From Vulcanococcus sp. Clear-D1 (GTDB lineage: Bacteria > Cyanobacteriota > Cyanobacteriia > PCC-6307 > Cyanobiaceae): a stretch of DNA of 64,000 nt. The DNA is taken from positions 1 to 64,000 of the forward strand of contig NZ_JACVZV010000037.1 in the NCBI RefSeq assembly GCF_014654725.1. Direction: 5' to 3'. The translations under genes were made by a program, and so were the position numbers. Below, in pieces: positions 1 to 64,000 of the stretch (position 1 is its first letter; each line of letters begins with the position of its first letter). Under the pieces are notes generated by a model. That model was given only the letters and a program-made list of their open reading frames with translations. It had not been told where the DNA came from and ran no database searches.

Positions 1-225
1 GCGATCCCAGGACCATTGTCCCGCGAATGGCCCTGGTTTTCCAGAGTCTCCTTAGCCGCTGTCGTCCGTGTTGAGATCAGAGATGCATGGATGCTGTATC
101 GGGTTTGGTGTTTCTACCGAAGCGCTCCTGCTGCATTCCTGCTGGTTTGGTACGTTTTCATTTTTCTGAGCGGCTATGACCTAGCTGGCATCACTTGATG
201 CTTGTTCCTTCTCTAAAAGCTCTCC
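1..225. other. Leader region upstream of the peptide cassette
   Basis: No gene can be supported here. A plus-strand frame is open from the window edge to a stop at 198 and encodes a hydrophobic Trp/Phe/Tyr-rich stretch near its end. It has only a TTG as an internal start, so it could be the 3' end of a gene lying outside the window or a chance frame. Base composition is lower in GC than most of the window, like the peptide genes that follow. The region should hold the promoter of the cassette. Confidence 0.3.
71..100 (+). promoter_or_regulatory. Candidate sigma-70-type promoter of the peptide cassette
   Basis: TTGAGA (71-76) and TGTATC (95-100) are separated by 18 bases and lie about 125 bases upstream of the first peptide gene. 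The match to the -35/-10 consensus is moderate and was found by eye, so this is a candidate only. Confidence 0.22.
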
Positions 226-444
226 ATGGCTTATCTCGTGAATCTTGAGGATCGTGATTCTCAGCTCGTTAATGGCGGCTGGGGTTCGTGGTTTAGCTTT
301 TCCAGCGCCAACTTCAAGAGGGTGACTACCAAAGTAGGTCAAACCAATGCGGCCAATAATCTTGGCCTTGGTGTTCTGAACGGTGCTGGTATTGCTACCA
401 GTGAGCAGATGAATATCTCAGAGATCGCAACATTCGTTCTCTGA
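226..444 (+). CDS. Double-glycine-leader peptide 1 (bacteriocin-like precursor)
   Basis: This is a 72-residue precursor of a probably exported peptide. Residues 1-18 form an acidic leader ending in SQLVNGG, the typical cleavage signal for C39-peptidase ABC exporters. Cleavage after GG would release a 54-residue core that starts WGSW, has no cysteine, and carries the glycine-rich motif NNLGLGVL, shared almost exactly with peptide 2 (477-692). A matching exporter and adaptor lie downstream on the same strand. Absence of cysteine and of any modification enzyme nearby argues against a lanthipeptide. The ATG at 226 has no strong Shine-Dalgarno, but it fixes a normal-length leader. The activity (antimicrobial, signalling or other) cannot be told from sequence. 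Confidence 0.8.
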   Translation: MAYLVNLEDRDSQLVNGGWGSWFSFSSANFKRVTTKVGQTNAANNLGLGVLNGAGIATSEQMNISEIATFVL

Positions 445-476
445 TCCAAATATCTCATCCAAACTCCTTCTGAACA

Positions 477-692
477 ATGGCACATCTTTCCATTCTCGCT
501 GACGACAAGGCTCAGGTTATTGCTGGTGGTTGGGGTTTTTCCCGCATCCGTTTCGCCAAGGCCAGCGGTGTCTATACAGCCCTTGGTCAGGACAGTACCG
601 TGAATAACTTGGGCCTGGGCTTGTTGGGTGGCTTCGGTGGCGCCCAAAGTCTCCAGGGCAATGGCTCCAGTATTGCCACGGTCCTCGGCTGA
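477..692 (+). CDS. Double-glycine-leader peptide 2 (bacteriocin-like precursor)
   Basis: This 71-residue precursor is paralogous to peptide 1. The leader is 18 residues and ends AQVIAGG. The predicted core of 53 residues again begins with a WG pair (WGFSRIRF) and contains NNLGLGLLGG followed by further glycines. There is no cysteine. The gene lies 32 bases after peptide 1 with no hairpin between them, so the two are probably made from one transcript as a possible two-peptide pair. A terminator-like hairpin follows at 705-729. The function is inferred from the leader type and the downstream exporter only. Confidence 0.8.
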   Translation: MAHLSILADDKAQVIAGGWGFSRIRFAKASGVYTALGQDSTVNNLGLGLLGGFGGAQSLQGNGSSIATVLG

Positions 693-704
693 TCTTCCAG
701 TACT

Positions 705-729
705 AGGGCCTGATTCTCGGGCCCTTTTT
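705..729 (+). terminator. Terminator-like hairpin after peptide 2
   Basis: The arms AGGGCC (705-710) and GGCCCT (720-725) form a 6-bp stem with a 9-base loop, followed by a short T run to 729. The stem is short, so partial read-through is likely. It lies between peptides 2 and 3, where it would lower transcription of everything downstream. Confidence 0.55.
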
Positions 730-750
730 CTTCACCCATGAGAGGTTCTG

Positions 751-966
751 ATGTACTTATTCTGCGATGCTGAATCTCAGCTGGTTACTGGTGGATTCCG
801 TATCAATGTAAGCCCGACGATCGCCATTTCCACTGCGGTTGTGACTGGTTTGCAGGGTAATAGCGGCACCAGTCTAGGTATCGGTGTTCTTGGTGACGGT
901 GCTTCGGGATTGGCTCAGATCACTGGGCTGAATCTTTCGACCTACCTTGCCAATTTCTCCTTCTAA
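751..966 (+). CDS. Double-glycine-leader peptide 3 (bacteriocin-like precursor)
   Basis: This is a 71-residue precursor with a shorter 15-residue leader ending SQLVTGG. The predicted core (56 residues) starts FRINVSP and carries TSLGIGVLG, a variant of the NNLGLGVL motif of peptides 1 and 2. The only cysteine is in the leader, so the mature peptide lacks Cys. The start is well supported by AGAGG at 741-745, five bases before the ATG. It is flanked by two hairpins (705-729 and 978-1004), so it may form its own transcriptional unit or be expressed by read-through. Confidence 0.78.
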   Translation: MYLFCDAESQLVTGGFRINVSPTIAISTAVVTGLQGNSGTSLGIGVLGDGASGLAQITGLNLSTYLANFSF

Positions 967-977
967 TTCTCGCTCAC

Positions 978-1004
978 AGCCTGAGCTTGTGGCTCAGGCT
1001 TTTT
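978..1004 (+). terminator. Strong terminator-like hairpin between peptides 3 and 4
   Basis: A perfect 9-bp stem (AGCCTGAGC at 978-986 with GCTCAGGCT at 992-1000) and 5-base loop is followed at once by a T run to 1004. This fits a rho-independent terminator or attenuator 12 bases after the stop of peptide 3 and before peptide 4 and the exporter genes. Confidence 0.75.
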
Positions 1005-1041
1005 GCTGACATTGACTTCTTTCTCTTTTCATCTTCGAATC

Positions 1042-1317
1042 ATGCAATTTCTTGACGAGAAACAGGCTGAGTGTATTAGCGGGGGCAGATTCTCTTCAAT
1101 GGCTGGTCGAGGTAGGGCCCCAGTCGCATTTCTGCTTCGCGGTTTTCTTGGTTTACGTGCTGGCGGTGGACTGGCTCAGTCTGGACTGACTTCGATTGGC
1201 TCTACAGCGATTGATACCACAGTGAATCAGGTGAATCTTGCCTTCAACATCGTGCTCAATGGTGGCTCCATTGTGAATAACCAGTTGAACGGTCTTGATC
1301 TTTCTGTGAGTGCCTGA
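1042..1317 (+). CDS. Double-glycine-leader peptide 4 (divergent precursor)
   Basis: This is a 91-residue precursor. The ATG at 1042 is chosen over an upstream start at 1003 because it gives a 15-residue leader ending AECISGG, like that of peptide 3; the longer form would start inside the terminator region. The predicted 76-residue core has no cysteine. Its first half is Arg/Gly-rich (RFSSMAGRGR, then LLRGFLGLRAGGG), and its second half is Asn/Ser/Thr/Val-rich. It lacks the LGxGxL motif of peptides 1-3. It sits directly before the exporter gene, so it is the only precursor sharing an uninterrupted transcript with the transporter. Confidence 0.75.
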   Translation: MQFLDEKQAECISGGRFSSMAGRGRAPVAFLLRGFLGLRAGGGLAQSGLTSIGSTAIDTTVNQVNLAFNIVLNGGSIVNNQLNGLDLSVSA

Positions 1318-1324
1318 GCGATTG

Positions 1325-3562
1325 ATGGCCATGACCAACTGGCTGGATGCTGTTGCTCGCCTGCGATGGTTAAGACAGCTCCCTGGCTTCAACGAACGGA
1401 CGCCAAGCGACCCCTGCGTGCATCAGTTCGATGAGGAGGACTGTGGTGCTGCCTGTTTGGCGACGGTGTGCCAGAGCCATGGCGAGCGGCTACCGCTTGC
1501 GCTCATACGGCATCGCGTGGGGACGTCATCACAGGGCACGACACTGCTCGGTCTGAAGCGTGGTGCTGAAAGTCTTGGCTTTCATGCCCGTGCTGCAAAG
1601 GCGGATGCCGCTCTTCTCGAGGATTTGGCTTCCTTGCCGATGCCGATCATTTGCCATTGGCAGGGCTGTCATTGGGTGGTGCTCCACGGCTGGCGTGGAA
1701 ACCAGCTCTTGGTGGCTGATCCAGCGGTGGGTTTGAGGCTGCTTTCACGGGACGCGTTTCTGGGTTCCTGGAGCAATGGAGTACTTCTTGCCCTTGAGCC
1801 TGATCCCACTCGCTTCCCCGCCGTGGATGGCGCCAGTGAGGGTTGGCAAGCTGGAAAAGGATTGGGAGCGTTTTTACCTTATGTATTGCCTTTCAAAAAG
1901 CTGTTACTTAAGGCGTTGATCATCAACCTGGCGATAGGTGTGCTGGCTCTGGGGATGCCTTTACTCATGCAGATCCTGACGGATGATGTGTTGGTGCGCG
2001 GTGATGGAGAAATGCTTCGCACCCTTGCTATCGGCATTCTGATGCTGTTTTTATTGCGGGCTTTGCTAAGTCTCTTGCAGGGTCTGCTGGTAGGTCATTT
2101 CGGTCAGAAGCTTCAGTTGCAGATGGTGCTGCATTACGGTCAGCACCTATTGCGTTTGCCTCTCACCTACTTTGAGAGCCGCCGCAGCGGAGAGGTTGTA
2201 AGTCGCCTCGACGACATCCAGAAACTCAATCAGCTGATTGCCAATCTTGCACTTGGTTTGCCAGGCCAATTCTGTATTGCTCTGATTTCACTGGGTTTGA
2301 TGGCTCAATATAGCGGTCCACTCACCCTGGCAGCTCTACTTGGTTATGCCTTGGTGATTGGAGCTCAACTGGCTGTGCTGCCGGCATTGCACAGACGCAC
2401 CCAGGGGCTGCTTGTGCAGTCGGCTGAAAACCAGGGTTTTTTAGTGGAGCTTTTCCGCGGCCAGGCTTTGCTTAAAACCACCCAGGCCAGTCCTCAGGCC
2501 TGGCAGGAGTTTCAACGTAATGAGGGCCGGTTGGCGCGCTTTGCCTGGAATGTTGGCCTGCTTGATCTCAAGGCAAGCACGGTTACCAGCTTCCTTGGAA
2601 ATGTCACCAGTGTGGTCCTGCTCTGGTACGGCAGTTCGTTTGTGCTCAGCCAACAGCTGAGCATCGGTCAGCTGTTGGCCTTCAACGGCATGGGAGCCAA
2701 TGTCTTGGCCTTCCTCGCTGCCATCGGTGGACTGAGTCAGGAACTGATCACGTCTCGGGTGGTGATGGCTCGCTTAGACGATGCGCTTCAGCATCCCGAC
2801 GAGGAGAGTGTTGTCCGTGGCCGCCAGCAGGCGCTCATCCCCGCTGATGGGGACATTGTCTGCAATGACATTTCCTTTCATCACCCTGGTCGCTGCGCCT
2901 TGCTTGATCATCTCGAACTACGTATCCCTGGTGGCAGCACAACAGCCCTGATCGGGGAATCGGGCTGTGGCAAGAGCACCCTAAGCAAGCTCATTGCCGG
3001 TCTGTATCCACTCCAGCAAGGCACGGTGCATTACGGACCATTCAGCTCCCGCGACCTCAGCCTGGATTGTTTGCGGCGACAAGTCGTGCTGTTGCCGCAG
3101 GACGACACATTCCTGAACCGCTCGATCTTTGAGAATTTCGTGTTTGCCTACCCCGAGCTCAGTTATGAGCGGGTTGTGGAGTTGTGTCGCCTCACCCTCG
3201 CCGATGAGTTCATCCGTGATTTGCCAGACGGCTACGGCACGGTTCTCGGAGAGTTTGGAGCCAACCTCTCCGGAGGCCAACGCCAGCGTCTAGCGCTTGC
3301 CCGCGGCCTGGCGAGTGATCCTCCGGTGTTACTGCTGGATGAATCCACATCTGCCCTCGACCCAGTTCTCGAAGCCCGTGTGATGGATCGCTTGTTGGCT
3401 CATCGACTGGGGCGTACCACCATCCTCGTGAGCCATCGGCCTTCGGTGATCCTTCGCGCTGACTGGATCGTGTTTATGGAGAAGGGGGCGGTCCGCCAGC
3501 AGAGCCATCCCCATGACCTTCGCGACCACATCCAGGTTGCGCCCTACCTACAAGCCGCCTGA
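1325..3562 (+). CDS. Peptidase-containing ABC transporter (C39 bacteriocin exporter)
   Basis: This inner-membrane exporter should cleave double-glycine leaders and pump out the mature peptides. From the ATG at 1325 (745 residues) it shows an N-terminal C39 protease domain with Gln34, catalytic Cys40 in DCGAACL, His116 in HWVVL and Asp132 in VADP. A transmembrane block (about 180-460) follows, then an ATPase domain with Walker A GESGCGKST (about 543), signature LSGGQ (about 647) and Walker B LLLDES (about 668). All catalytic elements are present. A GTG at 1310 overlapping the stop of peptide 4, or an ATG at 1331, are alternative starts. The stop overlaps the adaptor gene start (TGATG), so the two are translationally coupled. 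The four upstream precursors are the obvious substrates. Confidence 0.92.
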   Translation: MAMTNWLDAVARLRWLRQLPGFNERTPSDPCVHQFDEEDCGAACLATVCQSHGERLPLALIRHRVGTSSQGTTLLGLKRGAESLGFHARAAKADAALLEDLASLPMPIICHWQGCHWVVLHGWRGNQLLVADPAVGLRLLSRDAFLGSWSNGVLLALEPDPTRFPAVDGASEGWQAGKGLGAFLPYVLPFKKLLLKALIINLAIGVLALGMPLLMQILTDDVLVRGDGEMLRTLAIGILMLFLLRALLSLLQGLLVGHFGQKLQLQMVLHYGQHLLRLPLTYFESRRSGEVVSRLDDIQKLNQLIANLALGLPGQFCIALISLGLMAQYSGPLTLAALLGYALVIGAQLAVLPALHRRTQGLLVQSAENQGFLVELFRGQALLKTTQASPQAWQEFQRNEGRLARFAWNVGLLDLKASTVTSFLGNVTSVVLLWYGSSFVLSQQLSIGQLLAFNGMGANVLAFLAAIGGLSQELITSRVVMARLDDALQHPDEESVVRGRQQALIPADGDIVCNDISFHHPGRCALLDHLELRIPGGSTTALIGESGCGKSTLSKLIAGLYPLQQGTVHYGPFSSRDLSLDCLRRQVVLLPQDDTFLNRSIFENFVFAYPELSYERVVELCRLTLADEFIRDLPDGYGTVLGEFGANLSGGQRQRLALARGLASDPPVLLLDESTSALDPVLEARVMDRLLAHRLGRTTILVSHRPSVILRADWIVFMEKGAVRQQSHPHDLRDHIQVAPYLQAA

Positions 3563-4821
3563 TGGAAAGCCCTTCTTCCGATCTGCCGGTGGCTTCAACC
3601 GGCGAAGCTCTGTCTCAACACCGTCAGCCTGTGTTGCCGCCAACACTGCAGCCAGTCAGTTGCGACGACTTTCTTCCAGAGCCGGGTCCCTGGGCGTCGG
3701 CTTTGGGACGACAACTCTTGCTCCTACTCAGTGTTGGGGCCCTTGCGTTGGCGATCTGGCCCATGCGCGAAACCGTGACAGCTCCAGGCGTTGTGCGTCC
3801 GACTGGTGAGAACACCTTGGTGCAGAGCGAGCAGGGCGGAACGGTGCAACGCGTCTTGCTTCGCCAGAACCAATCAGTGCGTGCCGGTCAGTTGTTGGCA
3901 GTGTTTGATCGTCGGCCTTTGCAGGCTGAGCGGCGTCAACTGGAAGTGGAGTTGTCGGCTTTGCAGGCTCAGGCCCAGCAGGCCCGCAACGAACAGGCAT
4001 CTCTTGACACCCAGGCATCCGCGTTGGAGCGGTTGAGCACATCACTAACAGAGTCGTCACTCCGTGGCGTGGAGCAGGCCAAGGCAGCACTGGCCTTTGA
4101 TCGCAACGAACTACGTCGCTATCGCTCTTTGCAGTCGAGCGGGGCTGTGCCCCGGAGCCTGGTTGAAGAAAAGCAGGCTCGTCAGCTGGTGAGCCAGTCG
4201 GAGGTCCTCAAGGCGCTGCAAGGCGTGACGGAACAGCGGGCTCGTGGCTTGAGCGAGCTTGCGCGCTTGCGCCAGAGCTCCTCTCAAGCGCGTTCATCTG
4301 CCGACGAGTTGAGGAAGCAAGTGGCCCAGCGACGTGCCAGGTTGCAGCAGGTTGATCGTGCTCTCGAACTTGCCACTGTGCGGGCTCCCATCAGTGGTTC
4401 TGTGCTCAGCACCAACCTCCGGCATCCCGGACAGGTCATGCAGCCTGGCGAGTTGGTGGCTGTGCTGGCGCCAGACAAGAGTCAATACGAATTGAAGCTG
4501 CAGGTACCTGCCGAGAGAATCAGCCAGCTTCGTCCCGCTCAGAAAGCGACCTTAAAGGTGAGTGCATGTCCAACGGCGGAATTCGGTGTGTTGCCAGCCC
4601 GTGTCACCAGCGTGTCAGCTGACATCATTCCCCAGCCGGGAGAGCCCAGTGGCACAACTGCGGCGGTTTACGAGGCAGTCCTGCATCCCCTGCAAACCAG
4701 TCTGAGGGGCCGTCAGGGGAGCTGCACGTTGCGCCCAGGAATGAAGCTCACTGGAGATATTGTTACCCGCCGCACCACCGTTCTGATGTTCTTGCTGAAC
4801 AAGTTGAGACTGGGAACTTAG
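3562..4821 (+). CDS. HlyD-family membrane fusion protein (peptide export adaptor)
   Basis: This 419-residue periplasmic adaptor probably links the ABC exporter to an outer-membrane channel. It has a short cytoplasmic N terminus, one membrane helix (about 50-70, LLLLLSVGALALAIW), a lipoyl/beta-barrel half-motif (GGTVQRVLLRQNQSVRAGQ), a long Gln/Ala/Arg-rich coiled coil (about 120-270), the matching second half (TVRAPISGSV) and a C-terminal beta domain. No TolC-like gene is in the cassette, so the channel must be encoded elsewhere. The start overlaps the exporter stop by one base. It is the last plus-strand gene of the cassette; the next gene is convergent. Confidence 0.9.
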   Translation: MESPSSDLPVASTGEALSQHRQPVLPPTLQPVSCDDFLPEPGPWASALGRQLLLLLSVGALALAIWPMRETVTAPGVVRPTGENTLVQSEQGGTVQRVLLRQNQSVRAGQLLAVFDRRPLQAERRQLEVELSALQAQAQQARNEQASLDTQASALERLSTSLTESSLRGVEQAKAALAFDRNELRRYRSLQSSGAVPRSLVEEKQARQLVSQSEVLKALQGVTEQRARGLSELARLRQSSSQARSSADELRKQVAQRRARLQQVDRALELATVRAPISGSVLSTNLRHPGQVMQPGELVAVLAPDKSQYELKLQVPAERISQLRPAQKATLKVSACPTAEFGVLPARVTSVSADIIPQPGEPSGTTAAVYEAVLHPLQTSLRGRQGSCTLRPGMKLTGDIVTRRTTVLMFLLNKLRLGT

Positions 4822-4903
4822 TGCTATCAGCGTGCATGATGAAGGGGACCCCTGTTGGATTCATTTCTTTGGCGTTGTGAGTTGTTGTCGTGGTTTGCCT
4901 GCC

Positions 4904-5617
4904 TTATGGCTTTTGTCGCTGTGGGGTATTCCCAAAGTGTTCTTTGGCAATTGCCAGAAGCTCGGCATCGCTGCAGGCTGTGTCGTCCACGATGGCAAGC
5001 TCCACTCGCTTTTCTGCGGCGTGATGGTGCTGCCTGAGATGTTTCTTGAGTAACTGGCGAAGATCGCTCTCGCCATGCCCGTGACCTATCAGCAACACGC
5101 GATCGGCTTGAAGAACTGCTTGGCTTAATTGATTGAGATAATCGTGATCCGCCGGTGCTCTCTGTCCGGCAACATCTCGATCATGGCGATGAGTCAGACG
5201 CTGATGGTTGCTCCACAGGCCATGCGGTTGCAGCGTTGATAGTTGCACCTCATCGCCATCCAGCCACCACAGGCGTGCGCCACGGTGGTCGAGGTGAACC
5301 ACCAGCCGTTTGGCTTGTTCGCCCCGAGGCTGAGGCGCATCCGCAATCGGGTGCTCGGGGGTGATTCCTTCTTCCTTTAAAAACCGTCTTAGGCGCAACA
5401 CCCCGTCGTCGTCGAGGAGTGGATGGTGTTTGCCTGATGCGGCATGCAGCACAACTGTTCGGCCGCTCGGTGCTTGCAGGTTGATGCGGTGATCGTCTCG
5501 ATGTTCTGTGCGTATGCCAAGATGAATCAGCAGCGCTTCCACATCGTCCATGCGCAGATCATGCTGTAGCGGATGGGCAAATAGTGCGTTCAGTATGCGT
5601 TGATCCTGCTGTTTCAT
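4904..5617 (-). CDS. HicA-like domain fused to a baeRF-like (release-factor-like) domain
   Basis: I read this 237-residue soluble protein as two domains. Residues about 1-85 (MDDVEALLIHLGIRTEHRDD, then SGRTVVLHAASGKHHP and LRRFLKEEGI) resemble the small dsRNA-binding HicA fold. Residues about 105-237 (LVVHLDHRGARLWWLDG, RVLLIGHGHGESDL, a C-terminal ELLAIAKEHFG) resemble the bacterial relatives of eukaryotic release factor domain 3 sometimes annotated as translational machinery proteins. Both assignments are pattern recognition without search. It lies 69 bases after hypE on the same strand, so it may be read with the hydrogenase operon, though no functional link is known. No HicB-like antitoxin gene is adjacent. 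Confidence 0.6.
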   Translation of the reverse strand: MKQQDQRILNALFAHPLQHDLRMDDVEALLIHLGIRTEHRDDHRINLQAPSGRTVVLHAASGKHHPLLDDDGVLRLRRFLKEEGITPEHPIADAPQPRGEQAKRLVVHLDHRGARLWWLDGDEVQLSTLQPHGLWSNHQRLTHRHDRDVAGQRAPADHDYLNQLSQAVLQADRVLLIGHGHGESDLRQLLKKHLRQHHHAAEKRVELAIVDDTACSDAELLAIAKEHFGNTPQRQKP

Positions 5618-5686
5618 TGCTGAGCTGGGAGAGCTATTGTGAACCTATGGATGCTCAAGAAGCATGGCGATACTTTGCAGCTTGCT

Positions 5687-6718
5687 TCAACAGATCCGCG
5701 GCAGCTGCTCTCCCCTCTGCAGGTCCAGGGGTCTCCGAGCACCTAGGTTGTTACGCAGAACTACTGAATGATCATGGGTGAGGCGTTTTCTTTGGATGTC
5801 TCGTTGTTGTACAACACCGATTCGCCTTGCATGCGGGTTGTGCTTCTGTAGGATTTTAAGAGCGCACTCAGAATCTTTCTCCGGGCAGATCACAATCATT
5901 CGCCCCTCGTTGGCCATGCTGAGGGGGTCTAGCCCCAGCAGGTTGCAGGCGCCGTTCACGCTCGGGTGCAGTGGAATCGCGGCTTCTTCCAGTTCGATCT
6001 GACAACAGGCAGCCCGGGCAATTTCATCGCTGGCACTGGCCAATCCGCCCCGGGTGAGGTCACGCAAGCAGTGCACTTCCACCTCCGAGCTGATCAGCTC
6101 CTGCACTGTGGTGTGGAGCGGCGCCAGGTCGCTCTCCAGCGACGAGCGAAAACCCAGCTCTTCCCGTGCGGCCAAGATCGCCACACCATGGCGGCCCAGG
6201 TCGCCACTCACAAGTACAGCATCACTCGCCCGCACAGCACTGGGGTGAATCCGCAATGGATGCTCCACCACACCAATGGCGCTGGTGTTGATGAAGATGC
6301 CGTCGCCTTTGCCTCGCTCCACCACCTTGGTGTCGCCAGTGATCACCGCTACACCGCAAGCATCTGCAGCTGCGCGTATTGAGTGAACCACCCGCTTGAG
6401 CAGGCTCATGGCCAGCCCTTCCTCCAGGATCAGCCCAAGGCTGAGGGCGACTGGTCGGGCACCCGTCATCGCCAGATCGTTGACGCTGCCGAACACGGCC
6501 AGCCGGCCAATGTCGCCCCCGGGAAACACCAAGGGCTGCACCACAAACGAGTCGGTGGTGAACGCGAGTGTTTGCCCCGGACTGTTCAGCAGGGCGGCAT
6601 CGTGCAGCACGCCATCTGCTGGCGCGAACGCCGGCAGTAGCAGCCCCTCGATCAGTTGTTGGCTGAGCCGGCCGCCTCCGCCGTGAGCCAGGAGCACCGT
6701 TTCATGGGAAGGGGCCAT
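5687..6718 (-). CDS. hypE: Hydrogenase maturation factor HypE
   Basis: HypE dehydrates the carbamoyl group placed on its C-terminal cysteine by HypF to a thiocyanate, the source of the CN ligands of the NiFe site. The 343-residue protein begins with the HGGGGRLSQQLI signature and has the AIR-synthase-like ATP-binding fold (FTTDSFVVQPLVFPGGDIG, GSVNDLAM). It ends exactly in PRIC, the invariant tail with the modified cysteine, so it is complete. It starts 3 bases after the hypD stop and is the last hyp gene of the operon. Confidence 0.96.
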   Translation of the reverse strand: MAPSHETVLLAHGGGGRLSQQLIEGLLLPAFAPADGVLHDAALLNSPGQTLAFTTDSFVVQPLVFPGGDIGRLAVFGSVNDLAMTGARPVALSLGLILEEGLAMSLLKRVVHSIRAAADACGVAVITGDTKVVERGKGDGIFINTSAIGVVEHPLRIHPSAVRASDAVLVSGDLGRHGVAILAAREELGFRSSLESDLAPLHTTVQELISSEVEVHCLRDLTRGGLASASDEIARAACCQIELEEAAIPLHPSVNGACNLLGLDPLSMANEGRMIVICPEKDSECALKILQKHNPHARRIGVVQQRDIQRKRLTHDHSVVLRNNLGARRPLDLQRGEQLPRIC

Positions 6719-6721
6719 GGC

Positions 6722-7786
6722 TCAGCGCTGGTAGCGGTAGTAGGCGGCGCAAGCTCCCTCGCTCGACACCATTGGAGCGCCGAGGGGATGGTCTGGTGTG
6801 CAGCGGTTGCCGAAGCTGGAGCAGGCGCTGGGGCGCAAGAGGCCTTGTAGAACTAAGCCGCTGGGGCAGCTGGCCTGCTCAGATGCTTGCTGCGCTGGGC
6901 CCTGGTGATCGTGGGGGCTCATGGCTAGCTGGCCAAACGCTGGCCTCAGGCCGTAGCCGCCCTGGTTGATCTCTCCAAGACCGCGCCAGATGGTGTTGAT
7001 CGGTTCAAACACGTGCTTGAGCAGCGCTTGCGCTTCTCGGTTGCCCGCTTTGCTGACGGCTCTGTCGAAGGCGTTGTCCACCCTTGCCTCACTCCGCTCC
7101 AATTGGCTGATGCAGCGCAGGATCCCCCGCAGCAGCTCCTCGGAGCTGAAGCCTGTGACCACCACCGGCCTGCGATGGCGCTGCACCAGATCCTCCAGTT
7201 CGCTATCGCCCATCACCGTGCACACGTGGCCGGCGGCCAGAACCCCCTGCACCGCACAGCTCGGATCGCTTAGCAGCTGATCCAGCACTGGCACCACCCG
7301 CACATGAGCCACCAGCAGCTTCAGATTGCCCACCGCCTCGGCCAGAGCCTGCTGAGCTAGAAGCGCCGTGGCCGGAGCTGTGGTTTCAAACCCCACGGCG
7401 AAGAACACCACCTGCCGCTGCAGCTGGCTGCGTGCCAGCTCCAGCACATCGAGCGGGGAATAGATCACGCGCACGTCGGCTCCCTGGGCCCGCAGGCTGA
7501 GAAGATTGCGACCGTCGCTACCCGGCACTCGCAGCATGTCGCCGTAGGAGCAAAGGATCACCTCCGGCCGTTCGGCCAGCGCTAGGGCCTGGTCGATTCG
7601 CTCTGTGGCGGTTACGCACACCGGACAACCGGGCCCGTGAACCAGCGTGATTTCGGGCGGCAGCAACTGATCAATGCCATGGCGCAGCAGGGCATGGGTT
7701 TGGCCGCCGCACACCTCCATCAAGGTCCAGGGCCGCGTGGTGTGGCAGTGGATCTGCTCCAGCAGTTGCCTTGCCTCGGCGCTCAT
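6722..7786 (-). CDS. hypD: Hydrogenase maturation factor HypD
   Basis: HypD is the iron-sulfur scaffold that, with HypC, assembles Fe(CN)2CO for NiFe hydrogenase. The 354-residue protein shows the family signatures MEVCGGQTH (about residues 23-31), GPGCPVCVT (about 51-59), a GFETTAPATA segment, and cysteines near the C terminus (SSEGACAAYY). Its ATG overlaps the stop of the flavoprotein gene upstream (ATGA), which indicates translational coupling. The position after nifJ and the flavoprotein, rather than next to hypC, is unusual. Confidence 0.96.
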   Translation of the reverse strand: MSAEARQLLEQIHCHTTRPWTLMEVCGGQTHALLRHGIDQLLPPEITLVHGPGCPVCVTATERIDQALALAERPEVILCSYGDMLRVPGSDGRNLLSLRAQGADVRVIYSPLDVLELARSQLQRQVVFFAVGFETTAPATALLAQQALAEAVGNLKLLVAHVRVVPVLDQLLSDPSCAVQGVLAAGHVCTVMGDSELEDLVQRHRRPVVVTGFSSEELLRGILRCISQLERSEARVDNAFDRAVSKAGNREAQALLKHVFEPINTIWRGLGEINQGGYGLRPAFGQLAMSPHDHQGPAQQASEQASCPSGLVLQGLLRPSACSSFGNRCTPDHPLGAPMVSSEGACAAYYRYQR

Positions 7787-8804
7787 CGCTCACTCCAGTC
7801 CACGGCTAGGGCACCACTACTGCTGAGGGCCCGCAGATATTGAGCTCGCTCGAACGCTTCGGGGCTGGGGTTGCGTTGCTGGCTGAGGCTGCCGCGAAGG
7901 CTGGCAAGGCTTTCGATGTGGTTGTCGTCGAGCCATTGCTGCATCTCCTCGCGCATGCGCTGCAGCGCTCCAGGGCCGTGACGCAGCAGCGCACTCACCA
8001 CCTGGCAGATCTGCGCGCCCACCATCAGCATCCGCAGCACGTCGCGCCCGTTCTCGTTGCCGGTGCTGGCCGCCAGTTCTACGGCCACCCGGCCATGCAG
8101 CAGGCCGATCCAGCGCAGGGGTAGCCGTTGCTCGCTGCCATGGCTCAGCTCCAGGTGCGCCTCGGTGCTGATGGTGTCGATATCGATCTCCGGTTGCAGA
8201 ACACGGTTAAACAGCACCGCGCCGCGGGCTCCCGCAACTGCCAATGCGCGGATCATGGCTGCCAGGCCTGTGTACCAGGGGCTGAGCTTCACCGCCACTG
8301 GCACCGAGAGGGCATTGCACACCTGCCGCACGATCTCCAGCTGCTCGGCCTCTAGTTCTGCGCTGGTGCAGCTGGTGCTGCTGGGCACGCTGTAGAGGTT
8401 GAGCTCGATCGCCGATGCACCTGCTTGCTGCAGGGCCTGGGCTGCCTCGCTCCAATGGCCGCTGTGGGTGCCATTGAGGCTGGCGATCACGGGGATGGAG
8501 AGGGCCTCCCGCGCACGCCGGATCTCTTCGAGGTAGCCCTCGAGACCCAGGTGCTGGGGATCAACGGCCGGCAGGTAGCTCAGCGCTTCGGGATGGCTCT
8601 CACTACAGAGGTGTTGGTGGTGGATCCACTCTTGCCAGTCGCGCTCGATCTGCTCCAGAAAGAGGGAGCGCAACACCACCGCTCCGGCTCCTTCCTGCTC
8701 CAGCTGCTCCAGCCGGTGGAGATCACTGCTTAGGGGGGCTGCGGCCCCCACCACGATCGGGGAGGCAAGCTCAAGGCCCAGGTAGTTGGTGGTGAGGGGG
8801 ATGC

Positions 8805-8808
<4 letters not shown>
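7783..8808 (-). CDS. Dihydroorotate dehydrogenase-like flavoprotein (class 1 related)
   Basis: This 341-residue protein has the TIM-barrel FMN fold of dihydroorotate dehydrogenases: NYLGLELASPIVVGAAAPLS at the start, VIASLNGTHSGHW, an AIELNLYSVPSS strand and VAVKLSPWY. It belongs with the dihydroorotate-dehydrogenase-like group rather than with true PyrD; SPIVVGAA and the loops differ from the usual catalytic Cys/Ser region. It overlaps nifJ upstream (ATGA) and hypD downstream (ATGA), so it is made with the pyruvate oxidoreductase. A redox role coupled to ferredoxin or NAD(P)H is an inference; a pyrimidine role is less likely from this context. Confidence 0.82.
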
Positions 8809-12382
<3,574 letters not shown>

Positions 12383-12386
<4 letters not shown>

Positions 12387-12574
12387 GGCTCCGGCTCCAG
12401 CACCGTGAGCGCCACGCCCACATGCACCAGCAGCTGATCGCCGATCTGAGCCTCCGGCACGCAGGCCAGGCTCACCTGGCGTAGCACACCCCCGAAGCAC
12501 ACATCCCCCATCCGCCAGAGCGGATCGGCGTGCTCGCTGATGCTCACCAATTCACCGGCGACGGCCAGGCACAT
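12383..12574 (-). CDS. hypC: Hydrogenase assembly chaperone HypC
   Basis: This 63-residue chaperone carries the iron-ligand precursor with HypD and delivers it to apo-HoxH. It begins MCLAVAGELV; the Cys2 exposed after Met removal is the essential residue. The length is slightly short for the family. The start overlaps the end of hypF by 23 bases and the stop overlaps nifJ (ATGA), so all three are coupled. It is too small to identify by length alone, but the N-terminal MCLA motif and location are decisive. Confidence 0.93.
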
Positions 12575-14954
12575 GGCTTTCGGCCCTGGGGGCTACCCGG
12601 TTTATAGACACGCTTTCGGCTGCCAGCAGCTGACCGATCGGCAGGGCGGCGTCGTTGCAGGGGAGCTGCTGCGGCCAGAGAGCCCGGCAGCCCTGCTGGT
12701 TGAGGGCGTTGATGCTGAGCTCGAGCAGGAGGGCGTTCTGGAAGCAGCCCCCGGCCAACAGCAGTTCCTGGCAACCTTCCGCCCGGGCGAGTGCGGCGAT
12801 CGCCTGGGCCAAAGCCTGATGAAACGCCAGAGCAAGCCGCGGCGCTGGTGTGTCCCTGGCCAGGGCTTCCAGCAGCTGCGTCAGCAGCGGCTGCCAGTTC
12901 CACTGCCAGGGGCCATGGGCATCCCTGCGCTGCAATGGCAGATCCAGTGGGCAGGCCTCATCGCGATCGCTTGGCCGTTCGAAGGCCTCCAGGGCAAGCG
13001 CCTCAAGCGCCATGGCGGCTTGGGCTTCGTAGCTGCAGCACTGCGCCAGCCCGAGCAGTGCTGCAACCGCATCAAACAGGCGGCCGATACTCGAGCTGCG
13101 CGGTGCATTGAGGCCGCGCCACACGCTCTGCTCCAGCACCTGCAGGTCGTCGTCGCTGAAGGCTGTGCGCCAGCTGAGGTTGGGCAGAGACGCCAGCCGA
13201 TCTCGCCAGCCGGGCCCGTAGGCCTCCAGCAACAGTCCGAGTGCGGCCCGGCGCGGTTCCCGTTGGGCGCGCTCACCCCCCGGCAGCGGCCAGGGGCGCA
13301 GATGGGCGATGCGCCGGTAGCCATCGTGGTTGATCGCCAGGGCTTCCCCGCCCCAGAGGGTGCCATCGTCTCCCTGGCCGGCGCCATCCCAGGCCACACC
13401 AACTGCCTGGCCCTCAATTCGGTGCTCAGCCATCACCGCCAGCAGGTGGGCGTGGTGGTGCTGCACGGCATGCAGCGGTCGTTGATGGCGTGCGGCCAGT
13501 TCAGCGGCCCAGGCGCTGGCGCTGTAGCCCGGGTGCTGGTCGCAGGCGAGGTGGCGCACGCTCAGGCCATGGCGCTGCAGCCACGTGCGGCAGGTGTGCT
13601 GGTGATGGGCGGCGCCCATCACGCTGCTCAGATCCCCCAGATCCGGGCTGAGCAGCAGGTGGCTCTCGGTTTGTAGCGCTAAGGCTCCCTTGATCTGGGC
13701 GCCCAGCCCCAGTGCGCCGGCGTTGTGACTGGGATGCGGCAGTGCCACAGGGGCCAGGCCGCGCCCCAAGCGCAGTGTGAGGGCCCCTCCGGCGGCCCAG
13801 CGCTGCACGCTGTCGTCGATGCGGTTCACCACCGGCAGGGTGTGGCTGAGCACGTGATCGGCCAGCTCCCGCAGGGTTGCAGCATCGGCATCTGCGTTGG
13901 CGCAGAGCGGTTCGCCGGAGCGGTTGGCACTGGTGGCCACCACCACCCCGCCGCAGGCCTCCAGCAGCAGCTGTTGCAGGCCGGAGCTGGCGCGCATCAC
14001 CCCCAGCCAGGGGCTTCTGCCGGCCACCTCCGCCGCGATGCCGGCTTGCCGATCTGGTGGGCGGCGCAGCAGCAGGATCGGAGCGGTGGGCCCATGGCAG
14101 AGCTCCCGTTCGCCGGCATGGCTGCAGCAATGGCTCTCCATCCAGTCGCTGCTGGCCAGTAGTGCCAGGGGTTTGTGGGGGCGCCCCTTGCGCTGGCGCA
14201 GCCGCTGCAGTGCCTCGGCGTTGGCTGGATCCACCAGCAGCTGGAAGCCACCCACCCCCTGCAGGGCCACGATGGCCCCCTCGGCTAGGGCGGTGGCCGC
14301 CGCCTGGATCCCAGCTGTATTGGTGATCGCCTGGCCATCCCAGCGCAGCTGCGGCCCGCAGGCAGGGCAGCTGATGGTTTGGGCGTGAAAGCGCCGATCG
14401 GCTGGATCGCTGAACTCGCTCCCGCACTGCTCGCAGAGCGGAAAATGGCGGAAGCTGGTGTGCTCCCGTTCAAACGGCAGCTGCTCCACCACGCTGTAGC
14501 GCGGCCCGCAATCGGCGCAGCTGATGAACGGGTAGCCGTGGCGGCGGTTGGTTGGATCCCGGAGCTCCTCCAGGCAGCGGGGGCAGATCGCTAGATCGGG
14601 GCTCACGGGTGTTGTGCCGTTTCCACCGGCCAGCGGCTCCAGGATTCGTACTCCCGCAGGCCGCCTGGCTGCATCGCTCTGGCCGGCTTGCACCGGCTGC
14701 CAGCGGCAGATTTCGTGATCGATGCGAGCCCGGTCCGGTGGATTGGCCAGCAGGCTGTGGCGGAACGCCTCCAAAGCCGGCCGAGCACCCTCAAGATCCA
14801 GCTGCACGCCGCGGCTGCTGTTCGCCACCGTGCCGCGCAGGCCATGCAGCAGCGCCAGCCTCACCACATGGGGGCGAAAGCCCACCCCCTGCACCAGGCC
14901 CTGCAGTTCCAGGCTCAGGTGCTGTTCAGGAGCGGCATCAGGCGGCCTTGCCAT
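12552..14954 (-). CDS. hypF: Carbamoyltransferase HypF
   Basis: HypF makes the carbamoyl group for the cyanide ligands and transfers it to HypE. The 800-residue chain shows the acylphosphatase domain (GLVQGVGFRPHVVRLA, about 17-32), two zinc-finger pairs (CPRCLEELRD, ISCADCGPRY, CEQCGSEF, CPACGPQ), a YrdC-like domain (KGRPHKPLALL, ATSANRSGEPLC) and a C-terminal Kae1-like domain with HHHAHLLAVMAEH and AWDGAGQGDDGTLWGGE. It overlaps hypB upstream by 17 bases and hypC downstream by 23. All domains appear intact. Confidence 0.96.
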   Translation of the reverse strand: MARPPDAAPEQHLSLELQGLVQGVGFRPHVVRLALLHGLRGTVANSSRGVQLDLEGARPALEAFRHSLLANPPDRARIDHEICRWQPVQAGQSDAARRPAGVRILEPLAGGNGTTPVSPDLAICPRCLEELRDPTNRRHGYPFISCADCGPRYSVVEQLPFEREHTSFRHFPLCEQCGSEFSDPADRRFHAQTISCPACGPQLRWDGQAITNTAGIQAAATALAEGAIVALQGVGGFQLLVDPANAEALQRLRQRKGRPHKPLALLASSDWMESHCCSHAGERELCHGPTAPILLLRRPPDRQAGIAAEVAGRSPWLGVMRASSGLQQLLLEACGGVVVATSANRSGEPLCANADADAATLRELADHVLSHTLPVVNRIDDSVQRWAAGGALTLRLGRGLAPVALPHPSHNAGALGLGAQIKGALALQTESHLLLSPDLGDLSSVMGAAHHQHTCRTWLQRHGLSVRHLACDQHPGYSASAWAAELAARHQRPLHAVQHHHAHLLAVMAEHRIEGQAVGVAWDGAGQGDDGTLWGGEALAINHDGYRRIAHLRPWPLPGGERAQREPRRAALGLLLEAYGPGWRDRLASLPNLSWRTAFSDDDLQVLEQSVWRGLNAPRSSSIGRLFDAVAALLGLAQCCSYEAQAAMALEALALEAFERPSDRDEACPLDLPLQRRDAHGPWQWNWQPLLTQLLEALARDTPAPRLALAFHQALAQAIAALARAEGCQELLLAGGCFQNALLLELSINALNQQGCRALWPQQLPCNDAALPIGQLLAAESVSINRVAPRAESHVPGRRR

Positions 14955-15630
14955 CCAACCAACGGATCAGTGCATTCAGCCCCTCGCCGGTGCGGGCAGA
15001 GAGCTCAAATAACGTCGCCTGAGGCGCGATTGCGCTGAGGTTGGCGATGGCTGTGCGGCGATCGAAGCCCACGGCCTCCGCTAGATCGCGCTTGTTGATC
15101 ACCACGGCATCGGCGCTCTTGAACAGAGCGGGGTATTTGAGCGGCTTGTCTTCGCCTTCCGTCACCGATAACATTGCTATCCGCCGCTGCTCCCCCAGAT
15201 CGAAAGCGGCTGGGCACACCAGGTTGCCCACGTTTTCGATCACGAGCAGATCCATGCCGATGCAATCGAGCTGGCCGAAGGCCTGATCCACCAGGGCCGC
15301 ATCGAGGTGGCAGAGATCACCCGTGAGGATCTGCACCGCTCTGGCTCCAGCCAGCTGCAGGCGCTGGGCGTCGTTGTCGGTGGCCAGATCACCCACGATC
15401 ACGCCGATCGGTGGGCGGGGCCAGTGGCGCGCCAGCTGCTCGAGCAAGGCGGTTTTTCCGGAACCCGGTGCCGACAGCAGATTGACGGTGCGCAGGCCGT
15501 GGCGGCGGAAGTGGTCGCGGTTGTGGGCGGCCTGCCTGTCGTTGCGGCTGAGCAGCGGTTGGTGCAGCTCCAGCCGCCGATGCGGCAACGGCGCCGCCTG
15601 GTGGGCATCGCAGCCGCATTGCCCGCACAT
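14938..15630 (-). CDS. hypB: Nickel-incorporation GTPase HypB
   Basis: HypB is the GTPase that works with HypA in nickel insertion into the hydrogenase large subunit. The 230-residue protein has an N-terminal Cys motif (MCGQCGCDAH), Walker A APGSGKTALLE (about 54-64), GDLATDNDAQR, ENVGNLVCPAAFDLG with the metal-site Cys, and the guanine-specificity motif NKRDL. It lacks a long His-rich nickel-storage stretch. It starts directly after the hypA stop with no gap. Confidence 0.96.
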   Translation of the reverse strand: MCGQCGCDAHQAAPLPHRRLELHQPLLSRNDRQAAHNRDHFRRHGLRTVNLLSAPGSGKTALLEQLARHWPRPPIGVIVGDLATDNDAQRLQLAGARAVQILTGDLCHLDAALVDQAFGQLDCIGMDLLVIENVGNLVCPAAFDLGEQRRIAMLSVTEGEDKPLKYPALFKSADAVVINKRDLAEAVGFDRRTAIANLSAIAPQATLFELSARTGEGLNALIRWLDGKAA

Positions 15631-15972
15631 CTACGACACCTCCAAGGCCACGAGCTCCAGCTCCCTGCCCTGAAGCACCTGCCGGCTGATGGCACCGCAC
15701 TGGGGGCAGGCGTGAATCACATCGAGCGGGCTGAAGGCCTGTGCACAGTGTGGGCAGAAACAGCGGGTTGGCACCACATCGAGCTGCAGCTCCGTTGTTT
15801 GCCAAGGAGCCGTTGCCGCCAGTACGGCGAAGGCCTGGCGCAGGGCATCGGGATTAACCCCGCCCAGCTCCCCCACCCGCAGCTCCATCCGATGGATTTG
15901 CCTCGCTCCCTGCTCCCGGGCGGCGGCGGCGGCCAGGGCACAGAGCTCCTGCAGCAGTGCCAGCTCATGCAT
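15631..15972 (-). CDS. hypA: Nickel metallochaperone HypA
   Basis: HypA carries nickel to apo-hydrogenase with HypB. The 113-residue protein starts MHELAL, so His2 (nickel ligand) is present, and has the zinc site CPHC followed by CPQC (about residues 73-92). Length is normal for the family. It overlaps hoxW by 8 bases and abuts hypB. Confidence 0.95.
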   Translation of the reverse strand: MHELALLQELCALAAAAAREQGARQIHRMELRVGELGGVNPDALRQAFAVLAATAPWQTTELQLDVVPTRCFCPHCAQAFSPLDVIHACPQCGAISRQVLQGRELELVALEVS

Positions 15973-16432
15973 GGCGCGCTCCCCAGGCCAGCACTAAAGG
16001 CAGGGCGTTGCTGCAGGCGGCAGCAGTGCGCGCTGAAAGCTGATCACCCACGTGCCACTGCTCACCGGGGATCAGCAGTTGCCAGGCCGGAGGGCAAGGC
16101 CCATACAGCGCAGCGCTCAGGGCAAGCAAACGCGGTGGCGTGAGCGCATGGCCCCCGGGGTCGCCACTGGCTAAGGCCTCCAGGGGCTGCAGTTGCGCTG
16201 CGCTGGGGGATTGAGCTGGTGCGTGATCGGCCTCGCTCATCTGTGCATCCACAAACAGCACGGCGCGGGCCTGGCTGATGCACTCCGCCAGCTCAGGGGT
16301 GAGCTGATCGCAGAGCACCACGTGCATCCCCGTGGGTTGGGCCTTGATGGCTTCGGCCACGTGGATGCCGGCGCCGTCATCGCTGCGCAGGCGGTTGCCG
16401 ATGCCGATCACCAGGGCCTGGCTGCGCTTCAT
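15965..16432 (-). CDS. hoxW: Hydrogenase maturation protease (HoxH-processing)
   Basis: This endopeptidase of the HybD/HyaD (M52) family removes the C-terminal tail of HoxH after nickel insertion. From the ATG at 16432 it has 155 residues. It begins MKRSQALVIGIGNRLRSDDG, where the GIGN and the Asp after it are typical, and contains VVLCDQLTPELAECI and LFVDAQM, corresponding to the nickel-recognition region. An upstream in-frame extension is rejected because it would run back into hoxH, whose stop lies only 2 bases before this ATG. The gene name is given from its place next to hoxH. Confidence 0.9.
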   Translation of the reverse strand: MKRSQALVIGIGNRLRSDDGAGIHVAEAIKAQPTGMHVVLCDQLTPELAECISQARAVLFVDAQMSEADHAPAQSPSAAQLQPLEALASGDPGGHALTPPRLLALSAALYGPCPPAWQLLIPGEQWHVGDQLSARTAAACSNALPLVLAWGARHA

Positions 16433-16434
16433 CG

Positions 16435-17910
16435 CTAATCCCGCCGTCGCTGCTGCAACAGCTCGCCGTCGGCACTGAACAGCTGCACCTGCAAAGGCAT
16501 CTGGCCGGCGGCATGGGTGCTGCAGGAGAGGCAGGGATCGAAGCATCGGATACCAGCTTCCACGCGGTTGAGCAGCGCCTCGCTCAGGTGTTGCCCATCG
16601 AGGTAGTGGCGCGCGATCTGGGTGATCGTGCGGTTCATGGCGCCGTTGTTCTGCCCAGTGGCAATGATCAGATTCACCCGTTCGATCAGGCCGTTGGCAT
16701 CCACCCGGTAGTGGTGCAGCAGGGTGCCGCGGGGTGCTTCGCTCACACCCACCGCCTCATGGCAATTCACGCTGGCGCGGGCGCGCACATGGGTTGCCGT
16801 GAGCTCGGGATCGTCGAGCAGCTGTTCCATTTGCTCCAGGCAGGCCAGGATTTCGATCAGCCGCGCCAGGTGATACAGGAAGGAGGCCGTCACCACCCGG
16901 CCGCCGCGTTGGCGGAGCTCCAGCAGTTCCCGATCGGCCCGTTCCGTGCCGATGCGCTCGCACAGGTTGAGCCGGGCGAGGGGGCCCACCCGGTAGCTGC
17001 CCGCTTCCGGCCCAAGCGCCTTGATGTAGGGGAACTTCAGGTAGCTCCAGGGCTCCACGGCCTCCGCCAGGAAGGAGGCGTAGTCGTCTTCCTTGAGGCC
17101 GTCGGCCACGAGCGCGCCGTCGCTGGCCATCACCCGGATGCCTCCGCAGTTGCGGCCGCTGGAGTGCTCCCAGGTGCCATCGCGGCTCACCAGCCCCATG
17201 AACAGCGACGGGAACTGGCCGAACACCTCCAGCTCCTCGCCCAGCTGGTGATCGAGCAGGTGTTTAAACAGCGTTAGCCCCTGTTCGGCGATGGCGAAGG
17301 CTTCCGGTAGGCCCTGCCTGATCTGATCGCGGGTTTCCGGGCTCAGGGGGCTGCGCACGCCGCCGGGCACCGCCCAGGCCGCATGGATTTTGCGCCCCCC
17401 CAGCGCTTCGATCACCCCCTGGCCGAATTGGCGCAGGCGGATGCCGCTGCGGGCCAGCTCAGGGTTGGCGGCGATCAGCCCGAAGATGTTGCGCTTCTCG
17501 GGATCGCTGTCCCAACCCAGCAGGAAATCGGGGCTGCTCAGGTGAAAAAACGAGAGCGCATGCGACTGGGTGATCTGCGCGAGATTCATCAACCGCCGGA
17601 GCTTCTCGGCGGCGGGTGGGATCTGCACCGCCAGGATCTTGTCGCCGGTGGCGGCGGCAGCCAGCAGATGGCTCACCGGGCAGATGCCGCAGATGCGTGC
17701 CGTGATGCCCGCCATCTCGGTGAAAGGCCGGCCCTCGCAGAATTTTTCGAAGCCCCGGTACTCCGTCACGTGGAAGCGGGCCGTGTCTACGGCTCCAGCG
17801 GCATCCAGGTGGATTGAGATTTTTGCGTGTCCTTCAATCCGGGTCACCGGATCGATCGTGATCGTGCGCCGGGTGGGCTGGTTGGCGTCGGTGGCGGGAT
17901 CCATCGGCAT
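16435..17910 (-). CDS. hoxH: Bidirectional NiFe hydrogenase large subunit HoxH
   Basis: HoxH carries the NiFe active site where H2 is formed or split. The 491-residue protein has both nickel-ligand motifs: [10 protein letters not shown] (Cys74, Cys77) and DPCLSCSTH (Cys460, Cys463). A 25-residue tail follows His466 and should be removed by the adjacent protease. [10 protein letters not shown] near the N terminus is typical. AAGGAG-like bases about 8 nt before the ATG at 17910 support the start. It lies 33 bases after hoxY. Confidence 0.97.
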
Positions 17911-17943
17911 CGGGGTGTCTCCTTGGTTCCTCTGCTGGTCTCC

Positions 17944-18507
17944 TCAGCCGAAGCGGATCTGATCCGCACCGCTCAGCTGCGGCAGTTCTCCGCGCAGCAA
18001 GGGCTCCAGGGCTGCGCGGATGCGTTCGGCCGGCGGCGGGCAGCCCGGCAGATACACCTCCACCGGCACCAGCTCATGCACCGGCAACACCCGCTCCAGC
18101 AGCTCCGGCACGATGCCTGGGGCATGGGGCAGCTGGCCGCTGCCATCGGCCAGCTCCAGGTAGGCGCGCCGCAGCACCGGATCGCTGCCCCGCAGCATGT
18201 TGCGCATGCCGGGGATGTTGGCAGTGATGGCGCAGTCGCCGAAGCTCACCAGGGTGCGGGTGTTGGCGCGCACCCGCTGCAGCAGCTCGAGGTTGTCGGT
18301 GTTGGCTACACCGCCTTCCACCAGGGCGATATCCACGTTCTCGGGGTAGAGCTTCTGGTCGGATCCCACAGGGCTGTAGACGATGTCGGCGCGGTCGGCG
18401 AGCTCCAGCAGCCATTCATCCAGGTCGAGAAACGACATGTGGCAGCCGGAGCAGCCCGCCAGCCACACCGTCGCCAGCCTTGCTTTGCGGGGGGTACGGG
18501 TGCTCAT
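17944..18507 (-). CDS. hoxY: NiFe hydrogenase small subunit HoxY
   Basis: HoxY holds the iron-sulfur cluster next to the NiFe site. The ATG at 18507 (overlapping the hoxU stop as ATGA) gives 187 residues. The cluster ligands are visible in [16 protein letters not shown], in [16 protein letters not shown] and in [12 protein letters not shown]. As usual for the Hox type it is short and has no Tat signal, so it works in the cytoplasm. A longer upstream in-frame extension lies wholly inside hoxU and is rejected. Confidence 0.96.
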
Positions 18508-19235
18508 GGGCTCCACTCCTGATGGCTGCGGGCATGCACCAGGGCCTGGAGCCGCTCCGGGTGGCTGTGCTTCTCCTCGCTGGTGTCGGCCTTGTGGAAC
18601 AGGGCGCCGGTGGGACACACGTCGACGCATTTGCCGCAGTGGGTACAGGCCTCCACAGCACCCCAGGGTTCGCCCAGGCCGCTGATGATCTGGCAGTGCT
18701 CGCCGCGCCAGCCCACATCCCACACGTGGGCGCCTTCCACTTCGTCGCAGACGCGCACGCAGCGGGTGCAGAGGATGCAGCGGTTGTGATCGAGCCCGAA
18801 CTGAGCGTGGGAGAGATCCACGTGCCGCTCGGGGAATCGATACGGCAGGCGGCTGTGATCCATGCCCACCTCAACCGCCAGGTTCTGCAGCTCGCAATGG
18901 CCATTGGCCACGCAGATGGCGCACACGTGGTTGCCTTCTGTGAACAGCAGTTCGATCACCGTGCGACGGATGTCCTGCAGCCGCGGCGTGTGGGTTTGAA
19001 CGCGCATGCCTTCGGCGGCGGTGGTAACGCAGGCCGCCAGCAGGCGCGGTTCTTCACGCCCATCGGCTCCCCTCACCTCCACCAGGCACAGCCGGCAAGC
19101 GGCCACCGCTGAGAGCCCCTCCAGAAAACAGAGGGTGGGGATCGGGATGCTCGCCTGGCGGGCAGCCTCCAGCAGCGTTGTGCCGGTGGGTACGGCCACA
19201 TCGCGCTCATTGATCTGCAGCGTGCAGACACTCAT
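18504..19235 (-). CDS. hoxU: Hydrogenase diaphorase iron-sulfur subunit HoxU
   Basis: HoxU relays electrons between the diaphorase and HoxY/HoxH. The 243-residue protein has an N-terminal 2Fe-2S domain (LCFLEGLSAVAACRLCLVE), a His/Cys 4Fe-4S site (GNHVCAICVANGHCELQ) and two classical 4Fe-4S sites (CILCTRCVRVC and CTHCGKCVDVCPTGAL), as in the NuoG N-terminal half. The ATG at 19235 gives MSVCTLQINE and overlaps the hoxF stop (ATGA); it also overlaps hoxY at its end. Confidence 0.96.
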   Translation of the reverse strand: MSVCTLQINERDVAVPTGTTLLEAARQASIPIPTLCFLEGLSAVAACRLCLVEVRGADGREEPRLLAACVTTAAEGMRVQTHTPRLQDIRRTVIELLFTEGNHVCAICVANGHCELQNLAVEVGMDHSRLPYRFPERHVDLSHAQFGLDHNRCILCTRCVRVCDEVEGAHVWDVGWRGEHCQIISGLGEPWGAVEACTHCGKCVDVCPTGALFHKADTSEEKHSHPERLQALVHARSHQEWSP

Positions 19236-20722
19236 CGCCCCACCTCCGCCGGCCGCAGCAGCTCCAGGTAGTCGCTGCGGAAATGGCGCAGCGTGCTCAG
19301 CACCGGTTTCGGGGCGCTCTGGCCCAGGCCGCAGAGGCTGGCGTCGGCCACGGTGTGGCACAACGATTCGAGCTGGCTGAGATCAGCGGCGCTGCCTCGG
19401 CGCTCTAGCAATTTGCGCAGCAGCATCTCCAGCTGCACCGTGCCTGAGCGGCAGGGGATGCACTTCCCGCACGACTCCTCGCGGCTGAAGGCGATGAAGA
19501 AGGCGGCGAGATCCACCATGTTGGTGGTGTCATCGAGCACCACCATTCCGCCCGAGCCCATGATCGTGCCGAGGGCCTTGAGCGAGTCGTAATCCACTGG
19601 TGTGTCGAGGGCGCTGGCGGGCACGCAGCCGCCTGAGGGGCCGCCCGTTTGCACGGCCTTGATGCTGCGGCCGGGCGGGGCGCCCCCACCCATCGTTTCC
19701 ACGATCGTGCGCAGGGGCGTGCCCATCGGCACCTCGAGCACACCGCTGCGCCGCACATGGCCGGTGAGCGAAAACACCTTGGTGCCCGCGCCGTAGGCCT
19801 CCACCCCCAGCCGCAGCAGCGCTGGGATGTTGCCGAAGGTTTCCACGTTGTTGATCAGCGTGGGCAGACCGAACACGCCGTGCTCGGCCGGATAGGGCGG
19901 CCTAGGCCGGGGCACACCGCGGCGACCTTCAATCGAATGGATCAGCGCTGTTTCCTCGCCGCACACATAGGCGCCGGCACCGACCCGCAGCTCGATCGCA
20001 ACGTTGAAACGGCTCCCCCTGATTCCCTTGCCCAGCCAGCCGCGGACTTCGGCCGCGGCGATCGCCGTGCGCAGCCGCTCGATCGCTAGCGGATACTCCG
20101 CTCGCACGTAGATGTAGCCCTGCTGCGCGCCTACAGCGAAGGCGGCGATCGCCATGCCCTCCAGCAGCGTGTGGGGATCGCCCTCCATCAAGGTGCGATC
20201 CATGAAGGCACCGGGGTCGCCCTCATCGGCGTTGCACACCACCACCTTGTGCTCGCCGGGCATGGCCGCCACGGTGGCCCACTTCAGCCCGGTGGGATAA
20301 CCAGCGCCGCCTCGCCCCCGCAGGCCGCTGCGTCGCACGGTTTCGATCACCGCGCTTGGATTGTCTGCCGCCAGCACGGCCTGCAGTTGTTGATAGGCAC
20401 CCTGGGCCAGGGCGTCGTTGATGCAACCGGGATCCACGACCCCGCAGCGGGCCAGCACCAGGCGCCGCTGCAGCTTCAGGAACGAATCTTCCGAGCTGAT
20501 CGCGCGGCTCCTGGCCAGCGCCGCTGCCAGCGAGGGCTCGAGGGGTTCGCTGGCTGCCTGCTGCAGCGACAACAGCGTCCCGTCCATGACCGCGAGCGGA
20601 CCCTCGCTGCAGGGCCCCAGGCAGCCCACCTCCTTCACCGGCAGAGTGCTGGTCTCCAGCAGGGCCAAGGCTCCGCGGCTGCGGCAGCTGGCGGCGGTGC
20701 AGAGCCGAAGACAGCCGCTCAT
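19232..20722 (-). CDS. hoxF: Hydrogenase diaphorase flavoprotein subunit HoxF
   Basis: HoxF is the NAD(P)H/FMN-binding subunit, related to NuoF. The 496 residues show a compact N-terminal thioredoxin-like 2Fe-2S domain (Cys4, Cys8 and Cys13 in CLRLCTAASC, then GCLGPC), the NADH-binding GLRGRGGAGYPTGLKW, the FMN-site GAGAYVCGEETALIHSIEG, and 4Fe-4S ligands SCGKCIPCR with a later Cys near LCGLG. The N-terminal domain seems shorter than in some HoxF proteins. It overlaps hoxE and hoxU by ATGA on both sides. Confidence 0.96.
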   Translation of the reverse strand: MSGCLRLCTAASCRSRGALALLETSTLPVKEVGCLGPCSEGPLAVMDGTLLSLQQAASEPLEPSLAAALARSRAISSEDSFLKLQRRLVLARCGVVDPGCINDALAQGAYQQLQAVLAADNPSAVIETVRRSGLRGRGGAGYPTGLKWATVAAMPGEHKVVVCNADEGDPGAFMDRTLMEGDPHTLLEGMAIAAFAVGAQQGYIYVRAEYPLAIERLRTAIAAAEVRGWLGKGIRGSRFNVAIELRVGAGAYVCGEETALIHSIEGRRGVPRPRPPYPAEHGVFGLPTLINNVETFGNIPALLRLGVEAYGAGTKVFSLTGHVRRSGVLEVPMGTPLRTIVETMGGGAPPGRSIKAVQTGGPSGGCVPASALDTPVDYDSLKALGTIMGSGGMVVLDDTTNMVDLAAFFIAFSREESCGKCIPCRSGTVQLEMLLRKLLERRGSAADLSQLESLCHTVADASLCGLGQSAPKPVLSTLRHFRSDYLELLRPAEVGR

Positions 20723-21168
20723 CGCTCAAGCTCCCGCAGCTGCTTCAGCACGGCTTGGGCTTCCACGTGGTTCCACACCGCTCCATCCACCACCACCAGA
20801 GGAGCTCCGCTGCAGGTGCCGATGCAGCGCACCGAGCCCAGTTCCACACCCAGCTCCGCCAGAGGTGCAGCCTTGAGCTCCGCCAGCAGTTGCGCCGCCC
20901 CCTGCACATGGCAGGCGGTGCCGGTGCACACCAGGCAACAGTGGCGCGCCGGCGGCATCAAGCGAAACAGGTGGTAAAAACTCGCCGTGCCCTGCACGCG
21001 GCTGAAGGGCAGGTGCAGCTGCCGGGCGATGTGGCGCAGCAGCGGCTTGCTCAGGTGGCCGTAGAGCTGCTGAGCACGGTTGAGGACCTCAATCAGGCCA
21101 TGGGCCTGATGGCCGTGGCGCTGCAGCACCGGTTCAAGCTCCGTGAAGCCTTGCTCCAACGTCGCCAT
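20719..21168 (-). CDS. hoxE: Hydrogenase diaphorase subunit HoxE
   Basis: HoxE is the 2Fe-2S subunit related to NuoE that joins the diaphorase to other electron carriers. The 149-residue protein has the four-Cys thioredoxin-like motif CTGTACHVQGA then CIGTCSGAP (about residues 87-130) and the N-terminal NuoE helix bundle (LYGHLSKPLLRHIARQL). It is the first hox gene, 76 bases after ppsA. No convincing promoter is seen in that gap, so read-through from ppsA is possible. Confidence 0.95.
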   Translation of the reverse strand: MATLEQGFTELEPVLQRHGHQAHGLIEVLNRAQQLYGHLSKPLLRHIARQLHLPFSRVQGTASFYHLFRLMPPARHCCLVCTGTACHVQGAAQLLAELKAAPLAELGVELGSVRCIGTCSGAPLVVVDGAVWNHVEAQAVLKQLRELER

Positions 21169-21244
21169 GGCAAGCCCAGGCCGGCTGTCTGCAAGCTAGG
21201 CAGAGCTGGTGCGTCTGGCAGCTGTAGCACCGCTGCCGTTCGGT

Positions 21245-23629
21245 TCAGCTGCGGTTGAGCTCGGCCTCGATCGCAGCCACCTTCAACCGTGTCTTGAGCA
21301 CGGCGTCGGGGTTGAGGCTGATCGAATCGATGCCTTCGCGCACCAGCAGCTCGGCGAACTCCGGGTGATCGCTCGGCGCCTGGCCGCAGATGCCGATCTT
21401 GCGGCCGCAGCGTTTGGCGGTGCGGATCGCGATACGGATCAGCTCCACCACCGCGGCGTTGCGTTCATCGAAGAGATCAGCCACCAGGGCTGAATCGCGA
21501 TCGAGCCCCAGGGTGAGCTGGGTGAGGTCGTTGGAGCCGATCGAGAAGCCATCGAAGCGTTCGGCGAAGGCCTCAGCGGCGATCACATTGCTGGGCAACT
21601 CGCACATCACATACACCTCCAGGCCGTTGTTGCCGCGCACCAGCCCTTCGCGCGCCATCTCGGACAGCACCCGATCCCCCTCCTCGGGGGTGCGGCAGAA
21701 GGGCACCATCGGGATCACGTTTGTGAGCCCCATTACCTCCCGCACCCGTTTGAGGGCTCGGCACTCCAGGGCGAAGGCCTCGCGGAAGCCCTCGGCGTAG
21801 TAGCGGGAGGCGCCCCGCCAGCCGATCATTGGGTTCTCCTCGCTGGGCTCGAAGCTGCTGCCCCCCAGCAACTTGGCGTATTCGTTGCTCTTGAAATCGG
21901 AGAAGCGCAGGATCACCGGCCTGGGATGGAAGGCGGCGGCCAGCCGTCCCATGCCCTGGGCCAGTAAATCCACGTAGTAGTCGGCGGGCTGTTCGTAGCC
22001 GGCGGTGAGGGCGGCGATCGCCTGGCGTTCGGCGGGGTCGCGGAGCCGATCGGGCTGCAGCAGCGCCATCGGATGCACGCGGATGTGGTTGGCGATCACA
22101 AACTCCAGCCGTGCCAGCCCCACGCCATCGCAGGGGATCGCGGCCTGGCTGAAGGCCTCCTCCGGGTTGCCCACGTTCATCAGGATGCGCGTGCGCGTGG
22201 GGGGGAGCTCGCCGATGTCGCTCTCCTCCACTCGGAAGGGAAGAGCTCCGCGATACACCCGGCCTTCATCGCCCTCACAGCAGCTGGCGGTGATCACCGT
22301 GCCGTCGGCGATGCGTTCCGTGGCGTCGCCGGCGCCCACGATTGCGGTGATCCCCATCTCGCGGGCGATGATTGCGGCGTGGCAGGTGCGGCCGCCCTGG
22401 TTGGTGATCACGCCGCTGGCACGCTTGAGGATCGGCTCCCAGTCGGGATCGGTGCGCTCCGTCACCAGCAGATCCCCCGGTTCGAACCGCTGGATTTCGG
22501 ACGGGTGGCGCAGGATGCGGGCCCGCCCACTGCTCACCGAGGCCCCGATGGCTCGGCCCGTGCAGAGCAGTTCAGCGTTGTGGGGTTCGAGCTGCCAGCT
22601 GCGCAGCAGTGTGGTGCTGCGGCGTGATTCAACCGTTTCAGGCCGTGCCTGGAGGATGTACAGCTCGCCGCTGCTGCCGTCTTTCGCCCATTCGATATCC
22701 ATTGGGGTGGGCTGGCCGCGGCGTTCGCTGTAATGCCGCTCGATCAGGCAGGCCCAGCGCGCCAGTTGCAAGGCCTCGCTGTCGGTCAGGGCATAGCGGT
22801 TGCGCTCCGCCAGCGGTACCTCCACGTTGCAGGTGGAGCCGTGCTCGCCGTACACCATCCGGATCGCTTTGCTGCCGAGCCGACGGCTCACGATCGGCGC
22901 GAAGCCCTGCTCCAGGGTGGGTTTGAAGATCAGAACCTCATCGGGGTTCACCGCCCCCTGCACCACGTTTTCGCCCAGCCCGTAGGCGGCGGTGAGCAGC
23001 ACGGCGTTGCGGAAGCCGGTTTCGGTGTCGATGCTGAACATCACGCCGGAGCAGGCCAGATCGGAGCGCACCATGCGCTGCACGCCGATCGAGAGGGCCA
23101 CCTCGAAGTGATCAAAGCCGTTGATCTGGCGGTAGGAGATGGCCCGGTCTGTGAACAGGGAGGCGAAGCAACGCCGGCAGGCCGCCAACAGCGCCTGTTC
23201 GCCCTCCACATTCAGGTAGGTCTCCTGCTGGCCGGCGAAAGAGGCATCCGGCAGGTCTTCCGCGGTAGCACTGGAGCGCACCGCTACCGCCGGTGCACCG
23301 AGCTGCCTGTACGCGTTGAGGATCGCCTGCTCGAGATCGTTGGGCAGGGGCGCGGCCAGCAGCAGGGCCCGGGCTGCGGCACCGGCGGCCTGCAGCGCAG
23401 CAATGTCGTGGCCGTCGAGGCCATCGAGGATGGTGTGCAGCTGCTGCTGCAGCCCGCCTGCCTCGATGAAGTGGCGGTAGGCCGTGGCTGTGGTGGCAAA
23501 GCCTCCGGGTACCCGCACACCCTGCCCGGAGAGCTGGCGGATCATCTCCCCGAGGGAGGCGTTCTTGCCCCCCACCTCGCCGATGGCCTCGAGGCTGGCG
23601 GCCTCCAGCGGCAGAACCAGCTCAGCCAC
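21245..23629 (-). CDS. ppsA: Phosphoenolpyruvate synthase
   Basis: PpsA converts pyruvate and ATP to PEP, AMP and phosphate. The 794-residue protein has an N-terminal ATP-binding domain (EVGGKNASLGEMI; AVRSSATAEDLPDASFAGQQ), the phosphohistidine swivel GGRTCHAAIIARE (His near 435) and the PEP-binding TIM barrel ending in GICGQAPSDHPEFA, all typical. It starts with GTG at 23629, overlapping the upstream gene's stop by 8 bases. Location before hoxE places pyruvate/PEP interconversion beside pyruvate oxidation and hydrogenase genes. Confidence 0.95.
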   Translation of the reverse strand: MAELVLPLEAASLEAIGEVGGKNASLGEMIRQLSGQGVRVPGGFATTATAYRHFIEAGGLQQQLHTILDGLDGHDIAALQAAGAAARALLLAAPLPNDLEQAILNAYRQLGAPAVAVRSSATAEDLPDASFAGQQETYLNVEGEQALLAACRRCFASLFTDRAISYRQINGFDHFEVALSIGVQRMVRSDLACSGVMFSIDTETGFRNAVLLTAAYGLGENVVQGAVNPDEVLIFKPTLEQGFAPIVSRRLGSKAIRMVYGEHGSTCNVEVPLAERNRYALTDSEALQLARWACLIERHYSERRGQPTPMDIEWAKDGSSGELYILQARPETVESRRSTTLLRSWQLEPHNAELLCTGRAIGASVSSGRARILRHPSEIQRFEPGDLLVTERTDPDWEPILKRASGVITNQGGRTCHAAIIAREMGITAIVGAGDATERIADGTVITASCCEGDEGRVYRGALPFRVEESDIGELPPTRTRILMNVGNPEEAFSQAAIPCDGVGLARLEFVIANHIRVHPMALLQPDRLRDPAERQAIAALTAGYEQPADYYVDLLAQGMGRLAAAFHPRPVILRFSDFKSNEYAKLLGGSSFEPSEENPMIGWRGASRYYAEGFREAFALECRALKRVREVMGLTNVIPMVPFCRTPEEGDRVLSEMAREGLVRGNNGLEVYVMCELPSNVIAAEAFAERFDGFSIGSNDLTQLTLGLDRDSALVADLFDERNAAVVELIRIAIRTAKRCGRKIGICGQAPSDHPEFAELLVREGIDSISLNPDAVLKTRLKVAAIEAELNRS

Positions 23630-24815
23630 GGCTCAGCTGCAGTTGCGCCGATGGCGGCACAGCGGGGCTGAGATCGAACTGGCTGCTGGCGGCCTGGGGC
23701 CGAACCTTCGCCCCCTCAGCCCTCAGTTTCAGCGCTGTGCATAACGGCTGCGGTTTGGCATTGGCGCTGAACCACTGCAGATCCCAACCGTTGCGGCCAC
23801 CGGCCTGCACGGAGGCCAGGGCGCTCATCAGGCCGCTGTCATAGCCGGCGCTTTCCACCACGCCGGGTTTGTAGCCCCAGCGCTGCTCAAACCGCTGAGC
23901 AAACGACGTCCAGCCCGGTCCGCGGCTCAAGGGGTGCACCCCGATCTGCTCCACAGCTAGGGGTTGCTCCACCGGAGCGCTCCAAGCCAGCAGCAGGGTT
24001 TCGGGCCAGTTGGCAGCACGCACTGCTTGTGCCAGTGCACTGCCGGGCTGGGTGATCACTACCAGCGCCGGCGGGCGCGTCCAATCCACATCGCTCACCA
24101 GTTGCACCATGGCGGCTGGGTCGTCGCCCGGCACGCTGATCGGGGCAGCCGTTGGCCCAATCACATCGCCTTTGCCGTTAGCAAAGCTGGCCACGAAGCG
24201 ATCGGTGAGGGCCTTGCTCTCGGCGCTGCGATCGCGCACCACCATCACCCGTTTGATCCCCTCCGCCAAAAGGGCTTGGGCGAGGCGATCGGCCTCAAGA
24301 CTGCGGCCGGGCATCAGGGGCCAGAGCCGATCCGAGCCGCGCAGCTGCGGCAGGCCGTCGAGAGACACCCCCCTTTGCAAGGGCAGCAGCACGCTCAGCC
24401 GCTGCTGCTCGGCCAGCAGGCCGTAGGCAGGCAGCGGGGCGGCGGGCGGTGCCACGAGCAGGTGGCTGCGGGGGGCTGCGCCCACGGGGGCCTGGGGATC
24501 GGCACCGGGCGGCAGCCAGCCCACCTGCAGGCTGGGTGGCTGCAAGCCGCAGCTGCGGGTTTCCTCCATCGCCACGCTGTAGCCCCGCCGCAGGCCATCG
24601 CCCAGTCCCGCCAGCAATCCTTCACTGGGCAGCAGCAGCCGCACATCGCTGCGCATGGGGGTGCTCGCAGCCAGGGTCTGGCTACCCAGCAGCGCAGCGG
24701 TGATCCCTGCCACCAAACTCAGCTGTCGTCGCCAATCTGCAGGCCAAGCCAAGCGGCGCAGACCAGCCACGCTGGATGCGGTGGCAACCGCAGTGCGCTG
24801 TTCTGCAGTGGTCAT
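23622..24815 (-). CDS. Periplasmic-binding-protein-like (type 1 fold) protein
   Basis: This 397-residue protein has an N-terminal signal or membrane segment (about 31-51, QLSLVAGITAALLGSQTLAA) followed by a region resembling amino-acid/branched-chain ABC transporter binding proteins (alternating hydrophobic strands such as RVMVVRDRSAESKALTDRFV and PPALVVITQPGSALAQAVRA). No permease or ATPase is nearby. The ATG at 24815 is chosen over more upstream in-frame starts, which would run into the divergent gene. It overlaps ppsA by 8 bases and is the first gene of the minus-strand train; its ligand is unknown. Confidence 0.65.
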   Translation of the reverse strand: MTTAEQRTAVATASSVAGLRRLAWPADWRRQLSLVAGITAALLGSQTLAASTPMRSDVRLLLPSEGLLAGLGDGLRRGYSVAMEETRSCGLQPPSLQVGWLPPGADPQAPVGAAPRSHLLVAPPAAPLPAYGLLAEQQRLSVLLPLQRGVSLDGLPQLRGSDRLWPLMPGRSLEADRLAQALLAEGIKRVMVVRDRSAESKALTDRFVASFANGKGDVIGPTAAPISVPGDDPAAMVQLVSDVDWTRPPALVVITQPGSALAQAVRAANWPETLLLAWSAPVEQPLAVEQIGVHPLSRGPGWTSFAQRFEQRWGYKPGVVESAGYDSGLMSALASVQAGGRNGWDLQWFSANAKPQPLCTALKLRAEGAKVRPQAASSQFDLSPAVPPSAQLQLSRG

Positions 24816-24888
24816 GGCCGGCACCGTCCAGCCGTTGAAAGCTAGGTGGATTTCCCTGACTAGGCTCAGCCTTTCAACAGTTGATCGC

Positions 24889-25641
24889 ATGCAGTCACGC
24901 CGCAACGCCATGCGCCACCTCCTGGGCCGCAAGCTCGGCTCCGTTGCGCTGAGCGCTGGCCTGGCGATGGCTGCGTTCTCGCTGGCGCCCACCCCTGCTC
25001 AGGCGATTCCAGAAGCGGATGCGATCAAGAAGCTGCAAGTGGTGCCGGTGTTCGTGCTCACCGACTCCAAAGGTGTGCCCCTACCGATCCCCCGCGACGA
25101 GCAACTGGTGCTGCCGCTCTACCTCGAGAGTGCCAAAGCGAACGAGCAGCTGGCTGCTTTGAACAAGAGCAACCCCACCCTCAAGGCCGGTGTGGTGGCG
25201 CTGCCTCTCAACGTGATGAACGAGCGGGTGGTGGAGCTCAACAAGCAGCTCAAGGACCAGAAGAAAACCCTGGTGGCTCCGATTATTGGCAACGACGGGG
25301 ATCGCGCTCAGGCCGTGAAGATCCTCAAGGAGCAGGGGCTCACCGAGCAGCAGATCCGTGAGGGGCTGAATGTGCCTGTGTTCTTCACCAAGCCCTTCCT
25401 TACGATCAAGACGCCTGAAGGCCCCCGTGGGGTGTTCTTCTTCAGCTACGAAAACCTGGAGAATGCCCTGGGCAAGCTGCCCCCGGCTGAGCGTCAGAAG
25501 CTGAAGCCCCAGGTGGCTGATCTCACCGCCGTACTGCGCGAGATCATTAACGCCCCTAACGACACCTTCACGATCTTCCCCACCCCGGAATACTTCCGTC
25601 TGGTGAAGGAAAACCAGGCCAAGGGCAAGCCGGCGAACTGA
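24889..25641 (+). CDS. Tic22-family protein
   Basis: This 250-residue exported protein is homologous to chloroplast Tic22 and cyanobacterial Tic22, periplasmic chaperones linked to outer-membrane biogenesis. A signal peptide spans about residues 1-39 and ends PTPAQA. The mature part shows the family pattern: VVPVFVLTDSKGVPL, QLVLPLYLES, two repeats around PVFFTKPFLTIKTPEGPRGVFFFSYENL, and NDTFTIFPTPEYF. ATG 24889 is preferred; ATG 24910 would give a shorter signal peptide. It is divergent from the preceding gene, with 73 bases between them. Confidence 0.9.
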   Translation: MQSRRNAMRHLLGRKLGSVALSAGLAMAAFSLAPTPAQAIPEADAIKKLQVVPVFVLTDSKGVPLPIPRDEQLVLPLYLESAKANEQLAALNKSNPTLKAGVVALPLNVMNERVVELNKQLKDQKKTLVAPIIGNDGDRAQAVKILKEQGLTEQQIREGLNVPVFFTKPFLTIKTPEGPRGVFFFSYENLENALGKLPPAERQKLKPQVADLTAVLREIINAPNDTFTIFPTPEYFRLVKENQAKGKPAN

Positions 25642-25660
25642 GTCGGGCGAGCCCGCTGGC

Positions 25661-25876
25661 TTACGGCTCATTTTGGGCCTGATCGCGTTCTGGCGGCGCT
25701 TCTGGCAGGAGCTGGGCGAGCAGGCCTCCCCCCATCAAGGCACCCCCCAGGATCAGTGCCAGCCGCTGGTTGGCAGCTGCCGCCTGATCACCCCACACCG
25801 CTGCGGCCAGAAAGGCAGCACCGAGCAGGAGGCAGGGCACCAGCACGATCCCTTTGGCGGTTCGGTTGATGCTCAT
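25661..25876 (-). CDS. Small two-helix membrane protein
   Basis: This 71-residue protein has two hydrophobic segments (about 9-28 and 38-56) and a charged tail (EAPPERDQAQNEP). The family is not recognised. It is convergent with the Tic22 gene and follows the nuclease-like gene by 6 bases on the same strand, so it is probably the last gene of the ilvB transcript. Function is unknown. Confidence 0.6.
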   Translation of the reverse strand: MSINRTAKGIVLVPCLLLGAAFLAAAVWGDQAAAANQRLALILGGALMGGGLLAQLLPEAPPERDQAQNEP

Positions 25877-25882
25877 GGGGAA

Positions 25883-26248
25883 TCAGCAGCTGGGCTTGGG
25901 GCTGGCCAGGCCGGCCGCGATCAAACCTGAACCGAGATCCGAACCGATAGCGGCGTCGGCCGATCCCAGCCGCTGCACGCGGGCCACAAGGGTGCCGCCA
26001 TCGTTGCCCACGGGCCTCAGGTTCACCTTGGTGCGGCGCGGCAGAGCGGCTCGCAGCCATTCGGTTGCCGCTGGGTTGCCTCCCTCGGGGATGGCTACGC
26101 AAGCGAGTTCAACCGTGTAGGTGCGGTTGTGATCGCCCACTTGAAGCAGCGTGCCGCTGCGCACCTGCAACACCTCAGCCGCCTCGGCCCCAGCGGCTCC
26201 GAACAGGAGCACCAGTGCGAAGAGGGCTGCCAGCCACCAGCGCCGCAT
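25883..26248 (-). CDS. Short staphylococcal-nuclease-like secreted protein
   Basis: This 121-residue protein starts at the ATG at 26248, overlapping the ilvB stop by one base (TGATG). Residues 1-23 form a signal peptide (WWLAALFALVLLFGAAGAEA). The rest resembles an SNase domain in outline (RTYTVELACVAIPEGGNPAATEWLRAALP, then LVARVQ and GLIAAGLA), but it is short, and the usual catalytic Arg/Asp/Glu pattern is not clear, so nuclease activity is doubtful. Confidence 0.65.
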   Translation of the reverse strand: MRRWWLAALFALVLLFGAAGAEAAEVLQVRSGTLLQVGDHNRTYTVELACVAIPEGGNPAATEWLRAALPRRTKVNLRPVGNDGGTLVARVQRLGSADAAIGSDLGSGLIAAGLASPKPSC

Positions 26249-28113
26249 CAGAGCTTGGTGCCGCAGTTGGGGCAGTAGAGGCTGGAGCTGGAGGTGGTGT
26301 GGTGGCAGCTGTGGCACTCGCGGCTGGTGTCGATGGCCAGCTCGGGATGGGAGGGCAGGCCCACCATCTGGGCATTGCTGGCACCGGGGGGCACCATCGG
26401 ATAGCAGTTCTCATTGCGGCGCACCTGCACCTCAATGAAGGCCGGGCCGGGATGGGCCAGGGCCTCCGACAGCTGCTGGCGGAGGTTGGCGCGCTCACTG
26501 ATCCGCACGCCCTTCACGCCGAAGCCCTCGGCCACCTGCGGGAAGTTGGGCATGCCGCCGATCATCTCGGAGGCGGAGTAGCGCTCGCCGTAGAAGCTCT
26601 CTTGCCACTGGCGCACCATGCCCTGCCAGCCGTTGTTGAGCACCACAACTTTCACGGCCAGGTTGTATTGGCTGAGGGTGCCGAGCTCCTGGATGTTCAT
26701 CAGGATGCTGGCGTCGCCGGCGACGCAGATCACCTGCTCATGGGGGAATGCGGTCTGCACGCCCATGGCAGCGGGCATGCCGAAGCCCATGGTGCCGAGG
26801 CCAGCGGAGCTGATCCAGCGGCGCGGGCCTGTGTGCAGGAACTGGGCAGCCCACATCTGGTGCTGCCCCACATCGGTGGTGATGTAGGCCTTGGGCGCCA
26901 GCTCCTGCAGCATCGCCACCACTTCCTGGGGAGCGATGTCGCCTTCGGGAGCGGGCACCACCAGCGGGTAGTGCTGCTTCCAGCTGTTGATGCGCTCCAG
27001 CCAGGCTTCGGTGCGGCCGGCCGAATCTTCGCCGCTGCTGGCGGAGAGCAGCGCCTCGAGCGCGGCCTTCACATCGGCCACCACCGGCACATCGGGGGTG
27101 CGGGTCTTGCCGAGCTCAGCGGCGTCGATGTCGATGTGGATCACCTGGGCCCGGGGCGCGAAGCCATCGAGGCGGCCGGTGACGCGATCGTCGAAGCGGG
27201 CACCGGCAGCGATCAGCAGATCGCACTCGGTGACGGCGAAGTTGGCGTAGGCCGTGCCGTGCATGCCGAGCATGCCGACTGCCAGGGGGTGCTGCTCATC
27301 GAAGGCACCCTTGCCCATCAAGGTGGTGGTGACGGGCAGGCGGAAGCGCTCCGCCAGCTGATGCACCTGCTGGTGGGCGCCGCAGCTGATGGCGCCGCCG
27401 CCCACGTAGAGCAGGGGCCGGCGGGCCTGGCGGATCAGGGCCAGGGCCGCATCAATGGCTGAGGCCTCGGGGGCAGGGGTGGCCTTGAAGCCGGCGGGCA
27501 TCGCGCTGCCGGGCTCCACCGGGGTGTAGTCGAACTCTTCAACGCCCACATCCTTGGGCACATCGATCAGCACCGGGCCGGGCCGGCCGCTGGCGGCGAT
27601 CAGGAAGGCTTCGGCCACGATCCGGCCGATGTCGCGCGGGTCGCGCACCACCCAGGAGTGCTTCACGATCGGCAGGGTGATGCCGAAGATGTCGGTTTCC
27701 TGGAAGGCGTCGGTGCCGATGGCGGCCCGGGGCACCTGGCCCGTGATCACCACCATGGGCACCGAGTCCATGTGGGCGGTGGCAATGCCGGTCACCAGGT
27801 TGGTGGCACCGGGGCCGGAGGTGCCGAAGCACACGCCCACCTTGCCGGTGGCGCGGGCGTAGGCATCAGCGGCATGGGTGCCGCCCTGTTCGTGCCGCAC
27901 CAGGATGTGCTTCAGCCAGCCGCGGCTCTCGGCTTTGTGCAGCTCGTCGTAGATGGGCAGGATCGCCCCGCCGGGATAACCAAAGATGTGCTCCACGCCG
28001 TGGCGGCGCAGGGAGTCCATCAGGGCATAGCCGCCATTCACCCGCTGCGGGTAGGCCTGGTCGGGGGAATCACCGGCGGCGGCGGCCGTTGGCGAGACAG
28101 ACGTAACGGTCAC
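26248..28113 (-). CDS. ilvB: Acetolactate synthase, large subunit
   Basis: IlvB condenses two pyruvates (or pyruvate and 2-ketobutyrate) in valine/leucine/isoleucine synthesis, using TPP. The GTG at 28113 is chosen because it gives an N terminus of the MTVTSVSP type and keeps the usual spacing to [17 protein letters not shown]; a TTG at 28146 would add 11 residues. The 621-residue protein has [31 protein letters not shown] and the TPP motif [15 protein letters not shown]. An unusual tail carries two CxxC pairs (Cys600/Cys603, Cys614/Cys617) ending CGTKL, like a zinc ribbon. Confidence 0.95.
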
Positions 28114-28181
28114 GACGGCAGCTGGCAGCACTCGATCTTGACCCAACCCTAAGGGCTGGCCCGGGGATTGGGCGTGCTCGT

Positions 28182-28727
28182 TCAGCGCCCCTGACCGCGG
28201 GCCGTCGCCATCGCTCGCAAGATGGCCGCCGGGTTGAGCCAGCGCCCGCCGTAGCGCACGCCCCAGTGCAGATGCGGTCCCGTGCTCCGGCCGCTCACGC
28301 CCACATGGCCGATCAGGGCGCCACTGTTCACCCGGCTGCCAGTGCGTAGGGCTACCGGCCCGCTGCGATAGGTGCCGTTCTGCACGCTGCCGCTGAGGTG
28401 GCAGTAGAGATGCTCGTAGGGGCCTGATTGGATCACCAGCCCCAACCCGCAGCGCCCGTCATCAATCACCTCTTTCACCACGCCGCCCCACCAGTTGCGG
28501 ATCGGTGAGCCGAGCGGAGCTGCGATATCGAGGCCGTGATGGGGCTCGAGGCTTCCCGAAGGGCCGATGCGCTGGCCGAAATGGCTGGTGTAGCCCGAAA
28601 ACACGGCGACAGGAAACACGCCCTGGCGCCAGCGGCTATCGGCCAGGGCCGTGCCCGCAAGCAGCCCGCCCATCGCCAGCGCCGCGCCTGCGGCCTTACA
28701 GCAATCCCAGGGAGTGAAGCGGGCCAC
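28182..28727 (-). CDS. M23-family peptidoglycan metallopeptidase
   Basis: This is a 181-residue secreted LytM-type endopeptidase. A signal peptide is present ([19 protein letters not shown]). The zinc site is visible as HHGLDIAAP (HxxxD) and the later [10 protein letters not shown], with [13 protein letters not shown] between. The GTG at 28727 overlaps the end of hemH by 32 bases; a start at ATG 28673 would destroy the signal peptide. The likely substrate is septal or side-wall peptidoglycan crosslinks. Confidence 0.88.
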
Positions 28728-29871
28728 GGCCGCTGAGCAGCTCCAGCAGGAAAGCGGAGAAGCCGAGCATTGCCAAGCGGCCGTTCCACACCTCGGAGCT
28801 GTTGTTCCAGCCCCAAGCCCACTTGTCCTGCGGGTAGAGCTTCACTTTGGTGGGGAGGGCTGCGGCCTGATCGAGGTTCACCTCGGGGCCTTCGAGGGCG
28901 TGCTGCACCAGGTTGGCCAGCCCCTCAATGAAGGAGGGCGTGGTGTCGAGCGCCGGCACGCGGCGGAAGTTGGTGATCCCGGCTTCGGTGGCGATCTCCC
29001 GGTATTCGATGTCGATCTCTTCGAGCGTTTCGATGTGCTCGCTCACGAAGCTGATCGGCACCACTACCAGGTCTTTCACACCCTGCTCGCCGAGTTCATG
29101 CAGGGCGTCGTCGGTGTAGGGCTTGAGCCACTCCACCGGACCCACCCGGCTCTGGTAAGCCAGCGTGAAGGGATTGCGGTGGCCCAGTTGTTGCTCAAGG
29201 CGATCCATGATCAGGCCGGCGCAGGCCTCGATCTCCTGTTGGTAGGGATCGCCCGCTTCCTCCACGTAGCTCTTGGGCACGCCGTGGGCGCTGAAGAACA
29301 CGTGGGCCGTGCTGGGGTCGGGGCAGGCCTGGATCTCCTTGGCGATCAGCTCCGCCATGGCGCCGATGTAGCCGGGGTCGTTGTAGTAGCTGCGGATGCA
29401 GCGGATCGGTAGGCGGGCAAAGGCTGAATCGGCCTGGCGCAGCCGCTGGAGCTCGCGGAAGCTCGATCCGCTGGTGCTGATCGAGAAGTGGGGATAGAGC
29501 GGCAGCACCACCACTTCATCCACGCCATCGGCCTTGATGTCGGCCACGGCGGATTCGGTGAACGGATGCCAGTAGCGCATCGCCACGTAGCTGGTGGCTT
29601 CGATGCCGCGCTGACGCAGGTTGCTTTGCAGTTCGCGGGCCTGCTGCTCGGTGATCCGCCGCAGGGGGGAGCCGCCACCGATCGAGCGGTAGGCCGCCTG
29701 GGATTTGCCGGCCCGCAGGGTGCTGATCAGCCAGGCCAGCGGTTTCTGCAGGGCCGGGTTCGGCAACCGGATGATCTCCGGGTCGGCGAACAAGTTGTAG
29801 AGGAACGGCCCAACGTCCTGAATGCGCTCAGGACCGCCGAGGTTCAGCAACAGCACGCCGACCTTGGCCAT
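28696..29871 (-). CDS. hemH: Ferrochelatase with C-terminal chlorophyll-binding-like helix
   Basis: HemH inserts Fe2+ into protoporphyrin IX to form haem. The 391-residue protein has [18 protein letters not shown], the active-site [19 protein letters not shown], and [17 protein letters not shown]. The last 41 residues (about 351-391) form a membrane helix with an E-x-x-N-G-R-x-A-M motif, as in high-light-inducible/LHC proteins, which is the standard architecture of cyanobacterial and plastid ferrochelatase. Confidence 0.96.
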
Positions 29872-29983
29872 GCCCAGCGGTGTTCAGGTGAATGTGTCGG
29901 CGAGCGTAACGCTGCTGGCCTTCTGCTGGTTCACGTTTGGGCACCACTGGCCGTAGCGCGGCGGTCTCGATAGGGTCCGCGCC

Positions 29984-31195
29984 ATGACGGCCGCCGCCTC
30001 ACCGCCCCATCCCCTCGACGGGCCGATCCGCGAGCACAACGCCCAGCTGGCTGCCAGCGGCGTGAGCCTGCGGCTGGAGCGGCGCGGGCAGCGCATCTCC
30101 CTGCGGGGGCCGCTGCCCTGCCGCCAGGGAAGCGGCCAGCTGCGGGTGCAGCGCATCAGCTTGGGTGTGCCTGCCGATCCGGCCGGGCTGGAGCAAGCCC
30201 GCCAGGCGCTGCGCCGGGTGGTGCAGCAGCTTCAGCAGCAGAGCTTTGCCTGGAGCCATTGGTGTGTGGCGCCTGCAGCCTCAGCCCGCTCGAGCGCAGC
30301 CCAAGCGGTGTCAGCTGCCACGGGCATCGATGCCACCGCTGCTGTGGAGCGGTTTGAGCAGCAGTTCTTCGGCGATCCCCGCCGGCGCCGCAATCCCGCC
30401 GGCAGCCGCACCACGTGGACCAGCGCCTATCTGCCCTATCTGCGCCGGTTGCAGGAGCAGGCTGCGAGTCGGGAGCTCCCCTTAAGCGAAGACTTACTCC
30501 TGGCCGTGCTGGAGAGCTACCCGCTGGCCAGCCGGGGCCGTCAGCAGTGCGGCACCGCCCTGGCCGCTCTGGCCCGCGAGGAACAGATTCCGTTGCCGCC
30601 GGATTGGGCCGATCGCGCCGGTGGTTACGGTCTGCATGCGGCCCAGTTCCGCCAGCTCCCAAGCGATCACCAGATTCTGGAGTGGATCGAGCAGATCCCG
30701 AACCCCGGTTGGCGGTTGGCCTATGGCCTGATGGCCACCTACGGGTTGCGCAATCACGAGGTGTTTTTCACCGATCTTTCCGCCCTGGCCCCAGGCGGCG
30801 ATCGCGTGATCCGGGTGCTGCCCACCAGCAAAACCGGCGAGCACCAGGTGTGGCCGTTCCAGCCCGAATGGGTGGAGCGCTTCGAGCTCCCGCGCCTCGG
30901 TGAAGCCCGCAGCCTGTTGCCGCCGGTGTGCACCGACCTGCGCCGCACCACCCTCCAGCAGGTGGGTCGCCGCGTGGCTGAACAGTTTCGCCGCTACGAC
31001 CTGCCCCTCACCCCCTACGACCTGCGCCATGCCTGGGCGGTGCGCACCATTCACATCGGCCTGCCCGACACGGTGGCGGCCCGGATGATGGGCCACTCCG
31101 TGGCGATCCACACCCGCACCTACCACCACTGGATCACCCGGCGCGACCAGCAGCAGGCCGTGGACACAGCCTTGGCCCGCGCCCGGGCCGCCTGA
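29984..31195 (+). CDS. Solitary tyrosine recombinase (phage integrase family)
   Basis: This is a 403-residue site-specific recombinase. The C-terminal catalytic domain shows box-I Arg in YGLRNHEVFF, a Lys-containing strand LPTSKTGEHQ, the box-II motif YDLRHAWAV (Tyr where His is common, Arg retained), and MMGHSVAIHTRTYHHW with the nucleophilic Tyr. The N-terminal 150 residues are Gln/Arg-rich and probably bind DNA. No tRNA, repeats or phage genes flank it; hemH (divergent) and cobO surround it, suggesting a resident gene rather than a recent integration. Substrate site unknown. Confidence 0.82.
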   Translation: MTAAASPPHPLDGPIREHNAQLAASGVSLRLERRGQRISLRGPLPCRQGSGQLRVQRISLGVPADPAGLEQARQALRRVVQQLQQQSFAWSHWCVAPAASARSSAAQAVSAATGIDATAAVERFEQQFFGDPRRRRNPAGSRTTWTSAYLPYLRRLQEQAASRELPLSEDLLLAVLESYPLASRGRQQCGTALAALAREEQIPLPPDWADRAGGYGLHAAQFRQLPSDHQILEWIEQIPNPGWRLAYGLMATYGLRNHEVFFTDLSALAPGGDRVIRVLPTSKTGEHQVWPFQPEWVERFELPRLGEARSLLPPVCTDLRRTTLQQVGRRVAEQFRRYDLPLTPYDLRHAWAVRTIHIGLPDTVAARMMGHSVAIHTRTYHHWITRRDQQQAVDTALARARAA

Positions 31196-31215
31196 ACCCG
31201 CCGTCTGTTGCCAGA

Positions 31216-31932
31216 GTGCTGCCGTTCATTCGCTGCAGCACCGTGCCCCCTGAGCAGCCCGATCACGCCGCGGAGTCCACGCTGGATCAGGCTGCGGCCG
31301 AGCTGGGAATGGGTGGCGATCTGGCACCGGAAGCCAGCGCCGATGCCTATCGCCGCCGCATGGCCCGCCGCAAGGAGGTGCAGCAGCAGCGGGTGGGGGA
31401 GCGCAACCTCGAGAAGGGGCTGGTGCTGGTGTTCACCGGCGATGGAAAAGGCAAAACCACCGCAGCCCTTGGTCTGGTGCTCCGCACCCTCGGTCACGGC
31501 GAGCAGGTGGCGGTGGTGCAGTTCATCAAAGGTGGCTGGCAGCCGGGTGAGGCCAAGGCGCTGGAGCTGTTCGGCGAGGCTCTGCACTGGCATGCCCTCG
31601 GTGAGGGCTTCACCTGGGAAACCCAGGACCGTGAGCGTGACCGCGAGCTGGTGCAGCAGGCCTGGCAGCGTTCCCTCGATTACCTCGCTGCCTCCGATCG
31701 CAAGCTTGTGGTGCTGGATGAAGTGAATGTGGCGCTCAAGCTCGGCTACCTCCAGCTCGAGCAGGTGCTCGAGGGCCTGGCCCTGCGCCCGCCGCTCACC
31801 CACGTGGCCCTCACTGGCCGCGGTGCCCCAGCGGGCCTGCTGGAGCGCGCTGATCTGGTGACCGAGATGAAATTGCTGCGCCATCCCTTCCGCGAGCAGG
31901 GCGTGAAGGCCCAGGCCGGTATCGAGTTCTGA
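31216..31932 (+). CDS. cobO: Cob(I)yrinic acid a,c-diamide adenosyltransferase
   Basis: CobO/BtuR transfers adenosyl from ATP to cobalt in cobalamin synthesis. From the GTG at 31216 the protein has 238 residues, with a non-conserved N-terminal 60, then P-loop VFTGDGKGKTTAALG, VVQFIKGGWQPGE, and VVLDEVNVALKLGYL. GTG 31243 is an equally plausible start. It is 20 bases after the recombinase gene on the same strand. Later in the window cobK (53430-54227) acts in the same pathway. Confidence 0.93.
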   Translation: MLPFIRCSTVPPEQPDHAAESTLDQAAAELGMGGDLAPEASADAYRRRMARRKEVQQQRVGERNLEKGLVLVFTGDGKGKTTAALGLVLRTLGHGEQVAVVQFIKGGWQPGEAKALELFGEALHWHALGEGFTWETQDRERDRELVQQAWQRSLDYLAASDRKLVVLDEVNVALKLGYLQLEQVLEGLALRPPLTHVALTGRGAPAGLLERADLVTEMKLLRHPFREQGVKAQAGIEF

Positions 31933-32156
31933 AGGCCCGCGGCTTCGGAACCCAGGGCGTCTTGCGAAGGCTGGCGTCGCCGAGGATCGCGCCCATTGGG
32001 GTGCCGAGCACCTAGCGGGGATGCCGACGCCAAGACCCCTTGGTTCTGTACACGCTGTACAAAACCTTGGGTGCTCATGAATGGATTCGGGGTTTGAGTT
32101 GCGCAGGTCGGCTGGGTTGTCGGCGCCAAGTGAGGCCAGCCTGAGCCAGCCAGCGA
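31933..32156. other. Intergenic region with inverted repeats
   Basis: No gene can be supported here. The stretch holds the near-palindrome described at 32037-32071 and a looser inverted repeat: GAACCCAGGG and GTCTTG near 31948-31963 match, in reverse complement, bases near 32028-32046. It lies between the convergent cobO and a small membrane-protein gene. There is no clear T run, so it is not a standard terminator. Confidence 0.5.
32037..32071. repeat. 35-bp imperfect palindrome with TGTACA-N3-TGTACA core
   Basis: Two 16-base arms (32037-32052 and 32056-32071) around the centre CGC match at 13 of 16 positions in inverted orientation; the inner six on each side (TGTACA) are perfect and themselves palindromic. 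No poly-T follows. It could be an operator, a recombinase site or an mRNA 3' hairpin protecting cobO; the sequence does not decide. Confidence 0.6.
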
Positions 32157-32369
32157 TCAAGCGCCGTGCTGCTCTTGAAGGAGCGCCAGGCTGCTGAGCA
32201 ACACCGACAGGCCACTCACCAGCAAGGCCCGGTGCACCATCGGTTCGCGCCAGCCGCCCGGTTCCGCCACCAGCTGTTCCACCGCCGAGAGGGTGAGGCG
32301 TGCCATCACGCCGGAGTGGCGCGGCGGCTGGGCCTCGGGCTGGGAATGGGGTCGTGAAGCGCCTGCCAT
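32157..32369 (-). CDS. Small single-helix membrane protein
   Basis: From the ATG at 32369 this is a 70-residue protein: a basic/Pro-rich N terminus, an amphipathic part ([20 protein letters not shown]) and one C-terminal membrane helix ([17 protein letters not shown]). It is divergent from pyrH, with 100 bases between starts. Family not recognised; support comes from the coherent helix and position in an otherwise empty interval. Confidence 0.5.
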
Positions 32370-32469
32370 CACCGCTGAGCCGTTGCCCCATCGAAGCGCC
32401 AGCGGCCTGGCTCGGCAAGGGATCTCACGCTTGCTACTGTTCGGCCAACTGACGTGCAAGCGCGAACGG

Positions 32470-33183
32470 ATGGCCTATCAGCGCGTGTTGCTCAAGCTCA
32501 GTGGCGAAGCCCTGATGGGCGAGCAGGGCTACGGCATCGATCCGGCCATCGTGAATGCCATCGCCAAGGATGTGGCGGCGGTGGTTGCCGATGGCACCCA
32601 GCTGGCCATCGTGGTGGGTGGCGGCAATATCTTCCGCGGCCTTAAGGGTTCCGCGGCTGGCATGGATCGCGCCACGGCCGACTACGTGGGCATGCTCGCC
32701 ACGGTGATGAACGCCATCACCCTCCAAGACGGCCTCGAGCGGGCCGGCATCCCCACCCGGGTGCAGAGCGCTATTTCGATGCAGGAGGTGGCGGAGCCGT
32801 ACATCCGCCGTAAGGCCATTCGCCACATGGAAAAGGGGCGGGTGGTGATTTTCGCCGCCGGCACCGGGAACCCCTTCTTCACCACCGACACCACCGCTGC
32901 CCTGCGCGCCGCCGAGATCGGCGCCGATGTGGTGTTCAAGGCCACCAAGGTGGATGGCGTTTACGACAAGGACCCCAACAAGCACGCCGATGCCGTGCGT
33001 TACGAGAGCCTCTCGTTCCTTGATGTGCTCAGCGGTGAGCTCGAGGTGATGGACAGCACCGCCATCGCCCTCTGCAAGGACAACGCCATCCCCATCGTGG
33101 TGTTTGATCTGTTCGGCGCCGGCAACATCGGCCGGGCGGTGCGTGGTGAGCCGATCGGCACCAGCATCCTTCCTTCGGCCTGA
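32470..33183 (+). CDS. pyrH: UMP kinase
   Basis: PyrH phosphorylates UMP to UDP. The ATG at 32470 gives 237 residues beginning [20 protein letters not shown], the usual bacterial start; an upstream in-frame ATG would add about 60 unrelated residues. Motifs include [41 protein letters not shown] and the allosteric C terminus. frr follows after 37 bases, the normal pyrH-frr pair. Confidence 0.97.
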
Positions 33184-33220
33184 GCCCTCTTCTCTCCGTC
33201 AGCTCCCACCGTTAGCTCCC

Positions 33221-33760
33221 ATGGAACTCGAAGCCAGCATGCGCAAGTCGGTGGATTCCACCCAGCGCACCTTCAACACCATCCGCACCGGCCGGGCCAA
33301 CGCCTCCCTGCTCGACAAGATCCAGGTGGAGTACTACGGCGCTGACACGCCGCTGAAGTCGCTGGCCACGATCAGCACGCCCGATTCCTCCACGATCCAG
33401 CTGCAGCCGTTTGACGGCGGATCCCTCGGCTTGATCGAGAAGGCGATCTCGATGAGCGATCTGGGCCTCACCTGCAACAACGACGGCAAGGTGATCCGGA
33501 TCAACATCCCGCCCCTCACCGAAGATCGCCGGAAGGATCTCTGCAAGCTCGCCGCGAAGTACGCCGAAGAGGGCAAGGTGGCGCTGCGCAACATTCGCCG
33601 CGATGCCATCGACAAGGTGAAGAAGCAAGAGAAAGAGGGTGAGTTCTCCGAAGATCAGAGCCGCGACGAACAAGAGAAGGTGCAAAAGCTCACCGATAAG
33701 TTCATCGCTGAGATCGAGAAGCTGCTGGCTGAGAAGGAAGCCGACATCCTCAAAGTGTGA
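33221..33760 (+). CDS. frr: Ribosome recycling factor
   Basis: RRF, with EF-G, splits post-termination ribosomes. The ATG at 33221 gives 179 residues starting [15 protein letters not shown], followed by the conserved [34 protein letters not shown] and [16 protein letters not shown]. No start further upstream in frame is close enough to suit the family length. It is the second gene after pyrH. Confidence 0.97.
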
Positions 33761-33771
33761 GCTCAGCTCAC

Positions 33772-34908
33772 ATGCATGACGTGATCGTGGTCGGTGCTGG
33801 CGCCGCTGGTGCTGCCTCGGCTTATCACTTGGCGGCACGGGGCCATCGGGTGCTGATCCTGGAGGCCCAATCCATGCCCCGCCGCAAACCCTGTGGTGGT
33901 GGGATGGCGGCGTCTGTTCAGCGCTGGTTTCCGTTCGATCTCAGCCCGGCGGTGGATCAGGTGATCGAGCAGGTGCGCTTCACCTGGTGCCTCGATGATC
34001 CGGTGACAGCCGTGCTGCCTGGCGACTCTCCATTCTGGATCGTGCAGCGATCACGCCTCGATCAGTTCATTGCTGAGCAAGCCGTGGCTGCCGGTGCCGA
34101 GCTGGTCGATGCCGCCTCGGTGGAGACGATGGAACGAGACGGCGATGGTTGGACGGTGACGGCAGGCGGCCATCGCTACTGCAGTCGTGCCGTGGTGGTG
34201 GCCGATGGCTCCAAGTCCCGCTTCGCTAGCCAACTTGCTCTGGGCAACCCCAAACCCCGTTTTGCCAGCGCCGTGGCGGTGGAGGTGGAGGCTGCGGTGT
34301 CTGAGCCCAACACCGCCCGCTTTGAATTCGGACTGGTGAAGCACGGCTTCTGCTGGGCTTTCCCTCGGCAGGGTGGCTACAGCATTGGCGTGGGCAGCTT
34401 CATCGGCAACACGGATGTTGATGCTGATGCCGTGCTCGCTCAGCTATTGCCGAGCCTCGGCCTGGCCACCGACGCCGGCGAACGGATCCAATCGCCGCTA
34501 CGGGTGTGGGATGGCCACTATCCCCTGCACAACACGGCCGGTGCCGTGGCAGTGGGTGATGCTGCTTCCCTTTGCGATCCCTTCCTGGCGGAGGGGCTGA
34601 GGCCAGCCCTGCTCAGCGGTCTGCGCAGCGCCGAAGCCCTTGATCGCTACCTCGCGGCCGATGACACACGCCAGGCCGGGGAGGCCCTGGCGGGCTACAG
34701 CCTGGCGATGCGGCAGCAATGGGGGGAGTCGATGGCCTGGGGACGGCGCATCGCTCAGGTGTTTTACCGCGTGCCCAAGGTGGGCTATCAGATCGGGATC
34801 AAGCGGCCGACAGCTCCCCAGCGCATCGCCCAGATCCTCTCCGGAGAGATGGGCTACGGCGACATTGCCCAGCGCGTGATCAAGCGGCTGTTGTTCCAGC
34901 GGGGTTAG
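33772..34908 (+). CDS. Geranylgeranyl-reductase-family FAD oxidoreductase
   Basis: This 378-residue flavoprotein starts MHDVIVVGAGAAGAASAYH, the Rossmann FAD-binding motif. KPCGGGMAASVQRWFPFD and VGDAASLCDPFLAEGLRPALLSG are typical of the geranylgeranyl reductase family that saturates isoprenoid chains of chlorophyll or tocopherol. It is not the main ChlP as I would recognise it, so the substrate is open. A GTG at 33757 overlapping the frr stop is an alternative start. It is 11 bases after frr and likely co-transcribed. Confidence 0.85.
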   Translation: MHDVIVVGAGAAGAASAYHLAARGHRVLILEAQSMPRRKPCGGGMAASVQRWFPFDLSPAVDQVIEQVRFTWCLDDPVTAVLPGDSPFWIVQRSRLDQFIAEQAVAAGAELVDAASVETMERDGDGWTVTAGGHRYCSRAVVVADGSKSRFASQLALGNPKPRFASAVAVEVEAAVSEPNTARFEFGLVKHGFCWAFPRQGGYSIGVGSFIGNTDVDADAVLAQLLPSLGLATDAGERIQSPLRVWDGHYPLHNTAGAVAVGDAASLCDPFLAEGLRPALLSGLRSAEALDRYLAADDTRQAGEALAGYSLAMRQQWGESMAWGRRIAQVFYRVPKVGYQIGIKRPTAPQRIAQILSGEMGYGDIAQRVIKRLLFQRG

Positions 34909-35294
34909 CTGAATTTGGTGCAGTCTTTGAGCTGCCGCAGGCGCTTGTCGATCGAGCCGAGGAGTTCGATCGCAAACATCGGCGATTCCTGAACGGCGAA
35001 CAGGAACTTCTCGCGGTTCATCACCAGCACCTTGCAATCGCTGAGAGCCTTCGCGTTGCCGTAGCGCCGGTGTTCCGGGGTCACCAGGGCGCCGGCTCCG
35101 AACACATCACCAGCCTGAATGATCTCCTGGCCGCCGTCATCATTCCAGCTCAGTTCGACGCTGCCTTCGAGTACGCCGAACATGCAGTCGCCGGTTTCTC
35201 CCGAGCTGAAGATTGGCTCACCGGCCGGTACGTCCAGCACCTCGCCCTGGCTGGCCAGGGCGCGCATGGTGTCGAGAGCGTTCAACGCAGGCAA
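34905..35294 (-). CDS. Stand-alone cyclic-nucleotide-binding-domain protein
   Basis: This is a 129-residue protein consisting of one cNMP-binding beta roll: VPAGEPIFSSGETGDCMFGVLEGSVEL, then IIQAGDVFGAGALVTPEHRRYGNAKAL, and a final helix. The phosphate-binding cassette (GDVFGAGAL-x-RR) is only partly like the consensus GExALL-RxA, so nucleotide binding is uncertain. There is no DNA-binding domain. Its stop overlaps the end of the convergent reductase gene by 4 bases; it lies 32 bases downstream of tal on the same strand. Confidence 0.85.
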   Translation of the reverse strand: MPALNALDTMRALASQGEVLDVPAGEPIFSSGETGDCMFGVLEGSVELSWNDDGGQEIIQAGDVFGAGALVTPEHRRYGNAKALSDCKVLVMNREKFLFAVQESPMFAIELLGSIDKRLRQLKDCTKFS

Positions 35295-35326
35295 ACGAAC
35301 AGTGCCCCCAGTGTGGGGCAGGCAGG

Positions 35327-36499
35327 TTAAGAACCGCTGATGGCCAGAGCTGCTCCTAGGCCACCGCGCACATCGGCCGGCAGTAGACGGCCGTCGTGGT
35401 CGGTGTCGAGCGCATCAAACACCGCATCGCTGCCCAGCCACTCCTCACGGGTGATGCAGCCGTCGCCATCGAGATCATTGAGCAGGAAGATCTCCTGGGC
35501 GGCGTGCTGGAAGGCACTGGCGCCCTCGAGTTCGCCGAGGCGATGGGCCAGCTGAGCCTCGAGGGTTTCGATGGCGCGCGTGAAGCCGGTGATGCCCTCC
35601 TGCAGCTTCTCCGTGGCCATCGGATCCTTGTGCATCATCACTTCGAAGCCCTCACGATCCAGATGCAGTTGCTCATCGGTGGGGGCCGGATTGAAGGCGT
35701 TGAGCTTGCGGATCAGCTCTCCATCGGTGTTGCGGAGCTGATCGAGCAGCTTCGGTGAGATGGTGAGCAGGTCGCAGCCGGCCAGTTCGATGATCTCGTC
35801 GATGTTGCGGAAACTGGCCCCCATCACCTCGGTTTTGTAGCCGTAGGTTTTGAAGTAGTTGAAGATCTGGGTCACCGACACCACGCCCGGATCCTCGGGG
35901 CCGGGGTAGCTCTCGCGCCCGGTGCTCTTCTTGTACCAGTCGAGGATGCGCCCCACGAAGGGTGAGATCAGCGTGACGCCTGCTTCAGCGGCTGCAACCG
36001 CCTGGGCGAAGCTGAACAGCAGGGTGAGGTTGCAGTGGATGCCTTCCTTCTCGAGCACCTCAGCCGCCTTGATTCCCTCCCAGGTGGAGGCGATCTTGAT
36101 CAACACCCGCTCGCGGCCGATGCCGGCCTGGCGGTAGAGGCCGATCAGCTTGCGGGCTTTGGTGATCGTGGCTTCGGTATCGAAACTGAGGCGTGCATCC
36201 ACCTCGGTGGACACGCGGCCCGGAACGATCTTGAGGATCTCGGTGCCGAAGGTGACGCAGATTTCATCGAGTGCCTCGCGCACCACCTCTTCGGCTGGAG
36301 CTGCGCTGCCGCACACCTCCCGGGATTCCTGCAGGGAGCGATCGATCAGGTTTTGATAGGCCGGGATCTGCGCTGCCGCCAGGATCAAGGAGGGGTTTGT
36401 GGTGGCGTCCCTCGGCGTGAACTGGCGGATGGCGTTGATGTCACCGGTGTCGGCGACCACAACGGTCATGGCGGCCAGTTGATCGAGCAGGTTGGCCAT
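35327..36499 (-). CDS. tal: Transaldolase with C-terminal EF-hand pair
   Basis: Transaldolase exchanges dihydroxyacetone units between sugar phosphates. Residues 1-330 match the TalB type ([20 protein letters not shown], Schiff-base Lys in [46 protein letters not shown]). A tail from about 338 adds two EF-hand loops, [12 protein letters not shown] (342-353) and [12 protein letters not shown] (365-376); the first fits the 12-residue calcium loop exactly. The total of 390 residues is about 55 longer than plain TalB. Confidence 0.95.
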
Positions 36500-36587
36500 G
36501 CAGGGCCCCGTGAGATGCGCTCAAACTAGCCAGCGGATTGGCGAAGAACCGCCTCTGTCATCAAGCGGTTACCCGGCCGCCAGACCC

Positions 36588-38390
36588 TCAGCCTGCCACT
36601 GGCTTGCTCGGTGGGATCTTCTCGATCACGAGAAGCGATTCAATGATCTGGCGTGCCACGGGGACCGCCACGGTGGATCCGTAGGCATTGCCTCCCTTGG
36701 GCTCGTCGACCACCACCAGCACCACGTAGCGCGGATCATTGATCGGTAGGTGCGCCACAAAGCTGGTGATGCGAGCCCCAGGGATGTAGACGCCGTTTTC
36801 GGCTTTTTGGGCGGTGCCCGTTTTGCCGCCGATGCGGTGGCCGGGGATGTAGGTGCCCTTGCCACTGCCCTTCTCCACCACGGTTTCCATCCAGTTGAGA
36901 ACCGTCTGGGCAATTTCCGGCCGGATCAGTTGCAGCCCGGTGGAGGGCGGTGCGGCGGCCAGGTCGTCGCCCGAGCGCAGGCCACGGGTGATGTGGGGGC
37001 TCACCAGCTTGCCGCCGTTGGAGAGCATCGCGTGCAGCTGCAGCAGCTTCAGCGGCGTGAGATTGAAGCCCTGACCAAAGGCGGCGGTGGCGGGCTCGAT
37101 CGGCTGGGTGCGGAAGGTTTCTAGGCTTTTGAGCTGGCCGGCAACGGCACCGGGCAGATCGGTATCGGGTTTGGTATCGATGCCGAGGGCGTGCAGCCAA
37201 TTCCAGAACTTGGCGGGCTTCACCCGCTGCATCGCCTTCACCATTGCCACATTGCTCGACACCTGCAGCACCGTGGGGAAATCGATGACCCCGTTGCCTT
37301 TGCGGTCGTGGTTGAAGATCGGCCAGCCGCCGATGGTGAGTTGACCGTTGTCATTCACCTTGCCGGCTGGATCGATGGCGTTTTCCTGCAGCGCGATCGC
37401 CAGATTGATCGGCTTGAAGGTTGATCCCGGTTCATAGAGATCCTGCACCGACCACTCGCGGAACAGCCCGGGCTTGTATTTCCAGAACTGATTGGGGTCG
37501 TAGGTGGGGGTGGAGGCCAGGGCGAGCAGTTCGCCGTTGCGCACATCCATCACCAGCGCCACACCGCGTTTGGCGTTCCACTGCTTCACCTGTTTGCTCA
37601 GCGCCATCTGCGCCACCTGCTGCAGGCGCGCATCGAGGGTGAGCTGTAGACGCAGATCGTCGCCGTAGAGCACGCCGGCCTTGAGCCCATCGGGCAGTGG
37701 GGTGCCATCGGCTCCGCGGCGGAGCTGGCGGGTGGCTTCGTGGCGGCGTAGGTCGCTGTTGCGGCTCTGCTCCAAACCCGCCTGCGGCACCCGCTCCAGG
37801 TTGAGGAACCCCACCACGTTCGCGAACAGGTTGCCCTGCGGGTAAACCCGCTGCGGGTAGGGCTCTAGATCGATGCCGCTGATCCCCAGTTCGCGTACCC
37901 GCTGGGCGGTTTCTGGATCGAGATCGCTAGTGAGCTTTACCCCCGATTTGCGGCCTTCCATGGCCCGCACCAGATCGGCCATGGGCAGGGCCAACACGCT
38001 GGAGAGCTTGCGGGCCACATCCAATGGGCTGCGCAGCTTGCCGATGTCATCGCCGGGGAAGGCGAAGTAGCGGGGGTGCGCCCACAGGGTGAAGCGCTCC
38101 TCATCAAGGGCCACCAAGCTGCCCTGGCGATCCACGATCGTGCGGCGCCGGCCCAGAGGCGTGATCGTTTGGGTTTGCACCGCGCGGGCGCGATCGAGCA
38201 GCTCAGGGCCTTGCAACACCTGAACCCAGGCCAGCCTCAGGGCTAGGCCACTCAGGCCAGCCGCCATCAGCAGATACACCGCCCACAGACGAGCTGCAGG
38301 CACCGGGCTCAGGGTCAACACGCGCCGCTGGCGCCCACCGCCGCTGCTGCGGGGGACCGGCCGCCGGCTTTCGAGGCGGTGAACCGCCAT
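36588..38390 (-). CDS. ftsI: Penicillin-binding protein (FtsI/PBP2-type transpeptidase)
   Basis: This 600-residue class B transpeptidase crosslinks septal peptidoglycan. It has an N-terminal membrane helix (about 33-52), a dimerisation domain (GRRRTIVDRQGSLVALDEE), and the three penicillin-site motifs: STFK (catalytic Ser), SSN and KTGTAQK. Upstream and overlapping by one base is an FtsL-like gene, which supports FtsI rather than the elongation PBP2. Confidence 0.92.
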   Translation of the reverse strand: MAVHRLESRRPVPRSSGGGRQRRVLTLSPVPAARLWAVYLLMAAGLSGLALRLAWVQVLQGPELLDRARAVQTQTITPLGRRRTIVDRQGSLVALDEERFTLWAHPRYFAFPGDDIGKLRSPLDVARKLSSVLALPMADLVRAMEGRKSGVKLTSDLDPETAQRVRELGISGIDLEPYPQRVYPQGNLFANVVGFLNLERVPQAGLEQSRNSDLRRHEATRQLRRGADGTPLPDGLKAGVLYGDDLRLQLTLDARLQQVAQMALSKQVKQWNAKRGVALVMDVRNGELLALASTPTYDPNQFWKYKPGLFREWSVQDLYEPGSTFKPINLAIALQENAIDPAGKVNDNGQLTIGGWPIFNHDRKGNGVIDFPTVLQVSSNVAMVKAMQRVKPAKFWNWLHALGIDTKPDTDLPGAVAGQLKSLETFRTQPIEPATAAFGQGFNLTPLKLLQLHAMLSNGGKLVSPHITRGLRSGDDLAAAPPSTGLQLIRPEIAQTVLNWMETVVEKGSGKGTYIPGHRIGGKTGTAQKAENGVYIPGARITSFVAHLPINDPRYVVLVVVDEPKGGNAYGSTVAVPVARQIIESLLVIEKIPPSKPVAG

Positions 38391-38965
38391 CAGTATCCCG
38401 GCAGGATCTGACGGGGATTCACCTGGGCCAGTAGGGCGCGTAGGCGGGGCTGCTGAGCTGTGGCCGGAGGCTCGAGATACACGAGTTTCTGGCTGGAGGT
38501 GGGTTCAAGCAGGGCAGGTTTGCGGGTCATGCCCAGGTGATGCTGCTCCAGCACAGCGGCAGATTCCTGCAAGCGATGCTCCAGCCGTTGGGCTGCTTCC
38601 AGCTTCTGGAAGTTCTGGGTCCACTGCCCCTGCCAATGCAGGGTGAGGCCGCTCAGGCCGAGCACGGCCACCCCCAAGCCCAGCAGGCTGCCATCGGCGA
38701 TGCGATGCAGGTTGCCGAGCAAGGGGGATTGGCGATCGGCCTTGCGCGACGACAGCGATCCCTGGATCAGTTCCAGGGGCCGAGCGGTGGATCGCCGTTG
38801 ACCCTCTTGGGTCTGATGCAGTGGGGCGGCGACCACAGGTGCGCGGCAGAACTGCGCAAGTGAACCACGCGCCCGCCCCTCCAGCAAGGGGGCGATCAAG
38901 CACTGAGATTCACGGCTCTGTTCGCTACCAGCCCAGCACCACCAGATTGGCGAAGGTGAGGGCAT
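38390..38965 (-). CDS. FtsL-like small bitopic protein
   Basis: Up to 191 residues, with a basic N-terminal part, one membrane helix (about 93-108, LLGLGVAVLGLSGLTLHW), and a Gln/Glu/Leu-rich coiled-coil stretch (FQKLEAAQRLEHRLQESAAVLEQHH). This layout directly upstream of ftsI, overlapping its ATG by one base, is that of FtsL, the divisome partner. Sequence identity is too low to be sure. The ATG at 38965 overlaps the preceding gene by 41 bases, so the true start may be further in. Confidence 0.6.
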   Translation of the reverse strand: MPSPSPIWWCWAGSEQSRESQCLIAPLLEGRARGSLAQFCRAPVVAAPLHQTQEGQRRSTARPLELIQGSLSSRKADRQSPLLGNLHRIADGSLLGLGVAVLGLSGLTLHWQGQWTQNFQKLEAAQRLEHRLQESAAVLEQHHLGMTRKPALLEPTSSQKLVYLEPPATAQQPRLRALLAQVNPRQILPGY

Positions 38966-40328
38966 TCCAGAAGCTATGCATCAGCACGCAGCTGCCCAGC
39001 CGGCCGCTGCTCCAGCGCACCCAGCCCAGCCCGACCCCCAGCACCAGCAGCGGCAGCAGCTCCCCCAGGCTCAGGTGCGCCACAGCGAACACCGCCGCAC
39101 TGAGCAGGATGCCGCCGGACGCACCCAGCTTTCGCGCCGCCACCGGCAGCAAGGCGCCGCGGAAGATCGTTTCTTCAAACAGCGGTGCCAGCACGATCGC
39201 CGTGAAGCCGAAACAGGCCAGTGCCGGCACGTTGTGGCTGTTGAGCACAAGTTCCAGCAGAGGGTTGCTGCCGCCCGGATCCCCCCAGAGCTGCCCTTGC
39301 AGCCAGCCCACCAAGCTCACCAGCGGCAGCACCATCAACAGGCCCTTCAGCCCCTGCCGCAGGTTCAAGGCCAGGGGGCGCCAGCGGAACTGCAGTCCAC
39401 CCATGGCCCCTTTACCCCCCAGCAACAGCGCCAGGATCAGCAGGGGCCCGGCCATCAGAGCCAGGTAAAGGCTCACCACACTGATGCCCTCGCGTAGGGG
39501 GCTGGTCACGGCTAGCTGCAGCAGCAGGCCCGTGAGCAAGGGGCCCACGACCAGCGGTGTGAGCAGCTCCCCGATCACCACGAAACCGCCCGCGATCAGC
39601 AGCACAGCATCGAGGCCGCTGAGTTGTGGGCCCTGCAGCGGCGGTGCCTCCGCAGCGCGGCCACGCCAACGCATCCAAAACTCCCGCAGCAATGCGGCGC
39701 TGCCCAGCAGCAGCAACAGCACCGGCAGCACACTCACGCTCACGAGCTGCAGCAGCGCCCGCCGGCTGGCACCCCCAGCGCCGCAGTTGGCGCCTGGCGT
39801 GAGTGCTTCACAGCTCCACAGCTGCAGCACGCCACCCTGGGGCAGCGCCTCGATCAAGGTTGTCTTCGCCGGCCCGGCTGGCTTGGGCTCTGGGTTGAGC
39901 AGAGCCTGGGCCAGGATCGCCTGAGGGCTGCTCCCGGCGGCCAGTTCCGCCAGCAGCGCATCGGAGGCAGGGGTCTGCCCCTGGCGTCGCAGCAGCAGCG
40001 CCTGTTCCAGCAGCAGGTCTGGATCGGGGGTTTGGCCTGCTTCCCGCGCGTCGTTGATCTCCTCGGTCAAGGCCTTGCGCAGGGTTTCCACAGGGCTGCG
40101 GCCCGCCAGTAGGTCGGGCAGCGGTCCGCTCAGCTGCGGTTCCGCCAGCACGGCCAGCTCCAGCTGGCGGCGGTTGAGGTCGTTGCCGACGGAAGGGCGA
40201 CTGAGGCTGTCGATCAGACCGTTGAGCCAGAGCAACAGGCTCAGGGCCAGGCTCACCGAGGCCAACGCCACCTTCCAACCCGGCGGTGCCCCGTCCGGTC
40301 TGCCGCCGGGCCTGTTGGCTGCTGTCAC
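38925..40328 (-). CDS. CPBP-family (CAAX-like) intramembrane metalloprotease
   Basis: This is a 467-residue multi-spanning membrane protein. The N-terminal 180 residues contain one helix and a Gln/Leu/Ala-rich soluble part. The C-terminal domain has the protease motifs FEETIFRGALL (EExxxR), FAVAHLSLGE (FxxxH) and HSFWNAL (HxxxN). Related proteins are glutamic/metal intramembrane proteases such as Rce1. The substrate is unknown. Divergent from the phosphoglycerate mutase gene. Confidence 0.88.
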   Translation of the reverse strand: MTAANRPGGRPDGAPPGWKVALASVSLALSLLLWLNGLIDSLSRPSVGNDLNRRQLELAVLAEPQLSGPLPDLLAGRSPVETLRKALTEEINDAREAGQTPDPDLLLEQALLLRRQGQTPASDALLAELAAGSSPQAILAQALLNPEPKPAGPAKTTLIEALPQGGVLQLWSCEALTPGANCGAGGASRRALLQLVSVSVLPVLLLLLGSAALLREFWMRWRGRAAEAPPLQGPQLSGLDAVLLIAGGFVVIGELLTPLVVGPLLTGLLLQLAVTSPLREGISVVSLYLALMAGPLLILALLLGGKGAMGGLQFRWRPLALNLRQGLKGLLMVLPLVSLVGWLQGQLWGDPGGSNPLLELVLNSHNVPALACFGFTAIVLAPLFEETIFRGALLPVAARKLGASGGILLSAAVFAVAHLSLGELLPLLVLGVGLGWVRWSSGRLGSCVLMHSFWNALTFANLVVLGW

Positions 40329-40467
40329 CCTGCGCCTGCTCCGTGGTGCTGATCAGCGCAGCATCTCATCGTTTCGCTGTGGGCTGAGTTGGGGCTGGCC
40401 TGCGTGTGAGCGGGAGCTCGGGCTCAAACCCCACCAAATACGATGGCTTTTGCTCAATCCTGCGCCT

Positions 40468-41820
40468 GTGTCTCTCCGGATCCTGCTGGTTCGCCATGGG
40501 TTGAGCAGCTTCAATCTCGAGCACCGAATCCAGGGCCGCGACGATCTCTCCAGCCTCACCGAGGAGGGCGTGAAGCAAGCCCTGGCCACGGGTGAGGCCC
40601 TGCGTGATCTGCCGATCACGGCGGCCTATAGCTCTCCGCTCCGCCGCGCCCACGACACCGCCACTGCTCTACTGGCCGCCCAAGGTGGTGGCCTTGAGCC
40701 CTGCCTCGACGACGATCTGCTGGAAGTGGATCTGGCTCCCTGGAGCGGTCTGCTCAGCAGCGAGGTGCAGGAGCGCTTCCCTGAGGCCTATCGCACCTGG
40801 AAGCAGCACCCACAGCAGCTGGTGCTGCAGCGGGCCGATGGCAGCAGCTACGCCCCGATCCCTGAGTTGATGGATCAGGCGCGCCGCTTCGTCGATCGTC
40901 TGCTGGCTGAGCACAACCCCTCCAGCCCCACCCCTCAGACCGTGTTGGTGGTGGGCCACAACGCCATCCTGCGCTGCACGCTGCTCACCCTGCTGGGTCT
41001 GGAGGCCAGCGGGTTCCGCCGCCTGCGGGTCGACAACGCCTCCCTCTCGGTGCTCAACCTCAGCGCCGATGGCGAGGGGGATCTTTCGGTGCAGATCGAA
41101 TCGCTCAATGGCACCACCCATCTCCACCCCGAGGTGTGCGGCGGACGCCTGCCCTCCAAGGGGTCCGGCCCGCGCCTGCTGCTGGTGCGCCACGGCGAAA
41201 CCGACTGGAACCGCCAGGGCCGCTTTCAGGGACAGATCGATATCCCGCTCAACGAAAACGGCCGCGCTCAGGCTGCCGCCGCCGGTGACTTCCTGCGCAA
41301 GGTGTCGTTCCAGCGGGCTTACACCAGCTCCATGGCCCGGCCGCGCCAAACCGCTGAAGGCATCCTGAGCCACCACCCCGGGGTGCCCCTCGCCAGCGTG
41401 CGCGACCTGGTGGAGATCGGTCATGGGGAATGGGAGGGCTGCCTGGAATCGGAAATCTCCGAAGGCTGGGGCGAGCTGCTGGCTGCCTGGAAGCGCGCGC
41501 CGGAAACGGTGCAGATGCCCAATGGCGAAACCATCCACGACGTGTGGGACCGTTCGCTGCGCGGATGGAACACCATCGCCGCGAGCTTGCACAGCGATGA
41601 AACGGCCCTGGTGGTGGCTCATGACGCCGTGAACAAAACCATCCTTTGCGCCCTGTTGGGGCTTGGGCCCGCCGATATCTGGGCGGTCAAGCAGGGCAAT
41701 GGAGGCGTCACCGTCATCGATTACCCCCACGGGCCCGATCAAGCGCCGGTGGTGGTGTGTCTGAACCAAACGGCCCATCTTGGGGGTGTTCTGGATCGCA
41801 CCGCCGCCGGCGCTCTATGA
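40468..41820 (+). CDS. Two-domain histidine phosphatase / phosphoglycerate mutase-like protein
   Basis: From the GTG at 40468 this 450-residue protein begins MSLRILLVRHGLSSFNLEHR. It contains two tandem histidine-phosphatase domains: the first RHG motif near residue 10, the second in LLLVRHGETDWNRQGRFQGQ near residue 240. The second domain also has a clear VVAHDAVNKTILC; the first has VVGHNAILRC, so both could be active. Such double-domain proteins are common in cyanobacteria and annotated as cofactor-dependent phosphoglycerate mutase, but substrate is uncertain. Its stop overlaps the next start (ATGA). Confidence 0.88.
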   Translation: MSLRILLVRHGLSSFNLEHRIQGRDDLSSLTEEGVKQALATGEALRDLPITAAYSSPLRRAHDTATALLAAQGGGLEPCLDDDLLEVDLAPWSGLLSSEVQERFPEAYRTWKQHPQQLVLQRADGSSYAPIPELMDQARRFVDRLLAEHNPSSPTPQTVLVVGHNAILRCTLLTLLGLEASGFRRLRVDNASLSVLNLSADGEGDLSVQIESLNGTTHLHPEVCGGRLPSKGSGPRLLLVRHGETDWNRQGRFQGQIDIPLNENGRAQAAAAGDFLRKVSFQRAYTSSMARPRQTAEGILSHHPGVPLASVRDLVEIGHGEWEGCLESEISEGWGELLAAWKRAPETVQMPNGETIHDVWDRSLRGWNTIAASLHSDETALVVAHDAVNKTILCALLGLGPADIWAVKQGNGGVTVIDYPHGPDQAPVVVCLNQTAHLGGVLDRTAAGAL

Positions 41821-43115
41821 CCCGCAACCCCGAGCAGCCGCTGCTGCTGCATCAGGTTCAGCTGCTCGAAGCGGAAGGTGCTGGGCTGCGCCGTTGTGAT
41901 GTGCTCATCCAGGCGGGGCGGCTCATGGCCATCGGCGGCGATGCTGCAGCTCAGGCCACGGCCTGTGGTGCTCAGGTGCTCGATGCCCAGGCCTGGCTGC
42001 TCGCACCGCCCTTGGTGGATCCCCATTCCGAGCTGGAGGATCCGGCCACCGGATCGGCCGAATCCCTGGCCTCCCTGGAGCGTTCGGCCCTGGCGGCCGG
42101 CTATGGCACCGTGGCCCTGCTGCCGCGTGCCTCGAGCTGGCGCGATCGGCCCGAGCGCTTGCAGGGTCTGACGCCTCTCGGCCGCTTGCAGCTGCTGCTC
42201 TGGGGCAGCTTCAGCCATGGCGCCAGCGGCGCTGATCTGGCGCCCCACGGCGATCAGCTCGCCGCCGGTGCCATCGGCCTGGCTGAGGCGGATCAGATCC
42301 CGCCCTTGGCGCTGCTGGAGCGCGGCCTCAGCCTGGGCGAATGCGGCGACGCACCTGTGCTCCTGCTCCCCCGCGACGCCAGCCTCAGCCAGGGCGGCTT
42401 CATGCGCGAGGGGGTGGAAGCGTTGCGCGCGGGTTGGCCCACCGATCCCTCCATCAGCGAAACCCTGCCGCTGCAGAACCTGCTGGCCATGGCCCGGCGT
42501 CACCCGCAGCGGCGCGTGCAATTGATGAATCTCTCCACGGAAGGCGGCGTTGCGCTGCTGCGGGATCTGCCGGCTGAGCAGCGCCCCGAGGCCACGGTGT
42601 GCTGGTGGCATCTGCTGGCCGATAGCGGCAGCCTTGATCCCATTGCGGAGGGCTGGCGGGTGGTGCCACCCCTGGGAACCCCGGCGGATCGCCAGGCCCT
42701 TCAGCAGGCTTTGGCCGATGGAGTCCTCACTGCTGTCGCCGTGCACCACCAGGCGCTGGATGCGGAGGAGCAGCTGCTGCCGCTGGATCAGCGCAAGCCC
42801 GGGGTAGCGGGCCATCGCTTCGTTTTGCCCTGTTTGTGGCAGGAGCTCGTGCTGAAACGCGGCTGGAGCGCCGAGCAGCTCTGGCGTGCCCTCTGCTTCG
42901 CTCCTGCTCGCTTGCTGGGCCTGGCTCCCCCGAGCCTCAGCCTGGGCAGCGATCAATGGGTGGTGTTCGATCCCAGCTGTCGCTGGGAGCCCCGCAACGA
43001 CAGCTGGGGCCCCCAGGCGGCCAATCAGCCGGCCGCGACAGGCACGCTCACGGGCCAGGTGCTCGCCAGTGGCCTCATCCCGGAGCTGCGGCGCTGGTCG
43101 GTTTCGCCGGCTTGA
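41817..43115 (+). CDS. Dihydroorotase-like protein, probably catalytically inactive
   Basis: This is a 432-residue amidohydrolase-fold protein related to dihydroorotase. The family metal motif DxHxH reads DPHSE here (LVDPHSELEDPATGS), the usual TDHAPH is AVHHQALD, and other metal-ligand His residues are not evident, so zinc-dependent catalysis is unlikely. Inactive dihydroorotase paralogues (PyrC'-type) are known as partners of aspartate transcarbamoylase in some bacteria; pyrB is not in this window. The ATG overlaps the preceding stop (ATGA). Confidence 0.85.
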   Translation: MTRNPEQPLLLHQVQLLEAEGAGLRRCDVLIQAGRLMAIGGDAAAQATACGAQVLDAQAWLLAPPLVDPHSELEDPATGSAESLASLERSALAAGYGTVALLPRASSWRDRPERLQGLTPLGRLQLLLWGSFSHGASGADLAPHGDQLAAGAIGLAEADQIPPLALLERGLSLGECGDAPVLLLPRDASLSQGGFMREGVEALRAGWPTDPSISETLPLQNLLAMARRHPQRRVQLMNLSTEGGVALLRDLPAEQRPEATVCWWHLLADSGSLDPIAEGWRVVPPLGTPADRQALQQALADGVLTAVAVHHQALDAEEQLLPLDQRKPGVAGHRFVLPCLWQELVLKRGWSAEQLWRALCFAPARLLGLAPPSLSLGSDQWVVFDPSCRWEPRNDSWGPQAANQPAATGTLTGQVLASGLIPELRRWSVSPA

Positions 43116-43824
43116 GCGGATCGCTGCTGTTGAGTTCGCCGGCGGTGCCCAGTGGCCAGAACCGCCAGAAAGCCCGGCCGATGATTTCGCGTTCCGGCAG
43201 GAAGGCACCACCGGGCCAGAAGCGACCATCCCAGCTGTTGCCGCGGTTGTCGCCCAGCACCAGCACATGGCCGGGGGGAACCGTGGCGTTGAGCGTGCGG
43301 CAGGGGCCCATGCCCTGCTCATCCACCGGGCAGTAGTTGCTCACGTAGGGCTCCTTCAGCCGCTGCCCGTTCACCATCACCTCGCCGCGGGGATTGATCA
43401 CCACCTGATCGCCGGCTACGGCCACCACCCTTTTGATGTAGGCATCACAGGCCGGTTCCTGCAGACCAGGCACCAGGTTCACCAGGGGCAGGTTCACCAG
43501 CAGGCACCGCAGCGGGCCGGCCTGATGGCTGGGCTTGAGCACCGGATCGAAATGGTGCGGGGCATGGAACACCACGATCTCGCCGCGTTGGGGTGAACGG
43601 CTGCGGTAGCTGAGCTTTTCCACCAGCAGCCGATCCTGGAGCTGCAGCCCCGGCAGCATCGAGCCCGAAGGGATGTAGCGGGCCTCGATCACGGTTTGGC
43701 GCACACCCAGGGCGACACCGATGGTGATCAGCACACCCCGCCAGAACACCCAGGGGTTTTCCTGCTGCGCGGCTGGTTGTGGGTCGGGCTGCGGTGCGGT
43801 CGCGTCTTGGTCGGGGCTGGACAA
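43075..43824 (-). CDS. lepB: Signal peptidase I
   Basis: LepB cleaves signal peptides of exported proteins. The 249-residue protein has a Pro/Gln-rich cytoplasmic start, one membrane helix (VFWRGVLITIGVALGVR), the catalytic Ser in YIPSGSMLP, the catalytic Lys in AYIKRVVAVAGD and the GDNRGNSWDGRFWP box. An insertion between Ser and Lys regions (SHQAGPLRCLLVNLPLVN) is a cyanobacterial trait. Its 3' end overlaps the convergent dihydroorotase-like gene by 41 bases. Confidence 0.95.
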   Translation of the reverse strand: MSSPDQDATAPQPDPQPAAQQENPWVFWRGVLITIGVALGVRQTVIEARYIPSGSMLPGLQLQDRLLVEKLSYRSRSPQRGEIVVFHAPHHFDPVLKPSHQAGPLRCLLVNLPLVNLVPGLQEPACDAYIKRVVAVAGDQVVINPRGEVMVNGQRLKEPYVSNYCPVDEQGMGPCRTLNATVPPGHVLVLGDNRGNSWDGRFWPGGAFLPEREIIGRAFWRFWPLGTAGELNSSDPLKPAKPTSAAAPG

Positions 43825-43886
43825 GGGCTGGAACTGCCTGCAGCAGGTGCAAGTGAGGCAGATTAGGGCCGTTGGCTCAGCTTCAG

Positions 43887-45368
43887 ATGGTTCGTCCGCG
43901 TTGGTTGTCGGCCCAGAGGGTCACGGCCTCGCGGCTCTGGCGCCACTGGGATCGGGCTGTGGCCCTCTGGGCTGGGGTCAACCTGCTGTTGGTGCTGTTC
44001 GACATCACCTACATCCCCCTCCGCACCTTCTGGCTGCAGCGCAACCTCACGCCGCTGCCCCAGGTGCCCCTGGTGGTTCCCCTCAGCCTGCTGCCCGATC
44101 TCACCCCCCTTTACGACCCTGTCAAGGGAATCGAGCCCCACCGGGAAACGCAGGCCTATCTGCAGGCTTTTCAGCGGCTGGATCAGGCCCTTCTCAACGG
44201 TGCCACGCCCGCCCAGAGCGCAGCGCAGCGGCGCCGCCTGGTGGCTCTCACTGAGGCGATGATCAACGAGAACCCGTTTGCAGCCTCCGGCAACAGCGGC
44301 ACTCTCGAAAAGATCAAGAACCGCCTGCGGCAGCGAGCCGGCAATGATTCGGCTAAGCAGGCGGCCGCCCAACTGCTGGGCGATCCCTGGCTTGTTCAGA
44401 GCAGCTGGCAGCAGGAGCGGCGTTTTTGGCAGCAGCAGGTGCTCCCATTGGTGGCCACCAGCTACTGGCGCTCCATCGATGAGAACGGCAGGCCCACCGA
44501 TCACTTCTGGCGGATCGACCTGCTGCTCTTCCAGAGTGTGTTCGCCCTCGACATCCTGCTGCGCATGTTGCGCATGCGGCGGCGCTTCCCGGGGCTGAGC
44601 TGGCGGGATGCGTTGCTGCGTCGTTGGATCGATCTGCCTTTGTTGCTGCCCTTCTGGCGCTGGATGCGGGTTGTTCCCGTGGTGGAGCGCCTGAGCCAGG
44701 CCCAGTTGATCAACGTGGAGCCGCTGCGGGCTGCCGTGAGCCGGGCTGTGGTGTCGCTGCTGGCTCTTGAGCTGTTCGAGGTTCTGGCGCTGCAGCTGGT
44801 GGATGGCACCCAGTCGTTGATTCGCTCCTCCCAGTGGCCGCGCTGGATCCGCAGCCTCCGCAGCCACCAGAGCGTCAGCGGCGCCGATGAGCAGCAGCTC
44901 CTGGATCTGCTGCGCCTCTGGGGGCCGATGGTGTTGGGTCAGGTCACCCCGCGGTTGGCGCCGGAGTTGCAGTCGCTGCTGGGCCATGCCCTGCAGCAGC
45001 AGCTGCGGGAGGTTCCCGGTGGCGTGATGGTGCCGGCAGGCGTCAGCCGGCAGCTGGCCGGAGGTGTGGTCGACAGCCTGCTCGACCTCTCCCGCGGCAC
45101 CGCCCAGCGCCTGGCCCGCAGCGACGATCGTCAGAGCGCCCTGCTGCAACAGGCCATCGATCGCTTCTGGGAGGAGCTGGCGGCGGCCCTCGAGAAGGCC
45201 GGCACGCTCGAGCGCAGCCAGGAGCTGCTCTGTGCGCTGCTGCAGCAGCTCAAACTCAACTACCTGGCCCAGATGAACCGGGCGGGCATTGATGCGCTGA
45301 TGGATGAGCTCGATGAGCTCACCGCCCCCATCAGTGCTGCAGAGCCGCCTGCCACTCCTCCAGCTTGA
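43887..45368 (+). CDS. Conserved cyanobacterial-type membrane protein of unknown function
   Basis: From the ATG at 43887, 493 residues. Two hydrophobic helices are clear: one near residues 26-46 (AVALWAGVNLLLVLFDITYIP) and another around 210-225 (LLLFQSVFALDILLRML). After these comes an Arg/Trp-rich stretch (RRRFPGLSWRDALLRRW, LPFWRWMRVVPVVERL) that faintly resembles the S3-S4 area of voltage-sensing channels. The C-terminal 250 residues are amphipathic helices. No family is recognised. It convergently overlaps the ArsC-like gene by 38 bases. Confidence 0.7.
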   Translation: MVRPRWLSAQRVTASRLWRHWDRAVALWAGVNLLLVLFDITYIPLRTFWLQRNLTPLPQVPLVVPLSLLPDLTPLYDPVKGIEPHRETQAYLQAFQRLDQALLNGATPAQSAAQRRRLVALTEAMINENPFAASGNSGTLEKIKNRLRQRAGNDSAKQAAAQLLGDPWLVQSSWQQERRFWQQQVLPLVATSYWRSIDENGRPTDHFWRIDLLLFQSVFALDILLRMLRMRRRFPGLSWRDALLRRWIDLPLLLPFWRWMRVVPVVERLSQAQLINVEPLRAAVSRAVVSLLALELFEVLALQLVDGTQSLIRSSQWPRWIRSLRSHQSVSGADEQQLLDLLRLWGPMVLGQVTPRLAPELQSLLGHALQQQLREVPGGVMVPAGVSRQLAGGVVDSLLDLSRGTAQRLARSDDRQSALLQQAIDRFWEELAAALEKAGTLERSQELLCALLQQLKLNYLAQMNRAGIDALMDELDELTAPISAAEPPATPPA

Positions 45369-45705
45369 AACCCAGCAGCGTTGCCCCCTCGGGGGTCAGC
45401 GCGAAGGGCCGCTTGATCAATTTGCCATCGGCGGCCAGGGCTGCCAGGGCGGCCTGGTCGTCCATCGCGGCAACGGTGGCACTGCCGAGGGCCCGATAGC
45501 TCTGGCCGCTTGTGTTGAACAGGCGCTTGCGGCCGAGGCTCTTGAAGGCCGCGCTCAGTTCGGCGGTAGTGGGCGGCTGCTCGGTGATGTCCAGCAGCTC
45601 GACATTGCCGGCCTCCACAGAAAAGCCCTGCTGGGCGAGCCATTGCAGGGCTTTGCGGCAGGTGCCGCATTTGGCGTAGCTGTAGATCCGGAGCCGCGGG
45701 CTCAC
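45331..45705 (-). CDS. ArsC/Spx-family thioredoxin-fold protein
   Basis: This is a 124-residue protein with YSYAKCGTCRKALQWL, where CxxC in the active loop (Cys13, Cys16) suggests the Spx/MgsR/YffB branch rather than classical arsenate reductase. RLFNTSGQSYR and LIKRPFALTPEG are typical of the family. It starts with GTG at 45705, overlapping the ferredoxin stop (GTGA). Substrate or RNA-polymerase binding cannot be inferred. Confidence 0.85.
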   Translation of the reverse strand: MSPRLRIYSYAKCGTCRKALQWLAQQGFSVEAGNVELLDITEQPPTTAELSAAFKSLGRKRLFNTSGQSYRALGSATVAAMDDQAALAALAADGKLIKRPFALTPEGATLLGFKLEEWQAALQH

Positions 45706-46061
45706 TTGCCGATCAGGCTCTTGAGGGCGCCCATCAGGCTGTTGGACCCGGAACCCGCACCGGCCTGGGGACGGGTGCGCACGGTGACATCGCCGTTGAC
45801 GCTGGTGCGGCAGCTCAGGCGGTAATTCGCGGGACGATCAGCCAGGTACACCTGCTCCACATCGCTGCGGGGGGAGAGGTTCTGCATGCCTTCCACCACT
45901 TCCACAACGCAGGTGCCGCACTGGCCCACGCCACCGCAGTTGTTGAGGTTGTTCAGGCCCTTGTAAGGGTTGATGCCGGCATCGATGGCGGCCTTGCGCA
46001 GGTTTGCCCCCTCGATGCATCCGACCTGCTGGCCTTCCTGTTCGAAACGGATGGTGGGCAC
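45702..46061 (-). CDS. 2Fe-2S ferredoxin
   Basis: This is a 119-residue plant-type ferredoxin. The four ligands are in NNCGGVGQCGTCVVEV and the later RLSCRTSV. The GTG at 46061 gives MPTIRFEQEGQQVGC, the family's common start; an ATG at 46142 would add 27 residues. The C-terminal Gly/Ser-rich tail is extra. The motif Cys-x4-Cys-x2-Cys differs slightly from photosynthetic PetF, so it is probably an accessory ferredoxin. Confidence 0.9.
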   Translation of the reverse strand: MPTIRFEQEGQQVGCIEGANLRKAAIDAGINPYKGLNNLNNCGGVGQCGTCVVEVVEGMQNLSPRSDVEQVYLADRPANYRLSCRTSVNGDVTVRTRPQAGAGSGSNSLMGALKSLIGK

Positions 46062-46191
46062 GGTCGGACGGGGATCTTCGGCGCCGACAAACTTACCTGG
46101 CCGCAGCCGATTCCTGCGGCCGATGTTGAGGGCTGACACCAAATGCCGTGATGGCCGGGCTCCGTAACATTGGGTTTCTGGCTGATACGCG

Positions 46192-46848
46192 GTGCAGTCC
46201 TCCGGTTACGAACGGCTCCAGAGCCAGATGATTCCTGGCTACGGCAGCCTGGCGCGTCTGTCGGTGGCCCTGTTGGCCGCCTCGCCGGTGGCCGCCACCT
46301 CGGGGGCTGAGGTGCTGGTGGCTGGCTGCGGCACCGGTTCTGAGCTGCTGGAAGCTGTGGCCCAACGGCCCGACTGGAGCCTCACGGCCCTCGATCCCAG
46401 CGCAGAGATGTTGCAGGAAGCGCGTCAGCGCCTGGGTGAGCAGGCGTCGATCCAGTGGCAGCAGTCCACAGTGGAGGCCTTGGTGGATGAGCCGGGCATG
46501 GCAGGCCGCTTTGCCGGCGCACTCTCGGTGCTGGTGCTGCAGTCGCTGCCGGATGACGGCAGCAAACTGGCCTTCCTCACCGCTCTGGCCCGCTGCCTGC
46601 AGCCTGGCGCCCAGCTGGTGCTGGTGGATCTGATGCAAACCAGCCTGCCCTCACTGGAAGGGCAGTTGGATCAGGCCTGGCGCGGCTTCCAGCGGGCCAG
46701 CGGCCTTGAGGATGCGCTGCAGGAGGGGCTCCATCCCATCGGCCTGGCGCGGCTCACCAGCCTGGTGAATGCGGCTGGCTTCGGTGATCCAGCCCGCATC
46801 TTTCAGGCCCTTGGCTTCGAGGGCTTCCTGTTGCAGCGCCTCAGCTGA
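46192..46848 (+). CDS. Class I SAM-dependent methyltransferase
   Basis: This is a 218-residue protein. SAM-binding motif I is [17 protein letters not shown] (about 40-56), followed by an acidic motif [25 protein letters not shown] is the fifth strand. The GTG at 46192 is the start used; no better one is seen. The substrate cannot be inferred. It is divergent from the ferredoxin gene and its 3' end overlaps the convergent ppa by 8 bases. Confidence 0.85.
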
Positions 46849-47359
46849 GGCTGGCGGCGGCGGCGATGCAGCGCTCGAGCAGTGCGGGCACGGCATCGGC
46901 ATCCAGCCAGCCGTTGATCTCGATCACCCGGCCCTCGAGGTTTTTGTAGGTGCGGAAAAATTCCGCCACCTCCTCCAGCTGGTTGGCCCCGATCTGCCGG
47001 ATGCTGTGGATCTCGCGCTGACGCGGATCGGCGGCCGGAACACAGAGCAGCTTGCCGTCGTGGGCCCCGCAATCCACCATGTCGAGGATGCCGATCGGTC
47101 TGGCTGTGATCAGGCAGCCGGCAAAGGTGGGCTCATCCATGATCACCATGGCATCGAGGGGAGCGCCGTCCTCCGCGAGGGTGTTGGGGATGAAGCCGTA
47201 ATCGAACGGGTAGCGCACGGAGGAGTGCAACACCCGATCCAGCACCATCAGGCCGGCCTCCGCGTTGAACTCGTATTTATTGCGGCTGCCGGCTGGAATC
47301 TCCACCATCAGATTCACCAGCCCTGGCGCCGGTGAGGCCTGCAGGCTGTGCAAGTCCAT
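46841..47359 (-). CDS. ppa: Inorganic pyrophosphatase (soluble, family I)
   Basis: Ppa hydrolyses PPi to phosphate, driving biosynthesis. The 172-residue protein starts [20 protein letters not shown] (ATG 47359; a 16-residue N-terminal extension in frame is not family-like). Metal and substrate residues are in [27 protein letters not shown] and [19 protein letters not shown] closes the active site. Confidence 0.96.
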
Positions 47360-47618
47360 GGGCCGTGGCTGGGGAGATGGCTGTTGGGGCCGAGCGGCGA
47401 TCGCCAATCACGCTTGCCAGGGGCACCACAAGGGTGCAGAGGGCAACGACAACGCCGAACAGGGGAGCTGCCGTGTGGAACAGGCTGCCCGAACTGTAGA
47501 GAGGACTGAAGGGTTCGTCGCCGGAGTCAGAGGGCTGGCCTGAAGGCTGTGGCTCCGATTCACCTGCAGCGAGCAGCGTTGAGTGATCGGAGGGTCGAGG
47601 AGGGGGTTCTGAATCCAT
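47277..47618 (-). CDS. Small bitopic membrane protein upstream of ppa
   Basis: From the ATG at 47618, 113 residues: a Pro/Ser-rich acidic N-terminal half, one clear membrane helix (about 50-71, [19 protein letters not shown]), and a short tail that overlaps the first 83 bases of ppa in another frame. The overlap and lack of recognised family lower confidence, but the strong helix and order upstream of ppa support a real gene. Confidence 0.42.
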
Positions 47619-47735
47619 GCAAGCTGTTGGCGGCGACGCATCGGCAGGGTGCGATGCAACCACCGTTCAACGGATCAGCGTCTAATTCCCCTCAGCTTGG
47701 CATTTCCAGGCCGGCTGGCAAGTGGTGAAAACCGC

Positions 47736-48203
47736 TCAGGCGGCGGGCCGGGCTTGATCGTGATGCTCCCTGCGGCTCTCCAGGGAGGTTGGGCGCCCTT
47801 CGGCCTCGCTCAGGAGGCCACGGATCGCGCGCAGCTCCTCCAGGATTGAGCCCAGGAGCTGCTGTGTGGCGGTCGAGGGCGAATTGAGCACCTCAACGGT
47901 CACTTCCTTGATCCGCAGGACATCCCGGGCAAACCGCGCCACCTCGTTGGGGTGAAACAGCAGCGGATCTTTTTGATCGCTGCGGTATTCCGGATTGAGT
48001 TTGCGGGGATTGAAGGGAGGGTTGAGATTGCGCGGATCGGTGTTGGTGTAGCGGTACACCGAGGCGCGGGATCGGTTCAGGCAACGCTGAACCTCGTCGA
48101 TGCCGATCAGGTTGTCGCCGCTTTCGCCAGCAGGTGCTTCGGCTTGGGTGCCGGTGAACTGCGCGCCTCCGCCCATTGCCGTTGCGACCGAATGGGCTTG
48201 CAT
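47736..48203 (-). CDS. Helix-turn-helix DNA-binding-like protein
   Basis: This is a 155-residue protein. The central part (LIGIDEVQRCLNRSRASVYRY, then NPRKLNPEYRSDQKDPLLFHP and NEVARFARDVL) resembles MerR/excisionase-type HTH proteins, and I recall homologues in related genomes described as resolvase-like, but it has no recombinase catalytic domain. The C-terminal part is a leucine-rich helix (TQQLLGSILEELRAIRGLL). It lies divergently 162 bases from proS. Confidence 0.7.
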   Translation of the reverse strand: MQAHSVATAMGGGAQFTGTQAEAPAGESGDNLIGIDEVQRCLNRSRASVYRYTNTDPRNLNPPFNPRKLNPEYRSDQKDPLLFHPNEVARFARDVLRIKEVTVEVLNSPSTATQQLLGSILEELRAIRGLLSEAEGRPTSLESRREHHDQARPAA

Positions 48204-48365
48204 GAGACCTGGATGCGACAGATTGGACTTGCAGCGGAAGTTAGCAGAGTTTTCGCTGCCGAACTGGAAATCTTTCTGCTTTCAAGCTGGCGGTGTGGCG
48301 CTTCTGCAGCCGGTTGGGCCAGAGCTCGGTGGTAGCTTCCGGCCTCCTTCTCTGCTGAGCATCCC

Positions 48366-50195
48366 ATGCGCGTCTCCCGCCTGATGCTGGTGACGCTTCG
48401 GGATGATCCCGCCGAAGCCGAGATCCCCTCTCACAAGCTGTTGCTGCGTGCCGGCTACATCCGCCGGGTGGGCAGTGGCATCTACGCCTATCTGCCGTTG
48501 CTCTGGCGGGTTTTGCAGAAGATCTCCGCGATCGTCCGCGAAGAACTGAACGGCACCGGCGCGCTCGAAACCCTGCTGCCCCAGCTCCAACCCGCCGAGC
48601 TTTGGCAACGCAGCGGCCGCTGGGCCGGCTACACCGCTGGTGAGGGGATCATGTTCCACCTCGAAGATCGTCAAGGCCGCGAGCTGGGCCTTGGTCCCAC
48701 CCATGAAGAGGTGATCACCGCTCTGGCGGGGGATCTGCTGCGCTCCTACCGGCAGCTGCCGGTGAACCTTTATCAGATCCAGACCAAATTCCGCGATGAG
48801 ATCCGGCCCCGTTTCGGCCTGATGCGGGGGCGTGAATTCATCATGAAAGACGCCTATTCCTTCCATGCCGATGAGGCCTGCCTGAAGCAGACCTACGCGG
48901 CGATGGATCAGGCCTATCGGCGCATCTTCAGCCGCTGCGGCCTTCGCGCCGTGGCTGTGGAGGCCGATAGCGGCGCCATTGGCGGCTCCGCCAGCCAGGA
49001 ATTCATGGTGACGGCAGAGGCCGGCGAGGACCTGATCCTCGCCAGTGGTGACGGCCGCTATGCCGCCAACCAGGAGCGTGCGGTGTCGCTGCCGGCTGAC
49101 GCGGTTCCCCTGCCCGGTGGGGCCCGCGCCGGTGGCAGCGGCGATGCGCTGCCCACCCCTGCTCAGAGCGCGATCGAGGCGCTCTGCAGCGCCCATGGAT
49201 TTGATCCCAGCCAGACCGTGAAGGTGCTGCTGCTGCTGGCCCGCTTCGAAGACGGCTGCCTGCAGCCGCTGCTGGTGAGCCTGCGGGGCGATCAGCAACT
49301 CAATGAGGTGAAGCTGGCCAATGCCGTGAGTGCGCGTTGCAGCTCCGAGCACGGCACCCTGCTTGAAATCACCCCGCTGACGGCTGAAGCGGCGGCCAAG
49401 GAGGGGCTCGAGCCGATTCCCTTCGGCTTCATGGGCCCCCACCTGGAGGACGCTGTGCTCTCGGGTGCCCGCAGCTGGCAGCCCCGTTTTCTGCGCTTGG
49501 CCGACGCCACAGCCACTGCGCTGCAGAGCTTTGTCTGTGGGGCCAACAGCCTCGATACCCACCGGGTGGGTGCCAGCTGGGGCGCCCTCTGCCCGGCGCC
49601 TGAGAGCCTGGATCTGCGGGCAGCCCAGCCGGGTGATCGCTGCCTGCACGATCCTGCGCAGCAGCTGCAGGCCAGCCGCGGCATCGAGGTGGGCCACATC
49701 TTCCAGCTGGGGCGCAAGTATTCCGCTGCCCTCGAGGCCACCTTCACCAACGAAGCCGGCCAGGATGAGCCTCTCTGGATGGGTTGCTATGGCATTGGCG
49801 TCTCGCGACTCGCCCAGGCCGCCGTGGAGCAGCACCACGATGCCAACGGCATTTGCTGGCCTACCGCCATTGCCCCTTACGAGGTGATTGTGGTGATCGC
49901 CAACGTGGCCGAGGCTCCGCAGCGGGAGCTCGGTGAACAGCTTTATGGAGCCTTCCAGGCCGCTGGCATCGATGTGTTGCTGGATGACCGCAGCGAGCGC
50001 GCCGGCGTGAAGTTCAAGGACGCCGATCTGCTGGGCATCCCCTGGCGGGTGGTGGTGGGCCGTGGTGCTGCTGATGGTCAGGTGGAACTGGTGCAGCGCG
50101 CCAGCGGCGAGCGCAGCGACGTTCCAGCCTCTGCTGTCCTCGCCCAGCTGCAGGTGCACTTGGAGCGTGAACGAGCCGGGCTGCTCTCAGCCTGA
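48366..50195 (+). CDS. proS: Prolyl-tRNA synthetase
   Basis: ProS charges tRNA-Pro. This 609-residue enzyme is of the bacterial (long, with insertion domain) type. Class II motif 1 surrounds PLLWRVLQKISAIVREEL, motif 2 includes QIQTKFRDEIRPRFGLMRGR, and motif 3 is GCYGIGVSRLAQAAVEQH. The GPTHEEVITALAGD loop is typical. The insertion region (about 240-400) matches the editing domain position. The C-terminal anticodon domain follows. psb27 lies 35 bases downstream. Confidence 0.97.
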   Translation: MRVSRLMLVTLRDDPAEAEIPSHKLLLRAGYIRRVGSGIYAYLPLLWRVLQKISAIVREELNGTGALETLLPQLQPAELWQRSGRWAGYTAGEGIMFHLEDRQGRELGLGPTHEEVITALAGDLLRSYRQLPVNLYQIQTKFRDEIRPRFGLMRGREFIMKDAYSFHADEACLKQTYAAMDQAYRRIFSRCGLRAVAVEADSGAIGGSASQEFMVTAEAGEDLILASGDGRYAANQERAVSLPADAVPLPGGARAGGSGDALPTPAQSAIEALCSAHGFDPSQTVKVLLLLARFEDGCLQPLLVSLRGDQQLNEVKLANAVSARCSSEHGTLLEITPLTAEAAAKEGLEPIPFGFMGPHLEDAVLSGARSWQPRFLRLADATATALQSFVCGANSLDTHRVGASWGALCPAPESLDLRAAQPGDRCLHDPAQQLQASRGIEVGHIFQLGRKYSAALEATFTNEAGQDEPLWMGCYGIGVSRLAQAAVEQHHDANGICWPTAIAPYEVIVVIANVAEAPQRELGEQLYGAFQAAGIDVLLDDRSERAGVKFKDADLLGIPWRVVVGRGAADGQVELVQRASGERSDVPASAVLAQLQVHLERERAGLLSA

Positions 50196-50230
50196 CGCCA
50201 TAGGATCCGCACAACCCTTGCAGGAACTCC

Positions 50231-50638
50231 ATGGCGGCTGGTTGGCGTCAACTCAAAGCAGCCGTCCTGGCGGTGTGCCTGTGCCTCTGCCTGATGCTCA
50301 CCGCCTGCTCCGGCGGAGGCCCCCTCAGCGGCAACTACGTGGAAGACACGGTGGCTGTGGCCGACACCCTGCTGGCCACCATTGCCTTGCCCGCAGATGA
50401 TCCCGGCCGCAGCGAAGCTGAAACCTCAGCTCGCGGTCTCATCAACGACTACATGGCCCGTTACCGGCCTCAGCCCAAGGTGAACGGCCTGGCGTCGTTC
50501 ACCACCATGCAGACCGCCCTCAACTCCCTGGCGGGTCACTACGCCAACTACCCCAACCGTCCGGTGCCTGACGCGCTTCGCGACCGCGTTTCGAAGGAGC
50601 TGAAGAAAGCGGAAACCGGAGTGGTTCGCGGCGCCTGA
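50231..50638 (+). CDS. psb27: Photosystem II assembly lipoprotein Psb27
   Basis: Psb27 binds CP43 during assembly and repair of photosystem II on the lumenal side. The 135-residue precursor has a lipoprotein signal ending in LTAC, with Cys26 lipidated. The mature part is a four-helix bundle: YVEDTVAVADTLLATIALP, RSEAETSARGLINDYMARYR, a MQTALNSLAGHYANY helix and the C-terminal RVSKELKKAE. It is followed by a strong terminator at 50675-50697. Confidence 0.95.
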   Translation: MAAGWRQLKAAVLAVCLCLCLMLTACSGGGPLSGNYVEDTVAVADTLLATIALPADDPGRSEAETSARGLINDYMARYRPQPKVNGLASFTTMQTALNSLAGHYANYPNRPVPDALRDRVSKELKKAETGVVRGA

Positions 50639-50674
50639 GTCCTGGTACGCCCCCAACGTTTCCAACGTTGCAAC

Positions 50675-50697
50675 AGCGGCCTGTGGGCCGCTTTTTT
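50675..50697 (+). terminator. Rho-independent terminator after psb27
   Basis: GCGGCC (50676-50681) pairs with GGCCGC (50686-50691), extended by an outer A-T pair, with a 4-base loop and a run of six T to 50697. Just upstream AACGTT-TCC-AACGTT (50655-50669) makes a second small inverted/direct repeat. Confidence 0.85.
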
Positions 50698-50728
50698 GTG
50701 TCAAGAAGTCGCATCTGAAGCCGGCACT

Positions 50729-52112
<1,384 letters not shown>

Positions 52113-52120
52113 TCCCTTTG

Positions 52121-53128
52121 ATGGCCCAATCCAAAACCCTCGACGTTGTCGGGATCGGCAACGCCATCGTTGACGTGCTCGTGCACGCCGACGACGACCA
52201 GCTCGACAACCTTGAGCTCACCAAGGGCACCATGGCCCTGGTGGACGAAGAGCAGGCCGAGCGGCTCTACGCCAGCGTTGGTCCTGGCCTGGAAACCTCC
52301 GGCGGTTCCGCCGCCAACACCCTGGCTGGCATCGCTCAGTTGGGCGGCCGCGCCGGCTTCATCGGCCGGGTGCGTAACGACCAACTCGGCAGCATCTTTG
52401 CCCATGACATTCGCTCCGTGGGTGCCCGCTTCGACACCCCGGCTGCCACCGACGGCCCGTCGACGGCCCGCTGCTTCATCCTTGTCACCCCCGATGCCCA
52501 GCGCACGATGTGCACCTATCTGGGTGCCTCGGTGGGCCTCGATCCCGGTGATCTCGATCTGGAGATGGTGGCCCAGGCCAAAGTGTTGTATCTGGAGGGC
52601 TACCTCTGGGATAGCGATGAAGCGAAGCGCGCCTTCATCGCCGCCGCCGAAGTGGCCCGCGCCAACGGCGCCGAGGTGGCCCTGAGCCTCTCCGATGCCT
52701 TCTGCGTGGAGCGCCACCGCGACAGCTTCCAGGAGCTGGTGGATGGCCATGTGGACATCCTCTTTGCCAACGAGATGGAGATCACCTCCCTCTACAAGGC
52801 CAACAGCTTTGAGGAGGCAGCTGAACAGGTGCGCGGCCGTTGCCGTATCGCTGCCCTCACCCGTAGTGAGCTCGGTTCCGTGCTCCTGAACGGCAGCGGC
52901 ACCCACGTGATCGAACCGGTGAAGCTCGGCCCCCTGGTGGACACCACTGGTGCCGGTGATCTCTATGCCGCCGGCTTCCTCCATGCCCATACCCAGGGTG
53001 AATCGGTGGAGGCCTGCGGGCGCCTCGGATCGCTCTGCGCCGGTCAGGTCGTCACCCAGCTGGGTCCTCGTCCCCAGGTGGATCTGCGTCAGCTGATGGC
53101 GCAGCACTCGCTCAGCCAGGCGTCGTAG
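52121..53128 (+). CDS. PfkB-family carbohydrate/nucleoside kinase
   Basis: This is a 335-residue sugar or adenosine kinase. It begins MAQSKTLDVVGIGNAIVDVL, has GGSAANTLAGIAQLGGRAGFI and the anion-hole/catalytic DTTGAGDLYAAGF (PfkB signature 2). Adenosine-kinase-like members sit near purine genes and share the VGIGNAIVDV start, and it follows purA by 8 bases, but ribokinase or fructokinase activity is also possible. Its end overlaps the convergent cutA by 40 bases. Confidence 0.88.
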   Translation: MAQSKTLDVVGIGNAIVDVLVHADDDQLDNLELTKGTMALVDEEQAERLYASVGPGLETSGGSAANTLAGIAQLGGRAGFIGRVRNDQLGSIFAHDIRSVGARFDTPAATDGPSTARCFILVTPDAQRTMCTYLGASVGLDPGDLDLEMVAQAKVLYLEGYLWDSDEAKRAFIAAAEVARANGAEVALSLSDAFCVERHRDSFQELVDGHVDILFANEMEITSLYKANSFEEAAEQVRGRCRIAALTRSELGSVLLNGSGTHVIEPVKLGPLVDTTGAGDLYAAGFLHAHTQGESVEACGRLGSLCAGQVVTQLGPRPQVDLRQLMAQHSLSQAS

Positions 53129-53409
53129 GCGTCACTGGCCTCGGCCGCCCAAACCAACCACTGCGGCGTGCTGTAGCTGTGCAGCTCCTGCACGGCCTGC
53201 TCTAGAGCGGCGGCCTGGGATGGATGGCTTTTAATCAGGATCTGCACCTCCTCGCTCCGCTCGATCTGGTCCTGCCAGCGGTAGATCGAGGTCACCGGTT
53301 TCAGGGCCACGCAGGCGGCCAGTCGCCGCTCCACCAGGGTTGCCGCGAGCTGTTCCGCCAGCTGGAGGTTGGCTTCAGTGGTGAGGCCCAGAATCGCGGT
53401 GTCGGCCAT
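53089..53409 (-). CDS. cutA: CutA-type divalent-ion tolerance protein
   Basis: This is a 106-residue trimeric CutA1-type protein: LAEQLAATLVERRLAACVALKPVTSIYRWQ, EEVQILIKSHPSQ and HSYSTPQWLVW are the three signature segments. The ATG at 53409 is the start; the longer frame upstream enters cobK. The cellular role of CutA is still unclear despite the name; a metal or signalling role is possible. Confidence 0.93.
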   Translation of the reverse strand: MADTAILGLTTEANLQLAEQLAATLVERRLAACVALKPVTSIYRWQDQIERSEEVQILIKSHPSQAAALEQAVQELHSYSTPQWLVWAAEASDAYDAWLSECCAIS

Positions 53410-53429
53410 TGGTGAGATCCAGCCAGGGC

Positions 53430-54227
53430 TCAGGGTTGGCCCAGCTTCTCCAGCAGAGCCTCCAGGGGCAACCCGGTGGCATCGATTGGCCGGCGCAGCA
53501 GTAGCAGCGGTCGTTGCAGCCGCAGGCACACCTTCCGCCAGAGCAGCTCGCTGCGGCCGCCCCCCTGGCGGCAGAGCACCCGATCGATCTGCCAGCGCCG
53601 GCACAGCGCTTCCTCCAGCCGGCCCTCGCCGCTGGCATCCGGCCGCAGGCAGGCGATGTGGTGATCGGGTAACCCAGCTGCCCGCGCGGCCTGCAGACTG
53701 CCGGGTTGCTCCAGCACCCGGGCAAAGTGCTGGCAGTGTGGTGTTGCTGCCATGGCCTCCCGCAGCTGGCGGGCGCCGATCGCCAGCAGCAGATTCTCAC
53801 CAGCCAGCGCCAAGCCACTCAGAGTTTTGAAGCTCTCCAGCAGCTGCAGCTGTTCAGCGGGTTGTGAGGCGACAGGTTCGCGCCGATCCAGCCGCAGCAA
53901 GGGTTGATCCAGCTCGCCGCAGAGCCTCTCCAGCCGTGCCGTGATCTCCTGCGCAAAGGGATGGGTGGCATCCACCACCCAGCGGGGCGCCAGGTGCCGT
54001 AACTGCTGCTCGAGCGCGGCATCGCTGCTGCAGGCACCCACCTGCAGGGCCAGGCCTGGGTGTGGGCGGTAGGCCCGCGTGGCTCCAGCGGTGACCACGC
54101 TCACCCGCACCTGCCAGCCGCGGGCCAACAGGGCCTCCGCCAGGGGCGGTCCTTCGGCGGTGCCGGCGAACAGCCACACCCAGTGCCCTGCTGCTGGGGC
54201 CCCCTGGTGCAAAACCGGGCCGTGCAT
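53430..54227 (-). CDS. cobK: Precorrin-6A reductase
   Basis: CobK/CbiJ reduces precorrin-6A in cobalamin synthesis with NADPH. The 265-residue protein shows WLFAGTAEGPPLAEALLARG at the start, VDATHPFAQEIT (about 86-97) and the C-terminal RQGGGRSELLWRK, typical of the family. A GTG at 54179 is an alternative start giving a shorter N terminus closer to relatives. It lies 20 bases upstream of cutA on the same strand and is divergent from ssb. Confidence 0.9.
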   Translation of the reverse strand: MHGPVLHQGAPAAGHWVWLFAGTAEGPPLAEALLARGWQVRVSVVTAGATRAYRPHPGLALQVGACSSDAALEQQLRHLAPRWVVDATHPFAQEITARLERLCGELDQPLLRLDRREPVASQPAEQLQLLESFKTLSGLALAGENLLLAIGARQLREAMAATPHCQHFARVLEQPGSLQAARAAGLPDHHIACLRPDASGEGRLEEALCRRWQIDRVLCRQGGGRSELLWRKVCLRLQRPLLLLRRPIDATGLPLEALLEKLGQP

Positions 54228-54247
54228 CAGGATGTGGCCCCCTGCCC

Positions 54248-54745
54248 ATGAACGCTGCCGTGAACCATTGCTTGCTGGAGGTGGAGGTGCTGGAGGCGCC
54301 CCAGGTGCGCTACACCCAGGACAACCAAACTCCGGTGGCGGAGATGGCGGTGCAGTTCGATGGGCTTCGCCCCGATGATCCGCCGGGCCAGCTGAAGGTG
54401 GTGGGCTGGGGCAGCCTCGCGCAGGACCTGCAGAACCGTGTGCAGGTGGGTCAGCGCCTGATGGTGGAGGGCCGCCTGCGCATGAACACCGTGACCCGGC
54501 AGGACGGTGTGAAGGAAAAGCGTGCTGAGTTCACCCTCTCGCGCCTGCATCCCGTTGGCGGCAGCGGCGGGGTTACCCCCATGCCTGCCAGCGCCCCCGC
54601 ACCCATGGCCTCCAGCCGGCCTCCAGCCGCAGCACCGGTTCGCGCTTCAGCACCGGCCCCTGCGGCTCCTCCAGCACCCCCGGCCTGGAATGCCTCACCG
54701 CTGGTGCCGGATCTACCGGAGGGTGAGGACGAGATTCCGTTCTGA
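54248..54745 (+). CDS. ssb: Single-stranded DNA-binding protein
   Basis: This 165-residue SSB binds ssDNA in replication and repair. The OB fold covers residues 1-105 (MNAAVNHCLLEVEVLEAPQV, KVVGWGSLAQDL, QVGQRLMVEGRLRMNT). A Pro/Ala-rich linker follows, and the acidic tip EDEIPF is the standard partner-binding tail. The OB domain differs from the usual SSB start, so this may be a second, divergent SSB. Confidence 0.88.
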   Translation: MNAAVNHCLLEVEVLEAPQVRYTQDNQTPVAEMAVQFDGLRPDDPPGQLKVVGWGSLAQDLQNRVQVGQRLMVEGRLRMNTVTRQDGVKEKRAEFTLSRLHPVGGSGGVTPMPASAPAPMASSRPPAAAPVRASAPAPAAPPAPPAWNASPLVPDLPEGEDEIPF

Positions 54746-54749
54746 TCCT

Positions 54750-55010
54750 TCAGCTGTTGCTGCCCAGGTTGAGCTTCTCCTGGGCCTGCTCAAGCACCTG
54801 GCCCAATTCGCGCTCGAGGGCGGCCAGATCCAGCCGCAGCTCCGGCCAGCGGCCCCCATCGATCTGTTGCAGCAGCCAGAGCCGATCGGCGCGCAGCTGC
54901 TCCACCAGTTCAGCTGTGCTGGCCTCCGGCTTGCTCACTTCTGCAGTGCTCGGTTCCCCGGCGCTGCCCGCGTCTCCGGCGCTGCCCGCGCTGACCGAAG
55001 ATGAGCCCAT
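54750..55010 (-). CDS. Small conserved-looking acidic protein
   Basis: This is an 86-residue protein: Ser/Gly/Ala-rich N-terminal 30 residues, then a compact helical part (STAELVEQLRADRLWLLQQI, DLAALERELGQVLEQAQEKL). No family is recognised. The ATG at 55010 shares the palindromic CATG with the start of the divergent DUF2854 gene. An ATG at 55019 or 55043 would overlap that gene. It is convergent with ssb, 4 bases apart. Confidence 0.58.
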   Translation of the reverse strand: MGSSSVSAGSAGDAGSAGEPSTAEVSKPEASTAELVEQLRADRLWLLQQIDGGRWPELRLDLAALERELGQVLEQAQEKLNLGSNS

Positions 55011-55554
55011 GCTTTCCATCGTTTCCCCCGGCAGCCTAGTCACGATTGCCGGGGCCTCCCTCTCGGTGATCGGCTGGATCGGCTACGCCACCGGCAACCC
55101 CAATCTCAGCCTGCCCACGATCTTCTACGGCATTCCGATCCTGCTGGGGGGCTTGGCGCTCAAGTCCTCCGAGTTGCCTCCGGCGCAGTTGGTTCCCCCC
55201 TCCGCTGAAGCCACGGCTCTGCGCGATGCACCCGCGAGTCAAACCCTGCGCAAGCTGGTGAAGGACGTGACCCGCTGGCGCTACGGGCAGAAGGCCCATC
55301 TCGAGAGCTCCCTGGAGGCCCTCAAGCTTTGGGATGAGGATGCCCCGCCCCAGCTGGAGAGTGTGACCGAACTGGCCGTGGAGGGGCGCTATGGCTTGGC
55401 GATGCGCTTCCGCACCGAGGGCGTTCCGTTCGAGCGCTGGCAGGAGAAGCGCGAGCGCCTTGGCCGCTTCTTCGATAAGGGCCTTGAGGCTCGCCTCAGC
55501 CAGCCTGCCCGTGGTGAATTGCTGCTGGAACTGCTGCCTGTGCAGCCCGCCTGA
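55009..55554 (+). CDS. DUF2854-family membrane protein
   Basis: This is a 181-residue protein found, as I recall, in cyanobacteria and chloroplast-bearing plants. Two hydrophobic helices at the N terminus (SLVTIAGASLSVIGWIGYATG and LPTIFYGIPILLGGLALK) are followed by a soluble domain (VKDVTRWRYGQKAHLESSL, ALKLWDEDAPPQLESVTEL). The ATG at 55009 is favoured because upstream in-frame sequence is antisense to the previous gene. Function is unknown. Confidence 0.85.
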   Translation: MLSIVSPGSLVTIAGASLSVIGWIGYATGNPNLSLPTIFYGIPILLGGLALKSSELPPAQLVPPSAEATALRDAPASQTLRKLVKDVTRWRYGQKAHLESSLEALKLWDEDAPPQLESVTELAVEGRYGLAMRFRTEGVPFERWQEKRERLGRFFDKGLEARLSQPARGELLLELLPVQPA

Positions 55555-55569
55555 CTTGATGCCCTGTTG

Positions 55570-56460
55570 ATGTCCATGTCCGTCGAGCACGATCACAGCG
55601 ATGCCCTGAGGGTGTCGGTTCTCAGCGAAGCCCTCCCCTACATCCAGCGCTTTGCCAGCCGCCGCGTGGTGGTGAAGTACGGCGGGGCGGCCATGGTGCG
55701 CGCGGATCTGCGCGATGCGGTGTACCGCGATCTGGTGCTGCTCAGCTCCGTGGGTGTGAAGCCCGTGGTGGTGCACGGCGGCGGCCCCGAAATCAATGAC
55801 TGGCTCGGCCGGCTGCAGATCGAGCCCCAGTTCCGCAATGGCCTGCGGGTCACCACCCCCGAAACCATGGATGTGGTGGAGATGGTGCTGGTGGGCCGGG
55901 TGAACAAGCAGATCGTGAATGGGCTCAATCGCCTGGGTGCCCGGGCCGTGGGCCTGTGCGGCAGTGATGGCTCCCTGGTGCGGGCCCGCACCTATGGCGA
56001 CGGCAGCAATGGCCTGGTGGGTGATGTGGCGGCGGTGGATCCATCGGTGCTCTTCCCGCTGCTGGATGCGGGCTACATCCCCGTGATCTCCTCGGTGGCC
56101 GCGGATGCCGCTGGCCAGGCCCACAACATCAACGCCGACACCGTGGCCGGTGAGCTGGCTGCAGCCCTGCAGGCCGAGAAGCTGATCCTGCTCACCGACA
56201 CGCCCGGCATCCTGCAGAACCGTGAGGATCCCGCCTCGCTGATCCGCTCCGTTTCCCTCTCCGAGGCCCGCGGGCTGATTGCCAACGGTGTGGTGGCCGG
56301 TGGCATGACTCCGAAAACAGAATGCTGCATCCGCGCCCTGGCCCAGGGCGTGTCGGCAGCCCACATCGTGGATGGCCGCACCCCCCACGCCCTGCTGCTG
56401 GAGGTGTTCACCGACGCCGGCATCGGCACCATGGTGGTGGGCAGCACCCAGCCCCGCTAG
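55570..56460 (+). CDS. argB: Acetylglutamate kinase
   Basis: ArgB phosphorylates N-acetylglutamate in arginine synthesis; in cyanobacteria it is relieved from feedback by PII. The 296-residue protein has [41 protein letters not shown] and the LTDTPGIL-x-GGM-x-K segment. ATG 55570 is chosen (ATG 55576 also possible). The next gene starts 7 bases after the stop. Confidence 0.96.
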
Positions 56461-56467
56461 CCGGCCC

Positions 56468-57592
56468 GTGCAGCAGCCTGAGTTCGACTCCTTCGAAGCG
56501 CTCAGCGAACCAGCCCGCCAGGCGCTGGAGCGTGGTGACTACGGGCGCTGCCAGCAGCTGCTTGCTCCCCTGCTTGAGCAGCATCCCGCCAGCAGCCCGT
56601 TCGGAGGGCAGCTGCGGTTGTTGCTGGCCACGGCGCAGATGGGGCAGGGCAACAGCGCCGCTGCTGCTGCCACCTGCCGCAGTCTGCGGGCCTGCCGAGA
56701 TGCCAGCCTGCGCAGCCAGGCCAAGGATCTACAAGAGGTGCTGGAGGCTCCGGCGCTCGAGCGCCCGCGCGAGTGGTCGATGACCCTGCCGTCACTAGGG
56801 GAGGTGCAGCCGTTGGAAGGGCAGGTGCAGGCCCTGGCGCGCCGTCGCCGCCGGCTCCCGCCTCCACCGCCGGCGCCCCCCACCGGACCAACCACGGCCC
56901 CCCTCGGCTTTGCCCTGGTGGCTGTGGTGCTCTTGCTGATCACCGCCCTCCTAGGGGGCTGCGTGGATCTGGACACCTCGCTGCGCTTCACGGCGCCGGG
57001 ACGCCTGCAGATCAGCCAGACCAGCCAATCGAGCACCGGTCATCCGCTGCCGTGGCAGCGGCAGCTGGCCTCTGCGCTGCAGTTCACCCCGTGGAGTGTG
57101 CGCCAGGACCATGGCCAGCTCAGCCTTAAGGCACCGGCCCTGCCGGCCCAGCAGGCCCTCGATCTGCTCGCCGCCACCGTTGAGCAGGGGGCGACTCTCG
57201 CCGCGGTTGATCTGCCCACGCCGCAGTTCAGCCTGCAGGAGCGCAACTGGCTGCTGGGGGTCAGGCAGGACTTCCACGGCAGCCTCGATCTGCGTGGTTT
57301 GCAGGCCTTGCCTGGGCTGGATTTGAAGCTGACGCTCGAACCCTGGCCCCAGCGGGCCATCCGCAAGGCCGAACCGCTTGCGGTGGAGGCCTTGCCAGCA
57401 CGTCAGGGTCGACCCTCCACCTTGGTTTGGCATGTGCAGCCCGGTGCGCTGAACCAGTTGGAGCTGTCTTGCTGGCGTTGGAGCCGTCTGGGGGTGGGAG
57501 CGCTGGTGATTGCCCTATTGCTGGGCCTGGTGGCTCTGCTGCAACGGCTCAAGCTGGCAGCTGGCTTCGGCTTGCCCCAGCTGCCCGCCTAA
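56468..57592 (+). CDS. DUF3153-family membrane protein with TPR-like N terminus
   Basis: From the GTG at 56468, 374 residues. Residues 1-95 look like TPR helices (SEPARQALERGDYGRCQQLL, LRLLLATAQMGQGN). A Pro-rich linker leads to a membrane helix (LVAVVLLLITALLGGC) followed by VDLDTSLRFTAPGRLQIS, typical of cyanobacterial DUF3153 proteins. A second helix is near the C terminus (VGALVIALLLGLVALL). The role is unknown. It follows argB by 7 bases and overlaps the convergent priA by 4 bases. Confidence 0.82.
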   Translation: MQQPEFDSFEALSEPARQALERGDYGRCQQLLAPLLEQHPASSPFGGQLRLLLATAQMGQGNSAAAAATCRSLRACRDASLRSQAKDLQEVLEAPALERPREWSMTLPSLGEVQPLEGQVQALARRRRRLPPPPPAPPTGPTTAPLGFALVAVVLLLITALLGGCVDLDTSLRFTAPGRLQISQTSQSSTGHPLPWQRQLASALQFTPWSVRQDHGQLSLKAPALPAQQALDLLAATVEQGATLAAVDLPTPQFSLQERNWLLGVRQDFHGSLDLRGLQALPGLDLKLTLEPWPQRAIRKAEPLAVEALPARQGRPSTLVWHVQPGALNQLELSCWRWSRLGVGALVIALLLGLVALLQRLKLAAGFGLPQLPA

Positions 57593-59901
57593 AGCTCCAG
57601 CGGATCAGGATCGATCGCCAGCGACACATCCCGCGGCAGCAGTGCCCGGAGCTCGCTCTCCATCGGCACCGGCAGTGGGCCGTCCGCAGGCCCATGCAGT
57701 AGCAGCTGCCAACGGCAGTTCCCGGCTACCCGTGCCACCGGCGCTGGCGCCGGCCCGATGATGAGCCAGCCCAGCCCTTCGCTGCGGGGGCGGATGTGCT
57801 CAGCCAGCAGGGAAGCGGCTGTGGCCGTGCGGCTGGCTGAGGGTCCCGCCAAGCGCAGCAGGCAGGCCCGGCTGAAGGGCACCAGCGCAGCAGAGCGCCG
57901 CTCCGCCAATTCCTCTCGCAAAAAGGCCTCGTAGCGTCCGTCCACCAGGTGGCGAATCACCCGGTGCTCCGGGCTGTAGGTCTGCACCAGCACCTCACCG
58001 GGCCTTTCGCCGCGCCCGGCCCGGCCCGCCAGTTGCAGGAGCAGCTGCAGGCACTCCTCGGCGGCCCTGAGGTCGGGCCGATGCAGCAGGCCATCGGCGG
58101 CCAGCACTGCTGCGAGCGTGACCTGGGGCAGATCCATCCCCTTGGCCAGCATCTGGGTGCCCACCAGCACATCCGCTTCGCCGGCGGCAAAGCGCTCCAG
58201 CAGGAGCCGGTGGCCATCGCGGCCGCGGGTGGTGTCGCGATCGAAGCGCAGCAGCCGCAGCCCTTCGAGCTCCTGCTCCAGGTGCTCCAACACCTGTTGC
58301 GTGCCGGCTCCAAAAGGCTTGAAGGCCGTGGAGCCGCAGGCTGTGCAGCGTGAACTGATCTCAGCGCGGTGGTCACACCAGTGGCAGCGCAGCCAGGACC
58401 GTTCCCGCTGGCGGTGCACCGTGAGCGCCACATCGCAGTGGGGGCATTGCACCACCTCACCACAGCTGCGGCAGCTCAGAAAGCTGCTGTACCCGCGGCG
58501 GGGCACCAGCACCACCGCCTGGCCGCCGCTGCCGGGCAGGGCCTCCAGGCGTTCCATCAAGGGGCGGCTCACCAGGCGCCGGTGCCCCTCTGCCAGCTCC
58601 TGGCGCATGTCCACCACGTGCACGGGCGGCAGCGGCCGCCCGCCGATGCGTTGCGGCAGTTGCAGCAGCTGGCAGCGCGGTTGCGGCCCCTCACAGGCCA
58701 TCCAGGTTTCCAGGCTTGGCGTGGCCGATCCGAGCAGGAGGCGGGCCCCGCAGGCCTGGGCCCGCAGCGCTGCCACATCTCTGGCGTGGTAGCAGGGCAT
58801 CGGGCTGTCCTGCTTGTAGGAGCGATCGTGCTCTTCATCCAGCACGATCAGGCCCAGGTTGTTGAGGGGCAGAAACACCGCGGAGCGGGTCCCCACCACC
58901 ACCAACGTCTCGCCCTCCTGCAGGCAGCGGCGCCAGGTGTCGATGCGCTGGCCGTCGCTGCAGCCCGAGTGGTACTCCACCACCCGATCGCCAAAGCGAC
59001 GGCTGCAGCGATCCAGCAACTGCGGAATGAGGCCGATTTCGGGGGTGAGCACCATCACCGACCGCCCCTCGTTCAGGTGCTGGGTGGCGGCCTGGAGATA
59101 CACCTCCGTTTTGCCGGCTCCAGTCACGCCCCAGAGCAACAGCTGTTGCCCGGGGCCAGCAGCATTCAGGGCGCGCAAGGCCAGCTGCTGGTCGGCCGTG
59201 AGGGGTTGCGGTGGCTCCAGGACCTGGCTCGCCAACAGGCCGCTGGCCGTCCGGCCGCTGAAGGGGCGAGAGGCGCGGCTGATCAGCCCCCGCTTCACCA
59301 GCGCGTCGGCCACGCTGCGGCCCACACCCACCTGGCTCAACAGCTGCTGCTGCCAGCCGCAACCGTTGTGGTGTTGGAGGTGTTCCAGGAGCTGAGCCTG
59401 GCTGGGGCTGAGGTCGCTGAGGTTCTGGCTGCGGCCGGGATCGGTGAGCTCAAGCCACAACTGCTGGCGGCCACCGCGGGCTTTGCCGGCCTTGCGCTGC
59501 CCCAGCCAGCCTGGCGGGAGGGCTGTTTTGAGCGTGCGAAACAGGCTGGTGCGGCACTGCTCGGCCACCGTTTGGATCAACTGCTGCCAGCCGGGATCCA
59601 CGGCGGCCGGCTGGTGCAGGGATTCGATGGGCTGGAGTTGGCGGCTGGAGAGCTCAGGCGGTGGTTCATTGAGGAGCTCCACCACAAGACCGATGTGGCG
59701 CTGCCCCCGCAGGCGCACCTGCACCAGATCGCCGCAGCCCAGTTCAAGGGCTCGAGGATTGGTGTAGGTGAACACCTGCCCCTCCCGGCCCGCTTCAAGC
59801 CACACCTGCAGCCATTCGGCGGCCCTGCGATCCTGCTGGGGGTTCAAGGGCGGTGGCTCGCTCGCTCGACTGTCGCCCAGGCTTGCAGAGCTGACAGTCA
59901 T
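57589..59901 (-). CDS. priA: Primosomal replication restart helicase PriA
   Basis: PriA reloads the replisome at stalled forks. The 770-residue protein has the N-terminal DNA-binding domain (QVRLRGQRHIGLVVELL), Walker A TGAGKTEVYLQAA, DEEH box, zinc-binding cysteines (CRSCGEVVQCPHCDV, CHWCDH, CTACGS) and helicase motifs VLVGTQMLAKGMDLPQVTL and AGRAGRG. The ATG at 59901 is the start. Confidence 0.95.
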   Translation of the reverse strand: MTVSSASLGDSRASEPPPLNPQQDRRAAEWLQVWLEAGREGQVFTYTNPRALELGCGDLVQVRLRGQRHIGLVVELLNEPPPELSSRQLQPIESLHQPAAVDPGWQQLIQTVAEQCRTSLFRTLKTALPPGWLGQRKAGKARGGRQQLWLELTDPGRSQNLSDLSPSQAQLLEHLQHHNGCGWQQQLLSQVGVGRSVADALVKRGLISRASRPFSGRTASGLLASQVLEPPQPLTADQQLALRALNAAGPGQQLLLWGVTGAGKTEVYLQAATQHLNEGRSVMVLTPEIGLIPQLLDRCSRRFGDRVVEYHSGCSDGQRIDTWRRCLQEGETLVVVGTRSAVFLPLNNLGLIVLDEEHDRSYKQDSPMPCYHARDVAALRAQACGARLLLGSATPSLETWMACEGPQPRCQLLQLPQRIGGRPLPPVHVVDMRQELAEGHRRLVSRPLMERLEALPGSGGQAVVLVPRRGYSSFLSCRSCGEVVQCPHCDVALTVHRQRERSWLRCHWCDHRAEISSRCTACGSTAFKPFGAGTQQVLEHLEQELEGLRLLRFDRDTTRGRDGHRLLLERFAAGEADVLVGTQMLAKGMDLPQVTLAAVLAADGLLHRPDLRAAEECLQLLLQLAGRAGRGERPGEVLVQTYSPEHRVIRHLVDGRYEAFLREELAERRSAALVPFSRACLLRLAGPSASRTATAASLLAEHIRPRSEGLGWLIIGPAPAPVARVAGNCRWQLLLHGPADGPLPVPMESELRALLPRDVSLAIDPDPLEL

Positions 59902-60377
59902 TTCTTAAGATGGGATTGTTGAACAGTCCTGAGGGCTGTAGTCGGAACCCGGCAGAGTTCCGTCCAGCGGGAAGATCCGAGGTTCGCCAGGCTTTCTCCT
60001 GAGCGCCCGGTCTGCGACCACCCCTGACAGCGATGCCTGGGCTTTTGCCCGCCCGTTCCAGCTTCCGTCAGCCCGCTTCCACGCCCACCGCACTGATATT
60101 TCCCGGGGCTCTGCTCCTCCTGCTTGCTTCAACCCTGAATCTGACCACCTGTCCGCTTTTGAGTCGTTTGGCTCATCGTCCAACAGGTGACAACCGTTGA
60201 GAGCACCAGGCTGAGCGATCCCGTCCCGTTGTTGCCCGATCTGTCCTTGGAGCTGCCGAACGCTGTATTCGGCAGTTGAACGAACCGTTTGGTGTGAATC
60301 CTGTTTGGACGCACCACTCCCTTGGCTTCTGATTCGGGTTTGTCCTGTTGATCGCCTCGCCTACCTCCCCGATCCCG
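59902..60377. other. Intergenic region between priA and rpoD
   Basis: About 475 bases without a supportable gene. A minus-strand frame of 92 codons and a few short frames have no recognisable protein features. The region must hold the divergent priA and rpoD promoters and a long rpoD 5' leader. A small inverted repeat, ACAG-N9-CTGT, occurs near 59923-59939. No clear -10/-35 pair could be picked by eye. Confidence 0.5.
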
Positions 60378-61775
<1,398 letters not shown>

Positions 61776-61812
61776 GGCCGGCTCCCGCAGCCCTGCGTCC
61801 TACGGTTTCAGT

Positions 61813-61836
61813 GCCGGCGGCTGGACCGCCGGCTTT
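61813..61836 (+). terminator. Terminator after rpoD
   Basis: A perfect 8-bp stem GCCGGCGG (61813-61820) / CCGCCGGC (61826-61833) with 5-base loop is followed by a pyrimidine tract (TTTCTCTT). It lies between the rpoD stop and the next ATG at 61851. Confidence 0.72.
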
Positions 61837-61850
61837 CTCTTGGGCAAGCC

Positions 61851-62945
61851 ATGGTGCTGAGGGTTTCGATCGTGCTGCCCACGTACAACGAACGGGGCAA
61901 CATCGAGCCGTTGCTGGAGCAACTGCTGCCGCTTCAGCAGCACTACAACCTCGAAATCCTGGTGGTGGACGATGACTCCGTCGATGGCACAGCTGAGCTG
62001 GTGCGGCGCCTCGCTCACACGGAACCGCGCCTGCGCTTAATCCGGCGCGTGGGGCGATCTGGCCTGGCCAGCGCGATCAAAGAGGGATTGCTGGATGCCA
62101 CTGGGGATGTGGCTGTGGTGATGGACAGTGACGGTCAGCACGAGCCCGCGTCCGTGCGACGCGCCATCGACACACTGGTGCAGGGTGATCTTGATCTGGT
62201 GATCGGAAGCCGTTTTCACCCTGAGGCAGAAATTCTCGGTTTGAGCGGCCGGCGTGAACGCGGATCCAACTGGGCCAATGCCAGCGCGCGCTTCAGCCTG
62301 CCGCGGGGCTACGCCGGCCTCTCCGACTACATGAGCGGCTTCTTCGCCCTGCGGCTTGAAGCGGTGTTGCCGTTGATTCGTGCTGTGGATGTGAACGGAT
62401 TCAAGTTTTTGTATGAACTCCTCGCTGTGAGCAAGGGCCGGCTGCGCACGGCGGAGGTGCCGCTGAGCTTCCAGCCCCGCACCTACGGCAGCTCCAAGCT
62501 TGATCTCGCCATCTTTTGGGACTTTCTGATCTCGATCCTGCACAGTCTCAGCTTGCGGCTGCTGCCTCGCCGGGCCATCAGCTTCGGCCTGGTGGGCGTC
62601 AGCGGTGTGGCTGTGCAGCTGGTGGTGACCCAGCTGCTGATGCTCAGCGGCCTGGGTTTTGAGCAGGCTCTGCCGTTCGCGGTGGTGGCGGCGGCCAGTT
62701 CCAACTACTTGATCAACAACGCCCTCACCTTCCGCTTTCAGCGCCTGAAGGGGTTGGCGCTGTTCCGCGGCTTGCTCAAGTTCCTGCTGGTGGCGTCGCT
62801 GCCGGTGCTGGCCAATGTGGGGCTGGCTTCGGCCTTCTACAGCCTTGTCGCCCGCGACACGCTCTGGGCGCAACTCTCCGGAATCTTGGTGGTGTTCGTG
62901 TGGAACTACGCCGCCAGTAGCCGTTTCGTGTGGAACACCCCCTAA
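61851..62945 (+). CDS. Family-2 glycosyltransferase fused to a GtrA-like membrane domain
   Basis: This is a 364-residue protein. The N-terminal 230 residues resemble dolichol/polyprenyl-phosphate mannose synthases (VSIVLPTYNERGNIEPLLEQ, VVDDDSVDGTAELVRRL, MDSDGQHEP, AEVPLSFQPRTYGSSKLDL). The rest has four helices as in GtrA flippases (SFGLVGVSGVAVQLVVTQLL, ending VFVWNYAASSRFVW). It probably makes and flips a polyprenyl-phosphate sugar used by the adjacent membrane glycosyltransferase, 9 bases downstream. Confidence 0.9.
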   Translation: MVLRVSIVLPTYNERGNIEPLLEQLLPLQQHYNLEILVVDDDSVDGTAELVRRLAHTEPRLRLIRRVGRSGLASAIKEGLLDATGDVAVVMDSDGQHEPASVRRAIDTLVQGDLDLVIGSRFHPEAEILGLSGRRERGSNWANASARFSLPRGYAGLSDYMSGFFALRLEAVLPLIRAVDVNGFKFLYELLAVSKGRLRTAEVPLSFQPRTYGSSKLDLAIFWDFLISILHSLSLRLLPRRAISFGLVGVSGVAVQLVVTQLLMLSGLGFEQALPFAVVAAASSNYLINNALTFRFQRLKGLALFRGLLKFLLVASLPVLANVGLASAFYSLVARDTLWAQLSGILVVFVWNYAASSRFVWNTP

Positions 62946-62954
62946 TTTCTCGCC

Positions 62955-64000
62955 ATGCAACGCTTCAACGCCTGGCTTGACCGGGACGAACGCCGCAGCC
63001 TGCTGCTGGCCCTGCTCACTTTGGCAGCCCTCTGCGGCTTGGTGTTTGGTCAGCAGCTCGGCGCGCTGGGCCTGATGGACAAGACCGAGGGTCTGTTCGT
63101 GGAGATCCCTCGCGAGATGCTCGTCAGCGGCGACTGGGTCACTCCCCGCTGGAACGGTGAGCTCTTCTTCGATTACCCCGTGTGGGGCTATTGGATGGTG
63201 GCCCTGAGCTTCCGTCTCTTCGGGGTGAGCGAATGGGCTGCTCGGTTGCCGGTGGCCCTGGCCGCCAGCGCCACCGTGTATGCCGTGTTTGCCGTGTTGC
63301 TGCTGGTGGCCCCGGCCGCCGAAGCCATCCATCAGCGCCTGGGCCGTTCGCTGCTCGGAGCCACCGTGTTGGCCCTCAGCCCAGGCTGGCTGGGTTGGGG
63401 GCGTTCTTCGGTTACCGACATGTTTCTGGCCAGTGGCATCACGCTCGCCCTGCTCGGTTTTGTGCTGGCGCACAGCGCCCCACCTGAGCGGCCTTGGCAG
63501 CGCCCACTGGGCTTTGTGGCCCTGGCGGTCTTTTGCGGCATCGCCGTGCTGGCGAAGGGGCCGGTGGGTCTCCTGCTGCCGGGGCTTGTCATGTTGAGCT
63601 TCTGGGTGTTGAAGGGAACCCTGGTTCAGGACCTGCGCCGCACCCCCTGGCTGCCTTTGGTGCTGCTGTTTCTCGGGGTGGCGGCTCCCTGGTATGGCAT
63701 GGCCACCGCCGCAAACGGCAGTGAATTTCTGGGCCGCTTCCTGGGCTTCAGCAACCTGGAGCGCTTCACCTCAGTGATCTACGACCACCCCGGCCCCCCG
63801 TGGTTCTATCTGCCCTGGGTGCTCCTATTGCTTCTGCCCTGGTCGCTGTATCTGCCAGTGGCAGCGATTCGCCTGCGCTTCTGGCGGCTCCATGTTTGGC
63901 GCGAAACGCCTCCTGGCGCCGACCTGCCGCTACTGGCCCTGCTGTGGTTGGTGTTGATGGTGGCCTTCTTCTCAGCGGCTGCTACCAAATTGCCGGGTTA
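62955..64000 (+). CDS. Membrane glycosyltransferase (ArnT/PMT-like), cut by the window end
   Basis: The frame from ATG 62955 stays open to the window edge (348 codons visible). It encodes an integral membrane glycosyltransferase of the ArnT/PMT clan: an N-terminal helix then DKTEGLFVEIPREMLVSGDW with the catalytic-type acidic pair, TPRWNGELFFDYPVWGYWM, and repeated helices; AKGPVGLLLPGL and a periplasmic HPGPPWFYLPWVLL segment are typical. It likely uses a polyprenyl-linked sugar made by the preceding gene. The C terminus is outside the window. Confidence 0.85.
   Translation, partial: MQRFNAWLDRDERRSLLLALLTLAALCGLVFGQQLGALGLMDKTEGLFVEIPREMLVSGDWVTPRWNGELFFDYPVWGYWMVALSFRLFGVSEWAARLPVALAASATVYAVFAVLLLVAPAAEAIHQRLGRSLLGATVLALSPGWLGWGRSSVTDMFLASGITLALLGFVLAHSAPPERPWQRPLGFVALAVFCGIAVLAKGPVGLLLPGLVMLSFWVLKGTLVQDLRRTPWLPLVLLFLGVAAPWYGMATAANGSEFLGRFLGFSNLERFTSVIYDHPGPPWFYLPWVLLLLLPWSLYLPVAAIRLRFWRLHVWRETPPGADLPLLALLWLVLMVAFFSAAATKLPG

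Follow-up and report, generated by a model that had tools for sequence, protein, structure and literature searches.

What would a picocyanobacterium secrete through an exporter that is encoded directly behind four small peptide genes, and to what end? The question is raised by a window of 64,000 nucleotides from Vulcanococcus sp. Clear-D1, in which open reading frames and Pfam matches delimit a GG-peptide cassette of six genes on the + strand (226-4821): four precursors, a C39-peptidase ABC exporter and an HlyD adaptor (Table 1). A sequence-only reading had described the same complete set, and all six genes were found at the positions it gave; likewise, no modifying enzyme, immunity gene or regulator was seen among the ORFs and Pfam matches of the cassette, as it had stated. 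Its interpretation of the locus as an undescribed system of competition or signalling is partly supported. The window starts at the first base of contig NZ_JACVZV010000037.1, so genes located 5' of the cassette may be missing, and a promoter scan of positions 1-6000 gave no sigma-70-like site (shuffles give 1.7). After the precursors come only the exporter and the HlyD gene, and the next gene lies on the opposite strand; TolC-type genes are present in the home genome.

Table 1. Features of the GG-peptide cassette, numbered from the first base of the window.
Feature	Positions	Strand	Length	Leader and core	Remark
Precursor 1	226..444	+	72 aa	leader 226-279, 18 residues, ends VNGG; core 54 aa	ORF
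Precursor 2	477..692	+	71 aa	leader 477-530, 18 residues, ends IAGG; core 53 aa	ORF
Intrinsic-terminator-like hairpin + T-run	705..725	+			between precursors 2 and 3
Precursor 3	751..966	+	71 aa	leader 751-795, 15 residues, ends VTGG; core 56 aa	ORF
Intrinsic-terminator-like hairpin + T-run	978..1000	+			between precursors 3 and 4
Precursor 4	1042..1317	+	91 aa	leader 1042-1086, 15 residues, ends ISGG; core 76 aa	
C39-peptidase ABC exporter	1325..3562	+	745 aa from first ATG		open frame begins GTG 1310
HlyD-type periplasmic adaptor	3562..4821	+	419 aa		start overlaps exporter stop

The export machinery is readily recognised. Peptidase_C39, ABC_membrane and ABC_tran all exceed their Pfam cut-offs in the exporter, and Cys40, His116 and Asp132, which we take to be the C39 catalytic triad, are invariant in a 12-row alignment; the protein stays under the NHLM cut-off (389 vs 853 bits). 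The adaptor passes the Pfam cut-off for HlyD_3 and, with 153 bits, remains under that of TIGR01843 (208.65). An HlyD match also follows the exporter in the relatives compared, except in locus L034, whose contig ends there.

The precursors themselves are not chance reading frames, as indicated by three results taken together. A search of the home genome with the precursor profile A1 (E <= 0.001) gave four matches, all in the cassette and all rows of that profile (E 1.4e-21, 3.8e-19, 1.1e-18 and 1.9e-14 for precursors 1 to 4); a co-linear counterpart of each precursor is present in four further genomes (L025, L026, L027 and L055); and pooled dN/dS of the cores is 0.09-0.46 in six genome pairs, with a core pS of 0.49-0.73 in five of them. 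The cores are under purifying selection. The frame of precursor 4 is open from TTG 1003, its leader fits a start at ATG 1042, its core carries VNQVNLAFNIVLNGGSIVNNQLNG, and its own sequence detects it in 5 of 25 genus genomes, the home genome included. With 53-76 residues, 55-60% of them G, A, S, T, N or Q, and a net charge of 0 to +3, none of the four cores holds a cysteine, in agreement with the sequence-only reading. The calculated monoisotopic masses after GG cleavage, for unmodified cores of peptides 1 to 4, are 5703.88, 5269.73, 5539.92 and 7671.09 Da.

Precursors were found in 24 genomes, and within the genus they occur patchily (11 of the 23 genomes covered by profile search). It had been asked earlier whether relatives always sit beside the exporter, homologues without it being taken to speak against the proposal. 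This objection applies in part: an exporter is matched at E <= 1e-150 in 21 of the 24 genomes, and in the other three (G073, G116 and G164), all incomplete assemblies, no intact exporter match accompanies the precursors. The sample used for motif analysis comprised 55 precursors beside 19 related exporters; the regions fetched numbered 40 and represent part of the exporter matches, some of them coming from the family search. The second precursor frame of L063, which runs on into the exporter, was left out of the count. Profiles A1 and A4 hold 46 of the 55, omitting L030_1 (core apparently out of frame), the near copies L060_1 and L060_2, and six sequences that were hard to align (L029_1, L029_2, L034_2, L034_3, L062_1 and L062_2). 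When scored with the profile, L029_2 and L062_1 are barely distinguishable from shuffled sequences, of which 21 and 27 in 200 reach their scores, and the edge of the family is accordingly soft.

Judging from Pfam and NCBIfam, the cores appear to belong to no family found there, in line with the earlier reading, which did not recognise peptides 1-3 as a named bacteriocin family. The CTB family (NF038167), also made of cyanobacterial precursors, was discarded: it matches residues 5-47 of precursor 1 weakly, at 15.7 bits where the cut-off is 32, and 3 of 46 relatives at E up to 5. Nor was any Nif11/NHLP precursor found among the 46 up to E 5 (Pfam, NCBIfam). Lanthipeptides and disulfide microcins, already set aside by the sequence-only reading, were rejected as well, since the four window cores lack cysteine and neither the cassette nor the two flanking frames scanned gave a match to LanM; cysteine occurs in 3 of the 55 family cores, one of them the apparently out-of-frame L030_1, and a single precursor of 46 touches the class I lanthipeptide leader model (E 0.021). 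A phage origin was dismissed too (in PHROGs, six families were each touched by a single core, with E 0.0092 at best), and no plasmid relatives of precursor 2 were found.

What the cores do share is new: a Q-x-N pattern that extends over the 55 precursors, and an alternating conservation around it. All 55 cores entered the count, which gave 95 Q-x-N motifs versus 14.2 in shuffles (maximum 27 in 2000), and two such motifs 12-34 residues apart were found in 40 of the 55 cores, compared with 0.5 in shuffles. The LGxG(V/L)L string noticed earlier in peptides 1-3 forms part of this wider Q-x-N ... Q-x-N pattern, which includes peptide 4, while in peptides 2 and 3 of the window one of the two motifs is degenerate. 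When positions are numbered from the Q, even offsets are conserved and odd ones variable, a difference reached by 11 and 4 of 20000 permutations, and when orthologues are compared, residues differ in 67 of 420 cases at even offsets and in 258 of 560 at odd ones (L030_1 was left out of the alternation analysis and the motif part of the substitution analysis). Such a residue-by-residue alternation suggests, from the sequences, beta strands with one conserved face. The period of conservation is two and not alpha-helical (alpha moment z -1.0), and the hydrophobic periodicity of the cores is not significantly beta (z 1.4). AlphaFold gave no confident structure for precursor 2, either alone (pLDDT 54) or with its three paralogues (pLDDT 41), and the single-sequence model was helical. 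The alternation would also suit a soluble beta fold.

The kind of cassette is not undescribed, contrary to the earlier claim. In Wang 2011 (PMC3140520), short C39 transporters are found in groups III-V of the clusters, and a group III cluster is listed twice for Cyanobium PCC 7001 and once for each of two S. elongatus strains. With a definition of group III pieced together from that text, the present cassette has the make-up of this group (a short C39-ABC exporter, HlyD and several GG precursors, the 5' side being cut by the contig end) and is free of the extra ABC transporter, LanM and S8 peptidase that belong to other groups. Presumably, the S. elongatus cluster is what subsequent work established as EbfG1-4/PteB, which is needed for biofilm according to PMC4997328; PMC9981879 reports amyloid signals of EbfG1-3 in E. 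coli reporter tests. We identified this locus in our set (L101) through three published EbfG peptides. As in the window, four GG(/GA) precursors lie in Synechococcus elongatus PCC 7942 directly 5' of a C39 ABC exporter, an HlyD-homologous frame follows and the cores are cysteine-free (L101, L102). In contrast, the HlyD frame opens within ~0.1 kb of PteB and has an N-terminal extension, the HlyD homology itself starting ~0.5 kb behind PteB, and the double Q-x-N was not seen in the aligned EbfG cores. The exporter is 52% identical to PteB, and the PteB rows fall outside its 20-row clade and are not placed as its sister in a 71-row quick tree whose basal order is open (built without L035, a 381-aa fragment under the length limit, and L135, which is the same place as L074). 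Homology of the cores with EbfG was rejected (hhalign of A1 vs A2, 0.2%), despite the LAFNI string common to peptide 4 and EbfG2; against EbfG1-4 the score of the core profile was reached by 50, 64, 3 and 359 of 1000 shuffles, so that only EbfG3 stands clearly above them. Thus, gene order and exporter are the sole grounds on which a biofilm function would be transferred.

Our best explanation, to which we would give an even chance, is that the cassette makes, trims and exports four co-secreted, self-assembling beta-arch matrix peptides. To judge from the domains, the C39 domain of the exporter would cut each precursor after GG, and exporter and adaptor, together with a TolC-like outer-membrane protein encoded elsewhere, would pass the unfolded core outside. 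There each core may form a beta-arch, in which a Gly-rich turn links the two strands formed around the Q-x-N motifs and the one conserved face carries Gln, Asn, Ala and Gly. Arches would then stack, probably with the paralogues mixed, into amyloid-like fibres that could hold cells together or attach them to surfaces, in the way suggested for EbfG1-3 of S. elongatus.

Two functional amyloids offer themselves for comparison. According to PMC5557850, the repeat motif of Pseudomonas Fap (FapB/FapC) reads GN-X-G-N-X2-AG-X2-NQQ-X-N, which resembles the NxLGLGVLxGxGxAxxxQxN of the cassette cores, and a C39-like peptidase, FapD, is required for secretion; an Asn/Gln ladder, which in FapC is the hydrogen-bond network of the fibril (PMC12392863), would be common to both. 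There are also differences: Fap relies on a periplasmic C39 protein and the outer-membrane channel FapF, with no GG-leader exporter (PMC5557850), a FapC chain mostly contains three repeats, each of 38-39 residues (PMC12392863), and a 2013 survey placed Fap in Proteobacteria only (PMC3792158). No fapABCDEF operon with a FapF channel was found at the cassette. FapC was chosen after the fact, on account of its motif; three of its repeats score 15.2-16.2 bits under the core profile, as 2 of 3000 shuffles do. FapC was not listed in PDB profile searches with A1 and A4, and three gammaproteobacterial genomes gave no match in a profile search run without a positive control. The reverse test, from which L030_1 was left out, gave a weaker result that did not single out FapC (z 5.2 vs z 3.9 for a CsgA model), 9 of 54 cores exceeding their own 95th percentile whichever model is used. 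Curli (CsgA/CsgB) shares Gln/Asn-spaced beta-strand repeats of ~20 residues and differs in secretion route; curlin membership was rejected, as CsgA and CsgB are not above shuffles (353 and 346 of 1000 reach their scores) and none of the 46 precursors matches Pfam curlin. At the level of motifs, and with the comparison chosen after the fact, the core pattern thus seems closer to FapC amyloid repeats than to curli.

Tentatively, and with the balance somewhat against it, we put forward a new class of functional amyloid: a C39 type I exporter would trim and export a mixture of one-arch subunits, each bearing a separate GG leader, and outside the cell these would assemble on a double Q-x-N ladder, convergent with the Fap repeat, into the aggregate matrix of picocyanobacteria. 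Should the reading as matrix peptides hold, short co-secreted subunits instead of repeats in one chain would be another path to an Asn/Gln-ladder amyloid, the EbfG finding would no longer concern a single species and would apply to a delimited sequence family whose motif can be tested, and the 'bacteriocin clusters' of genome miners in picocyanobacteria would in part be matrix-building systems, in organisms whose cell-cell sticking bears on sinking, grazing and biofouling.

An unlikely though by no means negligible alternative is that the peptides form an unmodified class II-type bacteriocin or microcin of several components, which the C39 exporter secretes and which inserts into the membranes of close relatives, with immunity encoded elsewhere or intrinsic. 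The combination of GG leaders and a C39 exporter is typical of bacteriocins, and PMC3140520 catalogues clusters of this type as bacteriocin clusters; the cores are Gly-rich with GxG, patchily distributed and evolve far faster than the exporter (pN 0.118 vs 0.005 in the L026-L027 pair), and 2 of 46 precursors touch Pfam LcnG-beta. However, the best of these matches (E 0.0072) is at chance level for 46 x 24736 comparisons, no immunity or regulator gene was seen in the cassette, the period-two conservation is not that of an alpha-helix, and the sole studied locus of the same architecture acts in biofilm. Nothing positive for the competition proposed earlier was found, and the anatomy of the cores speaks more for assembly; even if they are bacteriocins, the family is now delimited and searchable. 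It is improbable that the cores are non-polymerising beta proteins, surface-bound or soluble, such as a coat, an adhesin cap, a ligand-binding or an anti-grazing factor: period-two conservation suits any beta strand, and in other cyanobacteria PteB-like exporters adjoin GG precursors whose larger cores gave us the impression of folded domains, but the length, composition and charge of the present cores are, in our judgement, unusual for a soluble fold. Extracellular signals of density or kin, with a receptor encoded elsewhere, are highly improbable, for although GG-leader peptides are signals in some bacteria and these cores, unlike the conserved exporter, differ from species to species, pheromones do not usually have cores of 53-76 aa or four co-encoded paralogues, and a scan of the cassette and of the single complete flanking gene recognised no kinase, receptor or regulator.

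The hairpins between the precursor genes touch on the dosage of the putative matrix peptides. At the place of 705..725, hairpin and T-run are also found in L055, L026 and L027, and in L025 the hairpin is present with a T-run that failed the filter; those of 978..1000 are kept in all five loci compared. In the proposed self-assembling system, these putative terminators, conserved behind genes 2 and 3, would cause more of the first peptides to be made than of the exporter.

All six genes that the sequence-only reading had proposed for a double-glycine (GG) peptide cassette were recovered as open frames, listed below with two predicted terminators. Pfam assigns Peptidase_C39, ABC_membrane and ABC_tran domains to the exporter and HlyD_3 to the adaptor. 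From precursor 1 through the exporter the genes are tightly packed, with gaps of 32, 58, 75 and 7 bases, and the exporter stop is overlapped by the ATG of the adaptor. The window begins at base 1 of its contig (home genome, 2.96 Mb), so its left edge coincides with the end of the contig, and further cassette genes may be missing. Tail to tail with the cassette stand, on the reverse strand at 4904-12500, genes read from the sequence as hypE, hypD, a dihydroorotate-dehydrogenase-like gene and pyruvate:ferredoxin oxidoreductase, plus one for a 237-aa protein; at three related loci (L029, L031 and L033) homologues of these genes come immediately before the cassette, oriented as it is.

Cassette genes and predicted terminator-like sites in the window
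Feature	Position	Strand	Remark
Precursor 1	226-444	+	
Precursor 2	477-692	+	
Terminator-like hairpin + T-run	705-725		after precursor 2; predicted
Precursor 3	751-966	+	
Terminator-like hairpin + T-run	978-1000		after precursor 3; predicted
Precursor 4	1042-1317	+	
Exporter	1325-3562	+	
Adaptor	3562-4821	+	

The cassette is real and conserved and of a kind already known; it is its cargo family that is newly delimited. That the cores, the parts after the GG, fit no recognised family was borne out for the four window precursors, none of which matched Pfam at E up to 1 and only one of which matched NCBIfam (precursor 1, CTB family, 15.7 of 32 bits, far under the cut-off). Their 46 relatives gave weak, scattered matches only (best E 0.0072 in Pfam and 0.011 in NCBIfam). 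Among the top-listed open-access papers on EbfG, PteB, C39, picocyanobacteria, functional amyloid and curli, none seems, supplements aside, to deal with this precursor family. The accessible text of a marine Synechococcus paper deals with modified precursors (PMC10783134). Group III clusters of Cyanobium PCC 7001 figure in the counts of Wang et al. (2011; PMC3140520), in the portion available, so that family members may be in the supplementary list of that paper.

Exporter matches were found in 12 of 25 genus-level genomes (E <= 1e-120), 34 of 399 of the family (E <= 1e-150) and 106 of 388 of the class (E <= 1e-140, other exporter types included). A quick maximum-likelihood search over 71 exporters, with SH-aLRT as the only support measure, places the window exporter in a 20-member clade with support 100, comprising several genera, all of the window's own family. 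All 19 members having upstream DNA carry at least one GG precursor directly upstream on the same strand, and each of these loci has at least one core with a Gln-any-Asn (Q-x-N) motif; the twentieth, L056, begins 247 bases into its contig. A same-strand upstream Q-x-N precursor was seen at none of the 13 other same-family exporters outside the clade, two of which (L064 and L073) have less than 700 bases of upstream DNA. At L065 two GG frames lie upstream on the opposite strand, and L064 and L065 have one downstream GG frame each, carrying one Q-x-N. The exporter closest to the window's (L055, 90% identical) occurs in a genome, G099, assigned to another genus; this closeness and the patchy occurrence suggest either intergeneric transfer or a wrong assignment of that genome.

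The question of whether relatives always adjoin the exporter received a mixed answer. A precursor profile matched 24 of the 399 family genomes. In 21 of these the exporter is matched as well (E <= 1e-150), in one case (G181) on a contig separate from the precursors, which a contig break could explain. In the other three genomes (G073, G116 and G164, assemblies 80-89% complete) no intact cognate exporter is present. At L252 (G116) and L255 (G164) intact Q-x-N precursors are followed only by exporter fragments, residues 1-82 and 30-58, which may represent decayed cassettes or assembly breaks; in G073 no exporter piece was found within about 8 kb of the precursors. Away from the cassette, the profile matched contig C54 of G116 (E 5.5e-11) and, weakly, G116:C3, G018:C23 and G151:C446 (E 5e-5 to 5e-4). 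In a class-wide draw it matched 4 of 378 genomes, three of them of the window's own family and the fourth marginal (E 2.6e-4, profile positions 4-51), so that in these samples the precursor family is nearly confined to that family.

Some GG frames found along the way look different. A pair in G181 (L257, C92, 3680-4265, reverse strand), on a contig other than that of its exporter, has one core with a single Q-x-N and one with no Q-x-N and two NTSTQTAT-like repeats. L259 (G018:C23, 4785-5054, reverse strand), whose exporter is on a different contig, is a GG precursor bearing SPSI/SPTI repeats and somewhat resembling L029_2. L254 (G116:C3) holds, at 6009-6272 and 6981-7244, a GG-leader frame in two identical copies, with a hydrophobic, helix-like core that is by impression more like pore-forming bacteriocins than the window peptides are.

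The Q-x-N pattern emerged from 55 precursors picked by their leader alone (pattern, score, position), with the cores inspected afterwards. These cores hold 95 Q-x-N; 2000 rounds of shuffling within each core gave 14.2 on average and never more than 27. At least one motif is present in 52 of the 55 (13.0 in shuffles), at least two in 42 (1.2), and two spaced 12-34 residues apart in 40 (0.5); the first-to-last spacing is 17-25 residues in 37 of the 42 multi-motif cores. In an alignment of 46 of the precursors, no core column other than those of the two Q and the two N reaches 90% conservation. Near both motifs it is the even offsets that are kept (I/V, T/N, V/L, Q, N, A/G, N/A, G/A), with variation at the odd ones; of 20000 random relabellings of the columns, 11 and 4 reached this difference. 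Orthologues of the four window peptides, compared pairwise over five genomes, repeat the pattern: 67/420 comparisons differ at even offsets and 258/560 at odd ones, the comparisons not being independent. Such an alternation would be expected of a beta strand that is constrained on one face. It is not seen in hydrophobicity alone (z 1.4), and AlphaFold gave no usable model.

Two known systems offer a comparison. In genomes G429 and G410 four GG precursors precede an exporter 52% identical to the window's; because the G429 locus, L101, contains three published N-terminal EbfG peptides (EbfG1, EbfG2 and EbfG4; PMC4997328, in its accessible part), we read it as the Synechococcus elongatus locus ebfG1-4/pteB. 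According to the available text of the relevant papers, biofilm formation there requires the GG motifs and the exporter's cysteine (Parnasa 2016; PMC4997328), ebfG and pteB are cistronic (PMC9260433), a curli-dependent generator yields amyloid signals for EbfG1-3 (PMC9981879), and mature EbfG is without homologous proteins in other cyanobacteria (PMC4997328). The likeness to the window lies in architecture and exporter, whereas the cores differ (hhalign, 0.2%), so that working likeness and homology are to be kept apart: the export machine is homologous, the cargo not demonstrably so. Elsewhere in the class (L103-L120), PteB-like exporters adjoin GG precursors with larger cores, some of which, by impression, resemble beta-gamma-crystallin-type repeats.

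The second system is the Pseudomonas functional amyloid FapC, picked for comparison only after the Q-x-N pattern had been seen. In the sections available, its cryo-EM study describes conserved Asn and Gln as making up the hydrogen-bond network of the fibril (PMC12392863), and a C39-type peptidase, FapD, is reported as required for Fap secretion (PMC5557850). The core profile scored 15.2-16.2 bits on three FapC repeat segments against 4.3-4.4 for shuffled ones (2 of 3000 shuffles reaching the score); it stayed at chance level on the curli proteins CsgA and CsgB (353 and 346 of 1000), and on EbfG1-4 the score was reached by 50, 64, 3 and 359 of 1000 shuffles. PDB-wide searches with two family profiles did not return FapC. 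In the reverse test with 54 cores, the FapC-repeat model reached z 5.2 but the CsgA model also 3.9; each put 9 of the 54 beyond their own 95th percentile. We read the FapC likeness as convergence, with Asn and Gln similarly patterned along the strands, rather than as homology.

We give about even chances to the peptides being secreted, self-assembling matrix peptides. Six genome pairs gave pooled core dN/dS of 0.09-0.46, rough ratios given a core pS of 0.49-0.73 in five of them, and exporter dN/dS of 0.03-0.10; in the informative pair, L026-L027, pN is 0.005 for the exporter and 0.118 for the cores (core pS 0.233). The cores thus appear to evolve fast yet under constraint, which is compatible with both a matrix role and a multi-peptide bacteriocin, the latter in our estimate an unlikely but serious candidate. 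That they are a non-polymerising surface protein we consider improbable, and a signal more improbable still.

The conserved predicted terminators would fit an excess of peptide over exporter. A hairpin with T-run follows precursor 2 in four of five loci (in L025 the T-run does not qualify) and precursor 3 in all five. In these loci no hairpin passed the filter after precursor 1, and one weak hairpin, in L026, follows precursor 4. As the scan gave 11 terminator-like sites in 6 kb versus 6.9 in shuffled sequence, the argument rests on conservation and not on number. No sigma-70-like promoter was found in a scan of window positions 1-6000. Of two more distant loci, L028 has a single terminator-like site, behind precursor 2, and L057 has none. 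In L101, the S. elongatus locus, ebfG2 and ebfG3 have between them an inverted repeat lacking a T-run, at the gene position where relatives of the window have the first of their conserved predicted terminators.
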